Position numbers and translations under genes: made by a program | Part shown: positions 1-64,000 of the stretch, piece after piece | How the letters are laid out: each line of letters starts with the position of its first letter | Position numbering within the stretch: the first letter of the stretch is position 1 | Notes under the pieces: generated by a model | Seen by the model: the letters and a program-made list of their open reading frames with translations, nothing else | Told to the model about the DNA's origin: nothing | Databases searched by the model: none | Assembly: GCA_003402285.1 (NCBI GenBank) | Contig: QFXG01000001.1 | Location: forward strand, 62,001-126,000 | Direction: 5' to 3' | Source: Candidatus Nitrotoga sp. SPKER | GTDB lineage: Bacteria > Pseudomonadota > Gammaproteobacteria > Burkholderiales > Gallionellaceae | Length of the DNA: 64,000 bases

Positions 1-302
1 TTGAAAATACAGGGCCAGTTTTATTGATTGGCACAGATTGCGTGGAAATGTCCGCTCCCTTGCTGCGCAAAGCTGCTCAATCATTATGCGAACACGATGC
101 AATCATCCATTGCACCGCCGATGGTGGTTATGCGCTGCTGGGACTCAAGCGCCACAGTGCAGCACTATTCCGTGATATGCCGTGGAGCACCGATGCAGTT
201 GCCAGCACCACCATCGCGCGCATCAGGCAACTCGGCTGGTCGCTGCATGTCGGGCAGTTGTTGCATGACGTGGATACACCGCAGGATTTAAAATACTTGT
301 AA
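1..302 (+). CDS. C-terminal part of a DUF2064 / TIGR04282-type glycosyltransferase (truncated by window start)
   Basis: Reading frame open from the window edge; ...TADGGYALLGLKRHSAALFRDMPWST...VGQLLHDVDTPQDL resembles DUF2064 C-termini. Confidence 0.75.
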   Translation, partial: ENTGPVLLIGTDCVEMSAPLLRKAAQSLCEHDAIIHCTADGGYALLGLKRHSAALFRDMPWSTDAVASTTIARIRQLGWSLHVGQLLHDVDTPQDLKYL

Positions 303-319
303 CCAAGAGTGGAGGTTGC

Positions 320-1078
320 ATGACATCACGAAATTTAGTGTGGTTGATCGGAGTGAGTTTCTGTTTACTGGCTCAAGCAAGCGATGAAGTCAGGCTCGAT
401 CATTTCACTCAGGAGTCCGTGGACGTCCCGCCTCCCTGGCAATTAATACAGCTCAATAAAAAAGTACCGCCCACCCATTACCGCATCACGCGATGGGACG
501 ATGTGTTAGCCATCGAAGCCACCGCCGAACGCAGTATGACGCTACTGGCACGACCGGTCGAGATCGATTTGAATCACACGCCGGTGTTGTGTTGGCGCTG
601 GCGGGTGGATGCCCCGCTGGTCACGGCTGACATGGCCACCAAAGCAGGGGATGATTATGCCGCGCGCGTGTATGTCTCATTTACCATGCCGGCGTCTGCG
701 CTAAGTTTTGTAACGCGCGTCAAGCTCAAGCTGGCACGTAGTATTTATGGCGATGCGGTGCCCGATGCCGCGATCAATTATGTGTGGGACAACCGTTATT
801 CGGTAGGTACACGTAAGCTCAATGCCTATACCGACCGCATCCACATGATTGTGGCTGAATCCGGTGCTGCTAATGCAGGAAGATGGGTCGTTGCGCGCCA
901 CGATGTGCAGAAGGACATGATCACTGAGTTTGGATCAGAGCAGGCGCACCTGGTTCTGCTCTCCGTTGCATCCGACACCGACAATACGGGAGAACACGCT
1001 CATGCCGGCTTCGCTGATTTTCAGTTTATTGAGAAAGATGCAGCGTGTTTTGCAGAACATGTCGCGGGTAAACTCTGA
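320..1078 (+). CDS. DUF3047 domain protein, probable secreted
   Basis: 252 aa, N-terminal signal-like segment (LVWLIGVSFCLLAQAS), CWRWRVD...AGDDYAARVYVSF motifs typical of DUF3047. Confidence 0.75.
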   Translation: MTSRNLVWLIGVSFCLLAQASDEVRLDHFTQESVDVPPPWQLIQLNKKVPPTHYRITRWDDVLAIEATAERSMTLLARPVEIDLNHTPVLCWRWRVDAPLVTADMATKAGDDYAARVYVSFTMPASALSFVTRVKLKLARSIYGDAVPDAAINYVWDNRYSVGTRKLNAYTDRIHMIVAESGAANAGRWVVARHDVQKDMITEFGSEQAHLVLLSVASDTDNTGEHAHAGFADFQFIEKDAACFAEHVAGKL

Positions 1079-1230
1079 GACTATGACCAACAATGGTCGT
1101 CCTACCCAATACTTGACAATAGAAGTAACATGAACAAATTTCTGAAACAACATGGAATTTATGATTGCCATTGTGGCAGCTCCCGGCTTGCCGGATGTAT
1201 AAGTCATATCACATGAAAGGATAATCCCCC

Positions 1231-2736
1231 ATGAAAACCTTGGAACCTTGCACGCTGGTTTTTTTTGGTGCCGGTGGGAACTTAAGCCGACGCAAACTGA
1301 TTCCCGCATTGTTTCATCTGGAAACCGCAAAGCGTTTACCGGACCATCTGATTATCCTGGGTTGCGATATTGCCCCCTATGAGCATGAACAATGGCTGGA
1401 TTTTGTATGTGACATCCTGCGTAAACTGCATGGTGCGAAAATTGACGAAGAGGCACTGCAACGTTTTTGTGCTCGCCTGCATTATTTCTCCATTCCACCT
1501 GGGGATGATGAGGCTTATGCGCGGCTACGAACCTTACTGGACGATGACCCGAAATTTCCACCAAATATAATGTATTACATGGCGGTGCGTCCCGTTGATT
1601 ATCCTGGCATCGTGGAGAAACTGGGCAACATGGGGCTGTTAAAACAACATAATGGCTGGCGTCGCGTGGTGATTGAAAAACCGTTTGGCTACGACCTGCT
1701 TTCCGCGCAGATTCTGCAAGCCAGTCTCTATCGCCATCTTGATGAACCGCAGATTTATCGCATTGATCATTACCTCGGCAAAGGCACAGTGCAAAATATC
1801 ATGGTGTTTCGCTTCGCAAATCTGCTGCTGGAACCATTGTGGAAAAATCATTATATCGACCATGTGCAGATCACCCATTCCGAGACACTGGGGGTGGAAG
1901 GGCGCGCCGATTATTACGAAGGTGCAGGCGCGCTGCGCGACATGGTGCAGAGCCATTTGATGCAGTTGTTAGCACTGGTGGCGATAGAGCCGCCGTTGAG
2001 CATGTCGGCAGAACACTTGCGTGATGAGAAAGTAAAAGTACTGAAAGCCATTCGTCCCATCACCCAGAATGCAGTGCATGCCCACGCTTTTCGCGGCCAG
2101 TACGCCAGCGGCATGATCGACGGCAAGACCGTGCCCGGTTATTTGGAAGAGCCTAATGTCGCGCCGGGTAGCACGACCGAAACGTATGCCGCAATGAAAT
2201 TGTTTATAGATAACTGGCGCTGGGCGGGTGTGCCGTTCTACCTGCGTACCGGCAAACGTCTGGCGGAAGGTAGCTCAGCGATTTGTATTCGCTTTAAGGC
2301 CCCGCCGCAGGATTTGCTGCGACATATCCGTAAAGGTGCGCCGCAACCGAATTGGATTATGCTGGGTATTCAGCCGAACGATTGTCTGAAGATGGAGTTG
2401 CAGGTCAAAGTGCCGGGGCTGGATATGCAAACGCGTACCATCAGCCTGGATGCGACGTACCGCAAAGCTGGGGAAGAAGATTTTGATGCTTACGAAGGGT
2501 TGATCCTTGATGTCATCCTCGGCGACCACTCGCTGTTCCTGCGTATTGATGAAGTCGAAGCGGCCTGGCGCGTGGTTGATCCAGTAATCAAGGTGTGGTC
2601 GATGGAACGTAGCTTCATCAATACCTATCCCGCCGGTAGCTGGGGGCCGCGCGGCACCTATCGCCTATTTGATCGTGAAGACCAGTTCTGGCGCCATTCC
2701 TTAAATCCAGAAGGTGGCAATCTTGAGGCATATTAA
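1231..2736 (+). CDS. zwf: Glucose-6-phosphate 1-dehydrogenase
   Basis: FFGAGGNLSRRKLIPALF, RIDHYLGKGTVQN motif; followed by glk and gnd. Confidence 0.97.
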   Translation: MKTLEPCTLVFFGAGGNLSRRKLIPALFHLETAKRLPDHLIILGCDIAPYEHEQWLDFVCDILRKLHGAKIDEEALQRFCARLHYFSIPPGDDEAYARLRTLLDDDPKFPPNIMYYMAVRPVDYPGIVEKLGNMGLLKQHNGWRRVVIEKPFGYDLLSAQILQASLYRHLDEPQIYRIDHYLGKGTVQNIMVFRFANLLLEPLWKNHYIDHVQITHSETLGVEGRADYYEGAGALRDMVQSHLMQLLALVAIEPPLSMSAEHLRDEKVKVLKAIRPITQNAVHAHAFRGQYASGMIDGKTVPGYLEEPNVAPGSTTETYAAMKLFIDNWRWAGVPFYLRTGKRLAEGSSAICIRFKAPPQDLLRHIRKGAPQPNWIMLGIQPNDCLKMELQVKVPGLDMQTRTISLDATYRKAGEEDFDAYEGLILDVILGDHSLFLRIDEVEAAWRVVDPVIKVWSMERSFINTYPAGSWGPRGTYRLFDREDQFWRHSLNPEGGNLEAY

Positions 2737-2737
2737 A

Positions 2738-3745
2738 ATGGGGTGCATTCTTACCGGTGATATCGGCGGTACCAAGACCCGTTTGGCGTTAGCTGAGGTG
2801 AACGGTAATGATGTTGTAATCCTCCACGAACTGAGCTATGCCAGCCAGCGCTATGACACTTTTGAAACGTTGCTGAATGAATTTTTGTCATCCGGTAATA
2901 GCGTTGACGATGCGACTTTTGGCATTGCCGGACAGATCCAAAATGGCGTGGCGCAAGCAACTAATTTGCCGTGGCGTATCGATGCCGCCGCGCTGTGCCA
3001 ACGCTTCGGTTTTTTGCGTTGTCAACTGCTGAACGATTTAGAGGCCACAGCTTATGGTTTACCCGCACTAGGTGAAGCTGATTTGTTCACGCTGCAAGCG
3101 GGGTCGCTCGATGCGCTAGGTAATGCAGCGGTAATCGCTGCCGGGACAGGTTTGGGCGAGGCGGGTTTGTATTGGGACGGACTATTCTATCGCCCCTTTG
3201 CCACGGAAGGCGGACACGCCACGTTCAGTCCGCGCAATACCCTGGAATTTACCTTGCTAAGACATTTACAACAACGCCATTCTGAGGATATGAAGGGACA
3301 TGTCAGTTGGGAGCGTGTCGTTTCCGGCATGGGGCTACTCGATTTGTATGCATTCTTGCTTGACTACCGGCATGTATCGACCCCAGCTTGGCTAGCGAAA
3401 GAGATGCAGAGCACAGATAGAGCGGCAGCTATTTCTGCTGCGGCACTGGCAGGTAGTGATGCAGTATGTGTGGAGACGATGCAGTTATTTGTCAGCTTGT
3501 ATGGCGTGGAAGCTGGCAATCTGGCGCTCAAAGTGATGAGTTGGGGCGGTCTCTACATTGGTGGTGGCATAGCGCCGAAAATATTACCGCTGTTGCAGAC
3601 GGGTGATTTCCTCAATGCCTTTCTTGACAAAGGACGAATGCGACCGTTACTGGCGGCGATGCCGGTCAAGGTGATCCTGAATGATCGCGCGGCACTATAT
3701 GGTCCGGCTTTGTTTGCCGCACACCATACTGAAAAAGTAGTTTGA
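2738..3745 (+). CDS. glk: Glucokinase
   Basis: LTGDIGGTKTRLALAE, AAGTGLGEAGL, TEGGHATFSPR; ATG at 2738 preferred to the upstream ORF start. Confidence 0.96.
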   Translation: MGCILTGDIGGTKTRLALAEVNGNDVVILHELSYASQRYDTFETLLNEFLSSGNSVDDATFGIAGQIQNGVAQATNLPWRIDAAALCQRFGFLRCQLLNDLEATAYGLPALGEADLFTLQAGSLDALGNAAVIAAGTGLGEAGLYWDGLFYRPFATEGGHATFSPRNTLEFTLLRHLQQRHSEDMKGHVSWERVVSGMGLLDLYAFLLDYRHVSTPAWLAKEMQSTDRAAAISAAALAGSDAVCVETMQLFVSLYGVEAGNLALKVMSWGGLYIGGGIAPKILPLLQTGDFLNAFLDKGRMRPLLAAMPVKVILNDRAALYGPALFAAHHTEKVV

Positions 3746-3786
3746 ATGACTTTCACTAGAAAATTTTATTTTTTATAGGAGAAAAA

Positions 3787-4797
3787 ATGCAGATCGGAAT
3801 GATAGGGTTAGGACGTATGGGCGCAAACATGGTGCGTCGTTTACAACGTGCCGGACACCAATGTGTCGTGTTCGATCGCAGTAGCGAAGCGGTGCAGGCA
3901 CTGGCACAAGAAGGCATGACACCTGCTGCCAGCGTGCAGGATTTTGTGAATAAATTGAGTACACCGCGCACCATCTGGCTGATGTTGCCCGCAGCGGTGG
4001 TGGATGCCAGCATCGCGGAATTAACCCCGTTGCTGAGTGCAGAAGACATCATCATAGATGGCGGCAATTCCTACTACAAAGACGATATTGTCCGTGCAAA
4101 GAGTTTGTCGGTACAGTCCATCCATTATGCGGATGTGGGCGTCAGCGGCGGAACGTGGGGACTGGAGCGTGGTTACTGTTTGATGATCGGTGCCCAACAG
4201 CATACGGTTGCGCACTTACAACCTATTTTTGCCGCACTGGCGCCCGGTGTAGATACTGCGCCACGCACCGAAGGATGCAGCGGCCAGCCGAGTACGGCCG
4301 AGATCGGTTATCTGCACTGCGGCCCCGAGGGAGCCGGCCATTTCGTCAAGATGGTTCACAATGGTATTGAATACGGCATGATGGCTGCCTATGCCGAAGG
4401 CTTTAATCTGTTGCGTCATGCCAATGTGGGTAACATGTCACACGGGGCGGATGCGGAAACCTCGCCATTACGCGAACCGGAGGCATTCCGTTACGATATC
4501 AACGTGGCTGAAGTGGCTGAGTTGTGGCGGCGAGGCAGTGTGGTAAGTTCCTGGTTACTTGATTTGACTGCGCACGCATTGCAAGTTGATCCTAACCTGG
4601 AGAGGTTCGGCGGCAAGGTGTCAGATTCCGGTGAAGGACGCTGGACCAGCATCGCTGCTATCGAATCGGGTACGCCTGCGCCGGTTCTCACCGCTGCATT
4701 ATTTGATCGTTTCAATTCGCGCGGTGAAGCAGATTACGGCAACAAATTGTTATCTGCCTTGCGCTACGAATTCGGCGGACATCATGAGAAAAAGTAG
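3787..4797 (+). CDS. gnd: 6-phosphogluconate dehydrogenase (decarboxylating, short form)
   Basis: MQIGMIGLGRMGANMVRRL, VGVSGGTWGLERGYCLMIGG-like, VKMVHNGIEYGMM. Confidence 0.95.
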   Translation: MQIGMIGLGRMGANMVRRLQRAGHQCVVFDRSSEAVQALAQEGMTPAASVQDFVNKLSTPRTIWLMLPAAVVDASIAELTPLLSAEDIIIDGGNSYYKDDIVRAKSLSVQSIHYADVGVSGGTWGLERGYCLMIGAQQHTVAHLQPIFAALAPGVDTAPRTEGCSGQPSTAEIGYLHCGPEGAGHFVKMVHNGIEYGMMAAYAEGFNLLRHANVGNMSHGADAETSPLREPEAFRYDINVAEVAELWRRGSVVSSWLLDLTAHALQVDPNLERFGGKVSDSGEGRWTSIAAIESGTPAPVLTAALFDRFNSRGEADYGNKLLSALRYEFGGHHEKK

Positions 4798-4881
4798 CCG
4801 GAAATTTTCCAAAATTTTGCTTCCGGTTTGAATGTTTATATAAGAAATGTTTAAAATATACGATTTTTATGTGAGGAAATT

Positions 4882-5448
4882 ATGGAACTTTATGGTAGCT
4901 ATACATCTCCCTTTGTGCGTCATTGCCGCATTGCATTACTGGAAAGTGGAATGCAATTCGCTTTTGTTGAAACCGATGCGACGAGCAGTGCCAAATTGTC
5001 GCCGACAAAAAAAATGCCTTTCCTGAAGTATATAGAAGGTGACAAGGAAAAAATGCTGACGGATTCCAGTGCCATTCTGAAATCTATCCGCGAACAATCT
5101 GGTAAAGTCTTTTTCAGTGATAATGATGATTTCAATAATTACTGTACAGCGAATACCTTGCTTGACACTACCATCAATTTATTTTATCTGGAAAAAGAAG
5201 ATTTAACGCCAGCCAAAAGTCCTTACTTGACACGCCAGCAATCGCGTATAGCAAGCGGCCTTGCTGAATTAAATAAATTAACCTTTTCCAAAACTGCACT
5301 GTTTACGGATAGCGAGTTGCGCATTGCGTGTTTCCTGGATTGGGCTTTGTTTCGTAATCGCATCACAATCGATGCTTATCTCAACTTAAAAACATTTTTG
5401 GATAACGTGCGTAACTATCCACAGTTTGCAAGTACAGCGCCTAAATAA
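4882..5448 (+). CDS. Glutathione S-transferase family protein
   Basis: MELYGSYTSPFVRHCRIAL N-terminal thioredoxin-like GST fold, ...TKKMPFLKY... LTDSSAI. Confidence 0.85.
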   Translation: MELYGSYTSPFVRHCRIALLESGMQFAFVETDATSSAKLSPTKKMPFLKYIEGDKEKMLTDSSAILKSIREQSGKVFFSDNDDFNNYCTANTLLDTTINLFYLEKEDLTPAKSPYLTRQQSRIASGLAELNKLTFSKTALFTDSELRIACFLDWALFRNRITIDAYLNLKTFLDNVRNYPQFASTAPK

Positions 5449-5458
5449 ATCACCTTAG

Positions 5459-5490
5459 CCCTCTCTTTTTAACAAAGAGAGGGAGTTTTG
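5459..5490 (+). terminator. Rho-independent terminator after the GST gene
   Basis: CCCTCTCTTT-ttaac-AAAGAGAGGG hairpin followed by agTTTT. Confidence 0.7.
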
Positions 5491-5602
5491 CCAATCGCCG
5501 TGAGATTTCAGCCTTAATAAGCGATCAGCGTAGTGGATAGTTAGCATCGTCCGGTGGCAAGCGCCATATCGCATGTAAGTGTTCGGGTAACATCCCCGGT
5601 AT

Positions 5603-6769
5603 CTACTGGACAGTGGATTGGCACTGTCCGGTTTCAGATGGATGGATGCTACGACCAGCCATATCCAGTACCCTAATTATAGCTAGCCTATACGCGTCGG
5701 GTAATGTATCGGCGTGAGCCGCATCATGGCTAATTGCGGTTAAAATCGCCCGTTGTAGCCGTTTAGCTTCGGTCACTTGCCGCTCGAAAATGGCGTAACG
5801 AAATGCTATCAGTGACCGTTCAACTTTAGCCACGCCATCGCATGGATGTTTAAATAGCACCGCGAGCAGACTTTCGTGTGTTGCTGCCGCGAGCAATGTA
5901 CCGCGAGCCTTATTTGTTGTAATACCGCCAGCAAAGGCGACTTGCTCGACTGACTCTTCACTGAGTTCTACGAAAAAGTCTGCCATCTGCCGGTGGTAGG
6001 CAGACTTACCGCGTAACCAGTCTCGAAATAAGGCGCTAGCGGCTGCAGCGGATTGTATCGTGCTGAGCTCAAGCAGGTAGCGATGGAACGCCCGAAACTC
6101 GAAATTTACGACATTTGACCGGGCTAGAAAGAAAGGATTGCTGGAAACGTTAAAGTCTTCGCAGAAAGCCTTAGTCGTCGGCACGACGGTATTGCAGCAA
6201 TTCTCGAACCGGGCGAACTCGAAGTCGATGAACCCTACTTGATCGCCATCAATTAAGATGTTTGCGATCTTGAGGTCATAGTGCATAAAGCCCAGGCGAT
6301 CCATCACATATAAGCGATCGAGAACGGCATACAGCTGCCGGGCAGAGAGCGGATGTATTCGAGGATCCGGATGTTTGCCCGCCAACTCGGTCATAAAAAG
6401 GAAGTAGCTGCCTGCGGCTCCAATGCGCGCCAGTAGTGTGGGCGCATCCATGATGCCTGCGGCGGGAAGCATGACAAGCATTTTGGCCTCCCACGCAAAT
6501 GTAGCGTCGTCGTTAGTTCGCTGCGGGCCCAGCCGTGGCACCTTGACGATCGCGATGCTTGACGTTCCTTTGCACCCGAGAAGGCAGACGCGGTAGCATA
6601 TAGCGTTATGGTCGCGAGCGAATTCAGCGACTTGTCCGTTCAAGATCGAACGGATTACGGTGGCAAATTCGCAGTGATCGACTTGAAGAAGACCGGCATC
6701 GAGGATTGTACAGTCAACCGCACCGGTGTATTCGTCCAGAATATTTTGCATATGGCTGCTAGCATGCAT
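5603..6769 (-). CDS. Protein-kinase-fold phosphotransferase (aminoglycoside phosphotransferase/LPS kinase-like)
   Basis: Kinase signatures: AIVKVPR, MHYDLKIANILI (HxDxxxxN), VGFIDFEFA (DFG-equivalent); ATG at 6769 overlaps the end of the upstream gene. Confidence 0.7.
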   Translation of the reverse strand: MHASSHMQNILDEYTGAVDCTILDAGLLQVDHCEFATVIRSILNGQVAEFARDHNAICYRVCLLGCKGTSSIAIVKVPRLGPQRTNDDATFAWEAKMLVMLPAAGIMDAPTLLARIGAAGSYFLFMTELAGKHPDPRIHPLSARQLYAVLDRLYVMDRLGFMHYDLKIANILIDGDQVGFIDFEFARFENCCNTVVPTTKAFCEDFNVSSNPFFLARSNVVNFEFRAFHRYLLELSTIQSAAAASALFRDWLRGKSAYHRQMADFFVELSEESVEQVAFAGGITTNKARGTLLAAATHESLLAVLFKHPCDGVAKVERSLIAFRYAIFERQVTEAKRLQRAILTAISHDAAHADTLPDAYRLAIIRVLDMAGRSIHPSETGQCQSTVQ

Positions 6770-7481
6770 CGGCGTTGTCTCGTCCTGAGATTCGTGTCCT
6801 GGCGACAGCGATGTCCTCAAAGTAATCGATTTCCTTCCAGCGATAACGAGCGAAGTCAAAAGGCACAAATACAACATTAATGTCCGCGATCAGTTTGCGC
6901 ATGACGAAAAAATAATACGTGCGTGATTCATTAAATCCTCGACACACGCGGCGATCAAGTGTGCCCGCAAATAACCGCGCAGCGTATGCTGAAAGCTTGA
7001 AAACGCCCGCGTAGGCTCCACTGTAACCAGTAAAGTTGACGCCGAAACGCGTGACGCGATCGTACGCTAGCGCAATGTTTATTTCCTTCGGGTCGAGGAC
7101 GCTGCTGTCGTAGGCCACCAGCGACTCCGCTTTCATCGCAAGAAGATTGGCCGCCAGTTCATCCGACAGCACGACGTCTCCATGGATCACCATCAGCGGC
7201 TGATCAAACGATGCGCGTGCAAACCACAGCGAAGCATTGATCCCGGTGATGTCGAAGAAAGGGTTGACAATGATCCTACAGCCATCAACCAGAGGTTCGA
7301 TGACATCGCTCTTATATCCCAGTACAACGTGGATATCGGCACACGCATCGTATTGCCGAATCTGCCGCAGTAGCCGTTCAATCAACAGCTCGCCATTAAT
7401 GTCGATCAGACATTTCGGGAGGCCCGCATGTGCATTTCCCATACGTTTGCCCATGCCAGCGAGGAGAATCAGGTAGCGCAT
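6759..7481 (-). CDS. Sugar-phosphate/phosphocholine-type nucleotidyltransferase (LicC/MobA-like)
   Basis: MRYLILLAGMGKRMGNAHAGLPKCLIDINGELLIERLL with GxGxRM...PK signature; MVIHGDVVLSDE. Confidence 0.85.
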   Translation of the reverse strand: MRYLILLAGMGKRMGNAHAGLPKCLIDINGELLIERLLRQIRQYDACADIHVVLGYKSDVIEPLVDGCRIIVNPFFDITGINASLWFARASFDQPLMVIHGDVVLSDELAANLLAMKAESLVAYDSSVLDPKEINIALAYDRVTRFGVNFTGYSGAYAGVFKLSAYAARLFAGTLDRRVCRGFNESRTYYFFVMRKLIADINVVFVPFDFARYRWKEIDYFEDIAVARTRISGRDNADAC

Positions 7482-7565
7482 AAACGTTGCATATATTTGA
7501 CGGTAGCGATTATTTCATCAAAATTTGAATTAAATGTCGAATAGCGACATCAATGTACGCTCTAT

Positions 7566-8852
7566 CTACGCGCATTTTGTAGTACGAAAGAACGCTGCGC
7601 TAGCTTCATTGGCGATAGTGAGAAGACAATGCGGGTCAAGCGCAAAGATAGGCTCAACACCACGCTCTGCAATGTATGTCCGCTTGGCTGCGACGCGCTC
7701 GGCCAACGCAACACGTAATGTCTCGAAATGTGACACCACGTGGGCAACAGCGCGTGGATTATCCTGTATTGCTGCACGGAAATGTCCAGCCACGCCAGAA
7801 CATTTTCGTAATACAAGTTGTCCGTCTGACATGATATCGAAGAAGTGCAACAGGTTGCAGTGATTTCCGGGGTCGAGGCGATACGCATACAGCTCGAGAC
7901 CGCGCGAGCTCACCAGCAGATTGTACGTATCATCGGTTACTGCAAACGCCTGGACGATGTCGGCATTTTGATTGTCTGGCTGATTGGCCGTGAAATTCTG
8001 TGAGAACACTAGCTCGGGTGCTCTTGCCAGCAAATTGGTTCCGGTATGTGGGAAAATTGTCATTTCGTCAATGCCAAGCAGAGCAAGGCAGGTAGGCGCG
8101 ATGTCTATCGTGCTTGCAAGATTTTCATTTGTTCCTGACGTGAGACCGGGATCACGAATTGCTAGTGGTGTCCCCCTAATTTGCGTATATGGTTCCGTCG
8201 CATGGACCATACCGCCCTTGAAACCATGGGTCCAGTAGTCGTCACCGTGGTCGCCGTAGATAATAATCGTCGTATTGTCGAGCAGCCCCTTGCGCTCGAG
8301 GGTCGCCAGCATCACGCCGATTGCATCATCGGCCACACCGCAGGCTCGGCGAATTTGGTCGGTAAGTCCACTGGAAAAAGGAGCTACTGCGAGGCTGTGC
8401 TCGATATGTGTAATGAGGTCCCATACGTAAATGGCGAACGGAGGCGTGTCAGTAAGTTCGTCGAAGCGGTTTAACAGCGACGGAAAGTCGTTTGTACCCC
8501 ACAATGGCGGCAGGTCATCGGGCCAAGACGCAAGCCTCGTTGGATTCGCTGTGTGGAAGGCATTGAGGCAAATGAGATGCGCGTTGTAGCCGCAGCTCTG
8601 GAGGATGGAGAAGAGGTTCCGGGTATTTGCCGCAGGGCGCATGCCCTCAAATTTTGATTCTGTATCGAATTCAAAATCGTTGCCATAAAAGAGGTATGTA
8701 ACAACCATCAGCGTCGAGGTCGCCGACGAGAAGAAATTGTCGAACACCAGCGCGTCCTGCATCAAGCGCCGGGTATTCTGAAATGACGATTCGAACGTGG
8801 CAAGTCGCTGCCGAGTAATGCTTTCCAGATGAAGGATCAAGAGGTTTTTCAT
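7566..8852 (-). CDS. Alkaline-phosphatase-superfamily sulfatase / phospho-transferase-like protein
   Basis: MKNLLILHLESIT..., SATSTLMVV (putative nucleophile Thr/Ser), IIIYGDHGDDYWTHG metal-site motif. Confidence 0.8.
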   Translation of the reverse strand: MKNLLILHLESITRQRLATFESSFQNTRRLMQDALVFDNFFSSATSTLMVVTYLFYGNDFEFDTESKFEGMRPAANTRNLFSILQSCGYNAHLICLNAFHTANPTRLASWPDDLPPLWGTNDFPSLLNRFDELTDTPPFAIYVWDLITHIEHSLAVAPFSSGLTDQIRRACGVADDAIGVMLATLERKGLLDNTTIIIYGDHGDDYWTHGFKGGMVHATEPYTQIRGTPLAIRDPGLTSGTNENLASTIDIAPTCLALLGIDEMTIFPHTGTNLLARAPELVFSQNFTANQPDNQNADIVQAFAVTDDTYNLLVSSRGLELYAYRLDPGNHCNLLHFFDIMSDGQLVLRKCSGVAGHFRAAIQDNPRAVAHVVSHFETLRVALAERVAAKRTYIAERGVEPIFALDPHCLLTIANEASAAFFRTTKCA

Positions 8853-8958
8853 AAAGACTTGTGATAGCGTGAATTGTTAGTCGTACAAATCTCTTGATGT
8901 AGTGGCGATCCAGGACTACGTTCCATTACTGTAACCGATATGCGGACGACTCTCATGA

Positions 8959-9324
8959 TCAACCATTTTGTCGACGACTGCACGTTGCCGCCAATAACGT
9001 CCACTCGTTAATAGATTTTAAGAATGGGAAAGTCGAGTCCATGAAGTGTGAGCTGAAGTAGAGTGCCACAGACTTGCAGGATTGGGTTAACGGGATGAAA
9101 TTGAGTTGGCGGGCATCGCCTTGGAATACTTTTTGTTGATTCTTCCGAAGTGACTCCGTTCGCAGGTATAAAAGCGGGGCGCGACTATATATACTGGGAA
9201 GCATAACGTCACACATGTATGGTTTGTCCGAAATGAATATAAACGGAATCCCCATATTCGCACAGCGATTTAGCCGCATGTTATCAAATGTGCCAAGATT
9301 GAATCTCGAGCAATTTAAATACAA
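8959..9324 (-). CDS. Hypothetical protein, possibly a gene remnant upstream of the cassette
   Basis: 121-aa ORF on the same strand as the cassette; no family recognised. Confidence 0.3.
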   Translation of the reverse strand: MYLNCSRFNLGTFDNMRLNRCANMGIPFIFISDKPYMCDVMLPSIYSRAPLLYLRTESLRKNQQKVFQGDARQLNFIPLTQSCKSVALYFSSHFMDSTFPFLKSINEWTLLAATCSRRQNG

Positions 9325-9612
9325 ATTGAGAAGACCACATGAATGTTGTTAAAGCCGATGTTGATCCTATTTAGAGGATATTAACACGGTGTCAGCCTAC
9401 GAAAAGTATGGGTATCCTGAAAAGTTAAATTACCCCCGATAAATCCCGGGATTTATTAACTGAATAAGACTGGATTTTGCCAGTCGATTCATTTGATAGT
9501 ATGATAACAACGTGTAAGTGATTCAATAGCTGTAGTAAAGTATCGTCAGGAGAAGCTCCGTTTTGAATGACTTTCGGTATTGCGCGACAGGCTGTTGGAT
9601 AGCTTGAAAGAA

Positions 9613-9713
9613 TTGGCGGGCCTCCCCGCATTGCAAGGTGGTGAACCTGGTCAGATCCGGAAGGAAGCAGCCATAACCATTTACTGCAAGTGCCGGGGGC
9701 AAGGCTCGCCTCC
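9613..9713 (+). ncRNA. ffs: Signal recognition particle RNA (4.5S, small bacterial type)
   Basis: Contains GGTGAACCTGGTCAGATCCGGAAGGAAGCAGCC and a GGCGGG...CTCGCC closing stem; sits upstream of dnaX as in many proteobacteria. Confidence 0.92.
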
Positions 9714-9735
9714 TTAATTCGGAGCTGAAGTGATA

Positions 9736-10266
9736 ATGAAAAAGATCTGTGTATTGGTCGCTGCGCTATTGTTAAATGGGAATGTGTGGGCTGTAGATGG
9801 TGTTTCTGCTGAGATTGGAAGTGGCGATAAAACCAATATGGCGCGTATCGGCGTCCAATGGGATTGGAAAAAGCAATGGTTTACCGATGGCAACTGGTTG
9901 GTGACTGGTTATTGGGAAGCTTCAGCGGGCCGTTGGAACGGCCAAAACAGCCCAGGTAGTAACCACAACATTACTGATGTCGGCTTTACTCCGGTATTTC
10001 GCTTGCAACAGAAAAATCTTTCTGGCTTGGCGCCCTATCTGGAAGCAGGAATCGGGGTTCATCTGATTTCTGATATTCACATTAATGCCGATCGTAGATT
10101 TAGCACCGCTTTTCAATTCGGCGATCATCTTGGCGCAGGTGTGCGGTTCGGTGATCGTAAGCAATTCGATCTGGGCTATCGTTTTCAGCATCTTTCTAAT
10201 GGTTCAATTAAGCACCCAAATCCAGGCATTAATTTTAGCCAGATTCGCCTCGCCTACCATTTTTGA
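9736..10266 (+). CDS. pagL: PagL-like lipid A 3-O-deacylase / acyloxyacyl hydrolase family outer-membrane protein
   Basis: Signal peptide, GYRFQHLSNGSIKHPNPGINFSQIRLAYHF with the H-x-S-N...NPG signature and terminal aromatic residue. Confidence 0.85.
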   Translation: MKKICVLVAALLLNGNVWAVDGVSAEIGSGDKTNMARIGVQWDWKKQWFTDGNWLVTGYWEASAGRWNGQNSPGSNHNITDVGFTPVFRLQQKNLSGLAPYLEAGIGVHLISDIHINADRRFSTAFQFGDHLGAGVRFGDRKQFDLGYRFQHLSNGSIKHPNPGINFSQIRLAYHF

Positions 10267-10279
10267 GACAACGTAAATT

Positions 10280-11905
10280 TTGTCAGTAACTTCTGTTCTA
10301 GCGCGCAAATGGCGACCTAAGATCTTCGCGCAATTGGCGGGGCAGAAGCATGTTGTGCAGGCATTAAGCAATGCGCTGACGCAAAACCGTTTACATCACG
10401 CCTATTTGTTCACTGGCACGCGCGGTGTGGGAAAAACCACTATCGCACGCATTTTTGCAAAATCCCTGAATTGTATCAACGGCATTACCGCCACACCGTG
10501 TGGAGTTTGTAGCGCTTGTACGGAAATTGACAGTGGGCGTTTTGTGGATCTGATTGAATTGGACGCGGCGTCTAATACCGGCATTGATAATATGCGCGAA
10601 GTACTGGATAACGCGCAATATCTACCCACATTGGGGCGCTATAAAGTTTATCTGATTGATGAAGTGCATATGCTTTCCAAGGCAGCTTTTAACTCGATGC
10701 TAAAGACATTGGAAGAGCCGCCTGCACACGTCAAATTTATTCTGGCCACAACCGACCCGCAAAAAATCCCCGTCACTGTGCTATCGCGCTGTTTGCAGTT
10801 CAATCTGAAACAATTGCCACCTGGGTTAATCGTCTCACATTTGGAATATGTGCTCGGGCAGGAAGACATCACGTTTGAAATCGCTGCGCTGTCGTTGCTG
10901 GCCCGTGCAGCGCAAGGCAGTATGCGTGATGCGTTAAGCTTGCTCGATCAAGCCATTGCCTATTCCGATTCTAAAATCGATGAAGCGACGGTTCGTAATA
11001 TGTTAGGTGCGATTGACCAGAGTTATCTGTATGACGTGTTGCAAACTTTGCTGGCGCGAGAGGGAGTCGGTTTGCTGCGTATTGCTGACGATATGCAAAG
11101 CCGCAGCTTGGCGTTTGATGTTGCCTTGCAAGATTTGGCGACGTTATTGCACCGTGTTGCTTTAGCGCAGACGGTGCCGCAAGCCATCGCAGAAGATGAG
11201 CCGGAACGAACACGCTTACTGGAACTGGCGCAAAGGTTTAGTGCAGAGGAAATACAGTTGTATTATCAGATTGCTATACACGGGCGTAATGAAATTGACC
11301 TTGCGCCGGATGAATATGCTGGTTTCACCATGACGTTGTTGCGCATGTTGGCATTTAGGCCAGCTGGTGCCAAGGCGATGTCGGAACAGCGCACAGCGGA
11401 AGTGACGGCGCCGCCGATCGCTTACGCTACTGCGATACCTGCGCCAGAGCCAAAGCAGCAACTTGAACCACAACCTATTCAGAATATTTCGCCCCCAGTT
11501 AATCCGGTAGCAACTACTTCCGTGACGCTTGATTGGAGTACATTATTGGCACAACTGAATGTGCAAGGTATGGCGCGCGAATTGGCAAAGCATTGCACGC
11601 TGGAAAGTTATGTTGAGGGGCAGTTAACTTTAGTTTTAGCATCGCAGCACAAACACCTGTTGACCAATAAAATGGCTCAGGAAAAATTACAGGCCGCACT
11701 TACCAACTATTTCGCTCAACCAGTGCGATTGTCGGTTACGTTAGGTGTGAACAACGTGGCTACTCCAGCTGCGGTTGAACAGCAAGTGAAGCAGACACGT
11801 CAGCAGCACGCAGTTGAGGCTATTATGCAAGATCCATTCGTGCGTGAGGCACAGACACAACTAGGTGCGCAGATACTTGAAGAAACAATTAAATCAATAC
11901 AATAA
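10280..11905 (+). CDS. dnaX: DNA polymerase III subunit gamma/tau
   Basis: LARKWRPKIFAQLAGQKHVVQALSNAL, GTRGVGKTTIARIFAK; TTG start. Confidence 0.97.
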   Translation: MSVTSVLARKWRPKIFAQLAGQKHVVQALSNALTQNRLHHAYLFTGTRGVGKTTIARIFAKSLNCINGITATPCGVCSACTEIDSGRFVDLIELDAASNTGIDNMREVLDNAQYLPTLGRYKVYLIDEVHMLSKAAFNSMLKTLEEPPAHVKFILATTDPQKIPVTVLSRCLQFNLKQLPPGLIVSHLEYVLGQEDITFEIAALSLLARAAQGSMRDALSLLDQAIAYSDSKIDEATVRNMLGAIDQSYLYDVLQTLLAREGVGLLRIADDMQSRSLAFDVALQDLATLLHRVALAQTVPQAIAEDEPERTRLLELAQRFSAEEIQLYYQIAIHGRNEIDLAPDEYAGFTMTLLRMLAFRPAGAKAMSEQRTAEVTAPPIAYATAIPAPEPKQQLEPQPIQNISPPVNPVATTSVTLDWSTLLAQLNVQGMARELAKHCTLESYVEGQLTLVLASQHKHLLTNKMAQEKLQAALTNYFAQPVRLSVTLGVNNVATPAAVEQQVKQTRQQHAVEAIMQDPFVREAQTQLGAQILEETIKSIQ

Positions 11906-11923
11906 ATTAAGGAGGGTATAGAG

Positions 11924-12250
11924 ATGATGAAGGGCGGATTGGCCGGGATGATGAAACAAGCCCAGCAAATGCAACAGAATATGAAAAAGGCGCAGGACGA
12001 GCTTGCTACAGTCGAGGTAGAAGGCCAAGCTGGTTCCGGCATGGTAAAAGTAGTGATGACCTGTGCGCACGATGTGCGACGCGTGATGCTGGATAACAGC
12101 TTGTTATCAGACGATAAGGAAATGCTGGAAGATTTGATCGTGGCGGCAATGAATGATGCGATGAAACAGGTTTCTGCGGTAACTCAACAAAAAATGGGCG
12201 GTTTCACAGCGGGCATGAATCTACCGCCCGGCTTGAATTTGCCGTTCTGA
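11924..12250 (+). CDS. YbaB/EbfC nucleoid-associated protein
   Basis: [24 protein letters not shown]; between dnaX and recR. Confidence 0.96.
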
Positions 12251-12275
12251 ATACCCCACTATTTTTGGTAACTGG

Positions 12276-12875
12276 ATGAACACGCTTTCCAGTCTGGAAG
12301 AAATGATAGCTGCATTGCGCTGCCTGCCCGGTGTTGGACCGAAATCTGCGCAGCGTATGGCGTATCACTTGTTACAACGCGACAAATCAGGCGCATTGCG
12401 GCTGGCGCGGGCACTGGGACATGCAGTGGAAAGCATCCATCATTGTGCCAAGTGTAATAATTTTTCCGAAGAAGAAGTTTGCGCTTTATGCCGTTCGCCT
12501 AAGCGTGATGCCAGTTTATTATGTGTTGTCGAGATGCCGGCAGACTTGCTCATGATGGAGCAGGCGCAGTGCTATCGCGGTATGTATTTTGTACTGATGG
12601 GACGGCTTTCTCCACTGGATGGCATCGGCCCGCGCGAATTGCACCTTGAACGACTGGTTAAGCGGGCACAGGAAAATCCATGTGAAGTGATATTGGCCAC
12701 TAATTTCACCGTCGAAGGTGATGCCACTGCACACTATATTACGATCTTGCTCTGTGCGCAGGGTATCAAAGTGTCGCGCATCGCGCGTGGGTTGCCAGTG
12801 GGTGGTGAACTTGAACATGTGGATAGCGGTACGCTGGCGCAAGCTGTACTGGAAAGGCGAGAGGTTACGGGATGA
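12276..12875 (+). CDS. recR: Recombination mediator protein RecR
   Basis: [20 protein letters not shown], zinc finger [16 protein letters not shown], Toprim domain. Confidence 0.97.
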
Positions 12876-13822
12876 ACGAACAGGTAAAGCCACCAGAGCA
12901 ACAAGGCGAGCGTTTACAGAAAGTATTGGCGCAAGTCGGTTTGGGTTCCCGTCGTACTATGGAAGAATGGATTTCCGCTGGCCGCATCACGGTGAACGGA
13001 GAAGTGGCGACGCTGGGTATGCGTGTGACCGACGATGACGTAGTACGTGCCGACAAGCGCATTGTTAACATCAAAACAAGTAACAATAATTTGCCCCGTG
13101 TATTGCTGTATCACAAGCAGGAAGGCGAGATTGTCAGCCGCGATGATCCGGAAAAACGTGTGAACGTGTTCGACAAATTACCTAAGTTGCGAGGCATGAA
13201 ATGGATTGCTATTGGACGGCTCGATTTTAATACCAGTGGGCTGTTGATTTTTACAACTTCGGGTGATCTGGCTAATCGACTCATGCACCCGCGCTTTGAA
13301 GTGGAACGTGAATACGCTGTGCGCGTGCAGGGCAGCATGACTGATGAACAGATGGAGCAGATGGTGATGGAAGGAATCACCTTGGAGGATGGCCCGGTGA
13401 AATTTGAGAGGCTGACCGACGAAGGAGGGGAGGGCTACAATCACTGGTATCGCCTGATGCTGAAGGAAGGGCGAAATCGTATTGTGCGTCGTACCTTCGA
13501 GGCATTAGGTTTGCCCATTAGTCGTTTAATACGTGTGCGCTTTGGTATTGTTAATCTGCCGCCTCGTTTAAAGCGAGGCACGCTGGCAGAACTTGGCACA
13601 GGAGAGGTGAATCAAATTCTTGACTGGGTGGGCATGGAATCGAAACCTGTCACAGAGAAAGTCACGGAATGGACTGGAAGCAAGGGCGGAAAATTTGATA
13701 ATGGAATCACAGATGCAGGGCATAAAAATAAAAAAGTAGTTACTAACATGAGTGCTGCTTACCATGGCAAGAAAGACGGACGTCGGAGCGCCACACAGTC
13801 TAAAAATAAAGTGCGCCCCTGA
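12872..13822 (+). CDS. rluB: 23S rRNA pseudouridine synthase (RluB family)
   Basis: S4 domain [50 protein letters not shown]. Confidence 0.93.
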
Positions 13823-13880
13823 AGTAGACGCCAAACTCTGATTATTCATTGTAGATATTTCTAGTTGCCAGGAAGTAACC

Positions 13881-14297
13881 ATGCAACGGCAATTTAATCT
13901 TCAACCATCCATTTACTTTACAATCGCGTTGATTGCTGTGCATGGCGCTGCGCTTGCGGTTCTGGTTCCATTAGTTTTGCCATTATGGACGAAGATACAA
14001 TTGGCCTTGCTCGTGTTAGTCAGCATGCTTTACCACGTATGGCATGACGCCTGGTTATTAGCGCTATCCTCTAACAAAACTCTGCTGCTGGATGGAGATA
14101 TGATCCTGCTGGTTGCCCGCAATGGGGATCAAGTAGCTGCGCGGGTATTGGCCGATAGTCTGGTTACTCCTTTTCTCACCGTACTGAATGTGTTGCCGCA
14201 AGGGAAGTACTTAGCGCGTAGCATTATCATTCTGCCGGACAGTCTGGACGCTGAATCTTTCCGGCAGTTACGAGTGTGGCTCAGGTGGGGGAGTTAG
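13881..14297 (+). CDS. YgfX-like (CptA-type) inner-membrane protein
   Basis: 138 aa, two N-terminal TM segments, ...ARSIIILPDSLDAESFRQLRVWLRW typical of YgfX family. Confidence 0.75.
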   Translation: MQRQFNLQPSIYFTIALIAVHGAALAVLVPLVLPLWTKIQLALLVLVSMLYHVWHDAWLLALSSNKTLLLDGDMILLVARNGDQVAARVLADSLVTPFLTVLNVLPQGKYLARSIIILPDSLDAESFRQLRVWLRWGS

Positions 14298-14306
14298 TAT
14301 TTCGCT

Positions 14307-14384
14307 TTATCTGATTATCTCACAAAATATATTTACAAGAATTTTGAGAACTCTGCCAAAGGCTCTAAGCGATATTGGCAGACG
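14307..14384 (+). pseudogene. Short remnant of a rolling-circle (HUH) Rep gene
   Basis: Translates LSDYLTKYIYKNFENSAKGSKRYWQT, collinear with LSGYLTKYIHKDFENSARSTKRYWHT of the larger Rep remnant at 17490-18050. Confidence 0.75.
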
Positions 14385-14495
14385 TCCATTTTAATAAATT
14401 CACGGATGTTCACTTACTAGAATCATCTCATGATGATCAGTCATGCGATGTGTTGTAGTTTCTTGTTGCTTACGCAAATTTTCAGCTGATTGAGT

Positions 14496-15085
14496 TCATT
14501 GTAATGCGTCATTTTTTTGTATTTTCAAGTTTTGAGGTAATAGGGCTTTTTCAATATTCTTTTTTAAGATTTGGTTAATTTGGTTGAATGCTAACCAGAT
14601 TAATAATATTCCTGTTGCCATAATTGCTATTTTTTGGAATGGTAAAGCGGCCTTGCTTTTATTGTTTTGACGGATATTTGAATTTGGCAGTGAAGGTCTC
14701 CAAGATTCTTTTGAAAATTCCGTAAAGAACTTGTATTCATCTATTAGCTTTCTAATTCCGATTGTTTCTTGCGGGTCATGTATCCTGATTAATTTAATGT
14801 TTGCATCATTAAGATATTTATTTTTTTTAGCATCTCGTTCTTGTGCTTTGCGATTGTCATGTGTTGAATCATCAAGTTCTACTGCTGCAATAGTATCTCC
14901 ACTTTGATTACATATTACAAAATCGAGGTGATAACCCTTGATATATTTAAATTGTTTCCAGTCCGCTTTGATAACATCGGCTAATCGCATGTTCGTGTAA
15001 ATTTCACATTCAGGTAATGCCTCTCTTAAATGCTTAAGGGTTTGGCGTTCTCTTTGTGATAATGGTTTTTTCTTATTATTTTCAT
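14496..15085 (-). CDS. DUF2726 domain protein (5' end apparently needs a -1 frameshift or was mutated; ORF track gives only 14496..14990)
   Basis: RLADVIK...YHLDFVICNQSGDTIAAVELDDSTHD typical of DUF2726; homologous-looking KPLSQRERQTLKHLREALPECEIYTN continues upstream of the annotated ATG; AGGAGG + ATG at 15085 lies in the other frame before A_AAA_AAC. Confidence 0.65.
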
Positions 15086-15259
15086 TAAATATTGTTCCTC
15101 CTGATTACGAATTTAAATTAAATCTAAATTATCTCGGCTGTGTTTGAATAACCTTTAAATAAATTTTTTGATACTTCCATATGAATTTTCATCGTTATCC
15201 TGAATGGTCATTGTCCATTCACAATCATTACTGACATATTCGCTTTGCGCACGAAAAAA

Positions 15260-15282
15260 AACGCCTCCAAAATGAAGGCGTT
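15260..15282. terminator. Hairpin with flanking A/T run
   Basis: AACGCCT-ccaaaatga-AGGCGTT preceded by an 8-A run (terminator on the minus strand). Confidence 0.55.
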
Positions 15283-15532
15283 GATTCTGAATTGCTTCGT
15301 TTGCTATGTCGTAATATGGCTAATCTGCAAAATTCAATGGAATTCATTCTCTTCAAGCGGAAATACAACTAACCCCGGAACGCTTCTTTCATTTGATTCA
15401 TTATAAATTTTAATAACCGAATAAAATTTTTCAAAATTTAATTTCAATTTGAAATATCGGCCTTCAATTTCCTGTAAAAACACAGTAAGCACATCAAGTG
15501 ATTGCATTTTCCCCTCTGACTAAATATAACTG

Positions 15533-15997
15533 TTATTTTTTCTTTTCCGATTTCAGCATAAACATACATCTTTCAAGCCACTTTAGTATAATCTCAATTG
15601 AATCCTTATCGTTATTTAAATTCAATGGTAAATGCTCAGTACTTATAAGATCACTTTTACCAAGTTCATCAAATATTAATTGGCCAATTGTGCCAAGCTT
15701 TCTTTTCGGGTCTATTAATGTGCATGTTAAATAACCTTTAAAGGCACCATCAATTGTTAATAGAATTACGAATTTTATTTCTACTGTAAGGCCAGCAAAT
15801 TCAATATTAAATATTTCATCCTTAATTCCCTTAATTTTTAAACTGCCTTTGCTAAATATGAGGGGAGTGATTTGAATTTCAACCTGAGAACGAAATTTTC
15901 TGAAAATTGACTGTAAAAGTTCATACTTGGCTTCAACCTGAGATGCATCAATCTTTAATTCTTTCAGCCTTGACTTTAGTTCATCAATTGGTTTCAT
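15533..15997 (-). CDS. Hypothetical protein, 154 aa
   Basis: Complete ORF in AT-rich island, Lys-rich C-terminus, no family recognised. Confidence 0.5.
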   Translation of the reverse strand: MKPIDELKSRLKELKIDASQVEAKYELLQSIFRKFRSQVEIQITPLIFSKGSLKIKGIKDEIFNIEFAGLTVEIKFVILLTIDGAFKGYLTCTLIDPKRKLGTIGQLIFDELGKSDLISTEHLPLNLNNDKDSIEIILKWLERCMFMLKSEKKK

Positions 15998-16466
15998 ATA
16001 ATCCCTTTAATTGATATAGTCGGTTAATCTATGTAATTAGCACTCTTAATAACATTCTAAGCCTAAAATATGTTCTTTCATAAATACCCAGAGTGGACTA
16101 GCGACATTCGCAATTTTTATTGGCATATTCGTTATTCACGTTGCTTTGATACAGTTAAGGTGAGAAAGTTGTATAGAAAAATTGCAGCCGAAAAAAATGC
16201 CTCCAAAGTGAAGGTTTGGATAGTGAATTAATTCGTTTGCTATGTCGTCATTTGGTCAACTTTAAAAACTAGCGAGCGGATCAAAGATTCTGGAAAGCAC
16301 ATTTTGAAAGCTTGCAGAAAACGCTTTTTTACCCGAATAAATTACTTAACGGTTTTACATAATATACATTATGCGAAGTACGAAAGGCGCAGAAAACTCC
16401 CACTATTCCTTAGATTAAATAATATTTTCAAAGCGTTAAATGATGCATTTAATAGGAGGGTTCATA

Positions 16467-16649
16467 ATGGATTTATTCGGGGAAGTTTGTGTCACTGAGT
16501 CAGATAAAGAATTATGGTTAGATAGCATTAAACAACTATCTAAATTGCCTTCACGTCGGGCAGCTTATGCGAAAGCTTATAATATCGAAGAAAAAATCAG
16601 AACAGCAAAAAGAAATGGCTGGTGGCCACCAAATTTAGAAAATTTTTAA
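16467..16649 (+). CDS. Small hypothetical protein (60 aa)
   Basis: RBS AGGAGGG at 16454-16460 before ATG 16467; MDLFGEVCVTESDKELWLDSIKQLSKLPSRRAAYAKAYNIEEKIRTAKRNGWWPPNLENF; followed by a terminator. Confidence 0.55.
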   Translation: MDLFGEVCVTESDKELWLDSIKQLSKLPSRRAAYAKAYNIEEKIRTAKRNGWWPPNLENF

Positions 16650-16678
16650 TATTGCAGATAGTTTTTATGTATATTTAG

Positions 16679-16701
16679 AACCGCTTTATTTAGGCGGTTT
16701 T
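16679..16701 (+). terminator. Rho-independent terminator
   Basis: AACCGC-tttattta-(G)GCGGTTTTTTT. Confidence 0.7.
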
Positions 16702-16798
16702 TTTGGAGTTAAGTAATTTTTTTATTTAAAAAAACAACCATAATAATCAAATTAACATTAAATTATTTTAACGATAACTTTAAACTAAAACTATCATC

Positions 16799-17467
16799 AT
16801 GGATTACCCACATATACTTAAAATACGTCAAAATCGTGAAACCAGAAAAAAACACTATGAAAGACCCTTGAATAATTTTTCAGAAAAGTTTGTACAATGT
16901 ATGGTAGCAGGTGAAAAATTTCTAAATGAAGAAGTGCCATCTGAATATAGTTCTTTTGTAGAACGTTCAATAATAATATCCTCAGTAACCTCAATTGAAA
17001 TGTACTACCGTGATATGCTCGATTTCATTTTGAAATACTGTTCACCCACATTTATTGAACCAAGACTTAAATCATTACACGCTGAAAAATATTCTATAAA
17101 TGATTTAGTAGAAATGCATAACCTTGGAATTCACCCATTAGAATTAATTTCAAGTGAACTACCATTTCAGAATATAAAACAGATAGATAAAGTATTCACA
17201 ACTTTTTTTGATAAAAGTTTTTGGAGTATTTTAAAAGGTTTTCAGGTTCGAAATGAAGCAAAGCCAGAAAAAATTTATTCTTGGAATGATGATGACATAG
17301 TATGTTTATCAGATATTTTTACCCTTAGACATGAACTTGTGCACGAGCATAAAATGAACTCATTTTTAACAGAAGAAATACTTAGAAAACTTGATAAAGC
17401 TGGTTTTATGGTTTGGGGAACAAATTTTGTACTAATAAATATGATGATGGAAAACAAAAAAACCTAA
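16799..17467 (+). CDS. HEPN-domain-like protein
   Basis: SIIISSVTSIEMYYRDML helix and RHELVHE (R-x4-H motif) as in HEPN families. Confidence 0.55.
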   Translation: MDYPHILKIRQNRETRKKHYERPLNNFSEKFVQCMVAGEKFLNEEVPSEYSSFVERSIIISSVTSIEMYYRDMLDFILKYCSPTFIEPRLKSLHAEKYSINDLVEMHNLGIHPLELISSELPFQNIKQIDKVFTTFFDKSFWSILKGFQVRNEAKPEKIYSWNDDDIVCLSDIFTLRHELVHEHKMNSFLTEEILRKLDKAGFMVWGTNFVLINMMMENKKT

Positions 17468-17489
17468 TCAAACAAAGAACTTATTCCCT

Positions 17490-18050
17490 TTAAAAAGGAA
17501 TAGGCATTATGAATCGCCCGTCATGCAAGTTTGGAGCAGTGGCGGAAATCCAAATATTCCCTATTTCGTCATCGCCCCATATCTTCATTTCTATTACCCC
17601 CTGCCCTGCTATTGCGTCACGCGCTTCTTCCAGCGCTTCATGAAAACTTGTGGCACCAAGCCAAAACTTTACTACCTTAATTTCTTCAATGTTTTTTGTA
17701 TGCCAGTAGCGCTTTGTAGATCTTGCGGAGTTTTCAAAGTCTTTGTGGATGTACTTTGTCAGGTAGCCACTAAGCTTGTCTGAGCGCCATGAGTTCCCTG
17801 CCCCACCCCATTTCTTTGAAGGTGCGCGAACATTGACGGCACCCATTGATTTTTCACCGAGTGGAACGCCGTGGACATACCAATTCACGAGATCGTCAGC
17901 ATGCTGGCCAATAGCTTTAAGCCAACAGTGAAGTATCCATTTTATAGGTTGTTTGCCTTTAACTGCCATGTGTAGGTGTAGGGAACCGCGTTTGGCTTCA
18001 CTGGTGTGTTCGCTGTCATGGAATTCACGGACTGCTACATAAAGGACCGA
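17490..18050 (-). pseudogene. Truncated rolling-circle replication (HUH) initiator, inovirus/plasmid type
   Basis: Frame is open upstream of the annotated ATG: YVAVREFHDSEHTSEAKRGSLHLHMAVKG (HxH/HUH motif) then GYLTKYIHKDF (YxxKY motif); N-terminus missing with stop at 18051-18053. Confidence 0.75.
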
Positions 18051-18269
18051 TCAGGGGCATGACTACTACGAAGAACGCTAGAGTGTTGCGACAACTTGCT
18101 CAGCGTACTGAAAAAATGGAGATGCGACTCGTGGTTAATGAATAGCCCGTTTCATTCCGTTTTTTAAAATCAGAGAGTGAGATGGTGTTTCTTAAGAGAG
18201 GCAGTCTATCTGCGACAAACGGCTGGAATAATTGAAGATGGAATTTGCGCTGTGAAACTGTGTCGCTGT

Positions 18270-18590
18270 TATACAGTTGATTGAGTATGAATACGGAATC
18301 AGGCTGTCGATACGGGGGGGAGCTACCTCAAACGTTGAGGATTTACTCCACAAAAGCCGATCAAGAAAGCTTACGAGCAACGCCCGGAGGCAGTTAAGAA
18401 TTGGCTGGATAATGAAATATCCGGCAATCAAGCAGCGTGCCAAAGCCGAGGGTGCCGAGATTCATTGGGGCGACGAGACGGCGGTGGTGAATACAGATGT
18501 GCGGGGCCGTAGCTGCGTATCGGCTGGCAAAATACCGATGACCTTGCGTTATCTCGCTGAGGTCGGCTGAATTTGGTGGCTAATCAGGTA
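18270..18590 (+). pseudogene. IS630-family transposase remnant with multiple frameshifts/nonsense
   Basis: LIEYEYGIRLSIRG / SYLKR*GFTPQKPIKKAYEQRPEAVKNWLDNE / YPAIKQRAKAEGAEIHWGDETAVVNTDVRGRS spread over different frames. Confidence 0.85.
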
Positions 18591-18629
18591 ATTTTTTAAC
18601 CTGATCAAGTACTTTTACTCCTGATTTTA

Positions 18630-19307
18630 CTAATTATTTTTCTTGATTATTGATGTTTCAGTTGCATCCTGTGCGTATACGTTTACTGCAATCTGGTTAG
18701 CATATGTCAAATCATCTAGCGTATTAATGTTAGTAAATGCAATTGCATCATCTAGTACGGCTTCGCTCAAATGTAAAGTTTCTAGCCAATTATTTACTTT
18801 ACGCCCACCTGAGTTCAGATAGACATCAAGTTTAGGAAGGACGCTCTTATGATACAGAGCAATAGTAGGTTGCCGCTTTCCGGCAACGACTGCCACTGAA
18901 GCTTCCGCTGTGTTTATTGTATTAACTGCTGTAAACAAACGGGCAATCAAATTGACGGGTAGGAATGGCGTATCGCAAGGAACGCTCGCAACCCAGTCAT
19001 GACGTGCAAGTCGCAAAGCGGACTGCAATCCGGCAAGCGGTCCTACCCAATTCGGAATCTGATCGGCAATGACAGGATAACCGAAACACAAATAATCATC
19101 ATGCACACCATTCACATTAATCAAAATTTCTTCACTTTGGCGGCTAACCGAATCTAATACCCACTCAATTAATGGTCGTCCATACAATTGTTGCAAACCC
19201 TTTGAGCCACCGATTCGAGTACCCAATCCGCCTGCCAGAACTACAGTAGTTATTGCAGGCTGCACTTGCTCAAAAAAATTTTCAAACTTCACTTGAGAAA
19301 TTTTCAT
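18630..19307 (-). CDS. mobA: Molybdenum cofactor guanylyltransferase
   Basis: TTVVLAGGLGTRIGGSKGLQQLYGRPLIEWV, SVPCDTPFLP. Confidence 0.92.
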   Translation of the reverse strand: MKISQVKFENFFEQVQPAITTVVLAGGLGTRIGGSKGLQQLYGRPLIEWVLDSVSRQSEEILINVNGVHDDYLCFGYPVIADQIPNWVGPLAGLQSALRLARHDWVASVPCDTPFLPVNLIARLFTAVNTINTAEASVAVVAGKRQPTIALYHKSVLPKLDVYLNSGGRKVNNWLETLHLSEAVLDDAIAFTNINTLDDLTYANQIAVNVYAQDATETSIIKKNN

Positions 19308-19425
19308 GACATATTACAATTTTGGAGTGACATACAAAATTATTATTACAAGAATTTATTTTTAAGCCTAACCATCAACCCGCCGAGAAGTGGGCTCGAA
19401 TGTCTTGCAAATAATGTTTTGGTTA

Positions 19426-20160
19426 CTACTTATTTATACTGACAGATTTAATAAATTCTTGAGTTTCAGCCGTAGTCGTCTCCTCAGCAAGTAATCCATA
19501 TTTATTTCTAATCGTGACGTCTGCGCCATGCTCAATTAAAAATTTTGCTGTGTCTACGTTGTTAGCACAATGTAAAGCGGTGTTTCCTTTTTTATATACC
19601 CCTCCTCTTGATAATGTACCTCCACGTGCCAGTTGGATATTCGGGTTTGCACCCGCAATCAACAAACGTTGAGCGACTTTTGGATGATTAACCCATAAAT
19701 GTAAAGGCGTAAAACTATCCTTATCTTTCAAATTGAAACTGGCACCACAATCAATTAAAAATATGGCAATATTGGGATCATCAACCTCAAATAATGGAGT
19801 TCGATTATTATTATCCATAATATTAAGGTCAGCTCCACTATCAATTAACACTTTAGCTGCGGCTATACTTGCAACATAATGTAAGGGCGTTTTACCTAGA
19901 AAATCACGAATATTCAAATCTGCCCCCTCTTTAATTGCACGCTCCATTCCCTCTAAATCGTTATCCCATGTCGCTACCATCAGAGCATCATTATCTTTTA
20001 CCGCTAATAGAGCATTGTTGTCTTCCGAACGAACAATACCAGCGGCTTGTTTTGCAGCAATTGATCCTGCATCTTCCTCTAATAAAAATGCCTTAGCTTT
20101 TCCAAAAAGAGGGTTACTTTCATCTGCTAATTTTTGTACTACTTTCGGCAAGGTTGCCAT
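19426..20160 (-). CDS. Ankyrin-repeat protein
   Basis: Successive repeats: GADLNIRDFLGKTPLHYV, GADLNIMDNNNRTPLFE, GASFNLKDKDSFTPLHL, GNTALHCANNVDTAKFLIEHGADVTIRNKYG. Confidence 0.9.
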   Translation of the reverse strand: MATLPKVVQKLADESNPLFGKAKAFLLEEDAGSIAAKQAAGIVRSEDNNALLAVKDNDALMVATWDNDLEGMERAIKEGADLNIRDFLGKTPLHYVASIAAAKVLIDSGADLNIMDNNNRTPLFEVDDPNIAIFLIDCGASFNLKDKDSFTPLHLWVNHPKVAQRLLIAGANPNIQLARGGTLSRGGVYKKGNTALHCANNVDTAKFLIEHGADVTIRNKYGLLAEETTTAETQEFIKSVSINK

Positions 20161-20474
20161 GAAAAAATCTCCTGATGAAATATTATTAAATATTAAAAGA
20201 AGCTACCCATTGAACAGCTCGTTTTGCGAAGCCTTAGCTACATATCTCTAAACATTTTTACATCTGTATGAGTGAGAACAAGCTTAATTTTTAAAGTATT
20301 TTAAAGAATCATCGTTTACTATAAATCTCTTTATATGCTTCCGCAAATGCACGATCCTACAGTAAACCTAAAAATATCAAGTGATATACCTATGACATCA
20401 TATTGAAACTCTTCTGGGTATATTGCTCATCCCTAATATTTACGTTGCAAGCAGCGGAGAATGCAATCCAAAGA

Positions 20475-21863
20475 TCAATATTGAGCGTGGGCGAAGTTAT
20501 CAAAACGCGTAAATTCACCTCGGAAAGTCAACTCGACCTTGCCTATCGGGCCATTACGCTGCTTACCGACGATAATTTCTGCCTTACCTTTATCAGGTGA
20601 ATCAGGGTTGTATACTTCATCACGATAGATAAACAAAATCAGATCGGCATCTTGTTCGATAGCACCGGATTCGCGCAGATCGGACATCATCGGACGTTTG
20701 TTAGGACGCTGCTCCAAGCTACGATTAAGCTGCGAAAGTGCCATCACAGGTACTTGTAATTCCTTAGCTAACCCTTTCAAAGAACGTGAAATTTCTGAAA
20801 TTTCGGTAGCACGATTTTCGCTTGCCTTACTTGAAGGAGAGGACATTAACTGCAAATAATCAATAATAATCAACCCTAGCCCATTATTTTGGCGATGTAA
20901 CCTGCGTGCACGAGAGCGTAATTCGAGTGAATTTAGTGCAGCAGTTTCGTCAATAAAAATAGCTGCATCATTTAAACGCCCTAGCGCATGGGTCAGGCGC
21001 GGCCAGTCATCTTCCTGCAAACGTCCAGTACGCAAATCATGCTGGTTGAGTTTACCTACTGAACCTATCATACGCATCGCTAATTGGATACCGCCCATTT
21101 CCATACTAAAAATTGCTACTGCCTTACAGCTTTCCAACGCTACATGCTCAGCGATATTAATAGCAAAAGCAGTTTTACCCATACTCGGGCGTCCGGCAAC
21201 AATAATCAGTTCACCTGGTTGCAGGCCGGAAGTCATGCTATCCAAATCGGTAAAGCCACTTGCCACACCAGTCACATCGCTGGAATTATCACGACCGTAA
21301 AGTGTCTCAATACGCTCCACTACTTTCGTAAGTAGCGGTGGAAGGGGGCTAAAGCCCTGACGACCGCGTTCACCAGCCTCAGCAATCTCAAATACGCGAC
21401 TTTCCGCCTCATCCAACAATTGGTTCGCATCGCGCCCGGCTGGGTTATAGGCGCTAGTAGCAATTTCGCTGCCAACCTCTGCCAGCTTGCGCATGACAGC
21501 ACGTTCACGCACAATTTCAGCATAGCGTCGGATGTTAGCTGCTGACGGTACATTTTGCGCCAATGAACCTAAATAAGCCAATCCACCGGCTTTATCGAGT
21601 TCGGTATTGTTTTCCAACGATTCCGCCACGGTGATGACATCTACCGGTTTGGCATGCTCGATTAAGCGTGCGATATGCCGATAAATCAGACGATGCTCAA
21701 AGCGGTAAAAATCTTGTTCGCTAATCAGATCAGCAATTTTGTCCCACGCTGTGGAGTCCAAAAAGATGCCGCCCAATACCGATTGCTCGCCTTCCACCGA
21801 ATGAGGTGGAAGTTTTAACGCCTCAAGCTGGGGGTCTGGGGGAGGAATGTAAAGATTGTGCAT
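20475..21863 (-). CDS. dnaB: Replicative DNA helicase DnaB
   Basis: PPHSVEGEQSVLGGIFLD, VAGRPSMGKTAFAINIAEH, LSQLNRSLEQRPNKRPMMSDLRESGAIEQDADLI. Confidence 0.98.
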   Translation of the reverse strand: MHNLYIPPPDPQLEALKLPPHSVEGEQSVLGGIFLDSTAWDKIADLISEQDFYRFEHRLIYRHIARLIEHAKPVDVITVAESLENNTELDKAGGLAYLGSLAQNVPSAANIRRYAEIVRERAVMRKLAEVGSEIATSAYNPAGRDANQLLDEAESRVFEIAEAGERGRQGFSPLPPLLTKVVERIETLYGRDNSSDVTGVASGFTDLDSMTSGLQPGELIIVAGRPSMGKTAFAINIAEHVALESCKAVAIFSMEMGGIQLAMRMIGSVGKLNQHDLRTGRLQEDDWPRLTHALGRLNDAAIFIDETAALNSLELRSRARRLHRQNNGLGLIIIDYLQLMSSPSSKASENRATEISEISRSLKGLAKELQVPVMALSQLNRSLEQRPNKRPMMSDLRESGAIEQDADLILFIYRDEVYNPDSPDKGKAEIIVGKQRNGPIGKVELTFRGEFTRFDNFAHAQY

Positions 21864-22087
21864 AGTGCCGAGTGCTTCATCAAGAACTAATGTAGAGCTG
21901 CATTCTAAATAGGCTTATTTTTGAGATCATTTTTTCGGTATTTATTACGTGAAACATAAAATTAAACCGTTTATTTTAGCTGTTACGTTAGTAATATGTA
22001 GTAAGAAACTTTCTTTGAGACCAATTATATAAGCGTACATATAAACTAGTTGTAGCATTCTATCACTGAGCAAATTTCAGCCACCAA

Positions 22088-22123
22088 AAATAAAATAGAG
22101 CTGTTACCAGCTCTATTTTATTT
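22088..22123. terminator. Strong hairpin terminator downstream of rplI
   Basis: AAATAAAATAGAGCTG-ttac-CAGCTCTATTTTATTT, perfect 16-bp stem with A/T flanks. Confidence 0.85.
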
Positions 22124-22142
22124 ATAACAATGCGTAAAAAAA

Positions 22143-22598
22143 CTACGACTTATGCTCGCCCAGCACTGAAACTATAATATTAGCTATCACATCAGTGTGT
22201 AATGCAATGTTGACTGGATAATCGCCAACTTGCTTTATGTGCCCCGCCGACATGCGCACTTGATTTTTCTCCACAGTAAAACTTTGCAGTGCCAGTGCCG
22301 CAACGATATCGGCATTGGTCACGGAACCAAACAACTTACCATCAACGCCAGCTTTTTGTACAATTTGCACAGTCAGTCCGTTGTATTTTTCAGCACGTGC
22401 TTGAGCTTCTCCCACTTTGGCTTGTTCTGCGGCTTCCAGTTCAAGGCGACGAACTGCAAATTCCGCCTTATTACTCTCAGTTGCACGCTTAGCTTTACCT
22501 TGCGGAATCAAGAAATTACGTGCATAACCATTTTTAACCTTAACTACATCACCCAATTGGCCGAGGTTTACCATTTTTTCCATAAGTATTACTTGCAT
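22143..22598 (-). CDS. rplI: 50S ribosomal protein L9
   Basis: [36 protein letters not shown]. Confidence 0.98.
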
Positions 22599-22608
22599 GT
22601 TCTACTCC

Positions 22609-22878
22609 TTAATGCAAATCTGTGTAAGGCAGCAACGCCAAAAATCTCGCACGCTTGATTGCAATGCTCAATTGACGCTGGAAGCGCGATTTAGTGCCCG
22701 TAATACGTGCCGGAATAACCTTGCCGTTCTCGGCAATAAATTCCTTTAGAATATTCAAGTCTTTATAATCCACTTCAGCAATCTTATCTGCAGTGAAGCG
22801 ACAAAATTTGCGGCGTTTGAATAATTGACGTGAAGAATTGCTCTTTTTGTCATCTTTTTTCTTAAAAACACGAGCCAT
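22609..22878 (-). CDS. rpsR: 30S ribosomal protein S18
   Basis: [27 protein letters not shown]...[31 protein letters not shown]. Confidence 0.98.
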
Positions 22879-22888
22879 GTTGTGCTCC

Positions 22889-23191
22889 TTATTCTAATGT
22901 AATGTTATCAATGTGCAGCACAAGTTGTGTAACACGTAAACTGCGTTGAGCCAAAAATCCTTCTGCTTTTACCCGCTGTCCTAGTTGCAAATTATTAGCT
23001 TGCTGGGCTGCTACACCAAAAGCCAAAGCTGGGATATCGCACTGTACCTGACGCGCTAAGCCAGCCTCTATTTGCGTTGAAGCATGACGAATTTTTAATG
23101 CAACCCGCGCTACTCCCGCTGGGGTGTATCGCAAACAATCTAGTTCAACGAGCTCTCCATTAACGAAGAGCCGGTTACAAGCAACACTCAA
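22889..23191 (-). CDS. priB: Primosomal replication protein N (PriB)
   Basis: OB-fold protein in the canonical rpsF-priB-rpsR-rplI order. Confidence 0.93.
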
Positions 23192-23601
23192 TCAATAATC
23201 GTAGCAGCTTCAGCTGGCACGACTAATTCAATCTGAGGAGCCTGTCCTGAGCCTGCCGTAGGAGTAGTCAAAGAACGTGATTTTTCTTCCCTCATCATCG
23301 CCGAAGGAATTGTTACCGCAGATTTAGTTTTGATAGTTAAGTGGCGTAGTACAGCATCGTTAAATTTGAATGCATGTTCCATTTCGTCCAAAACTTCCTG
23401 GTTGCATTCAATATTCATCAATACATAATGTGCTTTATGGATTTTTTGGATAGGGTAAGCTAATTGACGGCGCCCCCAGTCTTCCAAGCGATGGATCACA
23501 CCATTCTTGGCCGTCACCAGGGTACGGTAGCGTTCAATCATAGCGGGCACCTGCTCGCTCTGATCGGGGTGTACGATAAATATAATTTCGTAATGTCGCA
23601 T
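23188..23601 (-). CDS. rpsF: 30S ribosomal protein S6
   Basis: [25 protein letters not shown]. Confidence 0.98.
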
Positions 23602-23623
23602 TGATTCTCCTTGTGGATATAAA

Positions 23624-23650
23624 GCGCTCCGTCATGCGTAACGGTAGAGC
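23624..23650 (-). promoter_or_regulatory. Candidate S6:S18-type autoregulatory leader hairpin upstream of rpsF
   Basis: On minus strand GCTCTACCGTTACGCATGACGGAGCGC: CCG-containing stem-loop about 25 nt upstream of the rpsF ATG. Confidence 0.4.
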
Positions 23651-23874
23651 AAGGGTTTAAGGGAGCGTGATTATAGCGAAAAATTCAGTCCGGTCAAGGA
23701 AAAGCCTTGTTTACACTCTTGTTGTCTCTATTTCAAACCTTTTTAAGAAAAGCATTTTTATCCAGTTCCAAGATAACACTCCAGTTCAGCGGACTGCAAT
23801 GTAATTCGCTAAATCTGACAAATCATTCAACAAAATTTGATACATGATGATTCACAAAATTTCAGCAATGACTG

Positions 23875-24753
23875 TTATATTCGCGTAAAAAAACGACTAC
23901 TCATTTCTTGTAAGCCTAAAGTTTGCAGCATTTCCTTCAATCGCTCAGCCGGACGGTTGCATGGCAAATTTTTAAAATTAGCAATGATAAGTTCATTTTT
24001 CATCGAATGCTCCCAACCTACAAGCTCGGTCACTGTAACTTGGTAACCGTGAGCTTCCAATTGCAAACAGCGCAGCACATTGGTAATGTGACTACCAAAC
24101 TCACGAGTATGGATAGGATGACGCCATAGATCAATCAGAACATTTTTCGCTAGATCTTTGTTTTTATTTTTTTTCAAAACCGCCGCTATTTCGGCTTGGC
24201 AGCAGGGTACCAAGGCAATAAATTGAGCATTTTTTTTCAATGCAAAACGTATGGCATCATCAGTTGCGGTATTGCATGCATGGAGCGCTGTAACCACATT
24301 CACCTTGGTAGGCAAAGCCTTTGACTCAATAGACTGTTCCACCGATAGATTAAGGAATGACATACCTGGAAAATTTAGCCGTGACGCCAACGCCTGCGAA
24401 TATTTGACCAAATTATCACGTGTTTCAATACAGTAGATATGTGATGCATCGTTCAATGCCTTAAAAAACAGGTCATAAAGGATGAAACCAAGGTAAGATT
24501 TGCCCGCCCCATGATCCACCAGTTGAATACTACGGTTATCTTGCTTAATTTCTTGCAGCAACGGTTCGATGAATTGATAGAGGTGATAGACCTGTTTAAG
24601 CTTGCGTCGGGAATCTTGATTCATCTTCCCATCTTGAGTAAGAATGTGCAGTTCTTTAAGTAGATCAATTGATTGACCAGATTTTATTTCATACATACCA
24701 CTTTTAAACAACGCCCCATAAAAATTAATTTCATCTCTGATGATTATTATCAT
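23875..24753 (-). CDS. SAM-dependent methyltransferase (Methyltransf_32-like)
   Basis: IQLVDHGAGKSYLGFILYDLF, VVTALHACNTATDDAIRFAL, IALVPCCQAE. Confidence 0.8.
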   Translation of the reverse strand: MIIIIRDEINFYGALFKSGMYEIKSGQSIDLLKELHILTQDGKMNQDSRRKLKQVYHLYQFIEPLLQEIKQDNRSIQLVDHGAGKSYLGFILYDLFFKALNDASHIYCIETRDNLVKYSQALASRLNFPGMSFLNLSVEQSIESKALPTKVNVVTALHACNTATDDAIRFALKKNAQFIALVPCCQAEIAAVLKKNKNKDLAKNVLIDLWRHPIHTREFGSHITNVLRCLQLEAHGYQVTVTELVGWEHSMKNELIIANFKNLPCNRPAERLKEMLQTLGLQEMSSRFFTRI

Positions 24754-25106
24754 AAGATTTATATTATATTAATTAATCAATAAATTAATATAAACTTTTA
24801 AAGTAAAACATAATAATGCTATGACAAAGATCGTATTTCCTCGTTAGTAACGAAATAATATAAAACTACCATACGAGCTGGATATACTGTAACGCGAGTA
24901 TTGGAACTGTGCAATGCATTGTCCATGTGATTACATTCATTAGACAATGCAGCCGATACAGTGAGGTGAGGTAACCTAAAAAAAGAAAAATGATTGAGTG
25001 TTAGGAAATCAATGCTACATATTCATTGTTGCCACGTTTGAGCTTGATAACTAGATGGAAGTAGCGTAGATAGATAAATTGGACAAGATCAATAAAACTA
25101 TAACTT

Positions 25107-25218
25107 ACACCTTTACACCTTTACACCTTTACACCTTTACACCTTTACACCTTTACACCTTTACACCTTTACACCTTTACACCTTTACACCTTTACACCT
25201 TTACACCTTTACACCTTT
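25107..25218. repeat. Tandem repeat, 14 perfect copies of 8-bp ACACCTTT
   Basis: Direct count: 112 bp of uninterrupted ACACCTTT units. Confidence 0.97.
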
Positions 25219-25229
25219 ACATTTTTACT

Positions 25230-26990
25230 TTATGTCGATGTATATAACCATTGACCTTCTTTTTTATAACCAGATACCAGCAGACTGTTAATTTTTTCGG
25301 GTGATACCGGTTGGCTGAAGTAATAGCCCTGTATCTCGTCGCATTCCTGATGTTTCAGGAAAGATAGCTGTTCGACAGTTTCCACTCCTTCAGCGATCAC
25401 TTTCAATTTGAGAGTACGTGCCATATTAATGATCGTACTAACAATCACAGCATCATCCGAATCAACTGATATATCGCGCACGAATGACTGATCGATCTTA
25501 AGCTTATCGATGGGGAAACGCTTGAGATAATTCAAGCTGGAATAACCAGTACCAAAATCGTCTACTACAAGTTTCAATCCCATCGCCTTTAATTCTAATA
25601 ACAACGCAATCGACGTTTCAGCATTTTGCATGACAACGCCTTCAGTAATTTCCAACTCAAGACCAGATGGATCAAGACCATTTTCACACAAAATTGACTT
25701 GATCATTTCGCCAAAATTATTTTGGCGAAATTGTACTGCCGATAAGTTGACTGCCACAGTGAGCTCCGGCAAACCTAACCTACGCCATTCACTGTTCTGT
25801 CGGCAAGCCTCCCGTAATACCCATTCACCGATCGGAATAATCAAACCGGTCTCTTCTGCAATGGGAATAAAATACCCTGGTGAAATCATTCCAGTTTCGG
25901 GATTATTCCAACGCAGTAATGCTTCTACACCAATGATGCGACCGCTAAGCAAGTCTATCTGAGGCTGGTAATGTAAACAAAATTCCTGGCGTTCTATTGC
26001 ATGACGCAGTTTTCGTTCAATCAACATACGTTCAAGCGCAAGTTGATTCATTTCATTAGTAAAAAACTGGTAATTATTTCGGCCATTTTTTTTAGCGTGG
26101 TACATTGCAGCATCAGCATACTTGATCAAGTAATCCCCATCGCATCCATCTTCAGGAAAGATGCTGATACCGATACTAGTAGTTATTTTGATTTCATTAC
26201 CCTCTACTATACACAGGCCCGATATGGCATCTAATAGTTTTACCGCAATAACAGCAGCATCATCCACAGTTTCCAAATCCGGTAATATGATGACAAACTC
26301 GTCCCCGCCTCGCCGACTTACCGTATCGCTAGCGCGACCCACGGTGCTGATTCGTTTAGCAACCTCTTGCAATAATTTATCGCCTATAAGATGGCCCAGC
26401 ATGTCATTAATGACTTTAAAATGATCCAAATCAAGGCACATAACTGCCACTTTTTGTTTTTCGCGACCAGCATGGGAAATAGCCTGAGCTAAACGATCCT
26501 GTAATAGCAGGCCATTGGGCAAATTTGTGAGAAAGTCATGCAGTACAACATATGCTACGCGTTCTTCTGCCGCCTTACGCTCGCTAACATCAGAAAAAAC
26601 GCCAATATAATAATTGACTTCACCAAGTTCATTTTTCATTGTGCTGACACTTAAGCACTCGGTGTAACTTTCATTATTTTTTCGTCGACCAATTATCTCA
26701 CCTTGCCAACGTCCGGTTTCGTTAATACTACGCCATGTGTCTTGGTTAAAAGCGTCATCCATCAAGCCCAGATGGTGCAACAGGTTCAAGTTTTCACCTA
26801 TCAAATCATTAGCACTGTAACCAGTAATAGCGGAAAAGGCCGGGTTAATAAACAACATATTTTTGTCGGCATCGGTGACAATTATGCCTTCATATAAACT
26901 ATCAAATATATGCGCGAACAGCCGGAGCTGTCTCTCCTTTTGACGTACATCATTTCTTTCTCTTTTATTATTTCGTGGCATCTGGATCAA
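25230..26990 (-). CDS. PAS-GGDEF-EAL bifunctional cyclic-di-GMP enzyme
   Basis: PAS (FDSLYEGIIVTDADKNMLFINPAF), RRGGDEFVI, EALLRWNNPETG, DDFGTGYSSLNYLKRFPIDKLKIDQSFV. Confidence 0.96.
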   Translation of the reverse strand: MIQMPRNNKRERNDVRQKERQLRLFAHIFDSLYEGIIVTDADKNMLFINPAFSAITGYSANDLIGENLNLLHHLGLMDDAFNQDTWRSINETGRWQGEIIGRRKNNESYTECLSVSTMKNELGEVNYYIGVFSDVSERKAAEERVAYVVLHDFLTNLPNGLLLQDRLAQAISHAGREKQKVAVMCLDLDHFKVINDMLGHLIGDKLLQEVAKRISTVGRASDTVSRRGGDEFVIILPDLETVDDAAVIAVKLLDAISGLCIVEGNEIKITTSIGISIFPEDGCDGDYLIKYADAAMYHAKKNGRNNYQFFTNEMNQLALERMLIERKLRHAIERQEFCLHYQPQIDLLSGRIIGVEALLRWNNPETGMISPGYFIPIAEETGLIIPIGEWVLREACRQNSEWRRLGLPELTVAVNLSAVQFRQNNFGEMIKSILCENGLDPSGLELEITEGVVMQNAETSIALLLELKAMGLKLVVDDFGTGYSSLNYLKRFPIDKLKIDQSFVRDISVDSDDAVIVSTIINMARTLKLKVIAEGVETVEQLSFLKHQECDEIQGYYFSQPVSPEKINSLLVSGYKKEGQWLYTST

Positions 26991-27144
26991 TTTGTTAGTC
27001 GGAGTTAGATAAGTTCTGCATTAATACCACTCTATTATCTTGGTAAATCAGACTAGGCAGCTAATATCAGGCAAAGGGGATTCAAAATCTGAAATTCCGA
27101 TTAAACGGACAGTAATTATGTGTACTGGAACCACTCTTCGTATA

Positions 27145-27594
27145 TCAATTTTGCCCTGAGTATTCAAAAACAACAGGCTCCAACGGCTGGCGCTCGCATG
27201 CATCACGCAATAAAGCAGCAGTTTCGCTCAAGGCAAGCTCCTTTAAACGGCAGCGCATACGCCAAATTCCGTCACCGGATTCGGAAACACCACAAGAATG
27301 GTCGGCCATACTACACTCTGCGTTGTCGGCCGATACAGGAGTGCCCACATAATTTAATGCCGCTACCGGCAAGTCCGGAAAAAGGCGCCTAGCTTCACGA
27401 ATCCATTCCAACAAACGCACTTGCTGGGAGCAATCGCAAACATTACCATCCACCAACACTATGTCATATTGTTCTAAGTCTGGCTCGGGCATATCCTCCC
27501 AAGCTTGCTGGACTAGCCGGTGCCTAGATTTTCCTAGCATCTGATTTAAGATACGACGGGTGCCTGATGCTTCACCGAGTAACAGAATATTCAT
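27145..27594 (-). CDS. Receiver-like hypothetical protein, translationally coupled to luxI
   Basis: MNILLLGEASGTRRILNQML...YDIVLVDGNV...REARRLFPDLPVAAL, CheY-like pattern; ATGA overlap with luxI stop. Confidence 0.65.
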   Translation of the reverse strand: MNILLLGEASGTRRILNQMLGKSRHRLVQQAWEDMPEPDLEQYDIVLVDGNVCDCSQQVRLLEWIREARRLFPDLPVAALNYVGTPVSADNAECSMADHSCGVSESGDGIWRMRCRLKELALSETAALLRDACERQPLEPVVFEYSGQN

Positions 27595-28205
27595 GCGGCT
27601 AACCTATGTGCATGCTCGGGCAGAGTGCCAAACAAGGCAAACTCGGTTATCTCGTCAATTTCTAGCGCACAGGCCACTGTTAGAACTTTTCCTATTTTTA
27701 TGGGGGCACCTAGTCTAGTTACACTGACTCCCAACTTGCGGAACATGCGCTCAACGGCCACACTCGTAACTGAGACATAGCGCTCTATTCCATTTTTTTG
27801 AGCAAACCTTACAGCTGCTTGAATCATCTGGATGGGAATATTACTCAGTCCGAAACCACTGCTGTCTAATTTGTCACTTGATATTGCAAATCGGCTTAAT
27901 TCCCATACGGCAGTTTGTTGAGGTGCCGGCTGTCCATGCAAGAGCTGAGGAAAAGTGTCCTTTAACATATTGGGACCGGTAGTAGGCAATAATCGCCAGC
28001 AACCTTGCACCTCATTCTCTTCGTCTCTTGCCAACACATATACAGGGTTAGCCTCATCAAACTCGTCGTGCTCCATGCCATTATCACTATTAACATCCCA
28101 TCCCAGACGATCATGAAAAACTTCGTGCCTAAGACGGTACATTCCCAGTACTGCTTGATGATCTAGAGATCCATCTCCATGTTGTGCAAGCATTATTTGT
28201 CTCAT
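27591..28205 (-). CDS. luxI: Acyl-homoserine-lactone synthase (LuxI family)
   Basis: RLRHEVFHDRLGWDVNSDNGMEHDEFDEANPVYVLARD...GCWRLLPTTGPNMLKDTFPQLL...WELSRFAI. Confidence 0.96.
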   Translation of the reverse strand: MRQIMLAQHGDGSLDHQAVLGMYRLRHEVFHDRLGWDVNSDNGMEHDEFDEANPVYVLARDEENEVQGCWRLLPTTGPNMLKDTFPQLLHGQPAPQQTAVWELSRFAISSDKLDSSGFGLSNIPIQMIQAAVRFAQKNGIERYVSVTSVAVERMFRKLGVSVTRLGAPIKIGKVLTVACALEIDEITEFALFGTLPEHAHRLAA

Positions 28206-28215
28206 TTTTCTTTCT

Positions 28216-28237
28216 CCTGTCGTTGGTTGATGACAGG
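28216..28237 (-). promoter_or_regulatory. Inverted repeat overlapping the luxI Shine-Dalgarno
   Basis: Minus strand CCTGTC-atcaaccaac-GACAGG followed by AGAAAGAAAAATG; the SD AGGAGA shares bases with the right arm. Confidence 0.55.
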
Positions 28238-28271
28238 GGTAATGAGACTACTTATCTCAGCCGCTAGCTAG

Positions 28272-28287
28272 CTGTAAGATCTGACAG
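28272..28287. promoter_or_regulatory. lux-box-like operator upstream of luxI
   Basis: CTGTAAGATCTGACAG: 16-bp near-perfect dyad (CTGTnAGATCTnACAG), 67 bp from luxI ATG. Confidence 0.85.
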
Positions 28288-28496
28288 GGTTAAATAACAA
28301 TAATGGCTGGAAACCAATGCTGCAAAAATTTCTAGAGTTAAGCGGAGAGTATTGCTTTGAGAGAAATAATGAAGAGATTTCGCCGTTCACGGCATTTTGT
28401 AGGTCTAATAATCTGTTACATACATAAACTGTGTAAATTCTTTAATAACTCGAGTATGACAACGACCAACCACCATAAAGAACCATCATATAAAAT

Positions 28497-29225
28497 TCAG
28501 GGAATTATAAGACCCATCGAAACTGCACGGGCAATTGCATGTTGACGGTTGGATGCTCCCATTTTGTTACCTGCATTCTGAAGGTGAAAAGTTACGGTAC
28601 GTTCCGTAATTTGAAGTATGTCAGCTATCTCACCGCCCGTTTTTCCTTCAGCCGCCCAAAGAAGACATTCTTTTTCCCGGAGCGTAAGCTCCATTTTTGT
28701 CAATAGAAGCGGCCCTTTACTTAGTACAACGCGCTGAGTCGCCTCATGTAAATAACATGCCAGTAATTGAGCTTTCCCTATGATAGAAAGAATATCTTGT
28801 TGAGCTCTATAGGAATCTTGGGAAGACGCAAGACTTAACATTGCGGCTTCACCATGGCCACCGTGAACAGCAAAGCTTGCACCACATAGCAAACCAAACT
28901 CTCTTGACTCATTTCGCAATTTAGCTTCTTGATCACTCTTAAACACACGACTATCCCAAACCACAGGAATAGTCTGCCTTTTAGTTATACAGTGGTAATA
29001 GGTAGGATCAATCTCTTGATAATTATGTTCAACGTAACGCGCGCGCCATTCCTTAGGATATCCATTTAGAATGAATTGATATGGTCGAGTAAGAGAGGTA
29101 TTTACCTGCACCCCGTAAATAAAATAATCAAATCCCAACTGGCCAGCAATGCTGGCTGTCGCAGCGTGCAAGGCTTCGACTGTGCCACAACTTAGCAATG
29201 GTTCAAACAAATCCAAATCAGACAT
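28497..29225 (-). CDS. luxR: LuxR-family autoinducer-binding transcriptional regulator
   Basis: Autoind_bind domain plus C-terminal LTLREKECLLWAAEGKTGGEIADILQITERTVTFHLQNAGNKMGASNRQHAIARA HTH. Confidence 0.96.
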   Translation of the reverse strand: MSDLDLFEPLLSCGTVEALHAATASIAGQLGFDYFIYGVQVNTSLTRPYQFILNGYPKEWRARYVEHNYQEIDPTYYHCITKRQTIPVVWDSRVFKSDQEAKLRNESREFGLLCGASFAVHGGHGEAAMLSLASSQDSYRAQQDILSIIGKAQLLACYLHEATQRVVLSKGPLLLTKMELTLREKECLLWAAEGKTGGEIADILQITERTVTFHLQNAGNKMGASNRQHAIARAVSMGLIIP

Positions 29226-29368
29226 GATTTTTCTCCTCGCTTATATTTCGTGGGTACAGATTATTTACTAATTTAATCTACTGCTATAGCATATTACGCT
29301 TAAAAAATTTACAATTCAAAGCCTTATACCAATTGTTCACTGTACTCTTATATCTGAGTTAAGTGCAA

Positions 29369-30418
29369 TTAGGTAAACGGTAGCTCTGCGGTACCTAAGC
29401 CTATAGTAGCGATTTCATGCACCGCCTTCATAAATTTTGCTTGCTCGTGTAATTGCACTAATGTTTCTGGATGGAGGCGACCGCGCATCTGCACGAGGCG
29501 CGCTTTACTGGTCGCTGGCATGTCCCACTTTAGTCCAGCTAGCAATTCATCTGCCAAGGACGGTTGATTACATAGCAGCACCATATCACAGCCAGCCTCC
29601 AGAGCCGCTTCCGTACGTTGCAGGATGCCACCTGCTACCGTGGCACCTTCCATGCTAAGGTCGTCACTAAAAATACATCCGTTAAAGCCCAGTTCACCGC
29701 GAAGAATATTTTTCAACCATATTTTGGAGAAACCTGCTGAATATTTATCAACTTTTGGGTAAATCACGTGTGCGGGCATAACCGCAGTCAGACCATAATT
29801 TACCATCTGACGAAATGGAATAAGGTCGCACAACTCAATGTCGGTATAGCTACGCTCATCTATCGGAATTTCCAGGTGTGAATCAGCATGTACATAACCG
29901 TGCCCAGGAAAATGCTTACCCACGGTAGCCATGCCACCCTGCCTGAGCCCTAATAACAGGCTATGTGCCAGCTCGCCTATGGCCTGAGGCTCAGAATGAA
30001 AAGCACGGTCGCCAATTACTTTGCTGATGCCGAAATCTATATCTAGCACCGGGGTAAAACTAAAATCTACACCGCAAGCCCGCAATTCTGCGGCCAACAC
30101 ATAACCTACCTGCTGCGCCAGATACTTGGCGCGACGCGGGTTTTCATCCCAAATATTGCCTAACTCACGCATCGCCGGGATACGCGTAAAACCATCGACA
30201 AAACGTTGCACTCGCCCACCCTCATGGTCCACTGCAATCAATAGCGGAGGAGTACGCAATGCATGAATGCTGGCTGTCAGCTGGGCCAACTGGCGTGGAG
30301 ATTCGTAATTACGCGCAAATAGAATCACGCCACCCACTAGTTCATGGCGTAAACGTGCTTCATCTTCCGCAGTAAGAGTGGATCCTGCGATATCCAGCAT
30401 GCATGGGCCGATTCCCAT
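29369..30418 (-). CDS. nagZ: Beta-N-acetylhexosaminidase
   Basis: [55 protein letters not shown]. Confidence 0.97.
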
Positions 30419-30594
30419 TCAAACTCTCCTAATGATCTTTACGTAATTCATAACGGATGCCCCTAACTATCCTTCCTGCAAAAGTGAAATTTGAAAGGCT
30501 TAAATTAAATATATTTTGAATGACTGAATTTTTTACTTAAGAAAACTTATCGAAACAGTAAATTTTGTCCGTGTCTTCACAATTTAATGCTTAC

Positions 30595-30975
30595 TTAATT
30601 TTTTTCCAAAATGACGAATGCCACAGCAACATCATGGTCGTCACTTATACTTAAATGGTGGTGTGTCAACCCCAACTGCATTAGGTGTGCAGCCAATTCC
30701 GCATCAAATTCAAAAGTGGGTTTACCAAAAACATCGTGTGTCACGCTCATTTTCTGCAAGCTCACGGGATAACGCAGGCCACTTCCTACCGCCTTTGCCA
30801 GTGCTTCCTTGGCGGCAAAGCGTTTCATTAGCAAACGCACAGGGTAGGTATGAACACGATATTCGAGTAACTCCTGCTGGCTCAAAATGCGCTGGGCAAA
30901 ACGCTCGCCGAAACTGGTATGCACTGCCTCAATGCGTGCATAAGCCACGATGTCAGTGCCGATACCCAAAATCAC
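30595..30975 (-). CDS. acpS: Holo-[acyl-carrier-protein] synthase
   Basis: MILGIGTDIVAYARIEA, RFAAKEALAKAVGSGLRY. Confidence 0.96.
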   Translation of the reverse strand: MILGIGTDIVAYARIEAVHTSFGERFAQRILSQQELLEYRVHTYPVRLLMKRFAAKEALAKAVGSGLRYPVSLQKMSVTHDVFGKPTFEFDAELAAHLMQLGLTHHHLSISDDHDVAVAFVILEKN

Positions 30976-30995
30976 GGTGGCTGAATTCCCATACT

Positions 30996-31721
30996 TTATG
31001 GGTGGATGCCGATTAGCAGCGCTTTCATTTTTTTCACTGCTTGCTCAAGGCCAATAAAAAGCGCCTCGGCGATTATGGCATGACCGATGTTGAGTTCGCA
31101 GATATCAGGAATAGCAACGATAGGCTGTACGTTATGATAATTTAGGCCGTGTCCGGCATTCACTTGCAAACCGAGCGCATGAGCATGCACCACTGTGCGT
31201 TGAATGCGCGCTAACTCTTGTACCTGATGCGATACGCTGGCCGCATCAGCATATTTTCCGGTATGTATCTCTACTACTGGAGCGCCTGCAGACCGCGCCG
31301 CATCCATTTGTTTTTCATCCGCGTCCACAAACAATGACACACGTATCCCCGCCGCCGCACAGCACTCACAAGCGTGCTTCACACTCTCAAAATTCCCCAC
31401 CACATCCAACCCTCCCTCGGTGGTCAATTCTTCACGCCGTTCCGGCACGAAGCAAACATCGTGCGGCTTAATACGCAAAGCAATAGCCAACATTTCGTCG
31501 GTAATGGCACTTTCAAGATTCATGCGCGTTTGCAGCATGTCACGGAGGATTTCCACGTCTTTATCCTGAATATGACGACGGTCTTCGCGTAAATGTAGTG
31601 TAATAACATCAGCCCCCGCCGCCTCACCGATCAACGCTGCTTGAATCACGTTGGGGTAACGTGTACCCCTAACTTGGCGCAGCGTGGCAACATGGTCAAT
31701 ATTAAGTCCAAGTTTGATCAT
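30996..31721 (-). CDS. pdxJ: Pyridoxine 5'-phosphate synthase
   Basis: [35 protein letters not shown]. Confidence 0.97.
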
Positions 31722-32461
31722 ATTTTTTGTAGATCCCTTATCAATTCGCGCGTATGCAATGTTTTACCTGCAAGATGATGATTCAATAACATACGCATCA
31801 ATTGCTTGCTCTGCTGCGCGCTAATTGCATCGCGGTAGTCGTCAGCAGCCATATCTTGCAAGGTTTTACCCAACATCAACAAACCTTCTGATGCACTTGA
31901 TATATCTGAGCCATTGGGTGTAGCACGCACCGCACCCCGTTCAAGCACATAACGATAGGGTGCGTCAGAATTAATCGCCTCACCGCTATCTGCTTCTTGT
32001 ACCAATAAAAGCGCATAGCCCAACTCCTGCAGCAAATGTTTTTCAAAACAACGCAAAATGGCAGCATAGTCTGCTTCATTTGCTAGCCGTTGCAGCGTGT
32101 GCTGGTAGTAATCGAACAGTTGCTCGTGCGGATCATCGCGCACCATCAGATTAAGCAGCAATTCATTCAAATAAAAACCGCACAACAATGCCGTTCCCTG
32201 TAATTGCGGCTGCCCCCCCTGCCACTCGGCACGATGCAAAGTACGCAATTCATGTTTGCCGAACCAACTTAACATTAATGGCTGAAAACTCATTAATAAA
32301 CCACGCAACGCTGATCTCGGACGTCGTGCGCCGCGCGCCACCAATGCTACGCGACCATGCTGACGACTTAAAACTTCCAACACCAGGCTGGTTTCACGGT
32401 ATGGATAGCTGTGCAGGACGAAAGCCGGTTCGTCTTCTAATCTGTGTTTGTGTGGCTGCAA
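31718..32461 (-). CDS. recO: DNA repair protein RecO
   Basis: [38 protein letters not shown]. Confidence 0.95.
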
Positions 32462-32614
32462 TCTACTTCTCCCAGCTTCCCCTTGTCACAGAAGAACTGA
32501 CGAGGACAACAAAGCTAACCGTCCAACTATGAAAAGTACGCTATCTAGCATGAAAACCACATCAATAAACCTTTTACTGATGAAGGAAAAAACAAAAAGT
32601 GCTTAATGTTAGAA

Positions 32615-33505
32615 TTATTCATACCCCAAACTTTTCAACACCTGTGCATTGTCTGCCCAACCACTTCGCACTTTAATCCACACCTCGAGATAAACTTTTC
32701 CATCAAACAGTGCCTCCATATCTAATCGCGCCTGGGTGGCAATTTCTTTCAGCTTCTCACCATTCTTACCAATCAACATTGCCTTATGCGCGTCTTTATC
32801 CACGAGAATCGCTGCATGGATGCGGCGCAGCTTCCCTTCTATTTTAAACTGTTCAATCACAACACTTACTGAGTAAGGTAGCTCTTCACCGGAGTAGCGA
32901 AAGACTTTTTCACGCACCAATTCAGCTGCCAAAAAACGTTCATTACGATCAGTGATTTCATCTTCAGGATAAATTTTCTCGCCTTCGAGCAGATAGGGGC
33001 GAACTGCATTTAATAAGGTATCGAGCTGCTTGTTTTGCTTTGCGCTCACTGGTACGATCGCAGTAAATTCACGCTCCTTGGCTATCTCCTGAATAAATGG
33101 TAGTAACTCTGATTTATTCTCCATGTTATCGACCTTGTTGATAACAAGCAGCACTGGCATATTTTTTGGTAGCAGATTCATTACTTGACGATCTCGCTCA
33201 TCGAAATTCCTGGCCTCAATTACGAACAGCACCACATTCACATTACGTAAACTACTCGTTACTACACGATTCAAACCGCGATTCAGGGTATTAAGATGCT
33301 TCGTCTGGAATCCGGGGGTATCTACAAATACAAATTGTGCATACTCTTCAGTTAATATTCCGCTAATACGATGGCGTGTAGTCTGAGCCTTGCGTGAAGT
33401 GATGCTTATTTTTTGGCCAATCAGATGATTAAGCAAAGTGGATTTACCCACATTTGGGCGGCCAACAATAGCGATAAAGCCGCTGTGGTAATTACTTGCG
33501 TTCAT
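32615..33505 (-). CDS. era: GTPase Era
   Basis: [41 protein letters not shown] domain. Confidence 0.98.
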
Positions 33506-34176
33506 GACTGACTTTCAATTTTCCGGTAAGCGGCTTCTGCTGCTACCTGCTCTGCGGTACGACGACTACTGCCTTCACCACACGTGAATAATTTTAATTG
33601 TTCGATTTGACATTCAACTTTAAATAACTGTGCATGTGCCTCGCCCTGGGTAGCAATCACGGTATATTTTGGTAGTGCCAGACGCTTACCTTGTAAGTAT
33701 TCCTGCAACAAGGTTTTAAAATCCTTACCCAACGTCTGCGCGTCTGCTTGTGCTATAAAAGGCACATATAGCCGGAGCACAACTTGCTCTGCGGCTGTAA
33801 AACCTGCATCTATAAATACTGCGCCGAACAATGCCTCCATAGCATCAGCAAGAATAGATGGGCGACGAAATCCAGCGCTTTTGCGCTCCCCTTCACCCAA
33901 CAATAATAATTCACCCAAACGTAATTGCTGCGCTAAAATAAACAAGGTTTGCTGATTGACCAAATTAGAACGCCGACGAGATAAGTCACCTTCCGGCAAG
34001 TCAGGATAAAGGCCATATAGATATTTAGCTACGACACAATTGAGTATACTGTCACCCAGAAACTCCAATCGCTCGTTGTGTTCCGGACTATAGCTACGAT
34101 GCGTCAGAGCACGCTGTAATAATCGCGATTGCGTGAAAACATGACCAATCTGGCTACACAGCACATCACGATTCAT
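33502..34176 (-). CDS. rnc: Ribonuclease III
   Basis: [32 protein letters not shown]. Confidence 0.97.
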
Positions 34177-34555
34177 TGGCTATTTTTTTAACACTACTTG
34201 GATTAAATTCAAGTAATAAACTCGTATTGGCAACCAGTGGTATCTTAACTTGATAGCTAATACTCAACGATAAACCACGTGCATCCTTCACTATCTCAAT
34301 GTCATTTGCCGTGACGACATTAATGTTATTCATCATGGCGCGTTTACTGAACGACTCACGAATATCCTTGGATTGTGCCCCTTGCATTCCAGGATCATTC
34401 ACGATGGTGGAGAGAATGCCTTTAATTTCGGCATCCTGAACATATGCCGGGATAACCTTCATGCCGCCAATTGCCGCTATTATTAATATTACTGACCATA
34501 CCAGAAGACCAGACAAACTCACGCCACGCTGTCTGTTTGCTATTGTTTTGATCAT
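34166..34555 (-). CDS. DUF4845 membrane protein
   Basis: RQRGVSLSGLLVWSVILIIAAIGGMKVIPAYVQ; between lepB and rnc. Confidence 0.85.
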   Translation of the reverse strand: MIKTIANRQRGVSLSGLLVWSVILIIAAIGGMKVIPAYVQDAEIKGILSTIVNDPGMQGAQSKDIRESFSKRAMMNNINVVTANDIEIVKDARGLSLSISYQVKIPLVANTSLLLEFNPSSVKKIANES

Positions 34556-34576
34556 GCTCCTCCCTGGTTTGTAACT

Positions 34577-35380
34577 TCAATCAATGGATAAGCCTATACG
34601 TTTCAAATCGCTAAAATTCATCCAGATCATGAATGCTTTGCCAACGATCATATTATCCGGCACAAAACCCCAATAACGACTATCTCGGCTGTTATCGCGA
34701 TTATCACCCAGCATAAAATAATGCCCGGTTGGAACTATACAGCGCACCTCCTTTTCGCTGTATGCACAATTCTCTCGATGAGGAAACTCCGCCACCGCAC
34801 CGAGATGAATGCTCGGCACTTCTGGATTTACGAGCATTGAATGGACATGTCCAGTCAAATTTTCTCTAAAACGTTCGGTATGCACAAAGTTGAGTGCAGT
34901 CTCCACATAATTATAATCACCGTCCGGCTGCTGCTCTTGCAGTACATCATTCACATACACTTTCTTATTGCGATATGCAATTTGATCACCAGGCAAACCG
35001 ACCACCCGCTTAATATAATCCAGCGATGGATTTTCAGGATAATGGAATACCATCACATCGCCTCGGCTGGGGGAATTAATTTCTACCAGTTTTTTACTGA
35101 TGATGGGCAAACGAATACCATAAGTAAACTTGTTAACCAAGATGAAGTCGCCTACCTGTAAAGTAGGAATCATCGACCCAGAGGGTATTTTAAACGGCTC
35201 AACTAAAAATGAGCGCAACATAAATACCGCCAGGATAACAGGGAAAAAACTCTTGGAATATTCCACCCACCAAGGTTCTTTTGTAGAAGCTATGCGTTTC
35301 GATTGAAGCACGAAGCGATCCAGTAACCAAACACTACCGGTGATCAGCAGCAATACAAACATAATTAAAGCAAAGTCCAT
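34577..35380 (-). CDS. lepB: Signal peptidase I
   Basis: FKIPSGSMIPTLQVGDFILVNKFTYG, KRVVGLPGD, GDNRDNSRDSRYWGFVP. Confidence 0.97.
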   Translation of the reverse strand: MDFALIMFVLLLITGSVWLLDRFVLQSKRIASTKEPWWVEYSKSFFPVILAVFMLRSFLVEPFKIPSGSMIPTLQVGDFILVNKFTYGIRLPIISKKLVEINSPSRGDVMVFHYPENPSLDYIKRVVGLPGDQIAYRNKKVYVNDVLQEQQPDGDYNYVETALNFVHTERFRENLTGHVHSMLVNPEVPSIHLGAVAEFPHRENCAYSEKEVRCIVPTGHYFMLGDNRDNSRDSRYWGFVPDNMIVGKAFMIWMNFSDLKRIGLSID

Positions 35381-35399
35381 CTTGATTCCTGTCTTTACG

Positions 35400-37193
35400 T
35401 TATTTTTCGCCTACCTGCAGAATAGCCAAAAAAGCCTCCTGCGGAATTTCCACATTACCCACTTGCTTCATACGTTTTTTGCCAGCCTTCTGTTTTTCCA
35501 GCAATTTACGCTTACGTGAGATGTCGCCACCATAACATTTAGCCAATACGTTTTTTCGTAGGGCTTTGACATTTTCGCGCGAGATGATGTTTGAACCGAC
35601 AGCAGCCTGAATTGCCACATCAAACATCTGACGCGGAATCAACTCACGCATTTTGGCCGCCACTTCACGACCACGGAACTGGCTGTTGCTACGGTGCAGG
35701 ATAATCGCTAATGCATCTACCTTTTCACCGTTAATCAGCATATCCACCTTGACTACATCAGCTGATCGGTATTCTTTAAACTCATAATCCATTGAGGCAT
35801 AGCCGCGCGAAATTGATTTCAACCTGTCGAAGAAATCAAGTACGATTTCTGCCATAGGTATCTCATATATCAGCAACACTTGCTTACCGTGATAGCTCAT
35901 ATCGAGCTGTACACCGCGCTTTTGTGTACATAATGTAATCACCGCACCAACGTATTCCTGCGGCATATACAAGTTGACGATCACGATGGGTTCACGGATT
36001 TCTTCAATTTTGGACGGATCTGGCATCTTGGAAGGATTATCTACTACCAGCAGCGTTCCGTCGCGCTGCACCACCTCGTAAATAACGGTAGGTGCAGTGG
36101 TAATTAAATCCATGTCGAACTCGCGCTCAAGTCGTTCCTGCACAATTTCCATATGCAGTAATCCCAAAAATCCGCAACGAAAACCGAAACCCAATGCCTG
36201 CGATACTTCTGGTTCATACTGCAATGAAGCGTCATTAAGCTTGAGTTTTTCCAGTGAATCACGCAGCGATTCATACTGATTTGACTCTACTGGAAATAAT
36301 CCAGCAAACACTTGTGGCTGGACTTCCTTAAAACCTGGCAAGGCTTCAGGTGTAGGCCGGTTTGCCAGCGTGATGGTGTCACCAACCTTGGCCGCCTTCA
36401 GCTCCTTAATACCCGCAATGACAAAACCGACCTGACCGGCAGTCAATACTTCCCGCGGTTGTGACTTCGGCGTAAATACACCAATGTGCTCAGTTAAATG
36501 CTGTGCGCCCGTAGCCATTAACAAAATCTTATCCTTGGGCTTTAAGGTGCCGTTAAAAACCCTCACCAACATTACTACGCCAACATAATTATCGAACCAC
36601 GCATCTATAATCAGCGCACACAACGGCGCAGCTGGGTCACCTTTAGGGGCTGGCACTTTAACAATTAAAGCCTCGAGCACATCCTGTACACCCTCACCTG
36701 TCTTGGCCGAACAGCGTGTCGCGTCGTGTGCATCGATTCCGATTACCTCCTCGATTTCTTCAATGGCGTTTTCCGGATTAGCAGACGGCAAGTCAATCTT
36801 ATTCAACACCGGCACTACTTCCACTCCAAGATCAAGGGCGGTGTAGCAGTTAGCAACGGTCTGTGCTTCCACTCCCTGAGATGCGTCAACGACTAACAGC
36901 GCGCCTTCGCAGGCAGATAATGAGCGTGATACCTCATAAGAAAAATCCACGTGTCCCGGCGTATCAATCAGGTTGAGATTATATATTTGACCATCACGGG
37001 CCTTATATTGCAGCGCAGCTGTCTGCGCTTTGATGGTGATGCCACGCTCACGTTCTAAATCCATGGAATCGAGCACCTGCGCTTCCATTTCGCGGTCAGA
37101 AAGCCCGCCGCACAACTGAATAATTCGATCGGCTAAAGTAGACTTACCGTGGTCAATGTGGGCGATAATAGAAAAATTACGAATGTGTTGCAT
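35400..37193 (-). CDS. lepA: Elongation factor 4 (LepA)
   Basis: [29 protein letters not shown]. Confidence 0.98.
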
Positions 37194-37463
37194 GTGGATT
37201 AAACTTGTATCATACGGATTTAAGGACGTGTTATTTATATAAAAAGCATATTAATAAATAACGTTTTATTTAATAATTTCATTTAAAACTTAATCACAGC
37301 AGCTCAAGACACAGCGGGGACGGATTATACATTGAAGTCACTCCATCAGGCGGCAAGCATTGGCGTTAGCACTTTAGGCTATAGCTAAAGTGTTTGTTTG
37401 CTATCAACCAATACTCGTGCATCCAGACAGTCGAAACCAGATGTCTGCAAATTGATAGTCACT

Positions 37464-37577
37464 ATTAGTCAAACAAGCCATAAATCCCGCTCAATATCGC
37501 GATTAGTCAAACAAGCCATAAATCCCGCTCAATATCGCGATTAGTCAAACAAGCCATAAATCCCGCTCAATATCGCG
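37464..37577. repeat. Three perfect tandem copies of a 38-bp unit
   Basis: ATTAGTCAAACAAGCCATAAATCCCGCTCAATATCGCG at 37464, 37502 and 37540. Confidence 0.97.
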
Positions 37578-37650
37578 TTTCACTCGCACGATCTGATCTT
37601 ATCAGCCGATCAATCTTATGCGTTAAGCCAAGCCTTTTCTTAGGGAAAAT

Positions 37651-38157
37651 TTATTTTTTATTATAATAATTAAAGGCTTGCTCAGCGGACATTGGCTCAA
37701 TCAATGAGTAGCAACGACTATATACATTATTCTTTTCGATCTTGGCTCTTACCACCATATTTTTGGACGCGTCAAGGTTCCCTCTTTCTAAATTTGCGTC
37801 GATAGCAACGGGTGTTTCAGTACAATCATTCTCGTATGTTGTAGTTGTCTTTTGCCTGCAATCAGTGTTGATAGCGTTTCCTACGCCATTCGATGTACAA
37901 GAGACAGCACCAGGCTTCTCCACTTTTACAGTTTTACATGCTTTATGCACACGATAGCCTCGCGATAAAACACTATTAATTTCGTCAATTTTTGCTTCGT
38001 GGATGGATTCATCATTGCTTAAGCGTTTGTAGTCACTATCTCGAGAGCAGACATATTGAGCTCGTTCGTGTGAAGGCATTTTTTGAAAAGAACTAACCGT
38101 TGCGCATCCACAAATAGAAACCAAAATTGCAACAAAATATTTTGTGTTGCTCGTCAT
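37651..38157 (-). CDS. Putative lipoprotein
   Basis: MTSNTKYFVAILVSICGCATVSS lipobox-like N-terminus; Cys-containing hypothetical. Confidence 0.6.
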   Translation of the reverse strand: MTSNTKYFVAILVSICGCATVSSFQKMPSHERAQYVCSRDSDYKRLSNDESIHEAKIDEINSVLSRGYRVHKACKTVKVEKPGAVSCTSNGVGNAINTDCRQKTTTTYENDCTETPVAIDANLERGNLDASKNMVVRAKIEKNNVYSRCYSLIEPMSAEQAFNYYNKK

Positions 38158-38766
38158 TATTTACCCCCTTTATGTGATGCGCGTCTCTGAGTCGTAGCTC
38201 GAACTAAGCATTTACTTTTATTATTTACCGTATAGATTTATTACTGTTACATCTCGAGGTTAGCTTTTTTCTGATATTGCCACGTCCCACGATATCAGAT
38301 TTACAAGTTGAAACAAGCGTGTTTGAATCAAATTCAGATTACCTAAGAAATTAACATGCATCAATTGACGATTTCACGAGAATTGAGCTGAATATCATCA
38401 TGCATTTTTATAGACTTCCCGGCTTATTAGCCCTTGCAGTATCTGAAATTTGTACTTCGAAACCCGTATCAAATGATATTAACAGTACATATAACATACG
38501 GTGCTAGTGCAAACCTGCTTCTATCTTTTCCTTGTCGTTAAGTGTTGTAAGGACCACACTCCGAAAAATAATCTATAGACAGGTACTCTGACAGGCAAAG
38601 CCAGTCAGGTGATAACCAAGAAATCCATAGGACGTGGTTTTTCAATTCTCCATAAACTTCTAGGTCTGCTAGTTGAAAAATACCTGTGTTGAATTGCACA
38701 AATATACGAAGTAAGGCATGGTACAAATGCCAAAATCAGCTGTGATGAAACAAAGGAGCGGGTGTT

Positions 38767-39624
38767 ATGAACACATTCATGCTGCAACATGAATTTGCCA
38801 TTCGCTTGGCCTGCTTCTTGTTTATGTTCTGCAGCATGTCACTTTGGGAGCTTGCTGCGCCACGACGCCGACTTACTGTGTCCAAGCTTTTACGCTGGGC
38901 AAATAATCTTGCGCTAGTAGCTCTTAATAGTGTTTTAGTACGCGCGTTGTTCCCGGCTGCAGCGGTGGGGGTGGCAGCATTTACCACCCAACAGGGCTGG
39001 GGGCTGTTGAATTATTTCATCCTTCCGTCGTGGGTGGTCGTGCTGGTCTCAATCGTGTTACTGGACCTCGTCATTTATCTTCAGCACGTGATGTTCCACG
39101 CCGTGCCGCTACTGTGGCGCCTGCATCGCGTGCATCATGCCGATCTTGATATTGATGTAACAACGGGTATACGTTTTCACCCTATCGAGATCATACTATC
39201 CATGCACATCAAGGCTGTGGTGATCCTGGTATTGGGTCCACCCGTGTTGGCAGTAGTAATCTTCGAGGTATTGCTCAACGCTACCTCCCTATTCAATCAT
39301 GGCAATGTGCGTATGCCTCCTACGCTGGACAGAGTGCTGCGCTTGCTCTTGGTAACACCTGATATGCATCGCGTACATCACTCTGTCGAGGAGGATGAAA
39401 CCAATAGCAACTTCGCTTTTAATCTATCTGTGTGGGATCGGCTCTTCGGCACCTACCGTGATCGGCCTCGCGCGAAGCACAAGGATATGATTATTGGCAT
39501 CAGCACTTTTCGTGAGACAAATCGCTGTGTTTGGCTGCCAGGCATTTTAATGTTGCCATTCATCGGCAAGGTAATGAATTACGATATTAATCGTCGGCGT
39601 GTGAAAAGTGACGATACATCATAA
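38767..39624 (+). CDS. Sterol desaturase / fatty acid hydroxylase superfamily protein
   Basis: His boxes HVMFH, HRVHHAD, NHGN, HRVHHSVE; multiple TM segments. Confidence 0.92.
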   Translation: MNTFMLQHEFAIRLACFLFMFCSMSLWELAAPRRRLTVSKLLRWANNLALVALNSVLVRALFPAAAVGVAAFTTQQGWGLLNYFILPSWVVVLVSIVLLDLVIYLQHVMFHAVPLLWRLHRVHHADLDIDVTTGIRFHPIEIILSMHIKAVVILVLGPPVLAVVIFEVLLNATSLFNHGNVRMPPTLDRVLRLLLVTPDMHRVHHSVEEDETNSNFAFNLSVWDRLFGTYRDRPRAKHKDMIIGISTFRETNRCVWLPGILMLPFIGKVMNYDINRRRVKSDDTS

Positions 39625-39625
39625 A

Positions 39626-39736
39626 ATGCAGCTCGTTATGACGTTTATGCTGGCCATGATGGTGGCAATCACGGTAAGTTACCACGAATATTTCATGTCG
39701 TATTTCTTATACTTGAACTATCAGACCCAGCTATAG
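39626..39736 (+). CDS. Possible small membrane protein (36 aa)
   Basis: MQLVMTFMLAMMVAITVSYHEYFMSYFLYLNYQTQL, directly after the hydroxylase stop; no clear RBS of its own. Confidence 0.25.
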   Translation: MQLVMTFMLAMMVAITVSYHEYFMSYFLYLNYQTQL

Positions 39737-39790
39737 CTCAAGTAAAGTTTGCTACACTATATGCCTTAAACATACGTATGGAGATACATA

Positions 39791-40030
39791 ATGTTCAATA
39801 CAAAATTCCTTGATGAAATTTCCGACAAGTTAAGTAAGGCAGTGGCTAACAGCCCGGCAAAAGATGTTGAGAAAAATGCCCGCGCCTTGCTGGCGCAAGG
39901 TTTTACCAAACTGGATCTTGTGACGCGTGAAGAATTCGATGTACAAACCCAACTGTTATCACACACCATCGAAAAATTGACGGCACTGGAAGCCCGAGTC
40001 GCCGTCCTTGAATCACAACGCAACCCCTAG
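39791..40030 (+). CDS. ubiK: Ubiquinone biosynthesis accessory factor UbiK/YqiC (BMFP family)
   Basis: LDEISDKLSKAVANSPAKDVEKNARALLAQGFTKLDLVTREEFDVQ. Confidence 0.92.
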   Translation: MFNTKFLDEISDKLSKAVANSPAKDVEKNARALLAQGFTKLDLVTREEFDVQTQLLSHTIEKLTALEARVAVLESQRNP

Positions 40031-40034
40031 ATAA

Positions 40035-41531
40035 ATGAGCCTCGCGGTTTTATATAGCCGCGCCCTCTCCGGCATGGATGCCGCGCTGGTCACAGTCGAG
40101 GTGCATCTCGCTAACGGCCTGCCCAGCTTTACCATTGTCGGCTTGCCAGAGACCGAAGTGAAAGAAAGTAAGGATCGCGTCCGTGCAGCCTTGCTGACTT
40201 GCCAATTTGAATTTCCTAATCGCCGCATCACTGTCAATCTCGCGCCGGCCGACCTGCCTAAGGAAAGCGGACGTTTTGATTTACCCATCGCGCTCGGTAT
40301 TCTCGCCGCATCCGGGCAGATACCCGCAAACCGCCTTGCCGAATATGAATTTGCGGGTGAATTAGCACTTACCGGCGAATTACGGCCGATACGCGGCGCG
40401 CTTGCAATGACCTATCACGCAGCATCCAACGGGCGGGCATTTATTCTTCCCGAAATAAATGCTGTTGAAGCAGCGTTGGTAGAAGATGCAGCAGTTTATC
40501 CTGCGCAATCCTTATTACAGGTAGCAGCACATTTATCTGGTCGCACTGCGCTCACCCGTCAAATCGCCAGTGCACAGCCTGTTATACCGAATTATCCAGA
40601 CATGTGTGAAGTAAAAGGGCAAGGACAAGCCAAGCGCGCGCTTGAGATTGCCGCGGCTGGCGGCCATAGCGTTTTGATGAGCGGCCCGCCTGGCACTGGC
40701 AAATCGATGCTGGCAGCGCGTTTCCCCGGAATCCTGCCGCAAATGACTGAAGCTGAAGCACTAGAAAGTGCGGCCATGCAATCGCTAGGCGGCATGTTTG
40801 ATGTAAGTCGCTGGAAAACAAGACCATATCGATCACCGCACCATACTGCATCAGCTGTAGCGATGGTCGGCGGCGGTAGTAATCCGCGTCCCGGTGAGAT
40901 TTCTATCGCAATGCACGGTGTACTGTTCCTCGATGAATTGCCAGAATTTGAACGCCAGGTACTGGAAGTACTGCGCGAACCGCTAGAAAGTGGACGCATC
41001 ACCATCTCGCGCGCTGCGCGTCGCGCCGATTTTCGTGCTCAATTTCAGTTACTTGCTGCAATGAACCCTTGCCCGTGCGGCTTTCTTGGCCATTACAACG
41101 GCAAGTGCCGTTGCACCCCCGATCAAATTGCGCGCTATCGCGGCAAAATTTCTGGTCCGCTGTTAGATCGCATAGACATTCAGATCGAAGTTCCTGCAGT
41201 GCCACAGGAAACCTTGCTCAAACAGACTGATGGGGAAGCAAATAGTGCTATTCAAGCACGTGTGAATGTAGCGCGACAACGTGCATTAACCCGACAGAAC
41301 AAACCAAATGCACAACTTACGGTCAGCGAGATTGACGTTCTCTGTGCACCCGATGCACAAGGTGCCGCACTATTACAACAAGCTATCAGCCGCCTGAATC
41401 TATCTGCACGCGCTTATCACCGCGTGCTCAAAGTGGCGCGCACTATTGCCGATTTGGCAGACAACGAGAACATCCTTGCTCCTCACATCGCCGAAGCGGT
41501 ACAGTATCGCAGGATGGAGAGACAGGGATAA
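40035..41531 (+). CDS. comM: YifB/ComM-family Mg-chelatase-like AAA+ ATPase
   Basis: LAVLYSRALSGMDAALVTVEVHLANGLPSFTIVGLPETEVKESKDRVRAA, GPPGTGKSMLAARFPGILP. Confidence 0.96.
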   Translation: MSLAVLYSRALSGMDAALVTVEVHLANGLPSFTIVGLPETEVKESKDRVRAALLTCQFEFPNRRITVNLAPADLPKESGRFDLPIALGILAASGQIPANRLAEYEFAGELALTGELRPIRGALAMTYHAASNGRAFILPEINAVEAALVEDAAVYPAQSLLQVAAHLSGRTALTRQIASAQPVIPNYPDMCEVKGQGQAKRALEIAAAGGHSVLMSGPPGTGKSMLAARFPGILPQMTEAEALESAAMQSLGGMFDVSRWKTRPYRSPHHTASAVAMVGGGSNPRPGEISIAMHGVLFLDELPEFERQVLEVLREPLESGRITISRAARRADFRAQFQLLAAMNPCPCGFLGHYNGKCRCTPDQIARYRGKISGPLLDRIDIQIEVPAVPQETLLKQTDGEANSAIQARVNVARQRALTRQNKPNAQLTVSEIDVLCAPDAQGAALLQQAISRLNLSARAYHRVLKVARTIADLADNENILAPHIAEAVQYRRMERQG

Positions 41532-41752
41532 TTTGAGAGCAGCAATTTTATACCTCTAACCTCATTTCCGGCCAGTATAATCGCCATTAATGGGAGGCAA
41601 TTAATTTTTCATTGTGCTATTTCGGAACTTAATTTCTATGCAAGATTGCTACCGCAAAATGATGTTTGCTTGACATGGTATCTGTACAATCCATACCATC
41701 GCGTTTTTTATTAATTACCACCATTCTTCATTGTCATTTTTAGGGGTTTGTT

Positions 41753-42721
41753 GTGTCGTTTGAAGCTTTAAAACAATCTCTTGCCTCAGATATGTCCATT
41801 GTTGACAGAATTATACGTACCCGTTTACATTCGGATGTAGCACTAGTCAACCAAATGAGCGAGTACATTATTAATAATGGCGGCAAACGGCTACGCCCCG
41901 CCTTAGTAGTGTTATCCGCCAAAGCATTAGGTTACACGGGAGAATATCATCACTGTTTGGCAGCGGTAGTGGAATTTATTCATACCGCCACGTTGCTACA
42001 CGACGATGTGGTAGATGAATCTGAGCTACGCCGTGGACATGCAACTGCCAGCGCATTATTTGGTAACGCAGCCAGTGTACTGGTTGGTGATTTTTTATAT
42101 TCGCGCGCTTTTCAAATGATGGTGGAAGTCAATAACATGCGTGTAATGCAAACGTTAGCCGACGCTACTAACACTATTGCAGAAGGTGAAGTGTTGCAAT
42201 TATTGAGCTGTCATGATGCGAGCGTAGATGCAGCCAGTTATTTACGCGTAATCTATTGCAAAACAGCCAAACTATTCGAGGCGGCGATGCGTTTGGGCGC
42301 TATTCTGGTTCAGGTTGACAGTGCCAGCGAAGAAGCTCTGGCAAAGTATGGTATGCACTTGGGAACAGCATTCCAACTGGTAGATGATATGCTGGATTAT
42401 TCTGGAGACGAGCAATCAACCGGCAAAAACCTAGGCGATGACCTATCTGAAGGTAAGCCCACATTACCGCTTATTTATGCCATGCAGCAGGGTGACGCCC
42501 GCCAAACTGCAATGATAAAGCTAGCCATTGAACAAGGTAACATCGAGAGTTTTACCGAAGTATTGCAAGTGATCAAACAAACCGGTGCCCTAGAATATAC
42601 CCGGCAGCAGGCACAAAAAGAATCCGATGCGGCATGCGCGGCACTGTCTATCTTGCCCGATACAGCTTACAAACAATCTCTACTACAATTAGCTGATTTT
42701 GCCGTCACACGGCAATTTTAA
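41753..42721 (+). CDS. ispB: Polyprenyl (octaprenyl) diphosphate synthase
   Basis: GGKRLRPALVVLSAKAL, LLHDDVVDESELRRG, FQLVDDMLDYSGD; GTG start. Confidence 0.94.
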   Translation: MSFEALKQSLASDMSIVDRIIRTRLHSDVALVNQMSEYIINNGGKRLRPALVVLSAKALGYTGEYHHCLAAVVEFIHTATLLHDDVVDESELRRGHATASALFGNAASVLVGDFLYSRAFQMMVEVNNMRVMQTLADATNTIAEGEVLQLLSCHDASVDAASYLRVIYCKTAKLFEAAMRLGAILVQVDSASEEALAKYGMHLGTAFQLVDDMLDYSGDEQSTGKNLGDDLSEGKPTLPLIYAMQQGDARQTAMIKLAIEQGNIESFTEVLQVIKQTGALEYTRQQAQKESDAACAALSILPDTAYKQSLLQLADFAVTRQF

Positions 42722-42867
42722 TTTAATTAAGCTAAGTAAACACCGAACAAGCACACGCGACGCGACGCGATGACATGACAGCGAATTGAAACGAAGGGAT
42801 GCCACGAAACGGAAATTCATTCTCAAATGTGCCTCAGGCGAGGCATGAAGCGAGGAAATTTCCCACT

Positions 42868-43835
42868 TCATGCGGTAGTTGGATACACCTCCCCCGTTAA
42901 TGGCCGTCTCCACTTAATGAGATTGATCATCACCAGCATGACAAAAGCATGGTTGGCGTTCTTGGTCAGACCGCGATAGCGAGTCTTGGCGAAGCCCCAC
43001 AAGCGCTTCAAAGTGAGGAAAGGGTGTTCGACCTTGGGGCGCATCGCAGACTTGCGTCGATTCGTTGTCTTGTCCGCCTCGGTCAGAGGACGGTTCGTGT
43101 AGTCGCATATGCTGGTGAAATCTTTCGCCTTCGGCGCAAGGGTCTTGAGTTGCTCGCGCTGCTCCTTGCCTCGATACGCGCCGTAGTCGTAGAAACGGGT
43201 TTCGTTGCCATGCAGCAGATTCGGTACTTTGTGGCGGGCATGCACATTTACCGCCGTGATGCTGGTGCTGTGGATCAAACCGCTTTTGCTGTTGACACCA
43301 GCTACATCTTCATGACGACACGTCATTGCTTGCCTTTTTGGTCTGGTGCATCTCTGGGTCGCGAGCCTTCTCCAGGTTCTTGACCGAGGTAGCGCGACAA
43401 TCAGGGTGGCATCGATAAGGATGTCGCCTGACGGGCTCAGACCGTTGGTCATTAGCCACTCGCTTACCTTGATGAAGGCGGCGGCACCCAGCTCATGCCA
43501 CTCCACTAACTGGCGAAGCAGGCCCAGGGCACTGCCGTCGGCAATCCGCTCATCACCCAGATCAAAGTCGAAGAAATTCCGGAACAGGGCATCGTGCAGG
43601 GCTTCCTCGCAGGTCACATCGCCCAGGTTGAACCAGTTGGCGAGGCAGTACTGCGCAGCATATGCTCCAGTCTGACCGGTGGCTGGCCATTGCTCGCCTT
43701 GGGGTGGTACGGCTCAATCAATACGCATAGCTCCGCCTATGGCATCATTGTCTCCATTCGTTCGCGCCAGAAATTCCAACTTGCGCGTCAAACGCGCGTG
43801 TTTCTCAAATCCCCTCGTTCCCATGCTCATTTGTT
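42868..43835 (-). pseudogene. IS5-family transposase remnant (multiple frameshifts)
   Basis: FEKHARLTRKLEFL..., FNLGDVTCEEALHDALFRNFF, DATLIVA, then SVKNLEKARDPEMHQTKK in another frame, then SKSGLIHSTSITAVNVHARHKVPNLLHG...VEHPFLTLKRLWGFAKTRYRGLTKNANHAFVMLVMINL. Confidence 0.9.
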
Positions 43836-43956
43836 TTATGTTCGTCTGCACCCCGATAATTTTATCCAGAGCAATTATGACATGCAGCTACCGTAAATGA
43901 CGGGGGTTCCCTAATTCAACAAAATTTTATCTGTACTGCTTGGGCCTAGCTAACGA

Positions 43957-43967
43957 GATACTGTATC
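43957..43967. repeat. Candidate attL core GATACTGTATC
   Basis: Identical 11-mer recurs at 50383-50393 on the other side of the integrated element. Confidence 0.55.
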
Positions 43968-44117
43968 GTACAATGTACCGTTCATAGACTTTCGCAGTCT
44001 TCCATAAAACACAATGATATCAGCCTTCCTGTACAGTTTATTGTTTACTACCGTTCGCCAAAGTTTGCTATAATTCGTGTTAATGGGTAAGAACGTGGGT
44101 AAGAACTGGGGGCGGAA

Positions 44118-45326
44118 ATGGCACAACAAATTGGCAAGCTGGCAGCAAGACAGGTTGACTCATTGAAGGAAGGATTTCATGCAGACGGTGGAAATCTTTA
44201 TCTGCGAGTGAAAGAGTCCGGGGCAAGAAGTTGGGTTTTCAGATACAAGATTGCCGGTAAAGTCAGTGAGTTCGGTTTAGGTTCCAAGAATGAACGCTCC
44301 CTTGCTGATGCACGAGCACTTGCTGGCGCAATGCGCAAAGCCATAGTAGATGGCAATGATCCAGCAGAACTACTCAACAGACGTGATAGCACTGCCAAAA
44401 CGTTTCAGGACTATGCAGCCAAGCTTATTGAGGCAATGCGTCCATCCTGGAAAAGCCCCGGCCACACAAAAGAATGGGAAACAACCCTTAGACGCTTTGC
44501 CTTTCCTGTAATTGGCTTCAAGCTGCCTTCAGAGGTGACGCTTACCGACTTAGAGAAAATACTTTGGCCGTTATGGACTACTAAGACAGTGACAGCTAGC
44601 AGGTTGCGTCAACGCATAGAGGCTGTGCTAGCTAAAGCTGCGGTAACTGAGAGAGCGCCTACCAGATACAATCCAGCGGCTTGGAAAAACAATTTAGATC
44701 AAATTTTCCCAAAGCCCAACAAGGTAGCTAAAAAAGTTCATTTTGCCTCTGCGCCGTATGTTGATGTTCCTGCATTAATGTCCGCATTGCGCTCAAAGAA
44801 CCATATGTCTGCTTATTGCCTACGATTTATTATTTTAACCGGAGCCCGTTCCGGAGAGGCTCGGGGTGCTTTGTGGAGTGAAATAGACATGCCAGCGAAG
44901 ACCTGGACGATACCTGCCAGCAGAATGAAAGCCGGGCTAGGCCATAGGGTGCCACTAAATGAAGAAGCCCTGATAATTCTGGCTAAAATGCAAGATTGGA
45001 GAATGCCCGGTTCGGAGAGGGTTTTCCCTGGTAGACAGGGCGGCTTACTATGTGATGTAGCAGTTAATCAAACCCTACATAATATTATCACCGGTGTGAC
45101 TGTTCACGGCTTCAGGGCAAGCTTTAGGATGTGGGGCGCTGAAACGACAGCCTACCCATCGGCCGTGCTTGAGGCAGCTCTTGCCCACGTTAATCAGAAC
45201 GCAACTGAGGCAGCTTACCAACGTAGTGACCTATTCGAAAGACGACGGGAGCTGATGAACGCATGGGGCAACTATTGCTCAAGCAAGGGAAATATTGTTC
45301 AGCTGGTCAGCAATGCAGCAGCATAA
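44118..45326 (+). CDS. int: P4-type tyrosine recombinase / integrase (DUF4102 N-terminus)
   Basis: SLKEGFHADGGNLYLRVKESGARSWVFRYKIAGK, LTGARSGEARGALWSEID, HGFRASFRMWGAE, ALAHVNQNATEAAYQRSDL. Confidence 0.95.
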   Translation: MAQQIGKLAARQVDSLKEGFHADGGNLYLRVKESGARSWVFRYKIAGKVSEFGLGSKNERSLADARALAGAMRKAIVDGNDPAELLNRRDSTAKTFQDYAAKLIEAMRPSWKSPGHTKEWETTLRRFAFPVIGFKLPSEVTLTDLEKILWPLWTTKTVTASRLRQRIEAVLAKAAVTERAPTRYNPAAWKNNLDQIFPKPNKVAKKVHFASAPYVDVPALMSALRSKNHMSAYCLRFIILTGARSGEARGALWSEIDMPAKTWTIPASRMKAGLGHRVPLNEEALIILAKMQDWRMPGSERVFPGRQGGLLCDVAVNQTLHNIITGVTVHGFRASFRMWGAETTAYPSAVLEAALAHVNQNATEAAYQRSDLFERRRELMNAWGNYCSSKGNIVQLVSNAAA

Positions 45327-45328
45327 GA

Positions 45329-45357
45329 CACCGTGCGTGCACCATTCGTGCACGGTG
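45329..45357. terminator. Hairpin after the integrase gene
   Basis: CACCGTGC-gtgcaccattcgt-GCACGGTG; no strong U-tract. Confidence 0.4.
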
Positions 45358-45820
45358 TGTTCGGCAATTCGTCTTGGTTCAGTATCGGCTTTTATTTTTT
45401 CTAAAGCTATAACATTCAGAGGATTAGTACGTGTTCGCTCTTCGGCTTTATTCGGCTTTATTTTTCGCCGGACTGAAGAAAACCCACCGGGTTAACCGTG
45501 GTTTGACTTGGGTTATTTTGGGTTAGGTTTGGGTTATCAATTTCGCTTTGAAATAAATCAATATCAGGCCGTTTAAAGCGTCTTTCATGGGGTGTTTTTC
45601 AAAACAGGTTAAAGCCCCTTAATTTTTAATCGGCGAAAACCGCTATTTGTCCACAGCGGAAGCCTCAACCGGGGGGGGGTGATTGTTGCTTTGTTGATGC
45701 TTCGTTACTTGCTATTAATTTCATATTGTCTTTCAACGTCATTTAAGGCGGTTCTAACGCGTTTTATTGAGTCCGATAGGGGCAAGCCTCAACTGAATGA
45801 AGCAAACCCCTGCCGTGGCA

Positions 45821-46492
45821 CTAAATCGCGTAATTAGCTGCAACCATGCGGCTTGATGCTTGCTGCTGTCTGGCGACGTTAAGCTTTCGAACAGGGTCTC
45901 CACGCTGCCCAGAGACTGAAACTTGCCAAATCATTTCGCCATGTGCTCGGTTTGAGACGCAAGCACTGATTGCCGCAAGTGAGGCCGCCTGCCCTGGTAA
46001 CTCAAGATCATTCAAAGCCAGGTTCATAGAATCGGTAAAACTTGCCTCAGTTGATCTTGCTTGTCCAACTCGCCAGCATTGGTAAACAAGTGGCAAATTT
46101 CTGTCAGCTCGGGCATTTTCAAAAGTCAGCCCCAGCAATGGCAGAGAAATAGTGCCAAGCTCACTTGCATGGCAAAGCCGGATTTGTGCATCTCTGGCAG
46201 CATCCTCATCAAACTTTTGCAGGCTCAGTAGCAGAGGTTTGTTCTCCCAAAACTTCTTATGGGCGTATGAAACTTCGGCCATGGTCATGATTGTTTTAAG
46301 TTCGGCGGTCAGCGCTGGCTCCTCCTTTGCGCGGGTGGCTTTGACAGTCTCCAAAATCCAATCGCGACTTCGAGATTTGTCATTCTCGCACTGCTCGATT
46401 AAGGCATTAAGCTTTTCAATGATCGACTCCATTTTTTTAATGGAGGTATCGGATATTTCTTTGTTCTTTAGCAATTGTGTTTGGCTTAACAT
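45821..46492 (-). CDS. Hypothetical protein (223 aa) in the satellite
   Basis: Long ORF with N-terminal coiled-coil-like segment; no family recognised. Confidence 0.55.
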   Translation of the reverse strand: MLSQTQLLKNKEISDTSIKKMESIIEKLNALIEQCENDKSRSRDWILETVKATRAKEEPALTAELKTIMTMAEVSYAHKKFWENKPLLLSLQKFDEDAARDAQIRLCHASELGTISLPLLGLTFENARADRNLPLVYQCWRVGQARSTEASFTDSMNLALNDLELPGQAASLAAISACVSNRAHGEMIWQVSVSGQRGDPVRKLNVARQQQASSRMVAANYAI

Positions 46493-46693
46493 TTTTTAAA
46501 ACCTTTCAAATAAGTTGTGAAACGTTTGGTTTTATCTTAGAGCTTGTTAGTTTCAGTTTTGTGTCAGGGAGGGTCTTTATTGTTTGGCAGGCCCATCAAA
46601 ACCTCTCCCTTGAGGATGGTGCAGTTTGTGGTTCTTTCCCCCTAACAATCCCATTCAGAATAACCATGCATATGGTGAATCTATAAAGGTGAC

Positions 46694-46831
46694 CCGTGGC
46701 GGAACGATCAAAACATGAAAAACAGTGGGTTTCGTTCCGTGGCGGAACAAAATGGATCATTTTTACAGTTTTGGTGTGTTGCATCGTTCCGTGGCGGAAC
46801 GTTTTAGGAATGCATCGTTCCGTGGCGGGGC
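46694..46831. repeat. Four copies of the palindromic unit CGTTCCGTGGCGGAAC
   Basis: 46694-46706 (partial), 46733-46748, 46785-46800, 46816-46831 (one arm degenerate). Confidence 0.9.
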
Positions 46832-47299
46832 TACCGTTTGCGTTTTTCTGGCACGTCTCCAATGTGCCGGATTTTCCAATGTAGGTGGTTTGGCAAGTGC
46901 TCCTCCGTCTCCCATGTAATCCGAGACTCGAAAGGCGCTTGGTGTAACTTGTAACTTGGATTGATCGCAGTGAAGTGGATAAAGCGTCAGTGCAAATAAG
47001 CTGCAATCCAAACGCCCACCTTGCCGAGTTTGAATCAGCAGGCCGCTTGCTATTAACTCTTGAATTGCAGCATGCAGGCTGGCCCGGCTTGTCCAGCCCC
47101 GAATCGCGAGCGTTTTTGGAGTTAGAGATAAATCTCCATTGCCGCTTGCGTTGGCCCCAAGTAACGCCCATAAATCCAGCACTAATTTTGCTGCAAGTGG
47201 GGACATTTCGGCGCACGCCCTGGACCGCAAAAATTCCAGTGGGACTGGTAGCCACACCCCGGCAACTGCTATGCCGTGTCTCGATCTTTTTTTGGACAT
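46763..47299 (-). CDS. Winged-helix DNA-binding protein of the satellite (replication/regulatory type)
   Basis: MSPLAAKLVLDLWALLGANASGNGDLSLTPKTLAIRGWTSRASLHAAIQELIASGLLIQTRQGG wHTH pattern. Confidence 0.6.
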   Translation of the reverse strand: MSKKRSRHGIAVAGVWLPVPLEFLRSRACAEMSPLAAKLVLDLWALLGANASGNGDLSLTPKTLAIRGWTSRASLHAAIQELIASGLLIQTRQGGRLDCSLFALTLYPLHCDQSKLQVTPSAFRVSDYMGDGGALAKPPTLENPAHWRRARKTQTVAPPRNDAFLKRSATERCNTPKL

Positions 47300-47302
47300 G
47301 GG

Positions 47303-47614
47303 TCATACGCCCTCCATCTCAGGGCAGAAAACGTAAAGTGCAACACGATGAAGTTTGCCGCAGTCCGTGGGCTGGTCTATCCAAACCCTGTCAATGCGGT
47401 GGCCATACCTGTGACGCAACTCAAAAATGCGTGGCGCAACTCCAAGAATGTCTAACTCACGACGTGCAGTGATTGTGTCTATGCTGCCACACGTTTGTAG
47501 CCAAGCAAGTAGGCTTTGCCGCTGGGCTTTAGATGAATTAGAATGGCTGCGCATAGCGTTTTTCTTAGCCGGTTTGGGTTGCCTCCCATCCGGCTTTTTC
47601 TTTTTGTCTGGCAT
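47303..47614 (-). CDS. Helix-turn-helix / host-nuclease-inhibitor-like small protein
   Basis: SSKAQRQSLLAWLQTCGSIDTITARRELDILGVAPRIFELRHRYGHRIDRVWID wHTH pattern as in phage helix-turn-helix proteins. Confidence 0.65.
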   Translation of the reverse strand: MPDKKKKPDGRQPKPAKKNAMRSHSNSSKAQRQSLLAWLQTCGSIDTITARRELDILGVAPRIFELRHRYGHRIDRVWIDQPTDCGKLHRVALYVFCPEMEGV

Positions 47615-47616
47615 GG

Positions 47617-47853
47617 TTACACCTCCCGTGCAGCAAGGCGTTTGTTAATCCATTCTGAAATTTCAGCTTCGGCGAAAACAGTTTTTTTTCCCAGTTTTAC
47701 CGGTCGCAATTCACCCCGCTTGATTAATTGATACAACGATGTTTTACAAAGCGCTGTGCGCGACATTGCTTCAGGTATCGCTATAAACCGTGGGGGGCAA
47801 GTCGGAAATGAATTTGAAGCTGTTGCTTCGGGGAATTGTATTGGTAACGACAT
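47617..47853 (-). CDS. alpA: AlpA-family transcriptional regulator/excisionase
   Basis: IPEAMSRTALCKTSLYQLIKRGELRPVKLGKKTVFAEAEISEWINKRLAARE. Confidence 0.85.
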   Translation of the reverse strand: MSLPIQFPEATASNSFPTCPPRFIAIPEAMSRTALCKTSLYQLIKRGELRPVKLGKKTVFAEAEISEWINKRLAAREV

Positions 47854-47894
47854 GGCAAAAGCTCCTAAAGTGCTTTTGTGCCGTCCAAACGAAA

Positions 47895-47942
47895 GGCGGC
47901 GACAAAAGCGTTTTAATTAAAAAATCGCTTTTCGTCGCCGCC
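47895..47942. promoter_or_regulatory. Long hairpin upstream of alpA
   Basis: GGCGGCGACAAAAGCG-ttttaattaaaaaat-CGCTTTTCGTCGCCGCC, 16-bp stem with one bulge. Confidence 0.7.
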
Positions 47943-48112
47943 CCCTTGGAGCTACTCAATACTTACCGTCACTTCCCGGCCATAGACCTTCCCCTAGGGA
48001 TCACAGATAAATCTGCGGGTAGACCTGCTCATACTGGCTACTACTTGGAAAAAGTATGACAGGATTATTTATTTGAAGCAAGTATTTTGTTTTTACATGC
48101 GTTCATGCGCCT

Positions 48113-48739
48113 TCATGTTGCAGCCTCAGCAATTGGTTTTGACGCATCAATAATGGATTTCAACGAAGCCAGCTTTCCTATCAATTGAAAGTTCTTTGCT
48201 TTTAAAGAAGCATGTGCTTTGTCGATTGCTGCATCAAAATCTTGTTTTAATTGCGCGGCTTTTTCGTCTAGTGAATTGGCATATTTTTCATTTAATTGCT
48301 TTTTCGCTTTGTCTAAAGTTTCTACATAGTTTTCGATTTCATCCACTTGCAAGCATGAATAAGCGTCCAAAATCCACTGCTGCAATTGATCTGAGACAGA
48401 CTCTTCTTCAAGAGCTTTTGCGCAATGACTTAATAACTGCGCAGCATATTTTTCGCCTTTAGTCAGGTCGTCTGCATGGCTTGCGGCAGTACAAAAAGCA
48501 TGAACTCCTGTATCACCCAACACTGATAAATCCCAGCCTAAATAAAAACCCTTTGCTTCGAAAGATGCTCTTATTTGATCTGAGAAATAAGGCGGAGGCA
48601 CCCGGGCTATAATTTCATCCGGCAAGTAACAAAGCGCAATATCCCGTATAGTTTCAACCAAATTTAATTTCTTGATCTCATCGCTGCCAAACTGACGGAA
48701 CAAGCTTCTGATGTGTGGCACTTCTTCGCATCGCGTCAT
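48113..48739 (-). CDS. Hypothetical protein (208 aa) in the satellite
   Basis: Complete ORF, C-terminal coiled-coil-like segment. Confidence 0.55.
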   Translation of the reverse strand: MTRCEEVPHIRSLFRQFGSDEIKKLNLVETIRDIALCYLPDEIIARVPPPYFSDQIRASFEAKGFYLGWDLSVLGDTGVHAFCTAASHADDLTKGEKYAAQLLSHCAKALEEESVSDQLQQWILDAYSCLQVDEIENYVETLDKAKKQLNEKYANSLDEKAAQLKQDFDAAIDKAHASLKAKNFQLIGKLASLKSIIDASKPIAEAAT

Positions 48740-48835
48740 GTATCACCTCTTATTTTAATAAAAATATACCCCCCATATAGTAAAGCCCCTCTGATCACTC
48801 AGCGGGGCGGCACCAAACTGGCGGTCTGAAAATTG

Positions 48836-49132
48836 CTACTTTCCTCTACTCACTAGTGTGGTGAGCAGGACTAGCGCTTCAATGCTGTCCAGTCCATTAG
48901 CGATCGAAAATAGCAAGCTTGGCAGGTCATCGGACGATTGAAAGTTTCCAGAATTAACATCGTTTTGAACCAAAAAACCGACGCCCTCGACTAAAGTCTT
49001 TAGATGTGTAACGTGGCCCGTGGTCATGTCGTTAACGCCCGCAAACCATTCCATTTCCTCTTTAGTTAGATTGTCGATTGCTCGTTCCCAAAGTAAAAAC
49101 ATTGCGTTGGTGACTGTGAAGACCTTATTCAT
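48836..49132 (-). CDS. Small hypothetical satellite protein
   Basis: MNKVFTVTNAMFLLWERAIDNLTKEEMEWFAG...; start inside the 135-aa ORF, overlapping the end of the upstream gene. Confidence 0.5.
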   Translation of the reverse strand: MNKVFTVTNAMFLLWERAIDNLTKEEMEWFAGVNDMTTGHVTHLKTLVEGVGFLVQNDVNSGNFQSSDDLPSLLFSIANGLDSIEALVLLTTLVSRGK

Positions 49133-49463
49133 GGCTGCCTCCTGCTTCTGTTCTTTCGGCAGCGCGAGCGGCGTAGCGACGAAGCATACCTTGGTCGGTG
49201 CGCTCGCATCCAACGAATCTGGCCTCCCCGGATATGCATTCATTCATTTCAAAGGCTTTATTCCAGATTGCTTCAAAAGCAACAGCGAGAATTTCCGTGT
49301 GACGATACGCTTCTGGCATTTCCATGTAGGCCATTGCAAGTTTGGCTATTGCTTCAATCTGTGAAAAACCAGTTTGTGCCAAGCCATCCATAGCGTTGAT
49401 GGTTTCTTTAAGGGTAGAAAGGGTGGGGGTTGGTGCGGATGCTTCTGTGGATTTTTGGTTCAT
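49125..49463 (-). CDS. Small hypothetical satellite protein (112 aa)
   Basis: ORF with RBS-like region upstream (aaggag); MNQKSTEASAPTPTLSTLKETINAMDGLAQTGFSQIEAIAKLAMAYM. Confidence 0.5.
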   Translation of the reverse strand: MNQKSTEASAPTPTLSTLKETINAMDGLAQTGFSQIEAIAKLAMAYMEMPEAYRHTEILAVAFEAIWNKAFEMNECISGEARFVGCERTDQGMLRRYAARAAERTEAGGSHE

Positions 49464-49731
49464 GGTGTAACTCCTTTCGATACGGTTTTAAACCGCTCTG
49501 CCTCGCTTCGAATGAGAGGGAGGGCGGGACATGTGCGGGTTCGAAGACCGGGAAAGGTACCGGCAAGGCTTGCGCCTTCCCACACAGCCCGCCCATAAAA
49601 GGGTAGCCATGCGACGGACGTAAAAAAACCACCAAGGGTGGCGGCATGTCCGCCTTTCTCCGGGCTTCGAACCCCGTATCACTGATTCCAGCGACGAATT
49701 GAGGATATGACCAAAGCCTAAGAGCTGTCAA
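49408..49731 (-). CDS. Ash-family-like ORF overlapping a structured, probably RNA-encoding region
   Basis: ADMPPPLVVFLRPSHGYPFMGGLCGKAQALPVPFPVFEPAHVPPSLSFEA resembles ash-family ORFs of P4-like elements; may be a conserved-RNA shadow rather than a protein. Confidence 0.4.
   Translation of the reverse strand: MTALRLWSYPQFVAGISDTGFEARRKADMPPPLVVFLRPSHGYPFMGGLCGKAQALPVPFPVFEPAHVPPSLSFEARQSGLKPYRKELHHEPKIHRSIRTNPHPFYP
49622..49641 (-). terminator. Intrinsic terminator inside the ash-like region
   Basis: Minus strand CCACC-CTT-GGTGG followed by TTTTTTT. Confidence 0.75.
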
Positions 49732-50026
49732 GCGATTTGTTACGGAAGTGCGCTGGCGTGTAAGTGGCTGCTGGCTAATAACGGAACCAAGACGGAAGCA
49801 GGACGGAAGTGCAACGGGTGTTTAACGGAAGTGTAACCGTTATTTAACGGGTGTTGAACGTACGTTGGACGGTTGTTGATATGCTCCAAACTGGCGTTCT
49901 CGAAGACTGCTCCAAACTGACCGTCTGAAATAATCCTGGGCGCCATTTCTGCGCATAGCAAGTAAATAAAAAGGTTTGTTAATCAAGTTATTGCATCAGA
50001 TCAAGGGGTTAAAACATTAGTCATTT

Positions 50027-50062
50027 CTACGCAGGTTTTTACGCAGGTTTCTACGCATTATT
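50027..50062 (+). repeat. Three 12-bp iteron-like repeats
   Basis: CTACGCAGGTTT / TTACGCAGGTTT / CTACGCATTATT in tandem. Confidence 0.75.
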
Positions 50063-50382
50063 GTTTATTGCAGAGTGTCCCAAACTGAGGTTCTGTAAGC
50101 TTACCAGAAGGCTTGATGCGTTCGCTATGCATTGGCATTGCGTTGGCATTGCTTGAAGGATGCTTGGGGGAATGCTTGGAGCATGGCAATACATCGTGCA
50201 TGCATTTACAAATACCAATTTGACGCCCTCGAAAATTGATGCCACATAAGGTATATTGCAACTATCTTCTTGTTTGAAATATCAAGTAAGCAATGTAAGT
50301 GAGTAAGAACAGCGGTAAGAACGATATTAAAATCTCTACCAAATACCCATAAATATCATATAGTTGAAAACAGTATTAATAC

Positions 50383-50393
50383 GATACTGTATC
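50383..50393. repeat. Candidate attR core GATACTGTATC
   Basis: Identical to 43957-43967; 30 bp upstream of accA ATG. Confidence 0.55.
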
Positions 50394-50422
50394 ATTTGAA
50401 TACACAAATAAATACGAAATTT

Positions 50423-51388
50423 ATGAAAGCTATCTTCTTGGATTTTGAGCAGCCCATCGCCGAATTGGCAGACAAAATTGAACAACTCCGCTTTGTACAA
50501 AATGATTCAGCTCTGGACATCTCTGATGAAATTAACCGTCTGCAAATAAAAAGCCAGGCGCTAGCCAAGGATATTTACGCAAAGCTTACGCCGTGGCAAA
50601 TCTCGCAAGTGTCACGCCATCCCCAGCGCCCTTACACGCTAGATTACATTCAGCACCTGTTTACTGATTTTGAGGAGCTGCATGGAGATCGTTCCTATGC
50701 CGATGATCCGGCAATTGTCGGCGGACTAGCACGTTTTAATGGCCAAAGTGTAATGGTGATCGGACATCAAAAAGGACGTGACACAAAGGAGAGGCAGTAT
50801 CGCAATTTTGGCATGCCTCGCCCTGAGGGTTACCGCAAGGCGATGCGCTTGATGCGACTGGCGGAAAAATTTGATATTCCTATTATGACTTTTATTGATA
50901 CCCCGGGTGCGTACCCCGGAATTGGAGCCGAAGAACGGGGGCAGTCTGAAGCCATCGGTAAAAATTTGTATGTGATGGCAGAATTACGGGTGCCATTGAT
51001 CTGTACGGTGATCGGAGAGGGCGGTTCTGGTGGCGCGTTAGCGATTGCGATCGGTGACGTGTTGTTAATGCTGCAATACGCCACCTACTCTGTCATCTCG
51101 CCCGAGGGTTGCGCTGCCATCCTTTGGAAAAATGCAGACAAGGCGGCTGATGCAGCTGAAACACTGGGTATCACCGCGACAAGGTTGAAGACGTTGGGGT
51201 TGATCGACAAGATCATTAACGAACCACTAGGTGGTGCTCACCGTGATTATGAAGCAATGATGGTAATCCTGAAAAAAAGTTTACAAGACGCACTCAAACA
51301 GGCGCAATCTTACTCCATAGACAAATTGTTGCAGATCCGTTTCAACCGCGTAATGGGTTATGGTAAGTTTAAGGAAGTCGAGCTTTGA
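50423..51388 (+). CDS. accA: Acetyl-CoA carboxylase carboxyltransferase subunit alpha
   Basis: [49 protein letters not shown] at 50423 preferred over upstream TTG. Confidence 0.97.
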
Positions 51389-52712
51389 TTTAACGGAGCA
51401 CGTCGGTGACTTGCTCTCCCCCTTGCTTCCTGCGAACAGCTCCATCCTGCTCGGATTAAGTGGTGGTGTTGATTCAGTCGTCTTGCTGCACCTGCTAAAG
51501 CGCCTTTCCCTCCGTTGCTCATGGCAGTTAAGCGCATTGCATGTACATCATGGTATCAACCCGCAGGCAGATGCTTGGGCGGTATTCTGTGCTGATTTGT
51601 GCGCGCTTTATGGGATTTCCCTGCAAGTGCAACATATAGATATCGCGCCGTTACGCTCGCTAGGTATTGAAGCAGCAGCGCGAAAACTTCGTCACGCCGC
51701 GCTTGCACAACAGCAAGTGGATTTTGTAGCGCTGGCACATCATCTTGATGACCAGGCTGAAACGTTGCTATTGCAATTGTTACGCGGAGCTGGCGTGCGT
51801 GGCGCAAGCGCCATGCCCGCAATAAAGCATCGTGCTAATGCCCCGTCACTGATACGTCCTCTACTTAGTATTCCTCGTTCCATATTGCTGGAATACGCCC
51901 AGCAGCATAGCCTTCAATGGGTGGAAGATGAAAGCAACGCTGATGACACTTACCCACGCAATTTTTTACGTCATCGCATATTGCCGCTACTAGAACAACG
52001 CTTTCCATCCTATCGTAAAACGTTGTTGCGCAGCGCACAGCATTTTGCCGAGGCAACTGAACTACTGAATGAGTTGGCACAGCAGGATGCGGATGGGGCA
52101 ATATCAGATAATAGTTTGGATATTAAGAAATTGCGGAGGTTAGGCATTGTACGAGGAAAAAATTTATTACGTTATTTCCTTACAGCGCAAGGGGCAGCCA
52201 TTCCGGACAGCACTCGACTACAAGAAATGCTACGCCAGCTCTGCAATGCCCGCCAAGATGCGCAGGTGTGCATCGACTGGCAAGGTTGGCAAATGCGTCG
52301 ATATCGCAATCATGCTTATACTATGCCTACATTGCCGCTACCAGTTGAATTTACAATTATGTGGCATGGTGAGGCAGAAATATTATTGCCTCCACCACAT
52401 GGTGCACTTCATTTTAAAAATGCCATCGGGCAAGGCATCAGTGTGGCAAAGTTACAACTCGGCATCGCCAAAATTCGTTCGCGCCGTGGCGGCGAAAATA
52501 TTCGGGTGGATGCAGCGCGGCCACAGCGAAATTTAAAAAATCTGTTACACGAGCACGAGATACTACCGTGGCAACGCGATTTACTTCCCTTACTTTTTTG
52601 TGATAGTAATTTAGTGTGTGTCCCTGGTGTAGGAATAGCCAACACATATCAGGCTCAGTCGAATGAAGCTGGCGTAGTAGTCATTTGGCGTGCAGATTTG
52701 AATACGAGATAA
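51360..52712 (+). CDS. tilS: tRNA(Ile)-lysidine synthase
   Basis: [20 protein letters not shown]-loop; [25 protein letters not shown]. Confidence 0.95.
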
Positions 52713-52755
52713 ACTTCCGACTAAATTAAAATTACCGCATAGATCATTTTTCGGA

Positions 52756-53088
52756 TTATCTATAACTAATTGTAGGATAACCTTCCCTTATTAATACCTT
52801 AACTTTTCCATAAATTGAAATAACTTTTATAACTTCTTTTTGCTTAATAAAGTCAAAGAGTTCGGTGGTTGTATGTGTCTGTAAATACTGATCGCTGATT
52901 TTAAATTCCTTGGTAATTCCGGAAATTTCCATATAGAAAATGACTTCACTGGCATTAGATTCATGCTTATGCCTGATTTTACATCCAGGAATAATACTTA
53001 ATAGATGTTTACTTATTGCTTCATGCTTTACTTTCATTTCGTTCGTTTGTGGTAATTTCAACCATTTGGTCATCAAATTTGTTAGCAT
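52756..53088 (-). CDS. Hypothetical protein (110 aa)
   Basis: Complete ORF with N-terminal MLTNLMTKWLKLPQTNEMKVKHE; no family recognised. Confidence 0.4.
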   Translation of the reverse strand: MLTNLMTKWLKLPQTNEMKVKHEAISKHLLSIIPGCKIRHKHESNASEVIFYMEISGITKEFKISDQYLQTHTTTELFDFIKQKEVIKVISIYGKVKVLIREGYPTISYR

Positions 53089-53417
53089 TTAATTATGTAC
53101 ATATGTTTTAGCTTAATTGCGGAATATATAGCTGGAGCTATTGATGCTACGCACCAGAATAAGTTCCTTCCGATTTTACTTTTCCAACAAATTAATTACA
53201 TGCTACTAGTTTTCTATATATTAAGCGTTAAATACTTCCTCAACAAAAGAGCCAGTTAAATTTACTTGTAGGGTGAATGACATTTCAAATTGTAAGTTAT
53301 CAGGGTTAATGCGACTAAATTTAGTACTGAGAGGTGAATACTTTTTATAATTTCTTGTAATTAATACGATGGCTTGGTACAGTTCAGCGTCTTTTCAACT
53401 ACACGGAAGTCAACATC

Positions 53418-53714
53418 ATGAATAAATCAGAATTGATTGATGCAGTAGCCAAATCCACTAAGCAAACAAAATCCAGTATAGAAGAAACTTTAAATGCATT
53501 AACGGCTGCGATTCAAACTTCTTTAACAAAAAGTAATAACGTCCAATTAATAGGTTTTGGTACGTTTGCCGTAGAAGCACGTGCTGCAAGAATTGGTCGT
53601 AATCCAGCCACAGGCAAAGAATTAAAGATAGCAGCTAAGAATGTTGTTAAATTCAAAGTCGGTAGTAAATTGAAAGATGCGGTCGCTGGCGCAAAAACCA
53701 AAAAAAAACAATAA
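53418..53714 (+). CDS. HU/IHF-family DNA-binding protein
   Basis: MNKSELIDAVAKSTKQTKSSIEETLNALTAAI...VQLIGFGTFAVEARAARIGRNPATGKELKI. Confidence 0.96.
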   Translation: MNKSELIDAVAKSTKQTKSSIEETLNALTAAIQTSLTKSNNVQLIGFGTFAVEARAARIGRNPATGKELKIAAKNVVKFKVGSKLKDAVAGAKTKKKQ

Positions 53715-53838
53715 GGTATTCTTGAAACGATCAAAATTTGCGCAATTTTTTCTATGTTAATTTCCTACAGATTAATTAAATCAGGCATAGAAAGCAAATT
53801 TATTCTTTATAATTTAAATATTATCAAGGAGTAAGATT

Positions 53839-53952
53839 ATGAGTAAAGGTCAAGAAAGTAAAAAAGAAATCAAAAAAGAACCAACTAAAACTCCGAAAGA
53901 AAAAAAAGCCGCAAAGAAAATAAAAAAAGATGAAAAGATGCGCCAAGGATAA
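53839..53952 (+). CDS. Very Lys-rich small protein (37 aa)
   Basis: AAGGAGTAAGATT RBS then MSKGQESKKEIKKEPTKTPKEKKAAKKIKKDEKMRQG*. Confidence 0.6.
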   Translation: MSKGQESKKEIKKEPTKTPKEKKAAKKIKKDEKMRQG

Positions 53953-54036
53953 ATAAAATAAATAACGGAGTGTTTGGGTAGGCTCGAGGGAAATTGGTTA
54001 GTTTTTTGACATTTTAAAAATCAGCAATTTAACCTT

Positions 54037-54078
54037 AAAAGGGCTGCGTAATAATGAATTACGCAGCCCTTTTTATTA
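54037..54078. terminator. Bidirectional terminator between the Lys-rich ORF and the HDOD gene
   Basis: AAAAGGGCTGCGTAATaatgAATTACGCAGCCCTTTTT. Confidence 0.85.
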
Positions 54079-54127
54079 AGCATGCAGAAGTACATCATTA
54101 ATCCGATTGATGAGCATCATTTAAACT

Positions 54128-55666
54128 TCAAGTGCCGCTGAGCGCAGCCAATATTTGGTTCTTTAATGCCTTAATTAAAGCGATTTCATCGGGTGGCAAG
54201 CCTTCATACGCTGGCAAAACGCGGTCTGCATAAAACAGTCCGATCTGCACTTTTTGCACTACCAGCGGCAACACGATAAAACTGCGCGCGTCGGGCAACA
54301 AGGCACGGTGCCATGCAGGCAAAAGATCGCGTATTTTTTCGGTGCTGGCGTCCGCTATCATAAGATCTGTGTTATTTTCCATGGATAGATGGAACAGATC
54401 CCGTTCTGGAATTATCTGGAATACAAAGAGCGCCTGGCGTGAGGCATGGTCTTCTCCAAGGGCAATGCGGGCACGAAATTGACCTAATTTAGTATCTTTT
54501 AAACATACGGTTGCAAAACGAAAACCCATGCTGTGGTACAACGTTTCCAGTACCAGCAAGATCAGTTCATTGACTTTGCTGCGACCCAACGCCCGCATCT
54601 GTATGACATCCTGCACACCGGCCAACAATAAATCGCGTGCATTGATTGGTTTGCCACTGGGATAAAAACCTTCAGTCTTTGCGTCCGCGTCCATGCTCAT
54701 CATCAATAATGCGTCCGGCATGTTGCTGCCAGCATCGACAACCTTGATGTTCGCCACGTCAAGTTTAAGACTCTCGGTTAACACTCGCATTTCCTCGGTA
54801 ACCGAGACAAACAGCTCGTGCATTTTTTTAGTATCGAGGTTCAAGGCCGCGCCAAAATGGGTCAATAATTTATTGCTGTCCGCTTCCACTTCGTTGTCGT
54901 TGCGCGCAAGCAATTTGGATGCTTCAGCACTAAAAGAAGCGACCTGACGTATCCATTCCTGGCGATTACCCGCCACCCGCTGTTTACTGGCAGGCACAGC
55001 ATTCAGCGCGTGGATGATGGTAGCCGGGATATTCCATTCAGTCAGCACCGCTTCGGCCAGCGCTTCAAAATTGCAACCGAGTACATGGGCGGAGGCTTGA
55101 TCCGGGCTGTGCTTCCCTGTGGCCACAAGTACTTCGATTTGCTTTAGGGAGACTGGTTCATGCGACGCCACCAACAAACGACCCAGATTTTTGAACAAGG
55201 CCGCAATCGATGCTTCTTCTGCGTCCTGGTAGTGGCTACGGCGCGCCAACTCACGGCCGATCAGGCTGGCACGCAAGGATTCTGCAAGCTCTGCACGAAT
55301 ACTCTCGGCATGCTTATGGTTAGACAAGCTATCAACCAGCATCATAGCCAATGCGCTAGTTTTCACGGTATCAAAACCGAGCATAAAAATTGCCCGGGAG
55401 ATAGTTGTTACGGGCGTATTGGCCGCCCGGCGATAAGTCACCGAGTTTGATAGACGCAAAATTTTTTGTGTCAACGCTACATCCGACAATACGTAATACG
55501 CAAGATTATGAGCCGCTTCGTCATCGGACGCAGAAAGCTGCACAACGTGCGACACAGCAGAACCGAGCGCAAACAAGCCGACATCGCTACTCAGTTTTTG
55601 CACAAGCGCATCGCGCGCGTTACGCATTTCGTCACTACAAGACGGTGATTTGATATCGACGGACAT
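54128..55666 (-). CDS. HDOD domain protein with C-terminal GAF-like domain
   Basis: NLAYYVLSDVALTQKILRLSNSVTYRRAANTPVTTISRAIFMLGFDTVKTSALAMML; C-terminal GAF-like sensory domain. Confidence 0.88.
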   Translation of the reverse strand: MSVDIKSPSCSDEMRNARDALVQKLSSDVGLFALGSAVSHVVQLSASDDEAAHNLAYYVLSDVALTQKILRLSNSVTYRRAANTPVTTISRAIFMLGFDTVKTSALAMMLVDSLSNHKHAESIRAELAESLRASLIGRELARRSHYQDAEEASIAALFKNLGRLLVASHEPVSLKQIEVLVATGKHSPDQASAHVLGCNFEALAEAVLTEWNIPATIIHALNAVPASKQRVAGNRQEWIRQVASFSAEASKLLARNDNEVEADSNKLLTHFGAALNLDTKKMHELFVSVTEEMRVLTESLKLDVANIKVVDAGSNMPDALLMMSMDADAKTEGFYPSGKPINARDLLLAGVQDVIQMRALGRSKVNELILLVLETLYHSMGFRFATVCLKDTKLGQFRARIALGEDHASRQALFVFQIIPERDLFHLSMENNTDLMIADASTEKIRDLLPAWHRALLPDARSFIVLPLVVQKVQIGLFYADRVLPAYEGLPPDEIALIKALKNQILAALSGT

Positions 55667-55981
55667 AGTTACATTCCCGGTAAAACATTTTTCGCCTTCA
55701 GCGCGTCTTGCGGTGCTAAAAAACAAAGGAAGGATACAATTATTTTCTTTGCCAACTATCGGCTAAAGTGAATCGATCTTTACGCCTGCAATACCTTAAA
55801 CGACTAGCCAGCTGAAGATGAATGAGTACCTAAAGCTGGCAAACATTAAAAGCTTGCGCTAGCTTGATCTTAAACACATTTGAGTAATATCGTGAATTTG
55901 TAATTTTTAGCACAGACAGGCGTTTGAAAATGCTGTCTAACACCTTAACAAAATGTGTCGCTTGTCCCTCAGCCTGGCAGC

Positions 55982-56602
55982 TTAAAGTGGCGAATTAATA
56001 GAAAGGATTGCTTTCCCTAAATCTGCTTTAACTTGCTCGGGTGTTTGCGTGGCATCAATTACCACGAAGCGATCTGGATGTTTGTTACGTCGCTCCAGGT
56101 AAGCTTGCTGCACCTTCTCGAAAAAACTATCTTTTTCCTGTTCGAAGCGATCCAGCGTTATATTGTTCGAGAGTCTTTGGCGTGCCACCTCAACCGGAAG
56201 GTCAAACAGCAGTGTTAAATCTGGCTGAAAATTTTCATGTACCCAGCATTCCAATTGTTCCAGCTTTGCTACCTTCACTCCCCTGCCTCCTCCCTGATAG
56301 GCAAAACTAGCATCGCTAAATCGGTCAGATACCACCCAGGTTCCTTGTTGCAAAGCTGGCTTGATAACCTGCTCGATATGTTCAAGACGAGCAGCGAACA
56401 TTAACAGCGCTTCCGTTTCTGCGTTCATAGGTTGGTTTAGCAGAATGTCACGCAGGCGTTCACCTAGGGGGGTGCCACCGGGCTCACGCGTTACAAGCAC
56501 CTGTTTACCGCATTTGCGCAAGGCCTCGGCAAACCAGGCCAGATGGGTGCTTTTACCTGCTCCATCTATCCCTTCAAAGGTAATAAATTTTGCTTTATTC
56601 AT
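55982..56602 (-). CDS. tmk: Thymidylate kinase
   Basis: [43 protein letters not shown]. Confidence 0.97.
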
Positions 56603-56619
56603 GTATTTCCCAAAAATTA

Positions 56620-57504
56620 TTATTTTTCATGGTGTGGTATGCATTTCCCAGACAACAAACTTGCTGAAACAATCAGCGCTGCACCGATAATTTCCCGCAG
56701 TCCCATTTTTTCATCCGCCAATAAATACGAGGATACGGCAGCAAATACCAGTTCAGATAAAAACAGTGTGATAGCCTGATTGGCGGGTAGATAAGTCAGC
56801 CCGTACTGCACGGCAAAACTAATGATGCATACCACTAATCCAATCAGCAAGAGCAGCCACCAGGCATCCAGAGTGATGCTCTGCAATTGCGCTATGACAT
56901 TACCCTGGTACAACAACAATACGGTGGTGAAAAGTATGGTGCCAAACCACACGCTGGCCGCTTTGAAATTCACGCTCAGATGATGCGTGCGACGCACTAA
57001 TACATTCATTAAAGCAAAACTAACTCCTGCTGAAAGACCTATCCATTCCGCCTGGTTTTGCGGCAGCGGCAAACCATGCTGCATATCCCACAACATAACA
57101 AACGCACCACTCAATGACAGTGCGATAATGGCGTAGCCGTAACGATTTAATTTTTCACCAAGCAGCCAACGCGAAAAGAACACCGTCCACAGTGGTGCAA
57201 GATAAAACAGCAGCAGCACACGCATCACTTCGCCGTCCAACGTCGCCAGAACATAACCTAAATTGGTCCAGCCCGCACTCACCATTAACACAGCACCCAA
57301 CCACCCGGCAACTCGTAGCTCGCGCCATATCGGCCCCAGGTACAACAGGCCTAATATCATTGCCATAAAATAACTGAGCAACGTAGATAGCTCGCCGCTT
57401 ACGCCCATATTGTGTAGTGTTCGATAGGGATACCACATCACTCCCCACACCAGCGCGCCACTCAACAGGCCTATCACCGATAAAATTTTTTGTTTTGATG
57501 CCAC
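56620..57504 (-). CDS. DMT/EamA-family transporter
   Basis: Ten hydrophobic segments; C-terminal [49 protein letters not shown]. Confidence 0.9.
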
Positions 57505-57550
57505 TCACTACGCCTTTATAATTGTGCCTATCCAGCTTAAACAAAAAATT

Positions 57551-58741
57551 ATGAATCCTGATCTTGATCGTTTGCAGCCCTACCCGTTCCAGAAACTCAC
57601 CAATTTATTTAGCTCAGTTACACCCAATCCAGCCTGCCGACCTATCAGCCTGCACATTGGAGAGCCCAAACACGCCACGCCGCGATTCATTAGTGATGCA
57701 TTAAGTGTCAATCTGGCGGGGCTTGCGAATTATCCCACAACCATAGGTAGTGAAGCGTTGCGTGGCAGCATTGTGAGCTGGCTAGTACAGCGTTACGATC
57801 TACCCGCGCTGGATGCAAAATCACAAGTCCTGCCGGTGAACGGCAGTCGTGAAGCGTTGTTTGCTTTCGCCCAGGCGGTGATTAACCGTACGCGAGACCA
57901 CCCTACCGTGATTTGCCCTAATCCGTTCTATCAGATATATGAAGGCGCAACTCTGCTGGCTGGTGCTACTCCGTATTTCCTCAACACCCTGCCGGAAGAT
58001 AACTATGCGTTGAATTTTGATCAATTGCCGCAGGAGATTTGGCAGCGCACGCAGCTTATTTATGTGTGCTCGCCGGGCAACCCGACCGGGCGAGTAATGC
58101 AGCTTGCAGAATGGAAGACACTATTTGATCTGTCTGACCGTTACGGGTTTATCATCGCTGCCGACGAATGTTATTCTGAAATCTATTTCGACACACCGCC
58201 GCTCGGGGCGTTACAAGCAGCGCAGCAATTGGGACGCAGCGATTACCGTAATCTGGTATCTTTTTTCAGCCTGTCCAAGCGTTCTAACGTACCCGGTATA
58301 CGTTCCGGCTTTGTGGCGGGTGATGCAAAAATAATAGAAAAATTCAAGTTGTATCGCACTTACCACGGCTGTGCCATGAACCCGGCAGTGCAAGCCGCCA
58401 GCGCCATTGCCTGGCAGGATGAAGCACATGTCGCCGAAAATCGCCGTTTGTATGCGGAAAAATTCTCACAGGTAATCAGCATCCTTAAACCTGTGCTGCC
58501 GGTGGTGCTGCCGGATGCCAGTTTTTACCTGTGGCTGCGCGTACCCATAGCTGACACCAGTTTCGCGCAATATCTGCATCGAGACTATAATGTCACAGTT
58601 TTGCCCGGCAGTTTCCTGGCACGTGATGCACATGGTGTAAATCCAGGCGAAAATTTTATCCGCATCGCCTTGGTAGCAGAGCTAAACGAAACGATGGAAG
58701 CTGCGCAACGCATCGCTGAATTTACCCGTAAACTTGACTAG
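57551..58741 (+). CDS. dapC: Succinyldiaminopimelate transaminase
   Basis: [50 protein letters not shown]; next to dapD. Confidence 0.94.
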
Positions 58742-58748
58742 GAAAATC

Positions 58749-59570
58749 ATGGAACAACTGCAACAGATCATCGAACCCGCTTTTGAACGCCGTGCCGAAA
58801 TTACACCCCGCAACGTTGATGCAAAACTGAAAGAGGCGGTGGATACTGTTATCGGCCACCTCGATCACGGTACGCTGCGAGTGGCGGAAAAAATAGAGGG
58901 TCAGTGGGTGACCCATCAATGGTTGAAAAAAGCAGTGCTATTGTCTTTCCGCATGGAAGACAATGCTTTCATCAAGGGCGGCTTTACCAATTATTACGAC
59001 AAGGTACCGTCCAAATTTGCCGACTTCAACTCGCGCGATTTTCGTGAAGGCGGCTTCCGCATAGTGCCGCCCGCTGCGGCGCGTAAAGGTTCATTTATAG
59101 CCAAAAACGTGGTTTTGATGCCTTCTTACGTTAATATTGGCGCTTATGTGGATGAAGGTACGATGGTGGACACCTGGGCGACGGTAGGTTCTTGCGCACA
59201 GATTGGGAAGAACGTTCACTTAAGTGGTGGAGTCGGTATTGGCGGTGTTCTGGAACCCGTGCAGGCTAACCCGACCATTATTGAAGACAACTGCTTCATC
59301 GGCGCGCGCTCGGAAATTGTCGAAGGCGTAATTGTGGAAGAAGGCGCGGTGATTTCGATGGGTGTATACATCGGGCAAAGCACCAAAATTTTTGATCGAG
59401 AAACTGGCGAAGTGCATTATGGTCGCGTACCGGCCGGCTCGGTGGTCGTGTCGGGCAACCTGCCCTCCAAGGACGGCAGCTACAGCCTGTATTGCGCCGT
59501 GATCGTAAAAAAAGTGGATGCTAAAACCCGGGCAAAAGTCGGCATCAATGAGCTACTACGCGGGATTTAA
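58749..59570 (+). CDS. dapD: 2,3,4,5-tetrahydropyridine-2,6-dicarboxylate N-succinyltransferase
   Basis: [70 protein letters not shown]. Confidence 0.97.
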
Positions 59571-59594
59571 AGCCTGATCTAACCCGGGGAAATT

Positions 59595-60650
59595 ATGATC
59601 ATTACACCTTTCCTACAGTTAGCTGCTGACAAACAGGCTTCTGATCTTTTTTTTTCCGCGGGTGCACCAGCCAATATCAAAATCAATGGTGTGGTGATGC
59701 CTATAAACACATCGAAACTTGATAGCCAAACAATCGAGCGCATTGCCTATGAAATAATGACACCGGAGCAAATCACAGCCTTCGAATCCAGCATGGAAAT
59801 GAATTTTTCCTATCGTGTCTCGAATGCCGGAAATTATCGGGTCAATATTTTCCGCCAACGAGGCAGTATTTCGATCGTCATTCGTTATATTCGGTTTAGT
59901 ATTCTTAATGTCGAGGAGCTGAATCTTCCCCCGATTTTAAACAAACTTATTATGGAAAGGCGTGGCCTCATATTGGTTGCTGGTGCGACGGGTTCGGGCA
60001 AATCCACCACAATGGCAGCCATGATTCAGCATCGCAATCACACTGCCTTTGGTCATATCCTGACTATTGAAGACCCCGTCGAATACCTGTTTCAACACAA
60101 CAAATCCATTGTTAATCAGCGTGAAATCGGTACCGATACGCTTTCCTACGGCAATGCCCTGGAAAATGCCATGCGCGAGACACCCGATGTGCTAATGATT
60201 GGTGAAATACGTGACCGTGAAACGTTTAAACATGCATTGGTCTTTGCTCAAAGCGGCCATCTGTGCCTGTCCACACTGCACGCCAATAATAGCTACCATA
60301 CGTTGAACCGTATCGTAAATCTCTTCCCCCAAGATACACGTCGGGCTGTGCTCGCCGATATGGCAATGAGCTTACGGGCAGTGATTTCACAACGTTTGAT
60401 ACCGAATGTGCAGGGCACATTGGTGCCTGCTGTTGAAGTGTTACTCAACACAACCCTTATCTCAGAAATGATTAAAAATGATGAGCTCGATAAAATTCGT
60501 GATGCGATTGATCAAAGTGTGTCGTCCGGTTCACAAACCTTTGAACAAGCCTTGTACAAGCTATTTAAAAATGGTGAGATCACCAAGGAAAATGCTTTGC
60601 GCAACGCCGATTCAGCCAGCAATCTGGCATCCTTGATTTCTTACTCATAG
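59595..60650 (+). CDS. pilU: PilT/PilU-type twitching motility ATPase
   Basis: LILVAGATGSGKSTTMAAMI, ILTIEDPVEYLFQHNKSIVNQREIGTDT, ETPDVLMIGEIRDRETFKHAL. Confidence 0.92.
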   Translation: MIITPFLQLAADKQASDLFFSAGAPANIKINGVVMPINTSKLDSQTIERIAYEIMTPEQITAFESSMEMNFSYRVSNAGNYRVNIFRQRGSISIVIRYIRFSILNVEELNLPPILNKLIMERRGLILVAGATGSGKSTTMAAMIQHRNHTAFGHILTIEDPVEYLFQHNKSIVNQREIGTDTLSYGNALENAMRETPDVLMIGEIRDRETFKHALVFAQSGHLCLSTLHANNSYHTLNRIVNLFPQDTRRAVLADMAMSLRAVISQRLIPNVQGTLVPAVEVLLNTTLISEMIKNDELDKIRDAIDQSVSSGSQTFEQALYKLFKNGEITKENALRNADSASNLASLISYS

Positions 60651-60732
60651 CCATTCATTAAATTGCAGTCTAATTTTGCAATGTCACACTGATCGAAATA
60701 AAAATTTTAAATATATTAATTAATTCAAAAAG

Positions 60733-63135
<2,403 letters not shown>

Positions 63136-63185
63136 AGCAAGCCAACGCTCTCCTATTGCCACTAACGTCATAGTGGTTGAGATTT

Positions 63186-64000
63186 TCAGGCAAGCACTTT
63201 GGGGATTGGGAATACTACATTTTCGCTAATGCCATCCAATTCACGCACACTTTTTGCACCTAGTTCTTGTAATCGTGCAATTACGTCTTGCACTAAAATT
63301 TCCGGGGCGGAAGCGCCGGCTGAAATACCGATATGCAATTTTCCTGAGAGCCATTCTGCTTGCAATTCACCCGCATTATCAACCAGGTAGGCGGGAACGT
63401 TCATGTTATGCGCGACTTCGCGCAAGCGGTTTGAATTAGAACTACTGGGCGACCCGACCACGATTACTACGTCGCACTGGCTGGCCAGATGCTTGACTGA
63501 ATCCTGACGGTTCTGCGTTGCATAGCAAATGTCATTTTTACTGGGGCCGATAATGCCCGGGAAACGCGTCTTGAGCACCGAGATAATGGCAGCGGTATCA
63601 TCCACGGACAGGGTAGTCTGGGTGACAAAGGCGACATTGGTTGGGTCTTTCACGTCAAGCAATTGCGCGTCTGCGGGTGATTCCACCAGATACATGCTAC
63701 CGTCGCCCTGCCCCATCGTGCCTTCCACTTCGGGATGACCAGCGTGGCCTATCATAATAATTTCTTTGCCCCGCTCGCGCAGGCGCGCAACTTCGATATG
63801 CACTTTGGTTACCAGCGGGCATGTTGCGTCAAATATCGTGAAACCACGTGCCTGCGCTTCGCTTCGTATTGCTTGCGATACACCATGTGCGCTGAAAATG
63901 AGAATGCTACCCGCCGGTACATCGGCTAAATCATCAATGAACACTGCACCTTTTTTGCGCAAGTTAGCCACCACAAACTCGTTGTGTACCACTTCGTGAC
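63186..64000 (-). CDS. ispH: 4-hydroxy-3-methylbut-2-enyl diphosphate reductase (5' end beyond window)
   Basis: [58 protein letters not shown]; frame open to the window end. Confidence 0.96.

Follow-up and report, generated by a model that had tools for sequence, protein, structure and literature searches.

The C4 region and its layout

The short complementary segments and the terminator-like hairpin found around position 49,600 of the window (the whole stretch of 64,000 nucleotides of Candidatus Nitrotoga sp. SPKER DNA analysed here) raise the question of whether this region acts through an RNA or encodes a protein. A preliminary description had placed a P4-type RNA immunity or attenuation module at 49490-49690, overlapping an ash-like open reading frame, and every sequence string that it listed was found where it had been reported. 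The minus strand at 49600-49516 matches the Rfam C4 antisense RNA family (RF01695) with 55.2 bits, above the cut-off of 45 (E 6.6e-8), and the fold of this segment (z -4.97) beats 200 of 200 shuffles. Two related models gave matches under their thresholds, the c4-a1b1 target model at 49708-49657 (25.1 bits, gathering threshold 46.7) and the isrK model at 49695-49622 (26.3 bits, cut-off 50), which spans the target and the terminator. The three matches stand in the expected order on the minus strand, and the P1 and P4 sequences themselves match these models. As the Rfam match is above its cut-off, the layout is P1-like and the targets covary with the RNA, the region 49731-49463 is very probably a C4/CI-type antisense RNA immunity switch of the P1/P4 kind. 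The type of system is known; what is new is another locus, in a 6.4-kb integrated element. The idea of a P4-type RNA module in a mobile element is therefore well backed by the Rfam match, the P4 and P1 model matches and the target-RNA covariation, although the true feature, spanning about 49731 to 49463, is wider than the region first outlined.

The site names used here are taken from the P1 record, which annotates a1, b1, C4, a2 and b2 just before icd. Read along the minus strand, the switch begins with a promoter (TTGACA-18-TATCCT, 49731-49702), the single match in 600 nt, with 10 of 12 positions agreeing. It is followed by a 5' leader hairpin (GTCGCTG-GAAT-CAGTGAT, 49695-49678) which the alignment to the c4-a1b1 model makes part of that fold. 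Target a1 (GGGTTCGAAG, 49674-49665) lies in the loop of a hairpin at 49676-49661, and target b1 (GAAAGG, 49658-49653) comes next. Between these targets and C4 lies an intrinsic terminator, CCACC-CTT-GGTGG-T7 (49645-49622), a hairpin with its T-run. The C4 RNA of about 85 nt (49600-49516) carries the word b' (CCTTTC, 49557-49552), an anti-Shine-Dalgarno sequence in the loop of its hairpin 2, and the word a' (CTTCGAACCC, 49546-49537). Target a2 (TTCGAAG, 49512-49506) stands directly after C4, and target b2 (GAAAGG, 49478-49473) is the Shine-Dalgarno sequence of the first gene, whose ATG is at 49463. As expected of the C4 family, the upstream targets a1 and b1 are complementary to the C4 RNA of the same locus, and the downstream targets a2 (to a') and b2 (to b') are also present, with b2 at the ribosome-binding site. 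The b pairing is only 6 nt long in the window.

Conservation in relatives

Two complementary pairs had been proposed from the sequence, and only one of them proved to be real. When the region is shuffled by dinucleotides, a complementary pair of 10 nt at least 30 nt apart arises in just 1.6% of cases, so that GGGTTCGAAG/CTTCGAACCC, now recognised as a1/a', is unlikely to be due to chance. In an alignment of 17 relatives from the same family-level group the 7-nt core of a1/a' pairs at 99.2%, and changes on both sides are seen at 6 of its 7 positions. The combined a1/a' and b1/b' structure outscores 500 of 500 shuffles on the main measures, as well as every slid version of itself, and for the a2/a' and b2/b' structure, likewise, none of 500 shuffles and no slid version reaches the observed covariation on these measures. 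Covariation is also seen in the stems of C4. The other pair, GGACATG/CATGTCC, was rejected as a functional pair and is a chance match: a 7-nt complementary pair occurs in 60% of shuffles of the region, and in the alignment this one is 68.6% paired, which is the shuffle level, with fewer both-sided changes than in shuffles. The term pseudoknot, applied earlier to these segments, is not the best description, since the pairs would act between a small RNA and leader targets, in trans or in cis. The second word, b' CCTTTC, which is complementary to b1 and to the Shine-Dalgarno sequence, and the downstream target a2 had both been overlooked.

A promoter-like pair upstream of a1 (score at least 9) was found in 35 of 98 relatives against 2 of 98 shuffled sequences, and in most of the relatives listed the spacing between a -35 box and a1 is roughly the same. 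Within the window the single terminator found per 600 nt, against 0.7 in shuffles, is within chance. Its position is kept in relatives, 86 of 98 of them having a terminator-like hairpin with a T-run between b1 and C4, versus 22 for shuffled sequence. A helix GCGGAC/GTCCGT (49653-49648 with 49619-49614, minus strand) encloses the terminator and its T-run. Its five aligned pairs are 100% paired in the 17 relatives, and a small number of distant loci have unrelated sequences that pair over 8-11 nt at this position.

The integrated element

The switch is contained in a 6.4-kb element (43957-50393) flanked by 11-bp direct repeats GATACTGTATC (43957-43967 and 50383-50393) and inserted just upstream of accA. 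These borders are given by the fact that five of seven genomes of the same genus join the left flank (43912/43920-43967) directly to 50383/50384-51497 with a single copy of GATACTGTATC. An IS5-family transposase gene (42868-43617) lies just to the left of the element. The right end of the element is no more than about 40 bp from the likely start codon of accA (50383-50423), so the upstream sequence of accA has been replaced and its promoter may be altered. At 49781-49879, in the stretch from the C4 promoter to the right end, some nine 11-bp units (ACGGAAGTGTA, ACGGGTGTTTA and similar) stand in tandem and are possible iterons or an operator array. Moreover, CCAAACTGNNNNTCT occurs in four copies (48813, 49886, 49912 and 50080, plus strand), all within the element and on one strand, and a longer pattern of it ending in TCTG has three occurrences genome-wide, all in this element.

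On the minus strand behind C4, the first gene encodes a 112-aa protein (49463-49125) and the second a 98-aa protein (49132-48836), neither of a recognised family, and the first gave no match in phage records. A homologue of the first gene is found downstream of C4 at locus L015 of genome G017 and is followed by a homologue of the second, in the same place as here. Further along the same strand are genes for a coiled-coil-like protein of 208 aa and of no recognised family (48739-48113), an AlpA-type regulator or excisionase (47853-47617; PF05930 1.4e-7, PF12728 4.2e-10; 38% to P4 ORF88), a winged helix protein of the HTH_39 type (47614-47303; PF14090 1.3e-13) and a 178-aa protein with a weak, sub-threshold Pfam match to a helix-turn-helix (47299-46763). 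A tyrosine integrase (PF00589, PF13356, PF22022; 28% to P4 int) is encoded on the plus strand at 44118-45326; a scan of named genomes with this protein yielded a single match, in Geothrix, at 36% identity.

The label of P4-like satellite holds in part. A P4-type integrase and an AlpA/Vis regulator are present (28% and 38% identity), but tblastn of the remaining element proteins against P4 gave no match, and neither Pfam nor P4 searches matched alpha primase-helicase, sid, psu or delta in the element. It could be argued that the element is a decayed remnant which has lost its replication genes and whose immunity module is no longer functional, given that the 6.4 kb yielded no recognisable primase/helicase or capsid gene and that integrase and AlpA alone match P4. 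We consider this unlikely, since all the parts of the switch are intact and both words and the four targets are mutually complementary.

Proposed mechanism

The RNA fold, the two words, the four target sites, the promoter, the terminator and the RNA-target covariation are established here. By homology to P1 C4 and P4 CI, we infer an immunity mechanism in which this C4 would be expressed, processed and repressive. The promoter at 49731-49702 would drive a minus-strand leader, from which the C4 RNA (49600-49516) would be processed as in P1 and P4. The word a' would pair with a1 upstream and with a2 immediately downstream; the partners of the word b' would be b1 upstream and b2, the Shine-Dalgarno sequence of the first gene. 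The upstream pairing would favour termination at 49645-49622. The downstream pairing would keep ribosomes from loading on the 112-aa gene, and the operon that follows it, with AlpA, HTH_39 and others, would thereby stay silent. C4 would in this way silence the operon both by more termination upstream and by blocked translation of its first gene, and incoming elements bearing both same words would be repressed in trans. Pairing of this kind has been described for the CI RNA of P4, a processed antisense RNA which pairs with seqA and seqC (PMC4825925, PMC10111431).

The duplex of the C4 core with a1-b1 is predicted in silico to be much stronger (-34.5 kcal/mol) than that with a2-b2 (-15.8 kcal/mol). 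In simple folding the terminator hairpin forms with or without C4 on a1-b1. A simple switch between terminator and anti-terminator by alternative folding was rejected, as the hairpin is present in both states, and for the same reason an effect of C4 on termination is one that we only infer. The presence of the hairpin in both states would also suit a leader that is structured, has a constitutive terminator and attenuates in cis only, the C4-like segment pairing with its own leader and giving no diffusible repressor; in the fold of the full transcript, a1-b1 indeed pairs in cis with a'-b'. This explanation appears very unlikely because the same RNA has a second set of targets downstream, including the Shine-Dalgarno sequence, whose complementarity to it is maintained, because the fold of C4 is also conserved, and because P1 C4 and P4 CI, which match the same model, are reported as antisense RNAs. 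The terminator does lie, as first described, within an ash-like frame of 107 aa that starts at a TTG and is mechanically open (49731-49408, minus strand), and the P4 CI RNA sits inside the eta gene (PMC10111431), but an ash/eta-type protein gene with incidental RNA signals is hardly tenable and the frame was rejected as a coding gene, because its TTG is part of the TTGACA -35 box, it has no Pfam or PHROG match, the Ash family profile (PF10554, Phage_ASH) does not match this locus, and among relatives none of the frames is open consistently.

Comparison with known systems

As an antisense RNA switch, the locus is closest in layout to C4 of phage P1 (c4-icd-ant operon), with which it shares the Rfam family and the succession of promoter, a1, b1, C4, a2 and b2 at the Shine-Dalgarno sequence of the first gene. 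It differs from P1 in its words, in a first gene that is not recognised as icd or ant, and in its placement in a small integrated element, whereas P1 is a plasmid prophage. The CI RNA of satellite phage P4 (seqA-seqB-seqC) is matched by the Rfam C4 and isrK models, and by eye P4 has the word GTGAGAA at seqA and seqC and a b word, TTCACAGGA, which is the Shine-Dalgarno sequence of the gene behind. The integrase and AlpA of the window are also related to the P4 integrase and ORF88; unlike P4, the element has no match to alpha primase, sid, psu or delta and no nested eta/kil frame. The likeness to IsrK (Gifsy-1) and STnc1160 lies in the isrK model, which spans target and terminator with a score below the cut-off, although anrP/orf45-like genes were not recognised behind the window C4. 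In gram-negative PICIs, C4/isrK immunity RNAs occur in satellites with AlpA and integrase (PMC10111431). The window likewise has a probable immunity RNA in a satellite-like element with these two genes, although no Bro-N gene was recognised in it. A complete C4/P4-type RNA immunity module is thus probably present, within a satellite-like element, in a genome that is not one of the classical models.

Two words across C4 loci

Searches for C4 in the family (15 of 158 genomes with C4) and in the order (55 of 399 genomes) gave 136 loci. The a word was evaluated on 133 non-redundant loci; as control, the flanks were exchanged for those of other genomes and read by the same parser. It is found as an exact 7-mer both upstream (a1) and downstream (a2) in 71% of the 133 loci versus 6% with swapped flanks. 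For the 106 loci in which b could be parsed, the b loop matches its own b1 at 7 or more in 71% (swapped 2.9%, swaps with the same a word 3.3%) and its own Shine-Dalgarno region at 8 or more in 65% (swapped 1.3%, same-a-word swaps 2.5%); the start codon is commonly about 7-8 nt past b2. Since the b matches collapse even with flanks that have the same a word, the words a and b vary independently. Each word is held complementary at both its upstream and its downstream target, that is, in three places at once.

The 136 loci contain 52 a words and 122 b loops in 131 distinct combinations, and two genomes have ten C4 loci each, with all combinations distinct within these genomes. Sister cassettes show how the words change. 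Loci L053 and L056 of genome G254 have C4 backbones 90% identical and an a word in common, and differ in b (CATCAAGG vs CACTTTGG) at the C4 loop and the Shine-Dalgarno sequence, with b1 changed correspondingly. The same b-only pattern is seen in L055/L063 (CATCAAGG/CATAGAGG), and the b word differs likewise in L029/L054; in L029/L089, b is in common and a differs. Strict avoidance of identical specificity within genomes was rejected. Both words are shared by 2 of 241 within-genome pairs against 3 of 8,939 between-genome pairs, so that shared ancestry outweighs any avoidance, and because identical combinations occur twice within genomes their uniqueness is no strict rule. For one of these two pairs the identical DNA (100%) extends over 3,083 bp, and the other shares 1.26 kb at 99.3%. 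Loci L016 and L018 (G149), about 80 kb apart on one contig, share 3,083 bp at 100% identity, through a recent duplication or an assembly artefact.

We tentatively suggest, as a proposal that may well turn out otherwise, that immunity by C4 RNAs follows a two-key code which is open-ended. The words a and b would recombine, and each would change at its three sites together. As many as ten orthogonal elements would in this way share one cell, and co-resident cassettes that are nearly identical would avoid repressing each other through a change of one word at all its sites simultaneously. No description of such a two-word code was found in the literature searched, subscription literature excepted. 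Heteroimmunity is known for P1/P7 and for P4-like elements. The relatives turn this old observation into a quantitative, testable code of two short words with three sites each and several per cell, so that the rules by which satellites and prophages are incompatible through RNA can be measured directly with reporters in a laboratory strain. The two-word code with its concerted changes is the part most worth following.

A search of phage records gave 11 with a C4-like stretch, from Pseudomonas and Bordetella phages, and a search of plasmids gave two weak matches, both in Pseudomonas plasmids. Judged by eye, the first gene behind C4 at locus L128 (G164) resembles a SymE-type toxin and first genes at other C4 loci are Bro-N/antirepressor-like.

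A second C4 in the same genome

A second C4 is present in the same genome at 6691-6775 of locus L150 (G000 contig C31:1-14000), with 43.9 bits, just under the cut-off. Its element is different, with integrase, DUF3631, phage capsid and HNH genes, and its words are other than those of the window C4. The L150 element resembles a capsid-forming satellite; a1 and b1 of its C4 are seemingly intact, and a2 and b2 seemingly lost. It also contains a 24-nt stretch (L150:7461-7438) identical to the CCAAACTGNNNNTCT repeat region of the window element.
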